Below are positions 1 to 42,260 of a stretch of DNA of 42,260 bases, piece after piece; within the stretch, counting starts at the first letter, position 1, and every line of letters begins with the position of its first letter. A program made the translations under genes and the position numbers. The stretch spans positions 1 through 42,260 of the forward strand of contig JALHOE010000061.1 in assembly GCA_022843175.1 (NCBI GenBank), read 5' to 3'. The notes beneath the pieces were generated by a model that did not search any database, had not been told where the DNA came from, and saw only the letters and a list, made by a program, of their open reading frames with translations. The stretch is from Deltaproteobacteria bacterium (lineage in GTDB: Bacteria; Myxococcota_A; Polyangia; Polyangiales; JADJMO01).

Positions 1-1349
1 TTGATCTTCGCGTCGGCCTTCGCGATCTCCTCGTCGACGACCTTCTTGAACTTCTCGTACGGCTGCGCGCCGTTGACGATGCGGCCGTTGATGAACGAGT
101 GCGGAGTGCCCTGGACCTTCAGCTCCTCGGCCTGGTCGATATCCTTCTGGATCTCGTCCTTCCACTTGTTCGTCTTGACCGCGTCCATCACCTTCGCGGC
201 GTCGAGGCCGGCCTTCTTGGCTGCCGCTTCGATGTCCGCGTCCTCGAGCTTCGGCTGGCTCTCGAAGAGTGCGTCGTGCATCTTCCAGAAGCCCTCGGCG
301 CCCTTCTGCTTGTAGCCCTCCCACGCCGCGATCGCCGTCGGCATCGCGCGGTTGTGGAACGACAGGGGCTGGTTCTTCCACACGAACCGGACCTTACCCG
401 CGTACTCCTTCTCGAGCTGCGCGAGCGCCGGCTCCACCCGCTTGCAGAACGGGCACTGAAAGTCCGAGAACACCACCACCGTGGCCTTCGCGTCCTTCGG
501 GCCCTTCGTGGGCGAGTGACCGATCTGGACGTTCCAGACCGAGGTGTCCTCCGGCGGCTCCTTGTCCTCGTCCTTGTCGGGCTGCGCGGGCGCCTGCTTG
601 TAGTAGCTGTTCACCATCGCCGCGTAGAGGTTGTCGTCGGTGGTGCCCTTCGACTTGAGCTCCGCGGCCTTCTTGAGGTGGGCGTCGATGACCGTCTTGA
701 ACTTGTCGATCGGCTGCGCGCCGGTGAACGGCTCGCCGTCGATCATCATGTTGGGCGTGCCCTGGATGCCGAGCTGCTTCGAGAGCTCGAGGCTCGCCTT
801 CACCTTCGCCTCGGCGGCGGACTTGTGCTTCTCGTAGGTGGCCTTGTCGACGCCGACCTCGGCGAGCCACTTCACGTAGTTGTCCTCCGAGAGCTGCTGC
901 TGGTTGGCGAACATCTTCTCGTGGACCTTCCAGAACGCCTCGTTGCCCTTGGCGAGGTAGGCCGTGTACGCGGCGGTGGCCGCGGGGAGCGCGTTCTTGT
1001 GGAAGTCGAGCGGAAGGTCCTTCCACACGACGCGGACCTTGTCGCCGTACTGGTCGCGGAGCTGCTTGAGCGTGGGCTCGACGCGCGAGCAGAACGGGCA
1101 CTGGTAGTCGCTGAAGACCACCACCGTGACCGGCGCGTTCTTCGGGCCGAGCGCCGGATCGTCGCTGCCGACGGGGATCTTGGCGTCCTGCCTCCACGCG
1201 CCCGCGGCAGCGCCGCCGCTCGGGTGGTCGGCGGTGGCGGTCGGGGCTTCCCCCTTCTTCTCGACGGCGTACATGAAGCCGGCGCCCGTGACGAAGGACA
1301 GCACGAAGCCGACGATGGCCGTGCCCTTGTTCATGGTCTGCTGAGACAT
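1..1349 (-). CDS. Tandem DsbA-like thioredoxin-fold protein (two DsbA domains), 3' end outside window
   Basis: Exported or membrane-anchored thiol-disulfide oxidoreductase made of two DsbA-type domains in one chain. The start is the ATG at 1349, with GAGG about 6 nt upstream. Residues 10-28 form a hydrophobic signal or anchor segment. Domain 1 has VVFSDYQCPFC (Cys84-Cys87) and a cis-Pro loop IQGTPNMMI. After an Asp/Glu/Lys-rich linker, domain 2 repeats the pattern with VVFSDFQCPFC (Cys299-Cys302) and VQGTPHSFI. Both active sites are therefore complete. About 449 codons are visible and no stop is reached before the left edge, so the protein is partial here. Single-domain DsbA proteins have about 200 residues, so the tandem form is a real fusion. 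It most likely oxidises or isomerises disulfides in the periplasm. Substrates cannot be read from the sequence. Confidence 0.9.
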   Translation of the reverse strand, partial: MSQQTMNKGTAIVGFVLSFVTGAGFMYAVEKKGEAPTATADHPSGGAAAGAWRQDAKIPVGSDDPALGPKNAPVTVVVFSDYQCPFCSRVEPTLKQLRDQYGDKVRVVWKDLPLDFHKNALPAATAAYTAYLAKGNEAFWKVHEKMFANQQQLSEDNYVKWLAEVGVDKATYEKHKSAAEAKVKASLELSKQLGIQGTPNMMIDGEPFTGAQPIDKFKTVIDAHLKKAAELKSKGTTDDNLYAAMVNSYYKQAPAQPDKDEDKEPPEDTSVWNVQIGHSPTKGPKDAKATVVVFSDFQCPFCKRVEPALAQLEKEYAGKVRFVWKNQPLSFHNRAMPTAIAAWEGYKQKGAEGFWKMHDALFESQPKLEDADIEAAAKKAGLDAAKVMDAVKTNKWKDEIQKDIDQAEELKVQGTPHSFINGRIVNGAQPYEKFKKVVDEEIAKADAKI

Positions 1350-1362
1350 TGAAAACCTCGCG

Positions 1363-1389
1363 GATCGATCGCGCCACGCGCGACCGATC
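1363..1389 (-). promoter_or_regulatory. Hairpin/dyad in the leader of the tandem DsbA gene
   Basis: Inverted repeat with 12-bp arms (GATCGATCGCGC at 1363-1374 and GCGCGACCGATC at 1378-1389), 11 of 12 positions pairing, around a 3-nt loop. It lies 13 nt upstream of the ATG at 1349, just before the Shine-Dalgarno GAGG. It could be an operator or an mRNA stem affecting translation. No T-run follows, so a terminator is unlikely. Confidence 0.4.
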
Positions 1390-1536
1390 AAGGAACCGAA
1401 CTGCGACTGCGACGTACCGTCCGGGCCGCGGGACCTCGTCCCGGACCGTCACGCACGCGCCCGAGGGCATGCGTGTCGACTGATCACGACAGCAGCTGAC
1501 GCAGAACCGGACGTGGCGAGGACGACCGTCAGACGC

Positions 1537-1959
1537 TCAGCTGCGCCAGGGGATCGGTCGAGGAGGCGGGTTGTCGTTCTGTCGATGTTCGTCGGACGGG
1601 CGCGCGATCGTGATCAACCGCTCGGCGTCGGAGTCGATCATCGCCGGCACCAGCATCGGGGCGGCGGGGATGAGCGTGCTCGAGTCGTGCGGCACCTCGG
1701 GGGTGCGCGAGAGGTCGTCCTTGTTGGGCGCCGTGGTGCCCCCGGCCAGGATCGCCTTGCACGGCGACTCGGCGCCCTGCGTGACGTCACCCGACTCGAT
1801 CGGCTGCGGAGCCGGCTCGTTCGCGTAGGCGGAGGCGGCGCGCTCGTCGCAGAGCGGGGCGGAGGTGCCGGCGGCCAGGGCCGAACGCTCGCTCAACAGG
1901 GAAGCGCCGAGGAATGTCAGCAGCGCGCCGAGGAGGACGAGGACCGCACGGAACGGCAT
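1537..1959 (-). CDS. Small secreted protein of unknown function
   Basis: 140-residue protein starting at the ATG at 1959 (MPFRAVLVLLGALLTFLG). It has a typical Sec signal peptide with likely cleavage after the SALAAG region. The mature part is short, Ala/Pro-rich and holds two cysteines (PLCDERA and SPCKAIL) that could form a disulfide. It ends in a low-complexity Arg/Pro tail. No domain is recognised. The open frame runs much further upstream, but that part overlaps the DUF4912 gene and lacks a signal peptide, so the internal ATG is the better start. It lies 187 bp upstream of the tandem DsbA gene on the same strand. A disulfide-containing DsbA client is only a guess from position. Confidence 0.7.
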   Translation of the reverse strand: MPFRAVLVLLGALLTFLGASLLSERSALAAGTSAPLCDERAASAYANEPAPQPIESGDVTQGAESPCKAILAGGTTAPNKDDLSRTPEVPHDSSTLIPAAPMLVPAMIDSDAERLITIARPSDEHRQNDNPPPRPIPWRS

Positions 1960-2044
1960 CGGGCGACACCATACCCGACCGCCGGTTACGAGCAAGCCCG
2001 TTCGCGCAAACCAGCGAAAAACGCGGCGCGGGCGGCGCCGGAGG

Positions 2045-3295
2045 TCAGTCCGGGGGCGTTCTCGCGAGCCAGCTCGCCGACCCCGGGCGGGCCAGGAGAT
2101 CGGAGGCACCGAGGCCCGGAGCGCGCTCGTCTGCCCGCGGCGCGCCGGCCCTCGCCGCGACCCGTGCGCGACGCGCGAGCTCTGCGCACGACAAGCCACG
2201 GCCGAGCTCGTCCTCGGGAGGCTCGGGCATCGGCGGCAGTCCGAGCGGCCCGGCCTCGCGGCCGATCGGCGCGAGCCCGGGGCGCGGACGCGAGGGGGAG
2301 GCGACCGCGGCGCGCGTGCCGGTCTCGCTCCACTCGACGAGCTCGGTCGCGACGGCCCCGCTCGGCGCGCTGGCGGGCGCCTCGACGTGAGGGGTGTGCG
2401 CGAGCGGCAGGAAGCGATCTCCCTGGAGCAGGCCGATGGCAGCCCGCACGATCGAGGAGGGCGGCAGATCGCGGACGAACCACTCGCCGAGCTCGAGGTC
2501 GACGATCTCGAAGTCGCGCGTGGACACGCGGGGGCCGCGCTCGTGCGGCTCGACGACCAGCACGCGGAGCACGCTCTTCGCGCTCTCGTCGCCGTTGCGC
2601 GCGAGCACGCGGCGGGCGCGCGCGACCGTGGCGCGTCGCGCCTCCCAGTAGACGTAGACGGTCGTCGGATCGACCGCCATCGCGACGCACTCGTCGACCT
2701 CGTAGCGATCGGGGAACGGCGCATCGTCGAGCATCGACGGGACGGCGGCGACGGCCGCGGTCGCGGGCTCGATGAACGCCTCGGGCTCGATGCCGACGCG
2801 CGCGTACGGGTCGTCGTCCCCCGCCTCGGGCTTGCTCGCGGGCGCGCTGTCGAGCTTGTCGAGTAGCGCGCGGGCGTCGGCGTCGGTGCTGTCGATGCGG
2901 AGGACCTCGCGGAGGATCGCCCTCGCGCGCGCGACGTGCCCCTGCGCGACGTAGATCTCGGCGAGCGTCAACGTCGGCACCGGCGGCGCGGGCGACACGT
3001 CGAGCTTCTCGGGTTGGCTCGCGCTCGCGCCGCTTCGCGGCGGGGTGTCGCCGTTGGACTTGGGCGGCGGGCTCGAGCGCGTGAGGCCCTTCTCGACGAC
3101 GCCACGGAGCAGGTCGCGTGCCCGACCGAGGAGTCCGCGATCGGTCGCGCCGGACGCGCGGATGATCTCGTCGACCAGCTCGACCCTCGTGAACTTGCGG
3201 GCGCCGTCGATCCCGAGCGCTTCGGCGCGCGTGACGAGATCGTCCTTGGTCAGTGACTCGAGCGTCTCGCGCCCCTGCTTCGCGGCCACCCGCAC
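2045..3295 (-). CDS. Rho-N/SAP-like plus DUF4912 domain protein
   Basis: 416 residues from a GTG at 3295. The N-terminal about 45 residues (LTKDDLVTRAEALGI...FTRVELVDEIIRA) resemble the Rho N-terminal/SAP helix-extension fold, often nucleic-acid binding. A Pro/Ser linker and a short TPR-like helical stretch (LAEIYVAQGHVARARAILREVL) follow. Residues about 190-310 match DUF4912, with the family's YVYWEA motif after a segment resembling DRYEVDECVAMAVDP. The rest is Pro/Ala/Arg-rich and looks disordered. The gene follows ribF by 25 bp on the same strand, so the two may be cotranscribed. DUF4912 proteins have no settled function, and a role in RNA or DNA binding is inferred only from the N-terminal domain. 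Confidence 0.85.
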   Translation of the reverse strand: MRVAAKQGRETLESLTKDDLVTRAEALGIDGARKFTRVELVDEIIRASGATDRGLLGRARDLLRGVVEKGLTRSSPPPKSNGDTPPRSGASASQPEKLDVSPAPPVPTLTLAEIYVAQGHVARARAILREVLRIDSTDADARALLDKLDSAPASKPEAGDDDPYARVGIEPEAFIEPATAAVAAVPSMLDDAPFPDRYEVDECVAMAVDPTTVYVYWEARRATVARARRVLARNGDESAKSVLRVLVVEPHERGPRVSTRDFEIVDLELGEWFVRDLPPSSIVRAAIGLLQGDRFLPLAHTPHVEAPASAPSGAVATELVEWSETGTRAAVASPSRPRPGLAPIGREAGPLGLPPMPEPPEDELGRGLSCAELARRARVAARAGAPRADERAPGLGASDLLARPGSASWLARTPPD

Positions 3296-3320
3296 GTACT
3301 ACGGGATCCGCGGCGGACGT

Positions 3321-4325
3321 TCAATACCAGCAACCGGACGCAGGCTTTGCGATCCCCTCGGTAATCCGCCTCGCGCTCGCCGCGTCCTCGGCGATTTGAG
3401 CGCGAAGGGCGTCGAGACCGGGGAAGCGGCGCTCCTCGCGGAGACGGGCGAGGAAGTGCACGCGGATCGCGTCGCCGTAGAGATCGCGGCGGTCCTCCGG
3501 GAGGTCGAAGAGGTGGACCTCGATCGAGGGGTGGCCTCCTCCACCGGACACGGTCGGACGCAGGCCGACGTTCGCGACGCCGCTCGCCAGCGCGGAGAGC
3601 TCGGTCGACGCGGAGGCGCCGGCGCGCGTGTTGCCCGGCGCCGCGTCGCAGACGACCGCGTAGACGCCGTGCGCGGGGAGCGCCTCCTCGGCGTCGCCGA
3701 CGTTGGCGGTCGGGAAGCCGATCGTGCGGCCGCGTTTGTCGCCCGCGACGACCACGCCCTCGATCGCGTGCGGCCGCCCGAGCACCGCGCGCGCGTCCTC
3801 GAGATCTCCCGCGGCGAGCGCGGCGCGGACCCGGGTCGACGAGAGCGGGCCGCGCTCGTCCCTCACGATCTCCTGCACCTCGACCTCGAACCCCCGCGCA
3901 CGACCGAGCGCGCGGAGCATCTCGATGTCCCCCGCGCGGCGCGCGCCGAACCGGAAATCGTAGCCGACCGTGACCACCTTCGCGCCGAGCGCCGACAGCA
4001 ACACGTCGTCGACGAACTGCTCGGGGGCGAGCGCCGCGAACCGGGCGTCGAAGCTTTGGGCGACAACGAGCTCGACGCCGTAGCGGCCGAGCAGCTCGAC
4101 CTTGCGCGAGAGACGGGTCAGCCGCGCGGGCGCCGAGGCGCCGAGCACCGCGGCGGGGTGCGGCTCGAACGTGAGCACCGAGACCTCGCGCTGGTGGGTG
4201 TGCGCGCGCGCGAGCACCGTCTGGTGACCGCGGTGGACGCCGTCGAAGTTCCCGATCACGACGACCCGTCCCTCTGCGGGAGGGGCGTTGCGCGCGTCGT
4301 GAACGAGCCGGGGGGAGCGATCCAT
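3321..4325 (-). CDS. ribF: Bifunctional riboflavin kinase / FAD synthetase RibF
   Basis: Converts riboflavin to FMN with ATP and then FMN to FAD. 334 residues from the ATG at 4325 (MDRSPRLVHDARN). The FAD synthetase nucleotidyltransferase motif GNFDGVHRGH is at residues 25-34, with VLTFEPHPA and STRVRAAL following in the usual order. The C-terminal riboflavin-kinase domain has GRTIGFPTANV and a GVYAVV strand. The length is normal for the family. The frame is open further upstream to 4454, but that stretch overlaps the divergent kinase gene and lacks family similarity. The gap to the divergent histidine kinase is under 100 bp and must hold both promoters. No FMN riboswitch was recognised in it. 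Confidence 0.95.
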   Translation of the reverse strand: MDRSPRLVHDARNAPPAEGRVVVIGNFDGVHRGHQTVLARAHTHQREVSVLTFEPHPAAVLGASAPARLTRLSRKVELLGRYGVELVVAQSFDARFAALAPEQFVDDVLLSALGAKVVTVGYDFRFGARRAGDIEMLRALGRARGFEVEVQEIVRDERGPLSSTRVRAALAAGDLEDARAVLGRPHAIEGVVVAGDKRGRTIGFPTANVGDAEEALPAHGVYAVVCDAAPGNTRAGASASTELSALASGVANVGLRPTVSGGGGHPSIEVHLFDLPEDRRDLYGDAIRVHFLARLREERRFPGLDALRAQIAEDAASARRITEGIAKPASGCWY

Positions 4326-4415
4326 GGTGCTCGCGTTCCCAGAGCGGGGAGCGGGCGGCAACACGCAAGAACCGCGTTGATCGAAGCCGAGTTGTCGGTA
4401 GGCTTTCCCTCCGTC

Positions 4416-6242
4416 GTGGGGGAGCAGGGGCTGATCCGGGCGATCGCAGATCATCTACCGGTGGGCGTGTGGGTCGCGCGCGTCCCCGACGGCGCGTTCG
4501 TCTACGCGAACCGCGCCTTCGAACGCATCATGGGGATGGGACCGGAGCCGACGGCGGTGGCCGGCGCGTACGCACCGGCCTACGGGATCTTCGACCGCGA
4601 GGGCGCGCTCTATCGCGAGGACCAGATGCCGTTCGTGCGCGCGATGGCCGCGCGCGAACGGGTCGTCGTGGACGACATCGTCGTGCACCGCCGCGACGGG
4701 CGGCGGGTGTACGTGCGGGCCTTCGCCGAGCCGCTGTTCGACGGCGACACCCTCACCCACGTCGCGATCGCGTTCGTCGACATCACCGACGAGGTCTCGG
4801 TCGAGCACCAGCTGGCGCGCGTCCTCGCGCAGACGCCGCTGGTGCTCTTCGCCTTCGACCGGAACGGCCTGATCACGCTGTCCGAGGGCCGCGGGTTGGA
4901 ACGAATGGGGCTTCGCCCGAAGCAGTTGGTCGGCCAGAACGTGTTCGGGCTCTACCGCGACCGGCCCGAGTTCACCGAGCACCAGAGGCGGGCCCTCGCC
5001 GGCGAGTCGTTCACCGTGATCGCCCCGGTGGGCACCGGCATCTTCGAGACCACGTTCATGCCGCAGCGAGACGCGCACGGCACGGTGACCGGCGTGATCG
5101 GGATCTCCGCGGACGTGACCGAGCGCACCGAGATGCAGCAGCGGCTCGTCGAGGTCGAGCGCCTCGCGGCGATGGGCTCGCTCGCCGCGATGGTCGCCCA
5201 CGAGATCAACAACCCGCTCACCTATGTGCTCGGCAACCTCGAGGTGCTCGCGGCCCGCGTCGACAACCTCGGCGATTCGCTCGGCCCCGTCGACAAGACC
5301 CGCGCGCTCATCGCCGACGTGCGAGAGGGCGCCGAGCGCGTCCGGCGCATCGTCGGCGACCTGAAGGGATTCTCCCAGCAGAACGACGCGGCCGAGCCGA
5401 CCGACGTCGTCGCTGTCATCGAGCGCGCGATCCTCCTCGCCGAGGCCGAGCTCCACGGCCGCGCACGCCTGTCGCGCGATTATCGACCGGTGCCCCGCGT
5501 GGTCGGCAACGAATCGCGCCTCGGTCAGGTCTTCGTCAACCTGTTGGTCAACGCCGCCCAGGCGATCCCCGAGGACGCCGGCGCGGAGGACGAGATCACG
5601 ATCTCGGTGGCCGAGCGCGAGGGCTCGGTCGTCGTCGAGATCCGCGACACCGGCGACGGCATCCCCGAGGACGTTCGCCGCCGGATCTTCGAGCCGTTCT
5701 TCACGACCAAGCACGGCTCGGGGAGCGGGCTCGGCCTCTCGGTCTCGCGGCAGATCGTCGAGCGCTTCGGCGGCGAGCTCTCCGCCGAGAGCGAGTCGGG
5801 CCGCGGCAGCGTGTTCCGCGTCCGACTCCCCATCGCATCCTCGGCGGCGCCCCCGCGCGCGCCGGCGCCGCGCGCGACGGCGAAGCGCTTGCAGATCCTG
5901 ATCGTCGACGACGACGTCCGCGTCGCGCGCGCGCTCGAGGGCATGCTCGCGCACGAGCACGACGTCGAGATCGAGACCGACGCACGACGCGCGCGCGACC
6001 GCCTGCTCGAGGGAGCACGTTACGACGCCATCCTCTGCGACGTGATGATGCCGGGCTTCAGCGGGATCGACCTGCACCGCGCGCTCGCGTCCGGCGCGCC
6101 GGAGCAGGCAGCGAAGCTCGTGTTCGTCACGGGCGGCGCCTTCACGCCCGCAGCCCGCGCGTACCTCGACTCGGTCGCGAACGCTTGCCTCGAGAAGCCG
6201 TTCGACGCCCGTCAGCTCGCCGATCTGCTGCGGACTCTGTGA
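4416..6242 (+). CDS. Hybrid sensor histidine kinase (PAS-PAS-HisKA-HATPase-REC)
   Basis: Signal-transducing kinase of about 608 residues. Order: PAS 1 (LPVGVWVARVPDGAFVYANRAFE), PAS 2 (LARVLAQTPLVLFAFDRNG...GVIGISADVTERTE), a HisKA domain with phospho-acceptor His262 in MVAHEINNPLTY, an HATPase with N box VFVNLLVNAAQAI, G1 DTGDGIP, F box FEPFFTTK and G2 GSGLGL, and a C-terminal receiver domain with acceptor Asp542 in LCDVMMPGFSG plus acidic DDD and EKP lysine. All catalytic residues are present. There is no transmembrane segment, so it is a cytoplasmic sensor. The start is uncertain. The in-frame GTG at 4416 is preferred, with TTG at 4392 or 4377 possible. The open frame upstream of 4377 lies antisense to ribF. 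No output regulator is adjacent. Confidence 0.93.
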   Translation: MGEQGLIRAIADHLPVGVWVARVPDGAFVYANRAFERIMGMGPEPTAVAGAYAPAYGIFDREGALYREDQMPFVRAMAARERVVVDDIVVHRRDGRRVYVRAFAEPLFDGDTLTHVAIAFVDITDEVSVEHQLARVLAQTPLVLFAFDRNGLITLSEGRGLERMGLRPKQLVGQNVFGLYRDRPEFTEHQRRALAGESFTVIAPVGTGIFETTFMPQRDAHGTVTGVIGISADVTERTEMQQRLVEVERLAAMGSLAAMVAHEINNPLTYVLGNLEVLAARVDNLGDSLGPVDKTRALIADVREGAERVRRIVGDLKGFSQQNDAAEPTDVVAVIERAILLAEAELHGRARLSRDYRPVPRVVGNESRLGQVFVNLLVNAAQAIPEDAGAEDEITISVAEREGSVVVEIRDTGDGIPEDVRRRIFEPFFTTKHGSGSGLGLSVSRQIVERFGGELSAESESGRGSVFRVRLPIASSAAPPRAPAPRATAKRLQILIVDDDVRVARALEGMLAHEHDVEIETDARRARDRLLEGARYDAILCDVMMPGFSGIDLHRALASGAPEQAAKLVFVTGGAFTPAARAYLDSVANACLEKPFDARQLADLLRTL

Positions 6243-6395
6243 GACACTGCGTCTCCGCGAGCGCGGGGCGAGCGGCGCGCCCGCGCGCTCACGCCGTGCT
6301 GCGTCCACCGCTTCGGCTCGGGCGCACAGCGGAGCCACGTGCAGCGCGAACACAGCCTGCGCAGGGCGCGCCGTTTGCTGACTCTCGACGCCCGC

Positions 6396-7301
6396 ATGGT
6401 TCGCTTTCGCCTCCGACTCCAGGTGCACGAGTACGAGCTTCCCGCCGGAATGACGATCATCGGCCGCGCACCGAGCTGCAACCTCACGATCGACGACGCG
6501 CTGCTGTCGCGCGAGCACGCCGCGATCACCGTTGGGGGCGAGCGGGTCGTCGCTCGCGATCTCGGTAGCCGCAACGGCACCTACGTCAACGGCCTGCGCG
6601 TCGAGGGCGAGATCGAGCTCCGCGACGGCGATCGGGTGAAGATCGGCGCCACCGAGGCCATCTTCAGCCGCGTGGTCCGATCGCGCCGCCCCCTCTCGGC
6701 CACGACCGGCGCGGTCGCGACGTGCCGCACCTGCGCGTCGCCCTACGTCGCCCCCGCTCCGAATTGCCCGCGCTGTGGCGCCGCCTCGCCGGCGGGCGCG
6801 GAGCGGCGAACGGAGAGCCAGACGCGCCGCGACTTCTGGTTGTCGCTCGAGGTCGAGCTGCTCGACAGGGCGATGGAGCTGCTCCGTCTCGGCGAGGCAG
6901 AGGACATCGTGCTGCGCCTGCAGACCAAGCTCGACGAGCTGCTCGCGGTCAACGCGCGGTTCGAGCAGACGGCGCTCGAACGGGCGCTCTCCGCGGTCGT
7001 GCGCTTCTCCCTCGCGCGCGGCACCAGCCGCAAGATCGGCTGGGTGCTCGATGTGCTGCGCAAGCTCGATCTCCTGCCGGGCGCGGAGCTGTTCGCGCTG
7101 ATCGCCGCGACGCCCCCGATCCTCCTCGAGGAGGTCAGCGACAACCTCGGCGCGCTGATCGCCCACCATCGAGCGCGAGTCACCGGCGCCGCGGAGGGAC
7201 GCTGCCTGCAGAGCCTCGCGCTTCTCTGCGACGACCTTGTGGCCCTTGGTGCGAGGCGCGCGGACGACACCGAGCCGCACGACCCGGTCGCCGTCCTCTG
7301 A
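6396..7301 (+). CDS. FHA-domain protein with zinc ribbon
   Basis: 301 residues from the ATG at 6396. An in-frame start at 6339 would add a basic, non-homologous tail. Residues 1-95 form a forkhead-associated domain that binds phosphothreonine: IIGRAPSC, SREHAAI and DLGSRNGTYVNG are the diagnostic loops. Cys110, Cys113, Cys124 and Cys127 (CRTC...CPRC) form a four-Cys zinc ribbon. The remaining about 165 residues are helical and unassigned (RDFWLSLEVELLDRAMELLR). The protein is cytoplasmic. It follows the hybrid kinase by 153 bp on the same strand. FHA proteins normally read Ser/Thr kinase signals, but no such kinase is in the window, so its partner is unknown. Confidence 0.9.
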   Translation: MVRFRLRLQVHEYELPAGMTIIGRAPSCNLTIDDALLSREHAAITVGGERVVARDLGSRNGTYVNGLRVEGEIELRDGDRVKIGATEAIFSRVVRSRRPLSATTGAVATCRTCASPYVAPAPNCPRCGAASPAGAERRTESQTRRDFWLSLEVELLDRAMELLRLGEAEDIVLRLQTKLDELLAVNARFEQTALERALSAVVRFSLARGTSRKIGWVLDVLRKLDLLPGAELFALIAATPPILLEEVSDNLGALIAHHRARVTGAAEGRCLQSLALLCDDLVALGARRADDTEPHDPVAVL

Positions 7302-7434
7302 GGGCGCGAGCCCCCGACCGCACCCTCCGAACGGGGGGCCCACGGCGCAGCGGGCGGGCACTCACCCACGGTTTTCACGGGTTTTGCGTCTGGCCCGGGG
7401 GTTGCTGAGGCGTTCATCCGACCGGAGGTCCGAG

Positions 7435-9726
7435 ATGGCGCTTCGTAACCTGTTCATTGGCTCCCGCCTGCCGTTCGCTGCGATGACGCTCGGTGTTGCC
7501 TGCGCGCTGGCCACGTCGGCCGGCGGTTGCGGCAAACGAGAGGCCGGTGGCAGCGATGTCATCGGCGACGTGCCCGGCGTCGTGTTCGCCAAGCGCGCGA
7601 ACTTCGACAAGGCCGGTGCCCCGCAGGTGGGCAACGGCACCGACCAGGTCATCGACTACCTCCGGTACGTGCCGGGTGGCGGGCTCTTCATGCTCGCCCC
7701 GCCCCGCCCCGACGGGAAGCTCACCAACATCACCAAGGCGTTCCCCGACGCCGACGTGAACGCGCTCGACGTGTCGTTCGACGGCAAGCGCGTGGTCTTC
7801 TCGATGAAGATCAATGGCGAGGACAAGTATCACGTGTGGGTCGCCGACACCGAGGCGGGCCCCAAGGGCGATCACAACATCCGCCAACTCACGTTCGGCA
7901 AGACGCGCGACGACGTGATGCCGATCTTCATCCCCGGCGACCGCATCGCGTTCGTCACCAACCAGCCCTACACCCCGATGGGCACCCGCGCCGACGAGTA
8001 CGAGCACGCGGCGATCGTCTCGCAGATCGCCACCATCTCGACGACCGGCGGCGACGCCGATCGCCGGGTGTGCTCGCAGAACCTCTCGCACACCGTCAAC
8101 CTGTTCCTCCGCAGCGACGGCACGATCGGGTTCTCGCGCTGGGAGCACCTCGGCAACGTCAACGACGTGAAGCTGTTCAAGATGAACCCGGACTGCACGC
8201 AGATGCTGGCGGTCGCCGGGCAGCACGGCAAGCCGATGAACAGCATCGTGCAGGTCAAAGAGGTCAAGCCGGAGGTGATGGTCGGCATCGCCACCAAGCG
8301 CAATGGAACGATCCACTCCGGCGCTCTCTACGAGGTCGACGTCCGCGCCCCGGCCGGCGCGTCGCAGCCGACGGACGAAGAGCACGCGAAGTTCACCAAC
8401 CTCACGCCGGGCGTCCCGACCGGCAGCGAGCCGTCGCCGATCGGCCGCTACCGCACCCCGAACTTCCTCCCCGACGGGCGCCTGCTCGTGTCGTGGGCGC
8501 AGGGCTTCGTCAACGAGCAGAACGAGCTCGAGATGGTGCCGCCGAACTTCGGCGTCTACGTCTACGACCCGGCCACCAAGAAGAACACGCTGGTCTACGA
8601 CGACGCGCGCTTCTCCGAGCTCTACGCCGCGCCGCTCGTCGCCCGCCCCGCGCCGCCGGTGATCTACGACGTCAACAAGCGCGTCGACCCGAGCACCCCG
8701 GCGGTGATCGGCTCGATCGACGTCACCCAGACGTCGCTCAAGGAGTCGGTGTCCGGCGCCCAGTTCATGAACACCGACCTCGGCGAGGCGCTCAAGCAGG
8801 CCGTCGCGGTCCGCGTGATCGAGGGCTTCTCCTCCGAGATCGGCTCGCAGCCGATGTTCGGTCTGACGATGCACGAGGGCGGCGCGGTCCTCGGCGAGGC
8901 GCCGGTGTTCGGCGACGGCTCGTGGGGCGCGAAGATCCCCGCCTACCTCCCGGTGCACCTCCAGCCGATCGACAAGTTCGGCCTCGCGATCCGCAACCAG
9001 GGGCTGTGGATCCAGGGCATGCCGGGCGAGACCCGCACCTGCGGCGGCTGCCACGAGTCGCGCACTCAGGTCATCGCGCCGCGCAAGGGCCCGGGCCTCA
9101 CGATCGCGCAGCAGAAGGGCGCGACCGACATGCTCAAGCCGATCAAGGATCGCGAGGAGTTCGGCTGGGACGTCGCCATCCAGCCCATCCTCAACAGCAA
9201 GTGCGTGAGCTGCCACGGCAGCGACAGCGCGCTCGCGAAGAAGACCTACAAGATCCAGTACACCGACCGCGACGGCAAGATGAGCGAGTACGAGATCCCG
9301 TGGCTCGATCTGAGCGGCGACTCGATGACGGTCCCGTACGACATGGGGATCTACACCTTCTCGAAGTCGTACGTGTCGCTCTACTACCCGGCCGAGCTGC
9401 GGATGGGCATGACCCGCGGCATCAAGGTCATCGGCGAGCTCCCCCCGCCGTGGATGGTCCCCGCTGACGCGCGCAACTCGAAGCTCATCGAGACGATCAA
9501 CGTGAAGGCCGCCGACGGCACCCTCGCGTGGAACGGCAAGCCCGAGCACGACGTCGTGAAGGGCTCGGCGATGACGACCCAGGAGAAGCTCGCGCTCATC
9601 AAGTCCGCCGACCTCGGTGGTCAGTGGGTGTCGCGACAGAACGTCAAGAACGCGACCTGCTGGAAGGGCGCGGACGCCGACAAGGGCACCTGCGGCAACG
9701 GCGGCGCGGCCGGGATCCAGTACTGA
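7435..9726 (+). CDS. Exported diheme c-type cytochrome with beta-propeller (HZS-alpha-like architecture)
   Basis: 763 residues, ATG at 7435, with Shine-Dalgarno GGAGG 6 nt upstream. It starts with a signal peptide whose end (SAGGCGK) may be a weak lipobox. The N-terminal about 450 residues contain WD40/PD40-like blades (DVSFDGKRVVFSM, PNFLPDGRLLVSW). Two canonical CXXCH heme-c motifs follow: CGGCH at 536-540 and CVSCH at 590-594. The propeller followed by two heme segments resembles the hydrazine synthase alpha-subunit layout found in many non-anammox exported proteins. That similarity does not make it a hydrazine synthase. It heads a five-gene co-directional run and likely takes part in periplasmic or surface electron transfer. 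The redox partner is unknown. Confidence 0.88.
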   Translation: MALRNLFIGSRLPFAAMTLGVACALATSAGGCGKREAGGSDVIGDVPGVVFAKRANFDKAGAPQVGNGTDQVIDYLRYVPGGGLFMLAPPRPDGKLTNITKAFPDADVNALDVSFDGKRVVFSMKINGEDKYHVWVADTEAGPKGDHNIRQLTFGKTRDDVMPIFIPGDRIAFVTNQPYTPMGTRADEYEHAAIVSQIATISTTGGDADRRVCSQNLSHTVNLFLRSDGTIGFSRWEHLGNVNDVKLFKMNPDCTQMLAVAGQHGKPMNSIVQVKEVKPEVMVGIATKRNGTIHSGALYEVDVRAPAGASQPTDEEHAKFTNLTPGVPTGSEPSPIGRYRTPNFLPDGRLLVSWAQGFVNEQNELEMVPPNFGVYVYDPATKKNTLVYDDARFSELYAAPLVARPAPPVIYDVNKRVDPSTPAVIGSIDVTQTSLKESVSGAQFMNTDLGEALKQAVAVRVIEGFSSEIGSQPMFGLTMHEGGAVLGEAPVFGDGSWGAKIPAYLPVHLQPIDKFGLAIRNQGLWIQGMPGETRTCGGCHESRTQVIAPRKGPGLTIAQQKGATDMLKPIKDREEFGWDVAIQPILNSKCVSCHGSDSALAKKTYKIQYTDRDGKMSEYEIPWLDLSGDSMTVPYDMGIYTFSKSYVSLYYPAELRMGMTRGIKVIGELPPPWMVPADARNSKLIETINVKAADGTLAWNGKPEHDVVKGSAMTTQEKLALIKSADLGGQWVSRQNVKNATCWKGADADKGTCGNGGAAGIQY

Positions 9727-9741
9727 AAGGAGGATGCGGAC

Positions 9742-10611
9742 ATGAAAAAGTTCTTTATCGCTTCGCTCGCCATCCTCGGGGTCCTCGCGGTGAACACGCC
9801 GAAGGAGGCGCGCACCGAGGAGCCGCTCGCCGACAACTCGCTCGAGGTCATCGCCACCCCGGAGGCGATCAAGGAGGTCGCCCTCCGCGGCGCGCCGATC
9901 GCCATCTGGGCGACGCTCGAGCACGGTGAGATGCTCGAGTGCGGGGAGTGCATCTCGTACGTCGAGCCGCTCCTCTACAACAAGGACGCCCGCGTCCGCG
10001 AGATCGCGGCGTGGTGGCTCCGCCGCCGAATCTTCGGCTACGCGGAGGTCGCGCTCAAGGTCCGCAAGGTCATCGAGAGCGACGCCGATCCGGTGCGCCG
10101 CGCCGCCGCGGCCAACGCCATCGGTGAGTTCATGGACCCGGGCGGCACCAAGTTCCTCCTCAAGGCAGCGAGCGACACGAGCCCGCTCGTGAGGGCCAAC
10201 GTCCTCACCGCGATCCGCCGCCTCAACGATCCCGACGGCGCGCCCGCCGTGACCGCCGGCCTCGGCGACGGGGACGTCTCGGTGCGCCGGGTGGCGGTCG
10301 AGGTCGCGACCAAGCTCGCCGGCTTCAAGGACGTCGTCTCGGTCGCCAAGCTCCTGTCCGATCCGGACACCGTGGTGCGCGGCAAGGCAGCCGACGCGCT
10401 CGGGGTCTTCAAGGCCAAGGGCTCGGTCGCCGGCCTGATGGCCCTCGCGGTCAACGACGCCGACGAGGACGTCCGCGTCGACGCGGTCAACGCGCTCGGC
10501 GAGATCGGCGATCCCGCGGCGCGCCCCACCATCGAGAAGGCGCTCAACGACGCCTCCTCCCGCGTCCGCGACGCGGCGCGGGTGGCTTCGATCAAGATCT
10601 CCGCCATCTGA
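9742..10611 (+). CDS. Exported HEAT-repeat protein with CxxC
   Basis: 289 residues, ATG at 9742, preceded by a strong Shine-Dalgarno (AAAGGAGG) 15 bp after the diheme cytochrome stop. Signal peptide MKKFFIASLAILGVLAV. A CGEC pair (Cys67-Cys70) lies in the first helical region. About seven HEAT/PBS-lyase-type repeats follow at roughly 31-residue spacing, each with a VR-x-A helix (DARVREIAAW, DPVRRAAAANAIG, SPLVRANVL, VSVRRVAVEVA, TVVRGKAADALG, EDVRVDAVNALG, SRVRDAARV). HEAT solenoids are protein-docking scaffolds. An assembly or docking role for the neighbouring cytochromes is inferred from the operon position. The CxxC could be a disulfide or a metal or heme-handling site. Confidence 0.87.
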   Translation: MKKFFIASLAILGVLAVNTPKEARTEEPLADNSLEVIATPEAIKEVALRGAPIAIWATLEHGEMLECGECISYVEPLLYNKDARVREIAAWWLRRRIFGYAEVALKVRKVIESDADPVRRAAAANAIGEFMDPGGTKFLLKAASDTSPLVRANVLTAIRRLNDPDGAPAVTAGLGDGDVSVRRVAVEVATKLAGFKDVVSVAKLLSDPDTVVRGKAADALGVFKAKGSVAGLMALAVNDADEDVRVDAVNALGEIGDPAARPTIEKALNDASSRVRDAARVASIKISAI

Positions 10612-10614
10612 TCG

Positions 10615-10699
10615 GGAGCCGCGACCGTCAGGGAGCGGGTTGTCACGGATACAAGTCCTCGACAACCCGCTCGCTTACGCTCGCGGCTCCACTTTTTTT
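10615..10699 (+). repeat. REP-type inverted repeat followed by T7 (attenuator-like)
   Basis: Two 30-nt arms, 10615-10644 and 10661-10690, pair at 27 of 30 positions around a 16-nt loop. The outer arm begins GGAGCCGCGA and the inner end is GGGTTGTC. Seven T residues (10693-10699) follow the stem by 2 nt, which is the layout of a Rho-independent terminator. The cytochrome start codon is only 7 nt beyond the T-run. A third, single copy of the same arm is at 40513-40542, so the arm is a dispersed repeat. It may cap the upstream transcript, attenuate the downstream gene, or just be a REP insertion. Confidence 0.75.
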
Positions 10700-10706
10700 C
10701 GCTAGG

Positions 10707-13700
10707 ATGATGTTCGTGCGAGTCGCGCAAGCTCTGCTCCTGACCTCGCTCCTCTTCGGCTGCAAAGCGTCCGAGCAGCCAGAGGCCAAGCCGTACTTCG
10801 ACCGCACGATCCTGCCGATCCTCCAGGGCTCGTGCGCGCAGCAGACCGCCGGGTGCCACCGCTCGGATCCGAAGGGCAACGCGCTCGGCAACCTCGACAC
10901 CACGTCGTTCGAGATGCTCGACCGGCGGCGCGATCTGCTCGTCACCTACGGCCCCTACGGAGCGCCCGGTCTGCTCGCGAAGGTCGCCGGCCCGAGCAGC
11001 GTCCCGGTGTCCACGCTCGACGGCAACGTCTCGATCACCACCGACATCCGCCACGCGGCGTCGAGCGGCATCGACCCCACGAGCGACGGCTACGCCACGA
11101 TTCGTCGCTGGCTCGACGGCGGCGCCACCCGCAACAACGTCGGCCCCGCCGCGCCCAAGTTCGCGGCCGTCGGTCCGTGCAAGGCGAGCGTCCCGAGCGC
11201 CGCCGGCTTCGATCCCAAGGCCGTCCCCGCGGGGTTCCCCGAGTTCCTCGATCGGGTGCAGCCGGTGCTCAAGAAGTCCTGCAGCGCCGCCACCTGCCAC
11301 GGCAACGACGTCGCCGATCTGTCCCTCACCTGCGGCGACACCGAGGAGCAGCAGAAGTGGAACGCGTGGATCGCGGCGCAGTTCGTCTCGGCCACGCCGG
11401 AGGCCTCGGAGATCGTGCGCCGCCCGCTCAACCCCGCGCGCGGCGGCGTCTACCACGAGGGCGGCGTCGTCTTCGACGGCACCGACGACGAGGGCTACAA
11501 AGCGATCCTCACCTGGGCCAAGAGCGTCGGACCGCCGAAGGTCGATGCGTCGGAAGAGGGCCTCCGCTACTTCGCGAACCGCGTCCAGCCGATGATGGTC
11601 CGCAAGGGCTGCATGTTCCTCGGCTGCCACTCGCCGTCGATGTTCCACGACCTGCGCCTGTCGGGCGGCTCCGGCGGGCAGTTCTCCCTCGCGGCCACTC
11701 GCCGCAACTACGAGGCCTCGCAGCTCATGCTCGCGACCGAGGCCCCCGACCCCAACGTCAGCCGCCTGATCAAGAAGAACCTCTACCCGTTCGACCGCGA
11801 GATCGATCGCACGGCGATCGGCACGCGCCACCGCGGCGGCGCGCTCCTCGAGGACGTCCCCCGCGCCGACGTCACGTCGACCGCGCCCCCCAAGCTCGAG
11901 GACTGCAAGGCCTTCGATCTCGACAAGGGCGATCTCAACACCATCCCCGGCTGGTGCATCTTCGCGAAGTGGCACGAAATCGAGCGCAAGGTCGCGATCG
12001 CGAAGGGCCCCGGCAAGGGCGGCGTCGACGCCGAGCCGCTGCGCGCGGTGGCGTGGGTCGAGCGCGCCCCCAACACCGACGTGCCGCAGGCGTTCGACAC
12101 GTTCCGCGGCGGCGCAGTGCTGCAGCTCGCGGCCGCCACCATGGACGCGACCGGCACGGTCACCATCGGCGCGACCGACGACCTCGGCGCCAAGTGCGGC
12201 CTCGCCGGCGCCGACATCCGCGCCCCCGCGGTGTCCTGGGACGGCACCAAGCTCGCGTTCGCCGCGCGCACGTCTGCCGATACCCCGCTCGCGATCTACA
12301 CCGCCAACGCCGACGGCAGCGGGTGCGCCAAGCACCCCACGATCTCTGCCCACGAGGCGCGCGGCAACGGCCTGCTCATCCACGACTTCGATCCGGCGTG
12401 GGCCCCCGACGGCCGGCTCGTGTTCGCGTCGACCCGCGGCGCGATCAAGCAGAGCGACCTCGACTACGAGGGCCCCACGCGCACGCCCGCGAGCATGCTG
12501 CCGAACTCGAACATCTACGTGCTCGAGGGCGACAAGATCCGCCAGCTGAGCTTCCTCCTCAACGCGGAGCTCGCGCCGTCGTTCATGAGCGACGGCCGCC
12601 TGATGTTCACCACCGAGAAGCGCGCCCCCGGCTTCTACCAGCTGGCCGGCCGCCGCCAGAACCTCGACGGCGGCGACTACCACCCGCTCTACGCGCAGCG
12701 AAAGAGCCTCGGCTTCGAGCAAATGACCGAGGTCGCCGAGCTCGCCGACCGCAACTTCATCGGCGTCTTCAGCGACAAGGGCGCGCTGGCGGGCGCCGGC
12801 ACGGTCGGCGTCGTCAACCGCTCGCTCGGCCCCGATCAAGAGGCGCGCGATCCGACCGACCGCTTCTACCTCAAGTCGCTCCACCTCCCCGACGCGGCGG
12901 CCACCGGCAAGCCGATGAGCACCGGCGCGTATCGCAGCCCGTCGCCGCTGCCGACGCACGGGTTCCTCGCGAGCTACGCCGCGGCGAACCCCTACGGCTT
13001 CGACGGCGGCTTCGATCTCGTGCAGGTCGATCCGCGCGTGGGCACGCGCACCGTGCTCGTCACCCGCCCCGCCGGCAAATCGATCGTCGAGGCCGTCGCG
13101 GTCTACGCCCGGCCGAATCACGGCGTGTTCGCGTCGCGCCTCGACGAGGTCAACGGCGCGACCACCGTCGAGCCGGGCGCGCTCGACGCGCTCGCCCACG
13201 TCCTCGACGTCCCGCTCCTCGGCTCGCTCCTCTTCGAGAACATCCGCGCGGCGCGCAAGATCGACGGCATGGCCAGCGGCCTCGGGTTGCTCGAGTCGCT
13301 GCCGCCGCCCGCCGGCGCGGCCTCGTTCGACGCGCTCGACGCCGCGTTCGTCGCGAACGACGAGTACGGCAAGCTGTGGGTGAAGCGGCGTCGCCTCGGC
13401 AAGGCCAACCTCGCCGACGACGGCTCGCTCAGCTTCCGCATCCCGGGCGGCATGCCCTTCGTGCTCGAACTCTACACCGGCAAGGACTCGGTGCTCGCCG
13501 CGACGCAGAAGGAGGAGATGCAGCTGCTCCCCGGCGAGCGCTCGCGCATCGGCTTCCGTGGCCCGCTGTTCAACGCGCAGTGCGGCGGCTGCCACGGCGC
13601 CATCAGCGGCCTCGAGATCGACGTCCACCTCACGCCGGACGTGCTCACCGCCGCGTCGCGGGTCGAGTCCATCGGGAAGGATCCGAACAACTGGTTCGTT

Positions 13701-13745
13701 TCCCCCGATCGACGCGGCACCCCCATGGGTGCGCCCCCGAAGTAA
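10707..13745 (+). CDS. Lipoprotein c-type cytochrome with four heme-like motifs of mixed spacing
   Basis: 1012 residues from ATG at 10707 (the next codon is also ATG). The lipoprotein signal MMFVRVAQALLLTSLLFGC has lipobox LFGC. Three homologous N-terminal units share an F-x-(6-8)-P-(9-11)-CH pattern: ILPILQGSC...GCH (Cys43, CX6CH), VQPVLKKSCSAATCH (Cys192, CX4CH) and VQPMMVRKGCMFLGCH (Cys302, CX4CH). A middle beta-propeller-like region has TolB/PD40 strands (PAVSWDGTKLAFAAR, PAWAPDGRLVFAS). A canonical CGGCH is at 959-963. The layout parallels the gene at 7435 and again recalls HZS-alpha-type proteins. CX4CH sites can bind heme c in some families. The CX6CH site may not. Probable outer-membrane electron carrier. 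Confidence 0.85.
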   Translation: MMFVRVAQALLLTSLLFGCKASEQPEAKPYFDRTILPILQGSCAQQTAGCHRSDPKGNALGNLDTTSFEMLDRRRDLLVTYGPYGAPGLLAKVAGPSSVPVSTLDGNVSITTDIRHAASSGIDPTSDGYATIRRWLDGGATRNNVGPAAPKFAAVGPCKASVPSAAGFDPKAVPAGFPEFLDRVQPVLKKSCSAATCHGNDVADLSLTCGDTEEQQKWNAWIAAQFVSATPEASEIVRRPLNPARGGVYHEGGVVFDGTDDEGYKAILTWAKSVGPPKVDASEEGLRYFANRVQPMMVRKGCMFLGCHSPSMFHDLRLSGGSGGQFSLAATRRNYEASQLMLATEAPDPNVSRLIKKNLYPFDREIDRTAIGTRHRGGALLEDVPRADVTSTAPPKLEDCKAFDLDKGDLNTIPGWCIFAKWHEIERKVAIAKGPGKGGVDAEPLRAVAWVERAPNTDVPQAFDTFRGGAVLQLAAATMDATGTVTIGATDDLGAKCGLAGADIRAPAVSWDGTKLAFAARTSADTPLAIYTANADGSGCAKHPTISAHEARGNGLLIHDFDPAWAPDGRLVFASTRGAIKQSDLDYEGPTRTPASMLPNSNIYVLEGDKIRQLSFLLNAELAPSFMSDGRLMFTTEKRAPGFYQLAGRRQNLDGGDYHPLYAQRKSLGFEQMTEVAELADRNFIGVFSDKGALAGAGTVGVVNRSLGPDQEARDPTDRFYLKSLHLPDAAATGKPMSTGAYRSPSPLPTHGFLASYAAANPYGFDGGFDLVQVDPRVGTRTVLVTRPAGKSIVEAVAVYARPNHGVFASRLDEVNGATTVEPGALDALAHVLDVPLLGSLLFENIRAARKIDGMASGLGLLESLPPPAGAASFDALDAAFVANDEYGKLWVKRRRLGKANLADDGSLSFRIPGGMPFVLELYTGKDSVLAATQKEEMQLLPGERSRIGFRGPLFNAQCGGCHGAISGLEIDVHLTPDVLTAASRVESIGKDPNNWFVSPDRRGTPMGAPPK

Positions 13746-14587
13746 TGATCAAGGTCGCCTCCGCCTCGGTGTTCGGTGTGCTGCTGATGTTCGGGCCTCG
13801 CGTGCTCGAGGCGTCGCTCCGCACGACCGAGCCCGGAGCGCCGGCCGCCCCGACCGCGGCCGAAGCGCTCGAGCTCGCGGGCGGCTGCCCGCCCTTCACG
13901 TTCGCCGACGACGGCGCGTGCGTCGTGCTGCCCGACGATCCGACCTGGGGCGAGGATCCCGTCGGCGCACCGGAGGGCGAGGTCATCCCCGCCGGTCATT
14001 TCGAGAAGAGCGGCCGGTGGAAGGCCTACGCCCAGATCCCGCGAAGACCCGACCGTCCGGCGGACTACGCGGCGTACAAGTACCCGATCCCGCCCGGCCT
14101 CCCCGGCGGCAAGAGCGTCGTCAGCGGCTACGACCTCGATCTCCCCGACCACCTGCAGCGTCGCGGCAAGATGCGCGCGGTCGGGCACGGTGCGGTCGAT
14201 CTCCCCCAGAAGCGCGGCACGCCGATCAAAATGCTCCCGCTCGAGCACCAGGTCGGCGACGCCGAGGTCATTCACGTCGGGTGGCTGATGGGGTTCAGCG
14301 TCGTCACCCGACACACGCTCCGCGAGGGCGGGCGCACCCGCGACTACGTGCTCATCTTCGGCCACCTCGACGCCGCGGCCCCCGGTCTGACGCGCGGCGC
14401 CGTGCTCCGCGAGGGAGAGCTCGTCGGGTTCGTCGGCGACACGGGCTCGCCCGAGCTGGTGCACCTCCACCTCGAGGCTCGGCGCCTGCACGACGGAGTC
14501 GACGGGTCGAAGCTGCTCCCGGGGCGTATCCTTGCAGCAGATGTCTCGATCGTGTGCGATCCGCGCAATGTCCTTCCGATCAAGTAG
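13745..14587 (+). CDS. M23-family (LytM) metallopeptidase
   Basis: 280 residues. The ATG at 13745 overlaps the previous stop (TAATG), so translation is coupled. N-terminal hydrophobic segment (SVFGVLLMFGPRVL) acts as signal or anchor. The C-terminal about 130 residues carry the zinc-peptidase pattern: H-x3-D in GHGAVDLPQKRGTPI, a YVLIFGHLD strand and the HxH pair in LVHLHLEAR. The two His and the Asp needed for zinc binding are thus visible, so it may be active, unlike degenerate LytM proteins. M23 enzymes cut peptidoglycan peptides. Here it could open the wall for assembly of the large exported cytochromes. That link is inferred only from the coupled gene order. Confidence 0.85.
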   Translation: MIKVASASVFGVLLMFGPRVLEASLRTTEPGAPAAPTAAEALELAGGCPPFTFADDGACVVLPDDPTWGEDPVGAPEGEVIPAGHFEKSGRWKAYAQIPRRPDRPADYAAYKYPIPPGLPGGKSVVSGYDLDLPDHLQRRGKMRAVGHGAVDLPQKRGTPIKMLPLEHQVGDAEVIHVGWLMGFSVVTRHTLREGGRTRDYVLIFGHLDAAAPGLTRGAVLREGELVGFVGDTGSPELVHLHLEARRLHDGVDGSKLLPGRILAADVSIVCDPRNVLPIK

Positions 14588-15158
14588 CGCCCTCTTCGGG
14601 GCGGCGCTGCTCGTCGGCTGCAACGCGCTGACCGGCGTGGACGAGCTCGAGAGAGTCTCGGACGACGCCTCGATCGAGGTCGCCATCGACACCGGCGTCA
14701 CCCCGCTCGACACCGGCACGCCGCCGGTCGTCGTCGACAGCACCGACCCGCTCGACACGACGCTCGACGTGGCCGAGGCCGCCGCCGACACCGCCGACGC
14801 GTGCGAGGCGTTCGGCGTCGATCAGGACATGGACGGCGAGCTCCCCACCGCGACGTGCGGCACCGACTGCAACGACCGGAACAACGACGTGTTCTCGAAG
14901 CAGCTCAAGTTCTTCGGCAGCCCCTACTCCACCGGCCTCGCGACGTCGTCGTTCGACTACGACTGCAACGGCGTCGACGAGCCGCGTTTCCCCGACGTCG
15001 GCGGTTGCACGATGGTCGGCGGAGCCTGCACGTTGGCGCCGGGCTGGGCGAGCGCCATCCCGGCCTGTGGCAAGGCGGCGAAGTACATCACCAACTGCGC
15101 GCGCTTCGGCGACACCTGCATTCCGCAGCAGAACGACCGCGTCCAGCAGTGTCGCTGA
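14568..15158 (+). CDS. Lipoprotein with MopE-type metal-binding motif
   Basis: 196 residues from ATG at 14568. An alternative in-frame ATG at 14541 adds nine residues. It overlaps the peptidase gene by 20 nt. The signal MSFRSSSALFGAALLVGC is a clear lipoprotein signal. An Asp/Thr/Val-rich spacer (about residues 30-80) follows. The central motif DQDMDG...CGTDCNDRNNDV and then DYDCNGVDEP match the putative metal-binding motif of MopE-like proteins (PF11617 type), common in myxobacterial surface proteins. Seven further Cys lie in the C-terminal part. MopE itself binds copper. Metal identity here cannot be told. It ends 1 bp from the convergent VKOR-DsbA gene. Last gene of the cytochrome cluster. 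Confidence 0.82.
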   Translation: MSFRSSSALFGAALLVGCNALTGVDELERVSDDASIEVAIDTGVTPLDTGTPPVVVDSTDPLDTTLDVAEAAADTADACEAFGVDQDMDGELPTATCGTDCNDRNNDVFSKQLKFFGSPYSTGLATSSFDYDCNGVDEPRFPDVGGCTMVGGACTLAPGWASAIPACGKAAKYITNCARFGDTCIPQQNDRVQQCR

Positions 15159-15159
15159 G

Positions 15160-16152
15160 CTAGGGGTGGCGGGAGAGAAACGCCGCGGCTCCCGCCTCGT
15201 CGAGCGCGCCGATGTGCCGCTCGCCGTCGAGATCGATCGTCGGGAGCCCCGGCACCTTCGTCGCCGTGGCGAGGGCCTTGTCGTCGTCGATCCGCTTCTT
15301 GGCGCGGCCGCTCTTGGTGCACTCGTCGAATTTGGCGAGGTCGAGGCCGACGGTGGTCGCGACCTTGCGGCAGAAGTCCGGGGTGGGCTCGACCTCGCTC
15401 GTCATCACCGCGTCGACGAACGCCTCCTCCTTCTCCTGCTCACCGGCGCAGCACGCGGCCACCGCGGCCGGCTCGGCGTGCTCGTGCATGGCGAGCGGGA
15501 CGTGACGTCGCTCGATGACGACGTCTGGCCGGGCCGCGAGCGCCTTCTTGAGCGCGACGTGGGTCATGCGACAGTAGGGGCACTCGAGGTCGACGAACTC
15601 GCGCAGCACGATCTTTCCCTCGCGCTTGGGGAGCGCCGCGATCGGCTCGCCGGACACGACCCTCGGCTGCGACAGCGCGAGGACGAGCGGGGTGGCGACC
15701 GCGGCGACGCCCGCGAGCGACGCGATGCCCGGGCGGAGCCAACGCCGCTCGTGCGCGCGCTCGAAGAGGAGCGCTCCGCCGCCGACGATCGACGCGATAT
15801 CGATGGCCACGCAGAACGGACACCACGCGTGGATCACGAACGCTTGGAGCGCGAGCAGGTGGAAGCCCTCGACGATGAAGGCGAAGCCGAGCAGACGGCC
15901 GACTCGGCGCGCGACCTCGCCCCTGGCGATGACCACGAAGAGGAGGACGGCGAACGCGACGACGCCGATGAGCGAGCGCGGCACGCCGAGGAGGGTGCTG
16001 TAGGCGCTGTGCGCGACCCGGTCGCAGCCGCCGCCCGCGCCGCAGAACCCGCGGCGCACGATGTAGGGCGCGAGGAGCGCGGCGCTCGCCGCGAGGCCGA
16101 CCAGGGCCGAGCCCGCGGCGACCAGACGAGAGGGTTGAATCCGCTCGGCCAT
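15160..16152 (-). CDS. VKOR-DsbA fusion (membrane disulfide-generating protein)
   Basis: Regenerates and transfers disulfide bonds. The VKOR half takes electrons to quinone and the DsbA half oxidises exported proteins. About 330 residues from ATG at 16152. An in-frame ATG at 16185 is possible but would leave 21 bp to the divergent gene. The first half has four hydrophobic helices, the loop pair FCGAGGGC (Cys37/Cys43) and the CXXC active site WCPFC (Cys111/Cys114). The second half is a thioredoxin fold with CPYC (Cys191/Cys194) in DLECPYCR and cis-Pro VPGLPTI. All redox cysteines are present. Such fusions replace the separate DsbA/DsbB pair in some bacteria. It lies directly downstream of the Cys-rich cytochrome cluster, on the opposite strand. 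Confidence 0.93.
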   Translation of the reverse strand: MAERIQPSRLVAAGSALVGLAASAALLAPYIVRRGFCGAGGGCDRVAHSAYSTLLGVPRSLIGVVAFAVLLFVVIARGEVARRVGRLLGFAFIVEGFHLLALQAFVIHAWCPFCVAIDIASIVGGGALLFERAHERRWLRPGIASLAGVAAVATPLVLALSQPRVVSGEPIAALPKREGKIVLREFVDLECPYCRMTHVALKKALAARPDVVIERRHVPLAMHEHAEPAAVAACCAGEQEKEEAFVDAVMTSEVEPTPDFCRKVATTVGLDLAKFDECTKSGRAKKRIDDDKALATATKVPGLPTIDLDGERHIGALDEAGAAAFLSRHP

Positions 16153-16206
16153 CGGGGCGTCCAACACGTTGCTGCGGGCTGCCATTCCCGCGGTACTCTA
16201 ACCCCA

Positions 16207-16545
16207 ATGCGTGCACGTCTGCTCACGGTCGCGCTCGTTTTGTCCGCTGGCACCGCCGCGGCAGACGAGAACCTCGCGCCCAAGGATGTGCTCACGGTGA
16301 TGTCCCGCCGGCGCATCGAAATCCGCAAGGCGTGCTGGGAGGACAGCAAGGAGAAGGCCGACGTCTCGGTGAAGGTCGACTTCGTCGTCGCCCAGACCGG
16401 CGTCGTGACCGACGCCAAAGCGTCCGACGCGTCGGGGCCCGCCTCGATCGTCGCGTGCATCGTGGCCGAGGTGAAGAAGACGACGTTCCTCAGCAGCGAG
16501 AAGGGCGGCAAGTTTCGCTGGCCCTTCATCTTCAAGGGCCCGTAG
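16207..16545 (+). CDS. Small exported AgmX/PglI C-terminal-like protein
   Basis: 112 residues, ATG at 16207. Signal peptide MRARLLTVALVLSAGTAAA with likely cleavage after AAA. The rest fits the AgmX/PglI C-terminal domain, a TonB-C-like fold: VMSRRRIEIRKACWED, a VKVDFVVAQTGVVTDA strand pair, SIVACIVAEV and the closing RWPFIFKGP. The two cysteines sit at the usual disulfide positions of this family. The domain usually ends larger gliding-related (AgmX) or membrane proteins. Here it stands alone with a signal peptide. It is divergent from the VKOR-DsbA gene, with at most 54 bp between, so the promoters overlap. Function in this stand-alone form is unknown. Confidence 0.83.
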   Translation: MRARLLTVALVLSAGTAAADENLAPKDVLTVMSRRRIEIRKACWEDSKEKADVSVKVDFVVAQTGVVTDAKASDASGPASIVACIVAEVKKTTFLSSEKGGKFRWPFIFKGP

Positions 16546-16550
16546 CCGCC

Positions 16551-16734
16551 GCTGTTCGCCCCCCGAATAGGCGCGCGCGTAAGCGAGCGCCTGAACCCGA
16601 AAGCGCGTTCACTCCGTCCTTCGTGATCGCAGCCGCAGGCACCGTACGCTGTTCGCCCCCCGAATAGGCGCGCGCGTAAGCGAGCGCCTGAACCCCGAAA
16701 GCGCGTTCACTCCGTCCTTCGTGATCGCAGCCGC
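16551..16734. repeat. Two-copy 97-bp tandem direct repeat
   Basis: Copy 1 (16551-16636) and copy 2 (16648-16734) are identical except for one extra C in copy 2, and an 11-bp spacer gives a period of 97. Each begins GCTGTTCGCCCCCCGAATAG and contains an imperfect palindrome GGCGCGCGCG-TAAGCGAGCGCC. The palindrome shares the 13-mer GCGTAAGCGAGCG with the REP arm at 10661-10690. No open frame uses it. It marks the left edge of a 4.4-kb zone rich in gene fragments. The 16546-17186 stretch otherwise holds only the remnant listed below. Confidence 0.9.
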
Positions 16735-16975
16735 GGTCGTGTGCGACCTCTCCGGACCGGCGCCGCTCCGGATCTACACGCCTCGTGCTCCACCGCCGCT
16801 AAGTCCCCCTCGGCTCCCTCGATCTTACGCGTCTCTACACCTCCGCGACGCCTCGCCTCCCGCTCGCAGAGCCTCGCTACGGCGTCCGGAGAGCTCGCAC
16901 ACGCCCGCGTCCGCTGTGCAGCGAGAGTGCTCCGTTCCTGGTGCGCTCGGCGCGTGGAACGGTGTTCGGGATTGA

Positions 16976-17128
16976 TGGGTCGCGTGGATCGAAGCGATCG
17001 ATACCAAGACGGTGGACTGGAAGCAGGCGTACGACCAGTACAACCCTCTTTGGCAGACGTCTGGCTCTCGGCCGGCGCCGGGGAGTGTGACGATGTCGCT
17101 GCGCCTTGAGCATCACGAGCCCGATTAG
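16976..17128 (+). pseudogene. Possible C-terminal remnant of an unknown protein
   Basis: Short open stretch after a stop at 16973, ending in TAG at 17126. It has no start codon or upstream signal. The translation (WIEAIDTKTVDWKQAYDQ...) has a mixed, protein-like composition unlike the Arg-rich shadow frames around it. The family is not recognised. It could be the tail of a gene whose front was lost at the repeat. Flanking 16735-16975 and 17129-17186 show nothing I can support. Confidence 0.3.
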
Positions 17129-17186
17129 CCAGAGCGCACCGCGCTCCGAAGCACCGTTGGCGATTGGCGAGGCGCCACCCGCATCG

Positions 17187-17447
17187 TCACGGCGCCTTCG
17201 CCGTGGCCACCGGCTTGGACGTGCTCGGCCTACGACGCGCAGGCCATGCGTCGGGATCGCTGATGCACTCCTTCCCACTCGAGTTGCTGCGACAGCACAT
17301 GCAAAATCCGCCCGGCTGGGTCTCCTCGGTGCCGCCCTTGGCCCGACACCGATTGAGCCAATCGTCGCAGCCCATGGGGTTGCCGCAGAGCGCGCCCTCG
17401 TCCTCGGACGTCGGCCCTTTGTCACCCTCCCGACGCTTGCGGAGCAT
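17187..17447 (-). pseudogene. Cys-rich protein fragment, probably missing its 5' part
   Basis: 86-codon frame with strong third-position GC bias and seven cysteines spaced like a secreted disulfide-rich domain (CGNPMGCDDWLNRC, GGFCMCC, KECISDPDAW). It ends in a basic KPVATAKAP tail. The only ATG (17447) is followed by a hydrophilic stretch with no signal peptide, and upstream sequence belongs to a plus-strand coding stretch. A truncated gene is therefore more likely than a complete one. No family recognised. A small intact intracellular Cys-rich protein is the alternative. Confidence 0.4.
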
Positions 17448-17715
17448 GGGTTGGATCCTGACCGGCGCCGGCGGATTGCTCCTCGGCGTCTCGGCTTGGT
17501 CGCAGATCGTGTCGCCCGATGTGACGTTCTTCTCGTCGTTCTACGGGATCATCGGATCTGTTTACGTCATCGCCGGTCTCGCGGTCGTCTCTACGCCTGG
17601 GTACTACGAGCGGGGCTTCCAGATCTATCAACGCTCGCTCGGTCTCGCGCTCGTGCCTATCCCAAGAGGCGCGCTCGGAGCGCTGACGCTCACGCTCCAA
17701 GCCGCCGGGCGGAGC
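17446..17715 (+). pseudogene. Membrane-protein fragment, no own stop
   Basis: About 90 codons with coding-like third positions, giving two hydrophobic helices (MGWILTGAGGLLLGVSAW and FFSSFYGIIGSVYVIAGLAV). The frame then continues for 540 bp, but only as an Arg/Ser-rich antisense shadow of the Tat-exported protein gene, so the real coding part seems to end near 17715 without a stop. The ATG at 17446 sits back to back with the minus-strand ATG at 17447, leaving no room for promoters. It looks like a gene piece joined head-to-head with the Cys-rich fragment. Confidence 0.4.
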
Positions 17716-17720
17716 TACCG

Positions 17721-18782
17721 TCATGCCGCGAGACGAGCCGCGGCGCGTGCGTCGACCCGCGCGTCGCCGACCTGTTGCAGGCGCAGCGCAAGGGAGCTCT
17801 CGAGGTGCACACGACGCTCACCCGATGCCGTCTGCGTCTCCAGTGCCAGGAGACGCGCCAGCATCCACCGGCGGAGCGCGAAATCGGCGCCGGCCGGAGT
17901 GACACGGCGCTCGAGGGCAGCGCGATTTAGGAGCACCGACGCGGCCACTCGCGGAATATCGGCTCCCACCTCTTCATCAAGCATCGGTGCAATCCATGGC
18001 GGCGCAGCTGCGAATCGAAATCGGTCAGCCTTTGGGTCCATAGACGGCACCCAGTCAGCCTCTGCCAGGAATGGCTGGTCGAGGGCGTCAGAGATGTCTC
18101 GGCCGTATGGCGTGCCCGAGCCGAGCGTGGCCTTGGCGTGCGCTATGGCGACGGCCAGCGCGCGATCGCGCGCGGGCGACGATGCGCTGAGCCGAGCCAC
18201 GCCGAGCACAGCCAGCGCACGGGAGAGGCCGGAACGAGCGTTCGCGACGACCTTGTAATGATCACGCGCACGACCTTGAGCTCCGGCGCGCTCGCACGCG
18301 AGCGCCGCGTGCCCCGGCAAGCCCGCGCGGTCGAACACCAGGGCGGCAGCGATCGCCTCCCCCGCTGCGAGGCGAGTCCATGCGGCGTCGAAAGGATCTC
18401 GCGGTTCGGTGTGGTCGCCGAGATACCAATCGATCGTCGTGCCGGCGCGGTCTCGTCCGGTACGCGAGCACACCACGCGAAGCGCGCCCAGAGCTTCGCG
18501 GTAGGCACCCGCGGGTGCATCGACGAGTGACGCTGCCGTCAACGTCCAATCGAAAGCGGCGTCCATTGCCCCATCGTGCAGCGCCGCGAGCCCGTACTTC
18601 CTGAGCACGGCGAGCTCACCCCCGGTGGCGAACGCCTCGCCGAGCCAGGTCATCCCCGTCACATGCGTCGCAGAACCAACGGGAGCAGTCGCGAGGCCGA
18701 AGCCGCGATACGTCACGGCGACGAGGCCGAGCGTCGCCGACATCTGGTGGATGAAGTCCCGCCGTGTCGCTCCGCGCTCCAC
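17721..18782 (-). CDS. Tat-exported protein of unknown function
   Basis: 353 residues from ATG at 18782. The N-terminus MERGATRRDFIHQMSATLGL has the twin-arginine motif TRRDFI followed by a moderately hydrophobic stretch, so export folded through the Tat system is likely. The rest is Ala-rich and helical (for example ACERAGAQGRARDHYKVVANARSGLSRALA) with a TPR-like feel, but no domain is recognised. The two cysteines are not arranged as a cofactor site. The reading frame is intact and the codon bias normal, so this gene is probably alive although fragments lie on both sides. The divergent fragment at 18895-19071 starts about 110 bp from its start codon. Confidence 0.72.
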   Translation of the reverse strand: MERGATRRDFIHQMSATLGLVAVTYRGFGLATAPVGSATHVTGMTWLGEAFATGGELAVLRKYGLAALHDGAMDAAFDWTLTAASLVDAPAGAYREALGALRVVCSRTGRDRAGTTIDWYLGDHTEPRDPFDAAWTRLAAGEAIAAALVFDRAGLPGHAALACERAGAQGRARDHYKVVANARSGLSRALAVLGVARLSASSPARDRALAVAIAHAKATLGSGTPYGRDISDALDQPFLAEADWVPSMDPKADRFRFAAAPPWIAPMLDEEVGADIPRVAASVLLNRAALERRVTPAGADFALRRWMLARLLALETQTASGERRVHLESSLALRLQQVGDARVDARAAARLAA

Positions 18783-18894
18783 ATTTCGAGTCTATCGCGC
18801 GCGTCCCCCGGCGCCAGCCTGCGCGGCCGGATCGACCACGAGGCGCTCGACGTCCGCGGCGGCGATCTGCGCGAAAACGTCGTATCGAGAGATC

Positions 18895-19071
18895 ACCCGC
18901 GCTGAGCTCACGCGATCTCGCGGGCTCGCCGAGGTACTACGCGCGAGCGGCGTCCGGTTCGTCGCCATCCCCGGCGGCGACTTCGAGATGGGGATGCGCC
19001 GAACGCGAAGCCCCTGCTCACCGATCGCCGAGCACAGAGACGTCGGGGCGCTGCGCTCCCTCCGGAGGTGA
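18895..19071 (+). pseudogene. N-terminal remnant of an FGE-sulfatase (SUMF1-like) domain protein
   Basis: The frame gives ITRAELTRSRGLAEVLRASG followed by VRFVAIPGGDFEMG (18952-18990), the signature that opens formylglycine-generating-enzyme/sulfatase-modifying-factor domains. After GM the frame loses similarity, while the next frame reads AEREAPAHRS, like the usual E-x-P-x-H segment, so a frameshift is likely there. No start codon lies in frame just upstream, and a plausible upstream piece (ENVVSR) is again in another frame. Nothing of the remaining about 200 residues of the domain is found. The minus-strand SDR gene occupies that space. Clearly broken. Confidence 0.62.
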
Positions 19072-20514
19072 GGATCGGGGACGGGCCCCTATGTCAGCCG
19101 GTCCCCCGGGAACCCCTCGACCTCCCTCCGACCGGCCGAGGTGGCGTCCGAAGGCCCGCATCACGGCGAGGTGGAAGCGGGCCTGGGTCGTCGCGTAGAC
19201 CAGCCACGGCAGCCGCGGCACGAAGTCGTGGATCGCGGCGATGACGAACGGGGCGTGGGGGACGCTGCGGAACTCGAGTCGGCCACGCTCGGCACGCATG
19301 TCGGCGAGGACGCCGCCGCGCACGTAGAAGAGCGCGCGATCGGCGCTGCTCCGCTCCGGCGCGTAGGCGAGCACGAGCAGCGTGACGCCGAACAGCGTGA
19401 AGCGACAGACCTGGTCGTCCGCCACGTGCACGCCGAGCGCGAAGGGCAGGAGACGCGGTAGCCAGCGGAGGTACTCGTCCGCGACCCAGCGCGCGTCGCG
19501 CCCCTCGGGCAGCGGCAGGCGCTGCACCGAGCGAACGTCGCGCTGGGTCCGCGCGCGTCCCTCGCGCCGGTCCGGGGGCGGCGCGATCTCGAGCGCCGCG
19601 TCGAGGCTCTCGTCGAACGAGCGGCCGGGGATGCCGGCCGCGTCCTGCAGGCGGCGATCGCCCGCGACCATCTCGTGCGTGAGGCTCTCGACCAGCGGTG
19701 CGACCAGGCTCTTGGGCGCGCCGGTGACGAGCGACACCCAGAGCCGCGAGAGCCCCGGCGTGAAGAAGGGGACCGCGTAGAGGCGGGGGTGGCGACCGAG
19801 CTTGGCCGCCAGGCGCTCGATCATCACGCGGTAGGTGAGGACCTCGGGCCCGCCGACGTCGAACGACTGCCCGAAGGTCTCCGGACGCCCCACGCAGTGG
19901 ACGAGCAACGCCACGACGTCGGCGAGGTCGATCGGCTGGGTGCGCGTCTCGGTCCACGCGGGCGTGAGCATCACGGGCAGACGCTCGACCAGGCGGCGCA
20001 GCATGAGGAACGACGAGCCCGCGGGCCCGACCACGAGCCCCGCGCGCAGCGCCGTCACCGGCGTTCCGTGTGCGCCGAGGACCCGCTCCACCTCGAGCCG
20101 GCTCTCGAGGTGACGGGAGAGCGGGCGCGCGCCGTCCGGCGCTCGGGAGGGCACGAGGCCCCCGAGGTAGAGGATCTGTCGAACGCCGTTGCGGGACGCC
20201 GCGCGCGCGAAGTTGTCCGCGGCGATGAGGTCGAAGTCCGCGAAGTCGCCCTGCGTGAGCGCGGCCGAGGGCATCATCGAGTGCACGAGGTAGACGGCGA
20301 CGTCGACGCCGACGAGCGCGCGCTCGGCGTCCGCGAGGGAGAACAGATCGCACTTGCGCCACTCGTCCACCGGCGAGCCGGCACCCGAGCCGCGCCCGAT
20401 CCCCACGACGCGACCGACCCCGGCATGTTCGCGCAGGGCACGCGCCAGCGGCTCGCCGACGAAGCCCGTGACCCCGGCGATCGCCACCGTGGATCGAACG
20501 CTCTCTTCGGGCAT
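19018..20514 (-). CDS. Atypical SDR / NAD(P)-binding epimerase-like protein with C-terminal extension
   Basis: 498 residues from ATG at 20514 (a GTG at 20538 would add eight). The Rossmann motif VAIAGVTGFVGEPLARAL is at the N-terminus. Strand and loop features of extended/atypical SDRs follow (VAVYLVHSMM, ILYLGGLVP, LRAGLVVGPAGSS). The usual YxxxK pair is replaced by HLESR, so a normal dehydrogenase mechanism is doubtful. NmrA-like or lipid/sugar-epimerase-like roles are possible. Residues about 340-475 form a separate hydrophobic C-terminal region (FTLFGVTLLVLAYA, RLPWLVYATTQARFHLAVM) of unknown role. The last about 25 residues overlap the broken FGE fragment and may be run-through from the rearrangement. 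Confidence 0.85.
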   Translation of the reverse strand: MPEESVRSTVAIAGVTGFVGEPLARALREHAGVGRVVGIGRGSGAGSPVDEWRKCDLFSLADAERALVGVDVAVYLVHSMMPSAALTQGDFADFDLIAADNFARAASRNGVRQILYLGGLVPSRAPDGARPLSRHLESRLEVERVLGAHGTPVTALRAGLVVGPAGSSFLMLRRLVERLPVMLTPAWTETRTQPIDLADVVALLVHCVGRPETFGQSFDVGGPEVLTYRVMIERLAAKLGRHPRLYAVPFFTPGLSRLWVSLVTGAPKSLVAPLVESLTHEMVAGDRRLQDAAGIPGRSFDESLDAALEIAPPPDRREGRARTQRDVRSVQRLPLPEGRDARWVADEYLRWLPRLLPFALGVHVADDQVCRFTLFGVTLLVLAYAPERSSADRALFYVRGGVLADMRAERGRLEFRSVPHAPFVIAAIHDFVPRLPWLVYATTQARFHLAVMRAFGRHLGRSEGGRGVPGGPADIGARPRSSPPEGAQRPDVSVLGDR

Positions 20515-20665
20515 GCGGCCTTCGATGCGGGCGGGCACGAAGGGGTCTCACGCGGGTGGCTACTCTGCGAATCGACGATGTCGGCGGCGACGCGTTGCTC
20601 CTCCTTCGCGCGCGCGGTGACTCGCCCCGCCCGATGGCAGTCGTCGGCGTGAAGGAGGCTCTCCC

Positions 20666-21019
20666 ATGACGACTTCTGTGGCGGTCCACATCTTGGCGGC
20701 ATGCTGCGCCGCTCTGGCGATGAGCTGCGTGGCCAGCACCCATGATCCCGGCCCGGGACTCGACGAGACGTCCTCGCCGCTCGCGACGACGATTACGAGC
20801 TCGACAGCTCTCCCATCGCACTCACGCTCTTCGTCCCGTGCGCGAACGGAGGTGTTCAACACCCGCGCAGATCTCGCGAGCGGAAAGCTCCGTCGCGTGC
20901 TCCCAACCCACAGCGTTCCCGGCGGCGGGCTCTACGCGTTGTTCCCGAGCGCGCGGCACGTACCGCACAAGGTTCGCGTGTTCGTCGACTTCCTCGTCGA
21001 GCAGCTGCGCGCGCGCTGA
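20666..21019 (+). pseudogene. Lipoprotein N-terminus joined to a LysR regulator C-terminus (chimeric remnant)
   Basis: The continuous 117-codon frame starts with a lipoprotein signal (MTTSVAVHILAACCAALAMSC) and ends with ADLASGKLRRVLP...HKVRVFVDFLVEQL, which is the characteristic final strand-helix of LysR substrate-binding domains. These two parts do not belong together. In the neighbouring frame 20791-20856 reads YELDSSPIALTLFVPCANGG, which looks like the lipoprotein's own continuation, so a frameshift precedes the junction near 20857-20866. The gene is presumed dead. A new fusion protein made from the open frame cannot be excluded. Confidence 0.68.
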
Positions 21020-21030
21020 TCGCCCCGCCT

Positions 21031-21082
21031 CGAATTGCGACGCGTTGGACGTTGTCGACCGGTCGCAGTCGCGAATTGCGAC
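21031..21082 (+). promoter_or_regulatory. Direct repeat/dyad upstream of the DT-repeat lipoprotein gene
   Basis: CGAATTGCGAC occurs at 21031-21041 and 21072-21082, 41 bp apart, which is close to four helical turns. The second copy is also the right half of the dyad GTCGCGAATTGCGAC (21068-21082). The pair sits 78-129 bp before the ATG at 21160, a suitable place for an activator site. No regulator is assigned. Confidence 0.3.
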
Positions 21083-21159
21083 ACCAGCACTTTCGCACTG
21101 CGCGCGGTCTCCGTCTGTTATCGCTATCGCAGCGCGCATCGCGCGCGCGGGGGGGGACC

Positions 21160-22188
21160 ATGCGTATCGATCAATGGCTCACGAGCAGCGTCGTGCTCTT
21201 TGCAGTGGCGTGCACGGGCAGCGACGACGCGCCGACGCCGCCGGTTGAGGACTCCTCGGTCGCCGAAGCCGCGAGCGACACGCTCGCGCCCGACACAGCC
21301 GCCCCCGACACGGAGCTGCCCGATACGGTGGTGCTCGACACCGCGATGAGCGACACCGCGGTGGTCGAGACGAGCGACGCAGCCGATAGCGCTGTCGTCG
21401 ACGCCGCGGACACGAGCGTCCTCCCCGACACCTCCGTCACCGACACGTTCGTCGCGGACACGTTCGTCGCGGACACGTTCGTCGCCGACACCGCCGACAC
21501 CGCGATGCCCGACGCCGCGACCGACAGCGCCACGCTGAGCTGTGGCAGCGCGCCCTATCAGCTCTTCGATCCGCTCGCGGCGATGAAGGTTCTCCCCAAC
21601 ACCGCGGACGTGACCGTCACCGTCAACACTTGCCCGACGACCGCGGTGATCATCCCCAACGGGGTCAACCGCACGATGAGCGTCCAGCGCTCGACGCCCT
21701 TCTTCACGATCGCCACCCAGCCGGGCAGCCTCCCGCATTTGTCGATCGAGCAGAACGTGACGATCAGCGCCTTCGCGAAGCTCGCGCACCTCGTCACGAT
21801 GTACCCGACCACCGCCGCGCCGCCGCTCCTACCGACTTGGGATCCAACGAAGCACGCGCTGCTCCGGATGGTCGTGAACGCGAGCACGGGGGCCGGCGCG
21901 TGCAACGCGAAGGACGGCGTCACGTACGCCGTGCCCGGTCACACCGAGGCCGTCGTCACGTACACCGGCGGCGGCACCGCGACGGCGGGCGGCGGCGACG
22001 CGACGGCGTGGATCCGGCTCGATACGACCGGCACGCGAACGACGCCGGAGTACGTCACGGTCACCCAGACCAAGAGCGGCTGCAAAGTGGGGCTGACCTC
22101 CACCGACCGGTTGTTCCTCACCGGCCGGGCGCCGATCGCGATCGGTCACCTCACGATGGCGATGGGCGGCGAGGTCCAGAACCCGTAG
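21160..22188 (+). CDS. Lipoprotein with Asp-Thr repeat spacer, unknown function
   Basis: 342 residues from ATG at 21160, just after a G-rich tract usable as Shine-Dalgarno. Lipoprotein signal MRIDQWLTSSVVLFAVAC. Residues about 25-125 are an Asp/Thr/Val/Ala spacer with irregular DT units (APDTAAPDTELPDT) that include three perfect 15-nt copies encoding DTFVA at 21442-21486. The C-terminal about 215 residues are beta-rich (ADVTVTVNTC, GVTYAVPGHTEAVVTYTGGG) with a few cysteines and look like a secreted sandwich domain of unknown type. The spacer likely lifts that domain off the membrane. This lipoprotein style is typical for myxobacteria. Confidence 0.8.
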   Translation: MRIDQWLTSSVVLFAVACTGSDDAPTPPVEDSSVAEAASDTLAPDTAAPDTELPDTVVLDTAMSDTAVVETSDAADSAVVDAADTSVLPDTSVTDTFVADTFVADTFVADTADTAMPDAATDSATLSCGSAPYQLFDPLAAMKVLPNTADVTVTVNTCPTTAVIIPNGVNRTMSVQRSTPFFTIATQPGSLPHLSIEQNVTISAFAKLAHLVTMYPTTAAPPLLPTWDPTKHALLRMVVNASTGAGACNAKDGVTYAVPGHTEAVVTYTGGGTATAGGGDATAWIRLDTTGTRTTPEYVTVTQTKSGCKVGLTSTDRLFLTGRAPIAIGHLTMAMGGEVQNP

Positions 22189-22229
22189 CCGCGCTGGCGG
22201 AGCGCGGGGCTCCCCGGCATTCCGAGGGG

Positions 22230-22502
22230 GTGAGGGAGGAGCCGCCGCAGCCGCTCGAGCGCGCGTGGATCGATCCGCGGTTTCTCGCGGCGACGCTCTC
22301 GTGGCCCGCGGTGATCGCGTGCTCGCTCAGCGCGTTCGCCCTCGCCCGCGCGATGAACCTCCCCGCCGTTCGCGATCCGCTCGGGCTGGTGGGGACCACC
22401 GCGACGTGGGTTTGGGCGACGTATCCCGCGACCTACGTCCTCGCAGCCCCCCTCGATGCCGAAGTAGAGGCGAGGTCGAGCGTTCCGTCGTCACCGAGGT
22501 AG
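22230..22502 (+). CDS. Small membrane protein
   Basis: 90 residues from GTG at 22230, preceded by GAGGGG. Two hydrophobic segments (LAATLSWPAVIACSLSAFAL and GLVGTTATWVWATYPATYVL) are separated by a short polar loop, and the N-terminus is proline-rich (EEPPQPLERAWIDP). It lies 41 bp after the DT-repeat lipoprotein gene in the same direction. No family is recognised. The composition (Trp, Pro, hydrophobic) differs from the Arg-rich shadow frames, which is the main reason to call it. Confidence 0.5.
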   Translation: MREEPPQPLERAWIDPRFLAATLSWPAVIACSLSAFALARAMNLPAVRDPLGLVGTTATWVWATYPATYVLAAPLDAEVEARSSVPSSPR

Positions 22503-22599
22503 AGCTCGCTGGGAATCGCATGGGCATGCGACACCGCGGCGGCCGTGTCACGCGGCTGAACCCGCGACGCGCGCGCCGTCACGCGCCCGGGACACACAT

Positions 22600-22620
22600 A
22601 TTTGCCGTCGATCGGCAAAT
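22600..22620. promoter_or_regulatory. Perfect 8-bp dyad, candidate operator
   Basis: ATTTGCCG (22600-22607), loop TCGAT, CGGCAAAT (22613-22620). This AT-containing perfect dyad stands out in GC-rich DNA and lies 34 bp before the ATG at 22655. No T-run follows, so an operator is more likely than a terminator. Confidence 0.4.
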
Positions 22621-22654
22621 ACCGCCTGGTGCGATTCCTGCCCTGCCCCCGGCC

Positions 22655-24037
22655 ATGCGCGCACTCCTCGCCGCCCTGGCCGTCACGCTCCTCAGCGCCC
22701 GCGCCGAGGCTGCACCGATCTGTTCGAGCGTCGCCAAGTTCAACGAGTCGGGGGTCGTCGCGCGCGAGGGCACGCTCACCTTCAAGGTGAAGGGCATCGA
22801 CCCCAACATCGGCAAGGGCGCGCTGGCCTCGCTCGTCGACACGCGCAACATGAACGCGGGGACCCCCTGCGCGGGGACGTACTTCAAGGTCTACGGGCCG
22901 GGCCCGGATCTCGGAAAGGTGAAGGACGAGCTCTACAACGTCTGCTGCAAGGCGTGCGACACCTGCACGACCGAGCGCGGCGGCACGCTCGGTTGCGAGA
23001 CGTGGGCGGGCGAGGCGCGCTCGTCGGTGATCTTCAAGGCGAAGACCCAGACATGCGACATCGAGGTGCGCTTCGGCGGCACGCCCAATCAGCACTCGTA
23101 TTCGGTGAAGTGCGACGACGGAGCCGGAGACATGGGCGTGGGCGACAACCTCTACCTCCTCGAGGTCAACCACGTCTCGTTGCTCGAGGGCTTCGGCGGC
23201 GCCGGCAAGATCGACGGCGCGAGCGTGCTGTCGGAGCAGTTCTGTTACGAGCCGATCACACCGATGCCCGACGCGGGGGTGGTCGACGGCGGCCCGGCCA
23301 CCCCCACGCTGCTGTCGCTCCCGGTCGCGGAGGACGTCACCGCGTCGAGCGCAGCGCCGACGGTCGTGTACGCCGACGTCAACGATCTCTCGTGCGGCGA
23401 CGACAGCGAAGCGTTCTTCAAGTTCGTCGTCCCCGCGTCGGTCGGTATCGTGAAGAAGGCGACGCTGCATCTGACGAACGCGGGCACGAGCTCCGCCGAG
23501 GGCGACGGCGGCGCGCTGTTCGCGGTGTCGTCGAACGCGTGGTCGGAGGCGACGCTCACCTGGAACACCCGCCCTGCCCGCGGCGCGCGGCTCGGCCGCG
23601 TGGGCCCCGTGTCGTTGGGGCAGAAGGTCTCGCTCGACGTCACCGGCGCCGTCCCGACGGCGGGCACCTACAGCTTCGTGCTGGCGGTCGAGGCGACCGA
23701 CAGGAACGGCACCCACTTCGCGTCGAAGGAGGTCTCCGCCGCGAAGGCGCCGACCCTCGAGCTCGAGTACACGACGGTGATGCTGGGGAGCGACGCCGGC
23801 GTCGCGGACACCTCGCCCCCCTCGGCGTCGACCGACGCCGGCGTCACCCACGCCACGCCTCCGACCGGAGATCCCGAGGACTTCCGCGGGGGCTGCCAGT
23901 CGCACGGGACCGGCAGAACCCGGCCGTGGCTCGTGCTCGCGATCGCCGCGATGCTGCTGCGACGACGTGCGCGACGAGAGACCGGGCGATCGAGTCAGCG
24001 CGTCCTCACGGTCGTCGCCAGGTGGACGGCGTCGTAG
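22655..24037 (+). CDS. Secreted DNRLRE-like domain protein with MYXO-CTERM-like tail
   Basis: 460 residues from ATG at 22655. Signal peptide MRALLAALAVTLLSARAEA. Residues about 20-205 are a Cys-containing region (CCKACDTC). Residues about 225-370 look like the DNRLRE beta-domain of surface proteins (AFFKFVVP, KKATLHLTN, SEATLTWNTRPA, GTYSFVLAVEATDRNGTHF). After a Pro/Thr/Ala spacer the C-terminus has a Gly-Gly-Cys motif, one hydrophobic helix (WLVLAIAAMLL) and an Arg cluster (RRRARR). This is the MYXO-CTERM-type layout for surface anchoring, though the match is partial. The last 43 nt overlap the convergent polymerase IV gene. Probable cell-surface adhesin-like protein. Confidence 0.82.
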   Translation: MRALLAALAVTLLSARAEAAPICSSVAKFNESGVVAREGTLTFKVKGIDPNIGKGALASLVDTRNMNAGTPCAGTYFKVYGPGPDLGKVKDELYNVCCKACDTCTTERGGTLGCETWAGEARSSVIFKAKTQTCDIEVRFGGTPNQHSYSVKCDDGAGDMGVGDNLYLLEVNHVSLLEGFGGAGKIDGASVLSEQFCYEPITPMPDAGVVDGGPATPTLLSLPVAEDVTASSAAPTVVYADVNDLSCGDDSEAFFKFVVPASVGIVKKATLHLTNAGTSSAEGDGGALFAVSSNAWSEATLTWNTRPARGARLGRVGPVSLGQKVSLDVTGAVPTAGTYSFVLAVEATDRNGTHFASKEVSAAKAPTLELEYTTVMLGSDAGVADTSPPSASTDAGVTHATPPTGDPEDFRGGCQSHGTGRTRPWLVLAIAAMLLRRRARRETGRSSQRVLTVVARWTAS

Positions 24038-25203
24038 CCGAACTTGGCGCGAACCGCGTCCACCGTCTTCGCGCGCCGCTCGCCGTCGTCGAACGTGGCG
24101 AGCGACAGCTGCGAGGGCTCGAGTGAGAGCTTCGACAGCGCGACCCCGACCAGGCGAACCGGGAGCGGTCGCGTGCGCGCCATGCGATAGAGCTGGAGGA
24201 CGACGCGATGGACCTCGACGTCGACGCTGGTGGGCGTGATCGTCTTCGACCGGGTGATGGTGTCGAAGTCGGCGTATCGAAGCCTGAGCGTCACCGTCCC
24301 CGCGCGGACGCCCCGGCTGCGCGCGCGTGAGCACACCCGCTCGCACAGGCCAGAGAGCATGCTCGCCGTCGTCTCGGGGTTCGTCTCGACGAAGGTGCGC
24401 TCGTTGGAGATGGTGCCGTGCGCCGAACCGCGCGGATCGTGCTCGCGGAACGCCGGGCGCTCGCGGCCGAGCTCGTTGCCGCCGAGACCGAGCGCGTCGC
24501 GGCGGATGCTCGCGGTGTACGCGCCGAAGATCGGACGAAGCGACAGGTCGGAGGCGCCGGCGAGCTGCGCGAGGGTTAGGATTCCGAGCTCGTGAAGGCG
24601 CTGCTCGGCGACCGGCCCGATGCCGGGGAGCTTGCGAACCGGCAGCGGCGCGAGGGTCGCCCGCTCGGCGCCCGCGGGGACGAACCGCACGCCGTTGGGC
24701 TTGGCGAGGCCGCACGCGACCTTCGCGAGCGACTTGCTCGTGGCGACGCCAGCGCTCGCGGGCAGCCCGGCCTCGTCCTCGACTGCGCGGACCATCGCGC
24801 GGACGACGCGGAGGATGGTGGCGTCGTCGTCGGCGTCGCCCGGCGCTCGATAGAGGGACTCGCAGCCGTGAAAGTCGATGTACTGCTCGTCGATGCTCGC
24901 GGCGACCACGATTGGGCTGTAGCGCTCGACGATCTCCCGCGCGCGGCGCGAGTACTCCGAGTACTCGTTCATGTGCCCCTCGACGAACACCGCGTGCGGC
25001 GCGAGCCTGGTCGCGTCGCGGATCGAAATCCCGGAGCGCACGCCGAACGCGCGCGCCTCGTAGCTCGCCGAGGTGACGACCCCGCGGCCGCCCTTGCGCC
25101 CGCCGACGATGACCGCCCGTCCGCGCAACGACGGATCGAGCAGCCGCTCGACCGACACGAAGAACGTGTCGAGATCGAGGCAGCAGATCCGAGCGAGGCG
25201 CAC
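23995..25203 (-). CDS. dinB: Y-family DNA polymerase IV (translesion)
   Basis: Copies damaged DNA without proofreading. About 402 residues from GTG at 25203. An in-frame GTG at 25245 is an alternative. Palm motif 1 CLDLDTFFVSVE, the VTSASYEARAFGV fingers segment, catalytic SIDEQYID (most homologs have SIDEAYLD), ASAGVATSKSLAKVA, then the helix-hairpin-helix LPGIGPVAEQRLHELGI and the little-finger region ending near LSLEPSQLSL. Both catalytic acidic residues of the second site are present. The C-terminus lacks an obvious terminal clamp-binding pentapeptide, but QLSL near the end could serve. No SOS box was recognised upstream. Confidence 0.93.
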   Translation of the reverse strand: MRLARICCLDLDTFFVSVERLLDPSLRGRAVIVGGRKGGRGVVTSASYEARAFGVRSGISIRDATRLAPHAVFVEGHMNEYSEYSRRAREIVERYSPIVVAASIDEQYIDFHGCESLYRAPGDADDDATILRVVRAMVRAVEDEAGLPASAGVATSKSLAKVACGLAKPNGVRFVPAGAERATLAPLPVRKLPGIGPVAEQRLHELGILTLAQLAGASDLSLRPIFGAYTASIRRDALGLGGNELGRERPAFREHDPRGSAHGTISNERTFVETNPETTASMLSGLCERVCSRARSRGVRAGTVTLRLRYADFDTITRSKTITPTSVDVEVHRVVLQLYRMARTRPLPVRLVGVALSKLSLEPSQLSLATFDDGERRAKTVDAVRAKFGYDAVHLATTVRTR

Positions 25204-25276
25204 CCGAGCAGCGTGCGGCGGAGCTCCCGCCTCCGTCAAACCCACGCGGACAAACAACGACCGACGTTGCGGCCGC

Positions 25277-25912
25277 CTACTCGGAGGGACTGCCGCGTTC
25301 GGCGAGCCGCGCGCGCAGCGTGCGGACCGCGTCGAGTTGCTTCGGTTCGGAGGCGAGCGCCGCGATGAGCGCGAAGTCCAGGTCGGGGAGGAGCGCGCTC
25401 CGCTCGGCCTCGCGGTACTGCTCGCCGTCGAGGATGAACACGTGGAACGCGCCTCTCCTGAAGGTCCACACCTCGGGCACCTCGAGACCGGCATAGACGC
25501 GCAGCTTGTCGACGAGCGGCGAGGTCATGATGACCTCGAGCGCGATGTCCGGCCGGTCGATCACCTGCAGCTCGTCGGTCTCGGGTCGCTCACCGAGGCA
25601 GTAACACTCGTCGGGCTCGAGGCCGCGCTCCTTGGCTGCCCTGCGGAACGTGGTCGAGCCCCACCCACGCAGATCGACGTCGCGGACCTCGCTCCAGGTC
25701 TCGATCAACCGGGCGATGCGCGTCTTGACCTGCTCGTGTTGGCCGCCGGTCACCATGATCTCGAGCGCTCCCTCGAGGTAGGTGAGCCGCAGCGCCGGCC
25801 CGTCCGGGAACATGTCGGAGATCTGGACGTATTGGTCCCAGGTGACCCCGTAGAGCACGACGCGCTGCTCGTCGGGTTCGACGATGGGGGGCTGGGACGG
25901 GACGGCGGCCAT
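25277..25912 (-). CDS. Uma2-family PD-(D/E)XK-like protein
   Basis: 211 residues from ATG at 25912, with GAAAGG about 9 nt upstream. It fits the Uma2/DUF820 family of putative restriction-like endonucleases. LTYLEGALEIMV is the N-terminal family signature, RPDIALEVIMTS holds the D...E catalytic pair, and VDKLRVYAGLEVPEVWTF supplies the Lys and the typical closing strand. The usual EV(V/I)SPS is here EVIMTS, a small departure. These proteins are abundant in cyanobacteria and myxobacteria. Their biological targets are unknown. It lies between the polymerase IV gene and a LysR gene, all on the minus strand. Confidence 0.88.
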   Translation of the reverse strand: MAAVPSQPPIVEPDEQRVVLYGVTWDQYVQISDMFPDGPALRLTYLEGALEIMVTGGQHEQVKTRIARLIETWSEVRDVDLRGWGSTTFRRAAKERGLEPDECYCLGERPETDELQVIDRPDIALEVIMTSPLVDKLRVYAGLEVPEVWTFRRGAFHVFILDGEQYREAERSALLPDLDFALIAALASEPKQLDAVRTLRARLAERGSPSE

Positions 25913-26018
25913 GCGCGAGACCTTTCGAGAAAGAGGGTAGCACTCGGGGCCATGTCGCCCGTCGACGACGCGGGCCCCGTGGTTGCGCCTGCCAGCGGTT
26001 GCTCGCCTCATGCGGCGG

Positions 26019-26933
26019 TCACTTCGGCACGCGCAGCGCGGCGTGAATGCACTGCCGCAACCACTTGTGTCCGGCGTCCTCGTGCAGGCGCTCGTGCCAA
26101 TACGCGTGCACCGAGAACTCCGGCGCGGGGAACGGAACCTCGAGGACGCGGGCGCGGAGCAGCCGCGACAGCGGCGCCGCCATCCGCGACGAGAGCGTGA
26201 AGCAGCAATCGCTGCTCTGCACGACGAATGGCGCGACGAGGAAGTGCGGCACGGTGGTGCTCACGCGACGCTCGCGGCCGATACGGGCGAGGTACACGTC
26301 GGCGAGCCCGGGCGCCTCGATCGGCAGCGCGTCGATGTGGTCGAGCGCGAGGTACTGCTCGAGATCGAGCGGTCCCCGGACCGTCGGGTGATCGCGACGG
26401 ACCATGCAGACGATGCGATCGGTGAACAGCGCGCGGCGGCGCAACCCCTTCGGCATCTGCGGCGCGCGGCCGAGCGCGAGATCGAGCTCGCCGCTGTCGA
26501 GCTCCCGCCACGGAAACGCCGCGGAGACCGGGACGACCCGCAGCGTGACGCCGGGCGCGCGCCTCCGAACGTCCGCGACGAGGCGCGGCATCAACAGGAA
26601 CTGCACGTAATCCGTCGCCGCGATCGTGAAGCGCCGCGACGACGACTCCGGCCGAAACGCCGATTGCTGGAACAGCTCGCGGCGGAGCGTGCGCAGCGCA
26701 TGGCGGAGCGGCTGCTCGAGCTCCACTGCGCGGGGCGTCGGCGTCATTCCGCTCGGCGTGCGCACGAGCAGGGCGTCGGAGAGCACGCGCCGGAGCCGCG
26801 CCAGCGCGTTGCTCACCGCCGGTTGACTGAGCCCAAGACGCGCCGCGGTGCGCGTGACGCTGCGCGTTTGGAGCAGCTCGTCGAGGACGACCAAGAGGTT
26901 CAAATCCACGGAAATCAGCTGGTTCTCCGGCAT
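26019..26933 (-). CDS. LysR-type transcriptional regulator
   Basis: 304 residues from ATG at 26933. The N-terminal winged helix is clear (VDLNLLVVLDELLQTRSVTRTAARLGLSQPAVSNALARLR), with RTPSGMTPTPRA in the wing. The ligand-binding domain (RFTIAATDYVQFLLMPRLV, LDLALGRAPQMPKGLRRRALF) is of the NodD/PcpR-like type. An ATG at 26954 would put the dyad at 26948-26972 partly inside the coding region. The 26933 start leaves it upstream and is preferred. It is divergent from the penicillin-acylase-like gene, which starts at 27025, so that gene is the most likely target. Confidence 0.93.
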   Translation of the reverse strand: MPENQLISVDLNLLVVLDELLQTRSVTRTAARLGLSQPAVSNALARLRRVLSDALLVRTPSGMTPTPRAVELEQPLRHALRTLRRELFQQSAFRPESSSRRFTIAATDYVQFLLMPRLVADVRRRAPGVTLRVVPVSAAFPWRELDSGELDLALGRAPQMPKGLRRRALFTDRIVCMVRRDHPTVRGPLDLEQYLALDHIDALPIEAPGLADVYLARIGRERRVSTTVPHFLVAPFVVQSSDCCFTLSSRMAAPLSRLLRARVLEVPFPAPEFSVHAYWHERLHEDAGHKWLRQCIHAALRVPK

Positions 26934-26947
26934 CGATTCCCAAGTAT

Positions 26948-26972
26948 CGGTCATTCACGTGGTCAATGACCG
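26948..26972. promoter_or_regulatory. Putative LysR-binding dyad between divergent genes
   Basis: CGGTCATT (26948-26955) and AATGACCG (26965-26972) form a perfect 8-bp inverted repeat over a 9-nt centre, with the T-N11-A core expected of LysR sites. It lies 14 bp from the regulator start and 52 bp from the acylase start. It likely serves autoregulation and control of the divergent gene. Confidence 0.6.
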
Positions 26973-27024
26973 GAATTCATCTGCACCATGAGCGCGCACG
27001 CGGCCGGCGGGTACGGTGGCGCGC

Positions 27025-29481
27025 ATGCGCGTCGTCGCCGCCTCCTGCTTCGCGCTCGCCCTCTCGTGCAGCGACTCGAAAGAGCCCGAGCGTCCGCGTC
27101 GCGACGTCGAAATCGTCGTCGACACCCTCGGGATCTCCCACGTCTATGCGGAGACCGACGAGGGAGCGATGTTCGGCGCCGGGTATGCGATGGCGCACGA
27201 CCGGCTCTTTCAGATGGAGATCAATCGCCGCCGCGCGCAGGGGCGCATGGCGGAGATCTTTGGGAAGACCAGGCTGAAGGACGACCTCGGCGCGCGCGCC
27301 TTCGGCTTCATGCGCCTCGGCGCGGCGGACGTCGCGCGGATGCGCAAGGAGCGACCCGGGGATGCGGCCATGCTCGACGCTTGGGCGCGCGGCATCAACC
27401 ATCGCATCGCGGAGATCAGGAGCGGCCGCGCGCCACGCCCGTACGGCCTCGGCCCGGGTGAGCTCGACTTCGTCCCCGACGATTGGACGGCGACCGACGG
27501 GGCGTCGGTCGGCAAGCTGCTCGGGTTCGGGCTGTCCTCAACGCTGGATTCGGAGGTGCTCGCGACGGCGGTGCTCTCGCTCTCGCCGGACTTCGCCGCG
27601 AAGGTCCCGCTGTCGTTGCCGGCGTTCGACGCGTATCCCATGCCGGCCGTCACCACGAAATCGCGCCCCGCGCCGCCGCCATCACTCCACGGTCTCCTCG
27701 GAAAGCCCCTGCGAGCGATCGCACCGATCGGCTCGCTCTCGGTGTTCGGCGAGGGCCAGGGCTCGAACAACTGGGCGGTCGCCGGCGATCGCACCGACAA
27801 CGGCCGCCCCTACCTCGCGGGCGACCCGCACCAGACGCTCGGCTCGCCGATCCGCCTGTGGCCGTTCCACATGAAGGGCGGCGCGCTCGACGTCATCGGC
27901 TTCTCGTTCGCCGGCACGCCGTCGGTGGAGCTCGGGCACAACGCGCACGTCGGCTGGACTGCGACGACGGCGTTCGCCGACGTGATGGACCTCGTCGGCG
28001 TGAACCTCAACGACAACGAGGACGCCGTCGTGGTCTCCGGGAAGGAGCTCCCCGTCGTGGCGCATGAAGAGACGATCAAGGTGCGCGGCCAGCCGGACCA
28101 CGTCGTCACGATGCGCGACGTGCCCGGCCACGGCGTGCTCCTGCCGGCCGATCTCCTGCCGGTGCCGACGATCTTCCTCACCTCGTCGCGGGAGATCCTC
28201 TTCCTGTGGACCGGCTTCGACGCGACGCTCGAGGGCTCTGCCTACCTCGACATGGACCGAGCGCGGAACATCGAGGAGTGGGAGCGCGCGGTCGACGTGA
28301 TCGCGGTCGGCGCGCAGAACTTCATCGGCGCTGACCAGAGGGACATCAGCTACCGCGTAGCGGGGCGCGTCCCCGATCGTGGCGCGCCCGGCAGCAAGCC
28401 CATGCCATGGCGGCTCCTTCCCGGCTCGCTGCCCGATGTGCTGTGGTCGCGGGGCGATCTCCCGTTGGCGAAGCTCCCGCGAAAGCGCGGGTCGATGAGC
28501 GGGTTCCTCGCCACCGCGAATACCGACCCGTTCGGCTTCACCGCCGACGGGAACGTGGAGAACGACCCCTACTACTACGGCGCCTTCTTCGCGAACGGCA
28601 TGCGACTCGAATCGATCCAGCAGAGCCTGCAGAAGCTGCTGGCGACCGGCAAGAAGGTCACGCGCGCCGACATGGAAGCGCTCCAGCGCGATCAGCACAG
28701 CGTCATGGCCGACACGATCGTGCCGAAGCTCGTCGGCGCGTGGAAGGCGTCGGGACGAGTCGATCCCGAGCTCGCGCACCTCGTCGCCCGCCTCGAAGCC
28801 TGGGACCGCGCCATGAAGCCCGAGTCCGGCGAGGCCGTCGTCGCGCTCGGCGTCGAGTGGTTCGCCGCGCGCGCCGTCACCGAGAAGGGCCTCGGCAAGG
28901 TGCTGTTCGAGGCGATCGCCGAGAAGTCGCCGCCGTTCATCATGGGCGTCCTCCGCAACGTCCTCGACAACCGCTTCGCCGCGGCCGACAGCTTGCTGCC
29001 GCCCGGCGGCCGCGACGCGCTGCTCGTCACCGCGCTCGAGCAGACGCACGCGTGGCTCCTCGCGCGCTTCAAGACCAGCGCTCCGGAGAAGCTCGCGCTC
29101 AAGGACCTGCTCGCCGCGGAGTTCCCCACGCCGTTCGGTCAGAAGCTCGAGGTCGGCCGCACGCCGATCGGCGGCAGCTTCGACACGATCGACGTCGCGC
29201 CGGCGCCGTTCTTCGAGAAGAAGGGCGAGGCCTTCGTGCCCCTGCAACAGCTCGCGTGCACGGAGATGGCGATGTACCGGATGGTCATCGGCTTCGACGA
29301 CGACGGGACGCCGCGCGCCACGTTCGACTTCGCGCGCGGCACCCGCGAGGATCCGAGCGACCCGCACTTCGGCGACCGGCAAGCCGAGTGGGCCGCGAGC
29401 AAGCACATCCCGCTGTGGTTCAAGCGCGCCGACGTCGACGCGCACACCGAGAAACGCGTCGTGCTCGGAGGTGTCGATTGA
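27025..29481 (+). CDS. Penicillin-acylase-family (Ntn hydrolase) lipoprotein
   Basis: 818 residues from ATG at 27025. Lipoprotein signal MRVVAASCFALALSC. Family signatures: DTLGISHVYAETDEGAMFGAGYAMAHDRLFQME at the alpha-chain start, and the beta-chain nucleophile Ser247 in GQGSNNWAV. Autocleavage at Gly246-Ser247 would release the catalytic Ser. Further conserved segments are PYLAGDPHQ and GHNAHVGWT. Members hydrolyse amides such as beta-lactams, N-acyl-homoserine lactones or lipopeptides. The substrate cannot be chosen here. It is probably anchored in the periplasm or outer membrane. The downstream lipoprotein is translationally coupled, and a divergent LysR gene lies upstream. Confidence 0.93.
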   Translation: MRVVAASCFALALSCSDSKEPERPRRDVEIVVDTLGISHVYAETDEGAMFGAGYAMAHDRLFQMEINRRRAQGRMAEIFGKTRLKDDLGARAFGFMRLGAADVARMRKERPGDAAMLDAWARGINHRIAEIRSGRAPRPYGLGPGELDFVPDDWTATDGASVGKLLGFGLSSTLDSEVLATAVLSLSPDFAAKVPLSLPAFDAYPMPAVTTKSRPAPPPSLHGLLGKPLRAIAPIGSLSVFGEGQGSNNWAVAGDRTDNGRPYLAGDPHQTLGSPIRLWPFHMKGGALDVIGFSFAGTPSVELGHNAHVGWTATTAFADVMDLVGVNLNDNEDAVVVSGKELPVVAHEETIKVRGQPDHVVTMRDVPGHGVLLPADLLPVPTIFLTSSREILFLWTGFDATLEGSAYLDMDRARNIEEWERAVDVIAVGAQNFIGADQRDISYRVAGRVPDRGAPGSKPMPWRLLPGSLPDVLWSRGDLPLAKLPRKRGSMSGFLATANTDPFGFTADGNVENDPYYYGAFFANGMRLESIQQSLQKLLATGKKVTRADMEALQRDQHSVMADTIVPKLVGAWKASGRVDPELAHLVARLEAWDRAMKPESGEAVVALGVEWFAARAVTEKGLGKVLFEAIAEKSPPFIMGVLRNVLDNRFAAADSLLPPGGRDALLVTALEQTHAWLLARFKTSAPEKLALKDLLAAEFPTPFGQKLEVGRTPIGGSFDTIDVAPAPFFEKKGEAFVPLQQLACTEMAMYRMVIGFDDDGTPRATFDFARGTREDPSDPHFGDRQAEWAASKHIPLWFKRADVDAHTEKRVVLGGVD

Positions 29482-31589
29482 GGAGCATCCTTGCCACCGC
29501 GCTGCTCGCCGGGTGCGCCGGCGGCGCAGCAGAGGACGCGGCGAAGCCAGACGCAGCGACCACCACCGACACGTTCGTCGAAGCGGTGGACACGGCCGCG
29601 GTCGTCGACAGCACCCCGATCTCGGAGGACGCCGAGGACGCGCCGAGCGCGAAGGACGCGCCGAGCGCGAAGGACGCAGCGAGCGGACTCCTCGTCGACG
29701 CCGTCGCGACCTGCGCGCCGAAGGGCGACGCATGCGCGAGCAAGGGCGACGCCCGGACGTTCGTCGGCTTCCGCAAGGACTTCTTCCTCCCGGCGTCGAA
29801 GTACTCCGAGCCGAACCCCGATCCGACCCAGGGCGGGCGGTTCCATGTTGTCGGCACGGCGAAGGTGTCCGGCGCGGTGCAATCGGTGACGCTCGACGGC
29901 GTCGCGGCGAACACGCTGCTCATCGAGCCGAAGCTCGAGTGGTACCACGTGTACCCGGAGGTGCTCACGGCGGGCGAGCCGATGTGGGTCGCGTTTCACT
30001 CGCGCGATCCGAAGTGGAGCACCGGAGCCGCGACACAGCTCGTGGTCAAGACCGCGGCCGGCGAGGCGCTCTCCGCGGCGGTCACCGCGAAGACGTCGCC
30101 GTTGCGCCTCACGTACGTGACGACCAACAGCGACCGCAGCGCGTTGCTCGTTCACGTTCGCAACGAGTCCGACGCACCAAAGAAGCTGAAGAGCATCATC
30201 GCGAACGGACGCGACGCGACCGAGCGATCGTGCGTTGCCGAGCCGTCGATCGCGGCGCGATCGTCGGCGCTGTTCACCGTCCCACTCTGCGCCCCGGCGC
30301 CCCTCGGCGCGCCGTGGTCCATCGTGGTCGAGAGCGAAGACGGTGCGGCGGCGGTCGGCGCCGGCCGCATCCTGCGACCGTTCTATCCGATCGAGAGCTG
30401 GGTGAACTCGAGCGACTGTCCGTTCCCGAGCGGCGGAAAGCTCGACGGCTTCGAGAAGCATCGCGCCGCCGGCATCGACACCTTCTTCATGTACGTCGGC
30501 GGCTCCGGCGACGGGTGCAGCTACGACACGCTGAAGCTGGTGAACGAGATCGCCCCGCCCCGCAGCGACTTCTGGCCGTTCCTCGCCGACGGGTTCGTCG
30601 GCACGAGCGGCTGGGAGAAGGCGATCACCAACACCTCGCGCGTGTCGGGGTTTCTCCTCGGCGACGAGGTCGACGGTGAGGTGTACGTCGACGGCAAATC
30701 CAAGGCGGCGAGCGACATGACGATGTCGCGGAAGCTGTGGGCCGCCTACCCCGACGTGCCGACGTACATCGGCTCGAAGACGAACCGCAACGTCGGCGCG
30801 TTCGCCGGCGCCACCGACATCCAGGGGTCGGATTTCTACATCGCCGCGTGCGCGCCGCACATCACCCAGTTCGGCACCCACCCGCCGCTCGAAGCCGCCT
30901 ACGACTACCTCAAGAACGCGCGCGACAATCACATGCCGCTGCCGACGTGGCTCTACGCGCAGGGGCTCTCGCCCGCGTGGAACAAGAAGGCCGTCCTCGG
31001 CGGGGCCGATGTCATCTCTCAGCCGGATCCGGCCGAGATCCTCGTGCAGGGCTTCAGCGTGCTCGCCGCCGGCGCGAAGGGCTTCATGTGGTTCCAGACC
31101 AACATGAAGGAGGCCTCACGCGTGCCCGCGCGGTGGGAGGCCATCTCCTACGTCAGCTGGACGACACGCGGGGTGCGCGAGCTGCTCCGCGAGGGAGATC
31201 TCATCGGCGGTGCGCGGACCACCGGCGCAACGATCGTCGACGCGGTCCGCGCTCGCCAGGGGATCGTCGTGCCGGTCGTGTCGCTCAAGAGCAGCAGCGG
31301 CCCGACGGACCTCGGCTGCCAGGTCGCCCTCGGCGGCGGGGGCGCGATCCCGCACTGGCAGATGGCGCCGCAGACGGTCGACGTGTCGATCGACGTGCCG
31401 CGCGACATGTCCATCGTCGAGGTGCTCGAGGTCACCGATGCCGCGGTGACGCCGGTCGCCGCCACGGCCGCCGGCCGCACGGTGACGATCAAGGCCGTCG
31501 TCCTCGACCACAAGATGCCCGCTCGAGTCTTCGTGCTCGCGGCGACGACGGACCTCCGCGCGGCCATCGCGAGCGGGTTGAAGAAGTAG
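29478..31589 (+). CDS. Large lipoprotein, TTG start, unknown function
   Basis: 703 residues from TTG at 29478, which overlaps the acylase stop as TTGA. GGAGG lies 6 nt upstream, inside the acylase gene, so the start is well supported. The signal L(M)RSILATALLAGC gives lipobox LAGC. An Asp/Thr/Ala spacer contains two 18-nt repeats (DAPSAK). A beta-rich region (about 90-290) is followed by a segment that may be a TIM-barrel-like glycosidase or hydrolase fold (HRAAGIDTFFMYVGG, GFLLGDEVDGEVYVDG, KGFMWFQTNM) and a C-terminal beta domain (DVSIDVPRDMSIVEVLEV). The family is not recognised. The coupling suggests it works with the acylase at the envelope. Confidence 0.82.
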   Translation: MRSILATALLAGCAGGAAEDAAKPDAATTTDTFVEAVDTAAVVDSTPISEDAEDAPSAKDAPSAKDAASGLLVDAVATCAPKGDACASKGDARTFVGFRKDFFLPASKYSEPNPDPTQGGRFHVVGTAKVSGAVQSVTLDGVAANTLLIEPKLEWYHVYPEVLTAGEPMWVAFHSRDPKWSTGAATQLVVKTAAGEALSAAVTAKTSPLRLTYVTTNSDRSALLVHVRNESDAPKKLKSIIANGRDATERSCVAEPSIAARSSALFTVPLCAPAPLGAPWSIVVESEDGAAAVGAGRILRPFYPIESWVNSSDCPFPSGGKLDGFEKHRAAGIDTFFMYVGGSGDGCSYDTLKLVNEIAPPRSDFWPFLADGFVGTSGWEKAITNTSRVSGFLLGDEVDGEVYVDGKSKAASDMTMSRKLWAAYPDVPTYIGSKTNRNVGAFAGATDIQGSDFYIAACAPHITQFGTHPPLEAAYDYLKNARDNHMPLPTWLYAQGLSPAWNKKAVLGGADVISQPDPAEILVQGFSVLAAGAKGFMWFQTNMKEASRVPARWEAISYVSWTTRGVRELLREGDLIGGARTTGATIVDAVRARQGIVVPVVSLKSSSGPTDLGCQVALGGGGAIPHWQMAPQTVDVSIDVPRDMSIVEVLEVTDAAVTPVAATAAGRTVTIKAVVLDHKMPARVFVLAATTDLRAAIASGLKK

Positions 31590-31702
31590 GCAACCCGTCG
31601 CACGACGTCCCGGGCGAAACGAACGCGGGTGTGGCGCCCACGTTCAGCGCGTACCGACGGCAGGTCGGCGCGCAGCCGGGCTTCACGATCGCTCTGCGAC
31701 GC

Positions 31703-32038
31703 TCACCACCACGGGGCCCACTTGCTCGGGTTGTTCAACCATACGAACTGAACGCGCCTCCGAACCGGACCGGGCGCGCCGGGCCCGGGGAAGTTCATGA
31801 AGTAGAAGGTGATCTCGCAGGTCGCGACGTCGGGGCTCTCGGGTTCGAGGACGTATTGGATGTTGAATCGCTTTCGGTCCTCGCCCGCGAGCGGCGCGAA
31901 CGTGCAGGCTCCGAGCTCGTAGCGATCGGGGCTCCCCTCGTACGCGGCGTAGGTCTCGCGGATCGCAGCGCGCAGCGAGCGCTCGCGCGAGGTGCAGCCG
32001 GCGGAGAGCAACACGAGCAGGAGCGCGGCGCGGCGCAT
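31703..32038 (-). CDS. Small lipoprotein
   Basis: 111 residues. The ATG at 32038 overlaps the stop of the upstream gene by one base (TGATG), so translation is coupled. Signal MRRAALLLVLLSAGC is a strong lipoprotein signal. The mature part has two more cysteines (ELGACTF and VATCEITFYF) and a Trp-rich end. No family is recognised. The pair with the membrane protein suggests a joint envelope role. Confidence 0.8.
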   Translation of the reverse strand: MRRAALLLVLLSAGCTSRERSLRAAIRETYAAYEGSPDRYELGACTFAPLAGEDRKRFNIQYVLEPESPDVATCEITFYFMNFPGPGAPGPVRRRVQFVWLNNPSKWAPWW

Positions 32039-32925
32039 CAGTGAACCTCGATGCGAACGGGAAAGGTGTTCACCGTCTGCTGGACAGACGACAGACCGAC
32101 CGCGAGCACGTGGCACCCCGGCGCGGCCAGCTGAACCGTGACCTCCGGCGTGCGCCACCAGTCGACCGTTCCGCTGCTCCACAGCTTGGTTCCGTCGCCC
32201 GAGAGCACCCGCCCGTTGCTCGGGAAGAAGTCGTAGTGTTGGCCGTTCCGATCGATGATCTCGAGGCCGGTGACGTCGTCGGGCCGCGCGGCGTCCGTCG
32301 CGTAGAAGCGAATCTCACGGAGGTCCTTCTGCGCCAACGACACCGTCGTTGCGCCGTGAAGGAAGTGCAGGATGTCGCTCCGCGCCTTCTCGGTCTGAAT
32401 CTTCACGAGGGCGACAGCGGGTCCACCGAGGCCCGAGGCGCCGGGCTTCCACGAATACGAGTATTCGAAGGACAGCGCGTCGACTCTGCACTTCATGCCG
32501 GTCCGCAGCGTCAACGTCGCGAACCCCCGGGGCGGGGCCACCCTCGTACGTGGGTAGAGGGCAGCGCCGATCCCGACGATCGCGAGCAGCGCGACGACGG
32601 GCAGTGCGATGACCAGGGGCGACCGGCGCTCGGGGCCGCCGGCCTCGACCGACGCGGGCGCGAGCGCCGGCGCGATCGGCCGCTGCCGCGCAAACGCGAG
32701 CGCCGCATCGCCGATGGTCCGCAGGTTCGCGACCGCCTTGGGCGTGGCGCCTGCATCGATCTCGCGACGGATCGCCTCCTCGACGTGCGCGGGCCGCAGC
32801 GGTGCATCGCCCGCGATCTGGAGGATCCGCTCGGCGCCCTGCCGGTAGGCGAAGCGATGCTCGTCCTTGACCTTGCGGCTGTCCCGCAGCCAGGCGTCGA
32901 ACGCGTCGAAGTCGAACCTCCCCAC
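32038..32925 (-). CDS. Single-pass membrane protein, unknown function
   Basis: 295 residues from GTG at 32925. Residues 1-80 are a soluble helical region with charge-rich segments (FDAFDAWLRDSRKVKDEHRFAYRQGAERILQ). A transmembrane helix spans about 103-124 (PLVIALPVVALLAIVGIG). The about 170 residues after it are beta-rich (GFATLTLRTGMKCRVD, PEVTVQLAAPGCHVLAVGL) with two cysteines and would be periplasmic. No domain is recognised. It precedes and is coupled to the small lipoprotein. Confidence 0.78.
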   Translation of the reverse strand: MGRFDFDAFDAWLRDSRKVKDEHRFAYRQGAERILQIAGDAPLRPAHVEEAIRREIDAGATPKAVANLRTIGDAALAFARQRPIAPALAPASVEAGGPERRSPLVIALPVVALLAIVGIGAALYPRTRVAPPRGFATLTLRTGMKCRVDALSFEYSYSWKPGASGLGGPAVALVKIQTEKARSDILHFLHGATTVSLAQKDLREIRFYATDAARPDDVTGLEIIDRNGQHYDFFPSNGRVLSGDGTKLWSSGTVDWWRTPEVTVQLAAPGCHVLAVGLSSVQQTVNTFPVRIEVH

Positions 32926-33005
32926 GAGCCAATCCTACCGCCGATCGGTCACGTGGTCCGAGCGCGGGAGCGCAAGAGCTCGTCCATGCGATGATTCCGG
33001 AGCCC

Positions 33006-33407
33006 ATGCGCCAAACGATCGCTCATGTCGCGCTCCTCGTGCGCGACTACGACGAGGCCATCGCGTTCTTCACACGGTCGCTCCGCTTCGAATTGGTCGA
33101 GGACACAGACCTCGGCGACGGCAAGCGATGGGTGCTGGTCGCTCCCCGCGGCGCCCGGGAGACGGCGTTGTTGCTCGCGCGTGCCGCGACGCCCGAGCAG
33201 CAGGCGAGCATCGGTCGGCAGGGAGGAGGACGCGTCTTCCTGTTCCTGCACACCGAGGACTTCCACCGCGACCACGCGCACATGCGTTCGAACGGCGTGC
33301 GCTTCCTCGAGGAGCCCCGCGTCGAACCCTACGGAACGGTCGCCGTGTTCGAAGACCTCTACGGCAACCCCTGGGACCTCCTCCAACGAGCCGACGTGCA
33401 CACGTAG
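33006..33407 (+). CDS. VOC (glyoxalase/bleomycin-resistance) superfamily protein
   Basis: 133 residues from ATG at 33006, with CGGAG 5 nt upstream. An ATG at 32991 is in frame but weaker. The two beta-alpha-beta-beta-beta modules are visible: RQTIAHVALLVRDYDEAIAFFTRSLRFELV and FLFLHTEDFHRDHAHMRSNGVRFL...GTVAVFEDLYGNPWDLLQ. The metal-ligand candidates (His in IAHVALLV, Glu in VFEDLYGNPWDL) fit the family. VOC proteins include glyoxalases, dioxygenases and resistance proteins. The exact reaction cannot be told. Confidence 0.9.
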   Translation: MRQTIAHVALLVRDYDEAIAFFTRSLRFELVEDTDLGDGKRWVLVAPRGARETALLLARAATPEQQASIGRQGGGRVFLFLHTEDFHRDHAHMRSNGVRFLEEPRVEPYGTVAVFEDLYGNPWDLLQRADVHT

Positions 33408-33540
33408 GCACGGGTTCGTGAGGGTGCGTGTCGCGGTGCCGACCACGAGCAGCCCGGCCCCGCGAGGGGGCGAAGGGACGCGCCCAGAGAGCCCGAAGGA
33501 TAACCCCCCCCGCGCTCTCGACTTTCAGTATGGTCGACGG

Positions 33541-34887
33541 GTGATCCCCTCGGAAGCCCGCGCCGCAGTGCGTCCTGCCGCGCGCATGCGCGAAGGCATC
33601 CCCGTGCTGCGCGGCGCGCTGCCCCTCTTCGGCCACCTGCCCTCGCTTCATCGCCGGTTGCGCGACGTCGTCCGAGACGGCGAACGCGAGAACGGCCCGG
33701 TGTTCTGGCTGAATCTCGGCTTCGGCCGCTGGGTGATCTGCGCTGCGCACGCAGATGCGTGGCAGCTGATGAAGAGCAAGGGGGTCTCCTCCGAGCACGC
33801 CCGCGAGAAACCCGTGATCGACTTCCTCGGCGCGCGCTCGCTGATCGCGCTCGACGGCGCCGAGCACGCGCGCGTGCGCGGCGCGCTCAACCCGACGTTT
33901 TCGCCGCGCGGCCTCACCGGGCTCGATCTCGGCCCGGCGTTCGCGGAGATCATTCGCACGCGCCTGTCGACGTGGGCGCAACGCGGCACGATCAGCCTGC
34001 TCGCGGAGACCCGCGAGCTCGTGCTTTCGCTCATGTTCCGTATGGCCGGCGTCGAGGGCGCGGAGCTGTCGGAGTGGCGACGGCACTACGAACGCCTCGC
34101 CTGGCTCGCGGTGAACATGCCCGACATTCCCGGATCGCCACGGTGGTTCGCGAAACGATCGCGCGACTGGCTCGATGCCCGCGTTCGCGAGCTGATCGCG
34201 GAGGCTCGCGCGAACCCGTCCACGGGTCTGATCTCCGCGCTCGTGGCGGCCCGCGACGAGCACGGCGCGGCGCTCGACGAGCAACAGCTCGTCGAGAACA
34301 CGCGTCTGTTGATCCTCGCCGGGCACGAGACCTCGGCGTCGACGATGGCGTGGGCAACGGCGCTGCTCGCGGTCCACCAAGACGCCTGGAAGCGGCTGTG
34401 CGACGAGGCGCTCGCCGCGCCCGACCTCCCGCGCACGCCGGGAGAGCTCAAGGCGTTCCCCTTCGCCGAGGCGATGTTTCGTGAGGCGCTCCGGCTCTAC
34501 CCACCGGTATCGTTCGACATGCGGCGCGTCGTCACAGAGCTCGAGATCGCCGGGGTCTCGCTCCCGCTCGGCGCCGACGTGTTGATCCCGCTCGCCACCC
34601 AGTCGCGCGACGCTGGGGTCTATCCCGACCCCGATCGGTTCGCGCCGGACCGTTGGCTCGACAAACGCACCGCGCCGACCGCCGTCGAGCTCGTGCAGTT
34701 CGGCGCGGGGCCGCACTTCTGCCTCGGCTACCACGTCGCGTGGCTCGAGATCGTCCAGTTTCTCGTCGCGCTCGCACGTGTTCTCGGCGCCGCGGGGCTC
34801 CGACCCTCGCTCCACGGCAGGTTCCCCGAGCCGCGCTTCATTCCGCTCACGCACCCGCCGTCGAGCCTACGCATTCGCGTTGCGTAA
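33541..34887 (+). CDS. Cytochrome P450
   Basis: Heme-thiolate monooxygenase of about 448 residues from GTG at 33541. An ATG at 33586 is possible. I-helix oxygen-activation motif LILAGHETSAS, ExxR pair in FREALRLYPP, the PxRF-like FAPDRWL, and the heme loop FGAGPHFCLG with Cys394 as thiolate ligand. The length is normal for a bacterial class I-type enzyme without a fused reductase. A START-domain lipid-binding protein begins 14 bp downstream, suggesting a sterol, fatty acid or other hydrophobic substrate. No ferredoxin or reductase gene is nearby. Confidence 0.95.
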   Translation: MIPSEARAAVRPAARMREGIPVLRGALPLFGHLPSLHRRLRDVVRDGERENGPVFWLNLGFGRWVICAAHADAWQLMKSKGVSSEHAREKPVIDFLGARSLIALDGAEHARVRGALNPTFSPRGLTGLDLGPAFAEIIRTRLSTWAQRGTISLLAETRELVLSLMFRMAGVEGAELSEWRRHYERLAWLAVNMPDIPGSPRWFAKRSRDWLDARVRELIAEARANPSTGLISALVAARDEHGAALDEQQLVENTRLLILAGHETSASTMAWATALLAVHQDAWKRLCDEALAAPDLPRTPGELKAFPFAEAMFREALRLYPPVSFDMRRVVTELEIAGVSLPLGADVLIPLATQSRDAGVYPDPDRFAPDRWLDKRTAPTAVELVQFGAGPHFCLGYHVAWLEIVQFLVALARVLGAAGLRPSLHGRFPEPRFIPLTHPPSSLRIRVA

Positions 34888-34901
34888 GGTAGAACACCAC
34901 G

Positions 34902-35582
34902 ATGGAGACGCTGAAGGATTGGGCTGCACGCGCAGAGCAGTGGCTCGCCACCGATCTCGCGCTGCTCACTCACGACGAGGGCTGGCGCGCGTGCTCGTCG
35001 CGCGCGGGCATCGGTCTCTGGCGCAAGAAGTGCGACGACGACCCCAACGACCTGTTCCGCTGGCGGCTGCCCACGGTCGACGCCCCAGCCGACGTGGTCT
35101 TCGAGGGCTTCGTCACGAAGATCCTCGACTATCACAAGCACTGGACGCGCGAGTTCGCCGGAGGCCGCATCGTCGAGGTGCTGAGCCCCGACGCGCGGGT
35201 GATCTACCAATCGTTCAAGCCCGGCATCCCCGGGATCGCGATGCGCGATCTGTGCAGCATCGAGGTGACCCAACGCCTCTCCCCCGGCGCGACGCTCACG
35301 AGCTTTCGCTCGGTCGACGCGGTGCCCGATGTCCCCGGCCAGGTGCGCATCGATTGGTGGGGCGCCGCGCTCATCAAAGCGCTCGACGGAGGCGGGCGCT
35401 GCGAGCTCATCTACCTCGATCGCGAGAACCAGGGCGGCCGCGTGCCGGCGTGGATGATGAACCGCGCGATGCCGGGGTATCTGCTCCTGCAAGCCGAGCA
35501 GGTCCAGAAGTTCTTCGCCGAGGGAGGCCCGACCGAGTTGCGTCGTTCGGCCGACCTGCCGACCCGCGCCGCAACGAGCTGA
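34902..35582 (+). CDS. START-domain lipid-binding protein
   Basis: 226 residues from ATG at 34902, 14 bp after the P450 stop, so cotranscribed. The profile GLWRKKCDDDPNDLFRWRLP, FVTKILDYHKHWTREF, ARVIYQSFKPGIPGIAMRDL and LIYLDRENQGGRVPAWMMNRAMPGYL follows the START/SRPBCC helix-grip fold, which binds lipids in a deep pocket. No signal peptide, so it is cytoplasmic. It probably delivers or holds the P450's hydrophobic substrate. The ligand is unknown. Confidence 0.83.
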   Translation: METLKDWAARAEQWLATDLALLTHDEGWRACSSRAGIGLWRKKCDDDPNDLFRWRLPTVDAPADVVFEGFVTKILDYHKHWTREFAGGRIVEVLSPDARVIYQSFKPGIPGIAMRDLCSIEVTQRLSPGATLTSFRSVDAVPDVPGQVRIDWWGAALIKALDGGGRCELIYLDRENQGGRVPAWMMNRAMPGYLLLQAEQVQKFFAEGGPTELRRSADLPTRAATS

Positions 35583-35636
35583 TCGGGCCCGCGAGAAAAA
35601 CCAGCATTGACACGGCTGAGGGCCGAGGCGACGGCC

Positions 35637-36053
35637 ATGAAGCTCCGCTGGGTTGTCGTCGTGGCGTTCGCGGCCGTGGCTTGCAAGAAGGAGCCGTGCG
35701 GCGGCCGCGGCATGGAGGTCGATCCTCGCCCGATGACCGCGGATTGGAAGGAGCACATGGGCGCGCCCGAGGGGGCCGTTCTGTGTCGAGCCACGGGCGA
35801 GAGCGACGCCCCCAACCAGCGACAGTACGCGTTCCCCGAGAAGACGCCCGCGCAGGTCCTGAGTCTGTGGCGCGACGCCATGAAGGAAGCGGGCTGGAAG
35901 CAGGTCGGCACCGAGCCGTCCAAGGGACCAACCGCCTCTCACTGCACGACCGAGGTCAGCTACGAGAAGGACAAGCTCCACGCGAAGGTCAGCGTCTCGG
36001 AGTGCGAGGGGCGAGCCGTGAAGGGTTGGTCGACGGTCTACCTGACGCCGTGA
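35637..36053 (+). CDS. Small lipoprotein
   Basis: 138 residues from ATG at 35637. The signal MKLRWVVVVAFAAVAC has lipobox AVAC. The mature part has four more cysteines (EPCGGRG, AVLCRATG, ASHCTTE, VSECEG) and no recognised domain. An upstream in-frame ATG/GTG region would lengthen it without a signal peptide. It follows the START gene in the same direction but after a 54-bp gap, and its role is unknown. Confidence 0.78.
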   Translation: MKLRWVVVVAFAAVACKKEPCGGRGMEVDPRPMTADWKEHMGAPEGAVLCRATGESDAPNQRQYAFPEKTPAQVLSLWRDAMKEAGWKQVGTEPSKGPTASHCTTEVSYEKDKLHAKVSVSECEGRAVKGWSTVYLTP

Positions 36054-36083
36054 TTCACCCGCCTGGCTCGCTCCGCGTCTCGC

Positions 36084-36488
36084 TCATTTGGCGCGCATGC
36101 GGTTGTTGCGCGGGAGGTGCTCCACCTCGGCGAGGCCGAGCTCCTCGAGCACCATCGGCACGTACATGCCGAATCGACCGCGGAGGCCCTTCTTGAGGCC
36201 GTACCAGCCCTTGACCGGGTTGTTCTTGGCCCGGCCCCACGCCTCGACCGTTCCCTCGGCCGCGTCCTTCTGTTCGTCGGCGCTCCCGAGCAGCATCCAA
36301 TCGCCGTGCTTCTTCAACATCGCGTGCAAGTCGTCGATGCAGCGCAGCTGATAGCGGAGCTCGGTCTTTCCGACCCTCACCACGAGCGCGTCGAGCTCTT
36401 CGTCGCGGTAGGCCTCGAACTCGGCGCCGCCGCTCGGGGTCTTGAGCCTCCAGGGACTGTCCTTGGTGCCTGCTTTGGATTTCGCCAT
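36084..36488 (-). CDS. DUF6855-like small protein
   Basis: 134 residues from ATG at 36488 (MAKSKAGTKDSPWRL). The segments SPWRLKTPSGGAEFEAYRDE, LRYQLRCIDDLHAML and NPVKGWYGLKKGLRGRFGMYVP resemble the DUF6855 family of small cytoplasmic proteins of unknown function. The second palindromic operator (36498-36515) lies 9 bp upstream of its ATG, inside the end of the SRPBCC gene. It is therefore predicted to be controlled by the ArsR regulator two genes upstream, possibly from its own promoter. Confidence 0.82.
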   Translation of the reverse strand: MAKSKAGTKDSPWRLKTPSGGAEFEAYRDEELDALVVRVGKTELRYQLRCIDDLHAMLKKHGDWMLLGSADEQKDAAEGTVEAWGRAKNNPVKGWYGLKKGLRGRFGMYVPMVLEELGLAEVEHLPRNNRMRAK

Positions 36489-36497
36489 CACACTTAT

Positions 36498-36515
36498 GGT
36501 AACCAATTTGTTACC
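36498..36515. promoter_or_regulatory. ArsR-type operator, site 2
   Basis: Read on the minus strand this is GGTAACAAATTGGTTACC, an 18-bp near-palindrome (16 of 18). It shares GGTAAC-N5-GGTTACC with site 1 (37224-37241). It covers the last codon positions of the SRPBCC gene (stop TAA at 36511-36513) and ends 9 bp before the next ATG. Confidence 0.75.
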
Positions 36516-36939
36516 GATTGTGCAACGCCGCCTCGGCGAACGCGCGCAACACGAGATCCCAGGAGGCTTCGAAGAGCGCGTTGCGCTGCGTGAAGAGCTC
36601 GGCGCTCGCCTCGGTGGGACGGTGCTCGATGGTGACGCGGGTCTTCTCCCCCTCGGCGGCGAAGCCCACGGTCACCTCGGTCGGATGGTCGGCGTCCGTC
36701 CCCGGATAGAAGTCGAGCACCAGGCGCCCGGGCGGCTCCCACACCCTCACGCGACCGAGCTCGACCTCGCGCCCGTCCCGCGCGCGCTCGAAGAAGCGCC
36801 CGGTGGCGAGGATTCGGATCTCGCTCTCGCGATCGCCGGTGTGGCGTCGATCGAGCGGCCACCATTCTCCGGCGCGTTCGGTGAACAGCCCGAACGCGCG
36901 GACCGGATCGCAGTGCAGGAGGACGGTCTTGCGAATCAT
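36511..36939 (-). CDS. SRPBCC / AHSA1-like protein
   Basis: 142 residues from ATG at 36939, overlapping the ArsR stop by 4 nt (ATGA). The helix-grip pattern of the AHSA1 branch is clear: VLLHCDPVRAFGLFTERAGEWWPLDRR, GRVRVWEPPGRLVLDFYPG, EVTVGFAAEGEKTRVTIEHR, SWDLVLRAFAEAA. Small cytoplasmic ligand-binding proteins of this type are very often paired with ArsR regulators. Its ligand is unknown. The 3' end carries the second ArsR operator. Confidence 0.9.
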   Translation of the reverse strand: MIRKTVLLHCDPVRAFGLFTERAGEWWPLDRRHTGDRESEIRILATGRFFERARDGREVELGRVRVWEPPGRLVLDFYPGTDADHPTEVTVGFAAEGEKTRVTIEHRPTEASAELFTQRNALFEASWDLVLRAFAEAALHNR

Positions 36940-37223
36940 CGCTTGGACAGCTCCTCGAGACGCGCGAGCGCGACATCCCAGAACTCGTCGAGGAACTCGC
37001 GCACCGGCGCGAATCCCTGGATGCGCACCGAGTAGAGGCTCCGGTTTCCCTCGCCGCGCGACTCGACCAGCCCGGCATCCTCGAGCACGCGAAGGTGTCG
37101 GGAGATCGCGGGGCGACTGACCGGGAACTTCTCCGCCAGGTCGCCGACCGAGAGCGGGGCCTTGTTCAGCTTCTTGAGGATCTGCCGGCGTACCGGGGAA
37201 CCGAGAGCGTCGAGTGCGTGCAC
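36936..37223 (-). CDS. ArsR-family transcriptional regulator
   Basis: 95 residues from GTG at 37223. Winged-helix HTH with ALGSPVRRQILKKLNKAPL, VGDLAEKFPVSRPAISRHLRVLEDAGLV and the wing RGEGNRSLYSV. No metal-binding Cys cluster, so it is of the non-metal type usually linked to SRPBCC partners. The start codon directly abuts an 18-bp operator (37224-37241), leaving no Shine-Dalgarno except a distant AGGT, so a leaderless mRNA or tight autorepression is likely. First gene of a three-gene unit. Confidence 0.93.
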   Translation of the reverse strand: MHALDALGSPVRRQILKKLNKAPLSVGDLAEKFPVSRPAISRHLRVLEDAGLVESRGEGNRSLYSVRIQGFAPVREFLDEFWDVALARLEELSKR

Positions 37224-37241
37224 GGTAACCGGTATGTTACC
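37224..37241. promoter_or_regulatory. ArsR-type operator, site 1
   Basis: On the minus strand it reads GGTAACATACCGGTTACC, with perfect GGTAAC/GTTACC half-sites. It directly touches the GTG start of the ArsR gene. The same arrangement recurs at 36498-36515, which supports one regulator and two sites. Autorepression is the expected role. Confidence 0.78.
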
Positions 37242-37260
37242 TCGAAAGGGCGAACCGGTC

Positions 37261-37722
37261 TCAGCCCGGATCGACGCACTTCCCCTCCTTGCAGATGCGC
37301 GCGCCCTTGCACTCCTGATCGGTGACGCACCCCTTCAAGTTGCCGTCTGCCTTCCGGCGGAGTCCTCCGGTGCCGAAGCGCAGCACCTTCGCAGTGCAGA
37401 CGCACTGCCCGACGGTACCCACCTCGCCGCAGGACAGAATGATCGCGTCACCGCCGATCTCGGCCCCCATCTTGGCGAGCTTCGCGTGATTGGAGGAGTC
37501 GTTGATGGCCTTGGTGATGCCGCACGTGCCGGTCTCGTTCTGACCCGTGCCGATCACTTCGTAGCTGGTGGGATCGAGGGCGGCCTCTTGCTCCTTCCAG
37601 ATGATCTCGGCCGGCTTGTCGCGCGGCGGATAGTTCGCCGATCCGGGAGCTCGATTCATCGAGGAGCAGGCAACAACACAGAGCAGCGCGCTCAGAACAG
37701 TGAGCCTCGTGGACGTCGACAT
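37261..37722 (-). CDS. Lipoprotein with C-terminal Cys motif
   Basis: 153 residues from ATG at 37722, with GGAGG 5-6 nt upstream. Signal MSTSTRLTVLSALLCVVAC gives lipobox VVAC. The middle part has conserved-looking IWKEQEAALDP and AEIGGDAIILSCGEVGTVGQCVC. The end (GCVTDQECKGARICKEGKCV) is a small Cys-rich module of the kind repeated in myxobacterial surface proteins. Function unknown. It ends 19 bp from the ArsR operator, in the same direction, with the ArsR gene downstream. Confidence 0.83.
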   Translation of the reverse strand: MSTSTRLTVLSALLCVVACSSMNRAPGSANYPPRDKPAEIIWKEQEAALDPTSYEVIGTGQNETGTCGITKAINDSSNHAKLAKMGAEIGGDAIILSCGEVGTVGQCVCTAKVLRFGTGGLRRKADGNLKGCVTDQECKGARICKEGKCVDPG

Positions 37723-37874
37723 CGCGCCTCCTGGCAGTGAATCCGTTGGGAGGTGTCTGGACCGATCGACGGTACACGAGCTCGAGGTTGGCTCGGACGC
37801 GGATCCTCCTCGCTGCTTGCTCTGGATCAGAGCGGCGAGAACGGCGCGGCCTCGTCGCGTCCGAGCCGCGCTCG

Positions 37875-38768
37875 TTACCACTTACAAGCGAGCGCGGCGC
37901 GTAACGCCTCGGGGACGTGCGTGATTCGAACGCGCACGGTGCGACCGCTCCGTTCGCTCTCGAGCGCGAGGACGGAGAGACCGGGGCACTTCTGCTCGAT
38001 GCTCTGCCACACCGACGCGTATTGTCCGAGCTCCTTGCCGGCGACCTTCATGGCGTTCTCCGCGTCGGCCGAGGTCTCGTAGACGCCGGTGTAGATCACA
38101 TCGCCGTGCGCGCCGTCGCGGAGGAGCAGGCTCATGGCCTCGAGTCCCTTGCTGCCCGGCTCCCTGCTCGCCTTCGCCATGACCGCCTTCTTCATCGCCC
38201 GGCCGCCCATCCAGAACCCCGCGAGCACGTCGGGCGGAAACACCACCGGCGCAGGCGGGTCGGCGTGCTTCGAGAACCAATCGTGGCCGGGGCCCGCGGC
38301 ATACCCGGCGAGCAACACCCACCACTGATCGTGCCCGTACAGCCCGTACGGCAAGCCCTTCTTCGTCAGCGACGCGAGCTCCCACACGCCGGTCGGAAGC
38401 TTCTGCGCTGCCCCGCCCTTCTCGAGAGCCTCCCGCCAGTCCTTCGGCAGCCTGTCGAACGGCGGCGGCCCGCGCAGCACCCCGATGAACGAGCCCGTTT
38501 CGAGCGAGGTCTCGCCGATCGCCCCCACGCCGTCGATGCTGCCGATGCTCTCGTACAGCGTGCGGAAGCTCTCTTCTGCCGCGGCCTGATGAACGATCGC
38601 GTTGTAGACCGGATCGGCGCGCAGCCGATCGACGCGGAGCGAGAACGCATAGTCCGGCTCCTCGCCGAGGAGCCCCTTCGCACTGGGGCTGTCTATCCCG
38701 GTGGGTGCAGCAGCCTCGGGCCGGCTGCAGGCGAGCGTGCCGAGCGCAACGAGGACGGTCCACTTCAT
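37875..38768 (-). CDS. Lipoprotein, unknown function
   Basis: 297 residues from ATG at 38768. Signal MKWTVLVALGTLAC with lipobox TLAC. The rest is soluble (DYAFSLRVDRLRADPVYNAIV, FIGVLRGPPPFDRLPKDWREALE, QWWVLLAGYAAGPGHDWF) with only two further Cys near the end. It resembles uncharacterised lipoproteins found only in myxobacteria, but no domain can be named. It precedes the small Cys-motif lipoprotein by 152 bp on the same strand. Confidence 0.8.
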   Translation of the reverse strand: MKWTVLVALGTLACSRPEAAAPTGIDSPSAKGLLGEEPDYAFSLRVDRLRADPVYNAIVHQAAAEESFRTLYESIGSIDGVGAIGETSLETGSFIGVLRGPPPFDRLPKDWREALEKGGAAQKLPTGVWELASLTKKGLPYGLYGHDQWWVLLAGYAAGPGHDWFSKHADPPAPVVFPPDVLAGFWMGGRAMKKAVMAKASREPGSKGLEAMSLLLRDGAHGDVIYTGVYETSADAENAMKVAGKELGQYASVWQSIEQKCPGLSVLALESERSGRTVRVRITHVPEALRAALACKW

Positions 38769-38828
38769 GGAGGTTGGACGTCGGGCGACCCGCGCCGCTT
38801 CAATCGGTCGCGCAGTCTCTTTCCGCCC

Positions 38829-39377
38829 TCACGCACGCGTGCGCTCCGTCTCCGCGATCGACGGCAGCCGCGCCGGCTCGAGCTCGATCCACGCCGGTCG
38901 ACGCGTCGCGAGCGCGAGCCCCTTGGTCGTGAGCGACCACCCCGCCTCTGGACGTTGCCCGGTGTCGAGGTCGACCCACAGGGCTTCGTCGATCCACACC
39001 TCGGCGTCGTCGGTGATCGCCGAGGACACCACGTCGACCAACGAGGGCGGATCGACGCCCTCGACGCGAAGCAGCGCGCACCCCGCCGCGCGCACCAGGA
39101 CGAGGCCGGGCGAGATGTCGATCGCGAGGCGCACCGCGTAGAACGGCCAGGGCCTCCGCCCCGTGCCGACGAGCGCCTCCCCTTTTCGCAGTGCGCTCCG
39201 CACGCGCTCGGCGATCGCGTGCGCGTCGCGGGCCCGGATCGCCACGAGGATCGGCCGCGTTCGGAGGTGCCGCTCGAAATCGGGAAACGACGCATGGACG
39301 CGCTCGAAGCGGCGATAGACCGCCATCACCAGCGCGAGCAGCAGCATGACCTTGAACGCGAGGAACGGACCTTCCAT
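38829..39377 (-). CDS. Membrane-anchored protein, unknown function
   Basis: 182 residues from ATG at 39377. N-terminal helix MEGPFLAFKVMLLLALVMAVYR serves as an anchor. The rest is cytoplasmic or periplasmic and beta/alpha mixed (PFYAVRLAIDISPGLVLVRAAGCALLRVEG, DAEVWIDEALWVDLDTG). No family recognised. The frame is open much further upstream, but that part is antisense to other genes. Confidence 0.7.
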   Translation of the reverse strand: MEGPFLAFKVMLLLALVMAVYRRFERVHASFPDFERHLRTRPILVAIRARDAHAIAERVRSALRKGEALVGTGRRPWPFYAVRLAIDISPGLVLVRAAGCALLRVEGVDPPSLVDVVSSAITDDAEVWIDEALWVDLDTGQRPEAGWSLTTKGLALATRRPAWIELEPARLPSIAETERTRA

Positions 39378-39442
39378 GCGCTCGAGTGTGGGGGCGGGGT
39401 CGTCCGGAGTCGTTGTCGCCGCGCGCCGGATCTCTTGACCCG

Positions 39443-40429
39443 TCACGCCGCGTGACGAGCGCGGAAGCGAGCCGGGGTCTCCCCCGTCCAGCGCACGAAA
39501 GCGCGGTGGAACGCGGCGACCTCGGAGAAACCAAGGAGGAACGCCGTCTCCTGGATCGTGATGCGCACGTCTGCGAGGTAACGCGTGGCGAGCTCGCGGC
39601 GGACCTCGTCGAGCAGCGCGTCGAAGCGGGCGCCCTCCTCGCGCAGACGGCGCTGGAGCGTACGCGCTGGCAGCCCCAGCTTCTCGGCGACGAGCACCAG
39701 CGTCGGCGCGCCACCACGGAGCAAATCGGCGATCACGGCGCGCGCGCGGGTCGCGAGGCGCGTATCGTCCGGCGGGAGCTTCTCGAGGAGGACGCGGCCG
39801 TGCGCCTCGATCAGCTCGCGGAGCGCCGGGTCGGCGGTGCGCAGGGGCCGCTCGAGATCCGCGCGCGCGAAGGTGATCTCGTCGTAGGGCTGAGCGAACT
39901 CGACGCGCGGTCCGAACACGCGACGGTGCTCGCTCGGATCGCTCGGCGCCGCGTGCTGGAACGCCACCCGTCGCGGCTCGATGCGCTGCCCGGTCGAGCG
40001 GTGGGCGAGGTGAACGAGCGACGCGAAACCAAACTCGAGCGCCGCGTTCGGTCCGCGAAAGTGACCGACCTGGTGACGCCAAGTGGCCTCGTCGCCGCGG
40101 GTGACCACGTGGCCCCGCGCGTGGTCGTGGAGCAGACGCTGATAGCGCATGGCACGCGCGAGCCCCTCGCCGAACGTCGGGCTCGTGTGGATGACGAAGG
40201 AGCCGACGGTGAACGGCGCTTCGCGCACGAGCTCGGCGAGCCAGAGACCGAAGTTCGGCCGGAGCGACGAGAGGTGCTCCCAGAGCGCGACCACTACGGC
40301 CGCCGGCACGCGCGCGTCCGGATCGGCGAGCGGCAACGGTGCGACGCCCGCGCGCTCGGCGAGCTCGGCGAGCGATAGCCCGAGCGCCGCGCCGCCGGCT
40401 GCGAGCGCGCGAACAACGAGGACCGACAT
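39443..40429 (-). CDS. AraC-family regulator (Arabinose_bd N-terminal domain)
   Basis: 328 residues from ATG at 40429, with GGAAGGG just upstream. An ATG at 40456 is possible. The N-terminal region (LWEHLSSLRPNFGLWLAELV, YQRLLHDHARGHVV) matches the OruR/PchR-like Arabinose_bd type found in AraC proteins that sense small organic ligands. The C-terminal double HTH is complete (LVLVAEKLGLPARTLQRRLREEG and IQETAFLLGFSEVAAFHRAFVRWTGETPARFR). The divergent gene is the glycine-rich lipoprotein, a possible target. Confidence 0.93.
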   Translation of the reverse strand: MSVLVVRALAAGGAALGLSLAELAERAGVAPLPLADPDARVPAAVVVALWEHLSSLRPNFGLWLAELVREAPFTVGSFVIHTSPTFGEGLARAMRYQRLLHDHARGHVVTRGDEATWRHQVGHFRGPNAALEFGFASLVHLAHRSTGQRIEPRRVAFQHAAPSDPSEHRRVFGPRVEFAQPYDEITFARADLERPLRTADPALRELIEAHGRVLLEKLPPDDTRLATRARAVIADLLRGGAPTLVLVAEKLGLPARTLQRRLREEGARFDALLDEVRRELATRYLADVRITIQETAFLLGFSEVAAFHRAFVRWTGETPARFRARHAA

Positions 40430-40512
40430 GGTCCCTTCCGTCCGGCTGCGTCGCATGCCGTGAGTATTCTACTGCGCCCGCGGGCCGCCGAGACCGCTCC
40501 GCTTGCATGTCC

Positions 40513-40542
40513 GACAACCCACTCGCTGACGCTCGCGGCTCC
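40513..40542. repeat. Single copy of the REP arm
   Basis: GACAACCCACTCGCTGACGC followed by TCGCGGCTCC. It matches the right arm of the 10.6-kb repeat at 27 of 30 positions. No inverted partner lies nearby. It sits in the 212-bp gap between the divergent AraC and glycine-rich genes, which shows nothing else I can name. Confidence 0.75.
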
Positions 40543-40641
40543 GATGCCACCGACCGGCCGCGGATTGACCGGGACGGCCAAACCATGGCTCGCAGCGGCC
40601 ACGGCCCTGACGAGCTGGAACGGGGTGGTAGCGTGATCGTC

Positions 40642-41559
40642 ATGGCGCGAGACCTTCGGTGGGAGACGCTCGTCGCGGTCGTGCTCCTCGGCCCGGGATG
40701 CGGCTCCGCGGTGGGCTCGGAGCTGAACGCCTCGTGCACGACGACGAGCGAGTGTGCCTCCGGCGCGACCTGCGTCGACGGTCGGTGCACGAGAGAGGAC
40801 GCGAGCTCGTTCGACGTGAGCACGTTCGACGTAGCCGACGCCGTCGACGCAGCGGAGACGCCCTGCCCGTCGTTCACGTTCCCGCTCACCGAGACGCAGG
40901 TCACCTTCAGCGTGCCGAGCGGCGTTCGCTTCATGCACGTGAAGGCGTGGGGCGCCGGGGGGAACGACGAGGGACAGTGCGGCGCGGGGAAGCTCGACGG
41001 CGGGCTCGGCGGCTTCACCGAGGCGGTGTTCGAGGTGAAGGCCGGCGATCCGCTGATCGTCATCGTCGGCAAGCGCGGGCGCGCCGGGATCATGGGCGAG
41101 GAGCGCGCACGCTTCGGGTTCGGCGATTGGGGCGGCGGCGGGCTGTCCGGCGTGTTCGCGAGCAGCGCGTTGATCACCGAGAACGATCGCAGCAAGGCGC
41201 TCATCATCGCCGGCGGCGGCGGAGGCGCGAGCGCGCCGGAGTGCCACCCCGGCGGCACCGGCAATCACCCGATGGCGGGCGGGATGCCCACCATGTCCGG
41301 GGGCGTCGGCGCCGACGACGTCAACGGCGGGGCGGGCGGGTACGCGGGCGGCAAGGGCGGAGCGAGGCGCGTGGGCGGTCTCGGCGGCACGGGCTACGTC
41401 GCGTCGTCCGCGCTCGACCAACGGATGCTCCACGTCGAGCCGCTCGCCCCTCTACCGCCGCGGGCCGACGACCCCGACTACGCCGACAAGGCCGGCACTC
41501 CCGAGATGAGCGGACGCATCGTGATCCGTTTCTCGTGCGGGCGGCCCGAGCTTCGCTGA
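40642..41559 (+). CDS. Glycine-rich domain lipoprotein
   Basis: 305 residues from ATG at 40642 (a GTG at 40633 is possible). The signal MARDLRWETLVAVVLLGPGC looks like a lipoprotein signal. A short Cys module (ASCTTTSECASGATCVDGRC) resembles EGF/Dickkopf-type myxobacterial modules. Then come an Asp/Val spacer and a glycine-rich domain of the ALK/Gly_rich type (VKAWGAGGNDEGQCGAGK, GGLGGFTEAVFEV, LIIAGGGGGAS, GGYAGGKGGARRVGG). Such domains occur in secreted adhesive proteins. Surface-exposed. The role is unknown. Confidence 0.85.
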   Translation: MARDLRWETLVAVVLLGPGCGSAVGSELNASCTTTSECASGATCVDGRCTREDASSFDVSTFDVADAVDAAETPCPSFTFPLTETQVTFSVPSGVRFMHVKAWGAGGNDEGQCGAGKLDGGLGGFTEAVFEVKAGDPLIVIVGKRGRAGIMGEERARFGFGDWGGGGLSGVFASSALITENDRSKALIIAGGGGGASAPECHPGGTGNHPMAGGMPTMSGGVGADDVNGGAGGYAGGKGGARRVGGLGGTGYVASSALDQRMLHVEPLAPLPPRADDPDYADKAGTPEMSGRIVIRFSCGRPELR

Positions 41560-41587
41560 CCGCGCGTTGCGCGTAGACTCTGCGTTC

Positions 41588-42260
41588 ATGTCGTCGCGGC
41601 TCCTGCTCATCGCGATCGCGGCATTCGTCGTGAGCGCCGGGTGCAGCTATCCCAAGCTCGAGTTCGAGCCAGCCGAGGGCTTCGACGGCGCCACGACCGA
41701 CGTCGCGACCGACGTCGTCGACGCGGGCGACGGGCGAGTCCCGACGATGGCCGAGGCCTGCGCGCAGCACGCCGAGGCGTGGTGCGGCCGGCTCGAGGAG
41801 TGCGGACGCGGCGAGCTGATGACCAAGTACGGCTCGCGCGGCGCGTGCGCGTCGCAGCTCGCGCTCCACTGCGTCTCGATCGACGGCGCGAAGTCCGCGC
41901 CGACGCGCACGCCCACCCAGATCGCCGCGTGCGCATCGGCGCGCGCGACCGCCGCGTGCGCGGATCTCTACGAGAACCTCCTCGGGTGCGAGGCCGGGCC
42001 CGGCACGCTGCCCATCGGTGCGAAGTGCGCGTTCGACGAGCAATGCGCCGCGGGCGCGTGCGCGTTCAGCGGCTCGTCGTGCGGGCTGTGCGCCGCCGCG
42101 GGGAACTGCTCGACGAAGGACCGGCCGGACGGGTGGGGCGCGGACTGCACCGGCTCGCAGAAGCCGGAGTGCTTCTGGAAGCGGCACGCGTCGTCCTGGG
42201 GCATCACCTGCAGCCGCTGCGCCGAGGACAAGGAGTGCACGTCGTGCGGCGACCTGCCCG
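41588..42260 (+). CDS. Cys-rich lipoprotein, 3' end outside window
   Basis: Starts at ATG 41588, 28 bp after the glycine-rich gene, and stays open to the right edge (224 codons visible). Signal MSSRLLLIAIAAFVVSAGC is a clear lipoprotein signal. Over 20 cysteines follow, with repeated modules such as GAKCAFDEQCAAGACAFSG and SCGLCAAAGNC, in the pattern common to myxobacterial Cys-rich surface lipoproteins. These need disulfide formation, possibly by the two Dsb-type fusions at the left of the window. No enzymatic domain is seen in the visible part. Confidence 0.85.
   Translation, partial: MSSRLLLIAIAAFVVSAGCSYPKLEFEPAEGFDGATTDVATDVVDAGDGRVPTMAEACAQHAEAWCGRLEECGRGELMTKYGSRGACASQLALHCVSIDGAKSAPTRTPTQIAACASARATAACADLYENLLGCEAGPGTLPIGAKCAFDEQCAAGACAFSGSSCGLCAAAGNCSTKDRPDGWGADCTGSQKPECFWKRHASSWGITCSRCAEDKECTSCGDLP

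Follow-up and report, generated by a model that had tools for sequence, protein, structure and literature searches.

Organization of the locus

The window, that is, the whole stretch of DNA analyzed here, comprises 42,260 nt of the forward strand of contig JALHOE010000061.1 (GCA_022843175.1, Deltaproteobacteria bacterium), and the cluster occupies positions 7,435-15,158. Analysis of gene structure shows that the five genes, here denoted g1 to g5, are real and all lie on the plus strand, with the coordinates and spacing that had been originally predicted: 15 bp between g1 and g2, 95 bp between g2 and g3, a 1-nt overlap of g3 and g4, and a 20-nt overlap of g4 and g5. The prediction that all products are exported also stands (lipobox in g1, g3 and g5, N-terminal signal in g2, signal or anchor in g4), as do the heme counts, with two CxxCH motifs in g1 and four heme-type motifs in g3 (CX6CH, CX4CH, CX4CH and CX2CH). 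A scan for sigma-70 promoters and terminators detected no promoter and nothing exceeding chance, as expected for DNA so GC-rich. The features of the locus are as follows.

7435..9726, plus strand: g1, 763-aa diheme lipoprotein, predicted hydrazine synthase alpha (HZS-alpha) fold (PF18582, 5c2v profile match, AF2 model)
8869..9057, plus strand: HZS_alpha middle domain of g1 (residues 479-541, Pfam profile), ending with the first heme motif
9040..9054, plus strand: g1 heme motif 1, C536-G-G-C539-H540, at the heme alpha-I position (invariant, 71/71 orthologs)
9202..9216, plus strand: g1 heme motif 2, C590-V-S-C593-H594, at the heme alpha-II position (invariant, 71/71)
9742..10611, plus strand: g2, exported 289-aa HEAT-repeat protein (HEAT_2, E = 2e-30)
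9940..9951, plus strand: g2 C67-x-x-C70 (invariant, 51/51 orthologs)
10707..13745, plus strand: g3, 1012-aa four-heme-motif lipoprotein (PD40 and weak HZS_alpha profile matches, AF2 model)
10833..10859, plus strand: g3 heme-type motif 1, CX6CH, C43..C50-H51, candidate distal ligand H116 (C43, C50 and H116 in 56/56 orthologs, H51 in 55/56)
11280..11300, plus strand: g3 heme motif 2, CX4CH, C192..C197-H198, candidate distal ligand H250 (56/56)
11610..11630, plus strand: g3 heme motif 3, CX4CH, C302..C307-H308, candidate distal ligand H375 (56/56)
13581..13595, plus strand: g3 heme motif 4, CX2CH, C959-C962-H963, inside the HZS-alpha-like core (56/56)
13745..14587, plus strand: g4, exported, putative M23-type peptidase (PF01551, 27.7 bits vs. 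a cut-off of 28.7)
14568..15158, plus strand: g5, Cys-rich lipoprotein with lipobox, not core (no family match)

Conservation of the three-gene unit

Co-occurrence was analyzed in 77 related genomes and synteny in 80 named genome contigs, all of them labeled as Myxococcota, Deltaproteobacteria or Proteobacteria. When weak and partial matches were excluded, g1 was identified in 28 of the 77 relatives, g2 in 27 and g3 in 27. Every genome that carries g2 also carries g1 and g3, and orthologs of g2 were found only in genomes with the unit; the only genome with g1 that lacks g2 and g3 (G007) has its g1 at a contig end. Gene g2 lies directly downstream of g1 in 77 of the 80 loci, and in the remaining three a contig end interrupts the locus. 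Complete copies of g1, g2 and g3 are present in 59 loci, where the gaps have medians of 18 bp and 94.5 bp. Three loci deviate in that g3 does not come after g2 (L114, L134 and L136), and two genomes have g3 on another contig (G021 and G050). The flanking families turn over between lineages, with no upstream family present in more than 20 of 74 loci and no downstream family in more than 11 of 57, and therefore the linkage of g1, g2 and g3 is not merely neutral synteny. The conserved unit consists of these three genes, not five. Thus, the original prediction of a conserved, exported, heme-rich and apparently undescribed set holds for g1-g2-g3, and the synteny that it anticipated among relatives does not extend to g4 and g5. 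The carriers of the unit are soil and sediment bacteria.

The heme, cysteine and lipobox residues of g1, g2 and g3 are invariant in 51-71 orthologs at approximately 25-66% identity, with the sole exception of H51Q of g3 in one ortholog, a level of conservation far above chance. In g2, E60, E63, R86, W91 and W92 are invariant alongside the CxxC motif (51/51). Around heme 1 of g1, the invariant residues are W525, G531, E532, R534, G538 and R543 as well as W236 and H238 of the propeller, and L239 and E541 are nearly so.

Relationship to hydrazine synthase

Three parts make up g1: a propeller, the HZS_alpha middle domain and, at the C-terminus, a cytochrome c domain. This protein passes the PF18582 gathering cut-off of 26.6 bits (52.5 bits, E = 7.7e-14), and its profile matches chain A of 5c2v, the anammox hydrazine synthase structure (E = 3e-17); with single sequences compared to the PDB by phmmer, the 5c2v matches were marginal only, so that profiles were required. 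In g3, three of the heme motifs lie in an N-terminal region ahead of the HZS-alpha-fold core, and the score against PF18582 (20.1 bits) is, taken alone, under the same cut-off. Nevertheless, the AF2 models show the HZS-alpha fold in both proteins, a relationship that the original prediction had missed: the top structural match is 5c2v_A for g1 (pTM 0.86, Z = 32.9 over 575 residues) and 5c2v_D for g3 (pTM 0.90, Z = 32.5 over 474 residues). Structural matches other than 5c2v cover the propeller only (VIA-align rows); among these, TolB resembles the propellers of both g1 and g3 (Z ~26-27) but lacks heme and has other partners. The proteins g1 and g3 appear to be distant paralogs that share a TolB-like propeller, an HZS_alpha middle domain and, C-terminally, a cytochrome c segment. 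The HZS_alpha middle domain of g3 and the invariant CxxC of g2 had likewise been overlooked.

In hydrazine synthase alpha, Tyr591 is the proximal ligand of heme alpha-I, and heme alpha-II is bis-His, with His772 as the distal ligand. The two heme sites of g1 occupy the alpha-I and alpha-II motif positions, and by alignment g1 conforms to the bis-His arrangement of the latter, with H705 (71/71; aligned with 5c2v chain residue 745, that is, alpha-His772) as the candidate distal ligand of heme motif 2. Conversely, none of the 71 g1 orthologs has a tyrosine at the Tyr591 position (+1 to +11 after H540), and no beta-gamma gene was found beside g1 in the inspected loci; the matches to NF052342 in the window genome are weak and on other contigs. 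Further differences are that g1 and g3 are lipid anchored, that the partners of g1 are another alpha-fold cytochrome and a HEAT protein, and that g3 has three additional heme motifs. Both g1 (46.9 bits) and g3 (15.4 bits) fall under the curated cut-off of 800 for the hydrazine synthase equivalog NF052339. We reject the identification of g1 or g3 as hydrazine synthase, given the tyrosine missing from g1 and the lack of a nearby beta-gamma partner. The profile alignment of g1 does not extend over the region of the Zn-site Cys303, a site that even among anammox bacteria is not universally conserved (PMC12758564).

Pairs of HZS-like alpha and beta-gamma genes have been described outside anammox bacteria (clades I-IV, PMC12758564; hzs-like genes, PMC10732223), and for these co-located homologs, activity on different substrates has been suggested (PMC12758564, PMC10732223). 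As in g1, a canonical heme replaces the Tyr591 heme in the alpha-type proteins of such pairs; however, their partners are beta-gamma homologs rather than the HEAT protein and the further alpha-fold protein of the unit, and alpha-His772, with which H705 of g1 aligns, is missing from the clade I homologs. The string 'Myxococc' is absent from the main text of PMC12758564, and a search largely outside subscription journals found no published description of the g1-g2-g3 unit.

Possible functions of the unit

We infer, with a probability of roughly 0.55, that the products of g1, g2 and g3 assemble into a single redox complex, exported and anchored by lipid, which is conserved among Polyangia-type Myxococcota and in which the two paralogous HZS-alpha-fold cytochromes are clamped together by g2. 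Electrons would enter or leave through the N-terminal region of g3, with its three predicted hemes of His/His ligation, reach the CX2CH heme in the core of g3, and be exchanged between this core and g1, where they would move from the C-terminal, alpha-II-like heme (H594/H705) to the propeller-facing, alpha-I-like heme 1 (H540). The invariant CxxC of g2 would supply a disulfide or thiol function. This reading draws on the co-occurrence and synteny of the three genes, on the shared fold of g1 and g3 and on the invariant residues, and thiol-redox genes also lie close to the unit in different lineages (DsbD-type in 10 of 26 loci, a VKOR-DsbA fusion in the clade of the window). The CX6CH spacing in g3 is unusual, and heme binding at that site might fail. 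Paralogs of g3 exist without g1 or g2 nearby, and therefore g3-type proteins can also act alone.

A possible but distinctly less probable alternative is that the unit catalyzes redox chemistry on small molecules in the manner of hydrazine synthase. Heme 1 of g1, enclosed by the propeller, would then form an open catalytic site accepting a small nitrogen, oxygen or other substrate, and electrons would come from g3 in place of HZS beta-gamma. The almost full-length alpha fold of g1, the high conservation around its heme 1 and the substrates proposed for the published homologs are all consistent with such an activity, as is the adjacency of more distant g3-type proteins to beta-gamma-like proteins in G011 and G050. 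However, the Tyr591 equivalent is lacking, H238, which is invariant, could close the site as a sixth ligand, and there is no association with NosZ (11/28 vs. 18/49 genomes, p = 1). Somewhat more speculative still is a new hydrazine-synthase-like branch performing small-molecule redox chemistry at the Polyangia envelope, in which g1 would be catalytic, g3 would supply electrons, and a HEAT protein with a redox-active CxxC would hold the two.

It appears unlikely that g2 is instead a dedicated maturation factor, with the CxxC and the HEAT surface holding apo-cytochromes or heme for attachment at the CX4CH and CX6CH sites of g3, whose spacing is unusual. The invariance of the CxxC is compatible with this role, and so are the match of the g2 profile to HEAT-type bilin lyases (5n3u) and the nearby DsbD and VKOR-DsbA genes; but the HEAT similarity is generic, with artificial alphaRep proteins scoring far better than the lyases, and there are g3 paralogs that have these motif types but lack an adjoining g2.

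Less likely again is extracellular electron transfer through the unit as an outer-membrane conduit, as suggested by the original prediction of a redox complex exposed at the surface together with a metal-binding lipoprotein. Like the components of Mtr/Pio-type conduits, g1 and g3 are exported multiheme lipoproteins, judged by their lipoboxes; their motifs allow up to six hemes, and their signals suggest a location in the envelope. A surface conduit of the Mtr type is nevertheless disfavored because none of the 77 genomes encodes an MtrB/PioB porin; moreover, the unit has no conserved beta-barrel gene, and its hemes, few per protein, lie in a large propeller scaffold of a different fold and not in a porin-embedded chain. 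The lipobox cysteine is invariant in both g1 (C32, 71/71) and g3 (C19, 56/56), but the following residue is mostly G or S in g1 and variable in g3, and therefore surface display is not indicated. The surface complex as originally conceived depended on such exposure and on g5, and is thus not borne out.

More broadly, hydrazine synthase was long regarded as unique to anammox. The unit is a second, independently conserved context for the HZS-alpha fold, with an obligate partner protein, and such a widespread three-gene unit of Myxococcota, with no beta-gamma nearby, makes the role of this fold outside anammox testable.

Genes g4 and g5

A functional operon of all five genes, including the wall hydrolase and a MopE-like lipoprotein, would fit the overlaps on one strand in the window and the M23 gene in G003 but is the least probable possibility and is contradicted for the family, given that an M23 gene comes after the unit in only this one other genome (L065/L105) and g5 in none. 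The MopE-like label of g5 found no support in Pfam or NCBIfam, where no family, MopE included, matched up to E = 1; relatives of the g5 domain are scattered over unrelated contigs and lie beside the unit nowhere except in the window. Gene g4 is a lineage-specific passenger, not part of the core. Its M23 label is weaker than originally given, with a Pfam score just under the cut-off, although the peptidase motifs HGAVD (HxxxD) and HLHLE (HLH) are present.

Gene content and linkage

The window (contig C61 within a 9.75-Mb genome) contains, on the + strand, all five open reading frames of the original prediction, with the gaps (15 and 95 bp) and overlaps (1 and 20 nt) proposed there: g1 (diheme propeller lipoprotein, ATG start codon at 7435), g2 (exported HEAT protein), g3 (lipoprotein with the heme-type motifs CX6CH, CX4CH, CX4CH and CX2CH), g4 and g5. 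The g4 product scores marginally as an M23 peptidase, with the active-site motifs present in the sequence, and the 'MopE-like' label of g5 lacks family support. The claim of a five-gene cluster stands for g1-g2-g3, the linkage of which is kept across loci, but not for the other two genes: outside the window, the M23 gene lies beside this three-gene unit only in the related genome G003 (L065/L105), and the g5 domain is dispersed over unrelated contigs.

Among 77 related genomes, counted without weak and partial matches, g1 is present in 28, g3 in 27 and g2 in 27, every one of the latter unit-bearing; the exception is G007, in which a short contig ends at the g1 gene. Unit-bearing genomes are larger than the rest (median 8.65 vs 5.7 Mb, p = 0.0008, phylogeny not corrected for). 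Scanning a single genome per species identified 132 contigs encoding g1 relatives, and synteny was analyzed in the best 80 of these, down to 32% identity, which are labeled Myxococcales, Myxococcota, Polyangiaceae, Sandaracinaceae, Kofleriaceae, Nannocystineae or their genera, or else Deltaproteobacteria or Proteobacteria MAGs. Within these best 80 of 132, g1 is followed by g2 in 77 loci, the other 3 being truncated by the contig end, and 59 loci contain the three complete genes in order; g2 is not followed by g3 in L114, L134 and L136, and g3 is on a separate contig in genomes G021 and G050. Genes g1 and g2 are separated by a median of 18 bp and often overlap by 4 bp; the median gap between g2 and g3 is 94.5 bp. 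The flanks differ by lineage: of 74 loci, 20 have the most frequent upstream family, and of 57 loci, 11 have the most frequent downstream family. Thus, with flanking families turning over between lineages, the three-gene linkage exceeds the expectation from neutral synteny.

Fold and conserved residues

The HZS_alpha domain is detected in g1 (E = 7.7 × 10−14), and a profile of 25 g1 sequences matches the hydrazine synthase (HZS) alpha chain (E = 3 × 10−17) in pieces spanning its propeller, middle domain and C-terminal cytochrome; the g3 profile matches this chain too (E = 4 × 10−8). For AlphaFold models of g1 and g3 (pTM 0.86 and 0.90), computed from the window and named-locus sequences, the top structural match was in both cases the HZS structure 5c2v (575 aligned residues with Z 32.9 and rmsd 3.0 for g1; 474 with Z 32.5 and rmsd 3.4 for g3). 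The g3 match covers residues 315 to 1010 and, therefore, g3 is modeled as an HZS-alpha-fold core preceded by an N-terminal region that carries three heme motifs.

All 71 g1 orthologs retain both CxxCH motifs, the lipobox Cys, H238 and H705. The 56 g3 orthologs all share the lipobox Cys, every heme cysteine and H116, H250, H375 and H659, and 55 of them have H51; the 51 g2 orthologs all share E60, E63, C67, C70, R86, W91 and W92. The profile alignment pairs g1 H705 with chain residue 745 of 5c2v which, given that His587 is chain residue 560, corresponds to alpha-His772 (roles of alpha-His587 and alpha-His772 from PMC12758564 and PMC12607021). Thus, as the alignment places it, g1 keeps the distal His of heme alpha-II, whereas clade I alpha homologs lack His772 (PMC12758564). 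None of the g1 orthologs has a Tyr within 11 residues after H540; by the criterion of Tyr591, the heme alpha-I ligand, the g1 sequence is therefore not that of a hydrazine synthase. Tyr591 is likewise lost in non-anammox alpha homologs elsewhere (PMC12758564).

Paralogs of g3 and possible origin of the unit

Related ARRANGEMENTS include g3-type paralogs without g1. One, in the window's own genome (L085:1631-4465, contig C69; 57% identity), has neither g1 nor g2 with it and is transcribed divergently from a CtaA/COX15 gene; others are found in the neighborhood of COX1 oxidase genes. In L091, L092 and L094, g3 paralogs are close to a PF01212 tryptophanase/tyrosine phenol-lyase-type gene and COX1-type oxidase genes. 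Distant g3-type proteins in genomes G011 and G050 adjoin proteins matching HZS beta-gamma models, with a similar arrangement in G064:C196, and g3 may therefore derive from an alpha subunit once paired with beta-gamma, whose place g1 and g2 would have taken. Genes of the g3 type (HZS alpha-like) are adjacent or close to beta-gamma-like propeller/di-heme genes at the following Myxococcota loci:

L103:343-5443
L104:7851-15424
L102:8634-16253

The main text of a 2025 survey (PMC12758564) does not name Myxococcota, the phylum of these pairs. The G050 cluster also holds DUF3570 and DUF4266 genes, domains that are part of a flavin/thiol redox system (PMC8238504). The L104 locus additionally contains DUF4266 and DUF3570 genes and a gene for a small CX4CH protein.

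Proposed function and neighboring genes

Beyond the observed linkage, fold and invariant motifs of g1-g2-g3, we propose that the three proteins would form one complex, with a putative electron path through g1 and g3, and that g2 might act as a clamp that also has a thiol or disulfide role. A DsbD-type gene is near the unit in 10 of 26 loci and a VKOR-DsbA gene in the window clade; these thiol-redox genes are consistent with c-type maturation or with the CxxC of g2, yet are outside the unit. An Mtr-type conduit is disfavored, its porin being absent in all 77 genomes, and no association of the unit with nitrous oxide reductase was found.

The fold of g1 and g3 is not new, and non-anammox alpha homologs have been published. 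A literature search, with most subscription journals outside its scope, found no published description of the alpha-HEAT-alpha' unit, its Polyangia distribution or the CxxC HEAT partner.

Convergent with the cluster is a VKOR-DsbA fusion (15160-16152, − strand), also retained in G003, which likely makes disulfides in the envelope. An FHA-domain gene (6450-7301, + strand), 133 bp upstream of g1, is not conserved at the unit elsewhere. Downstream of the unit, Sandaracinaceae-type loci (L068:13657-17474 and equivalents) encode a 184-aa membrane protein and a conserved 522-aa exported protein, neither with a Pfam family, and carry two DUF4398 genes, one of which also encodes an OmpA domain. In the Kofleriaceae-type loci L163, L165, L167, L170 and L171, a conserved sigma-factor-like gene (identified by eye) is directly upstream of g1 and is itself preceded by a large open reading frame.
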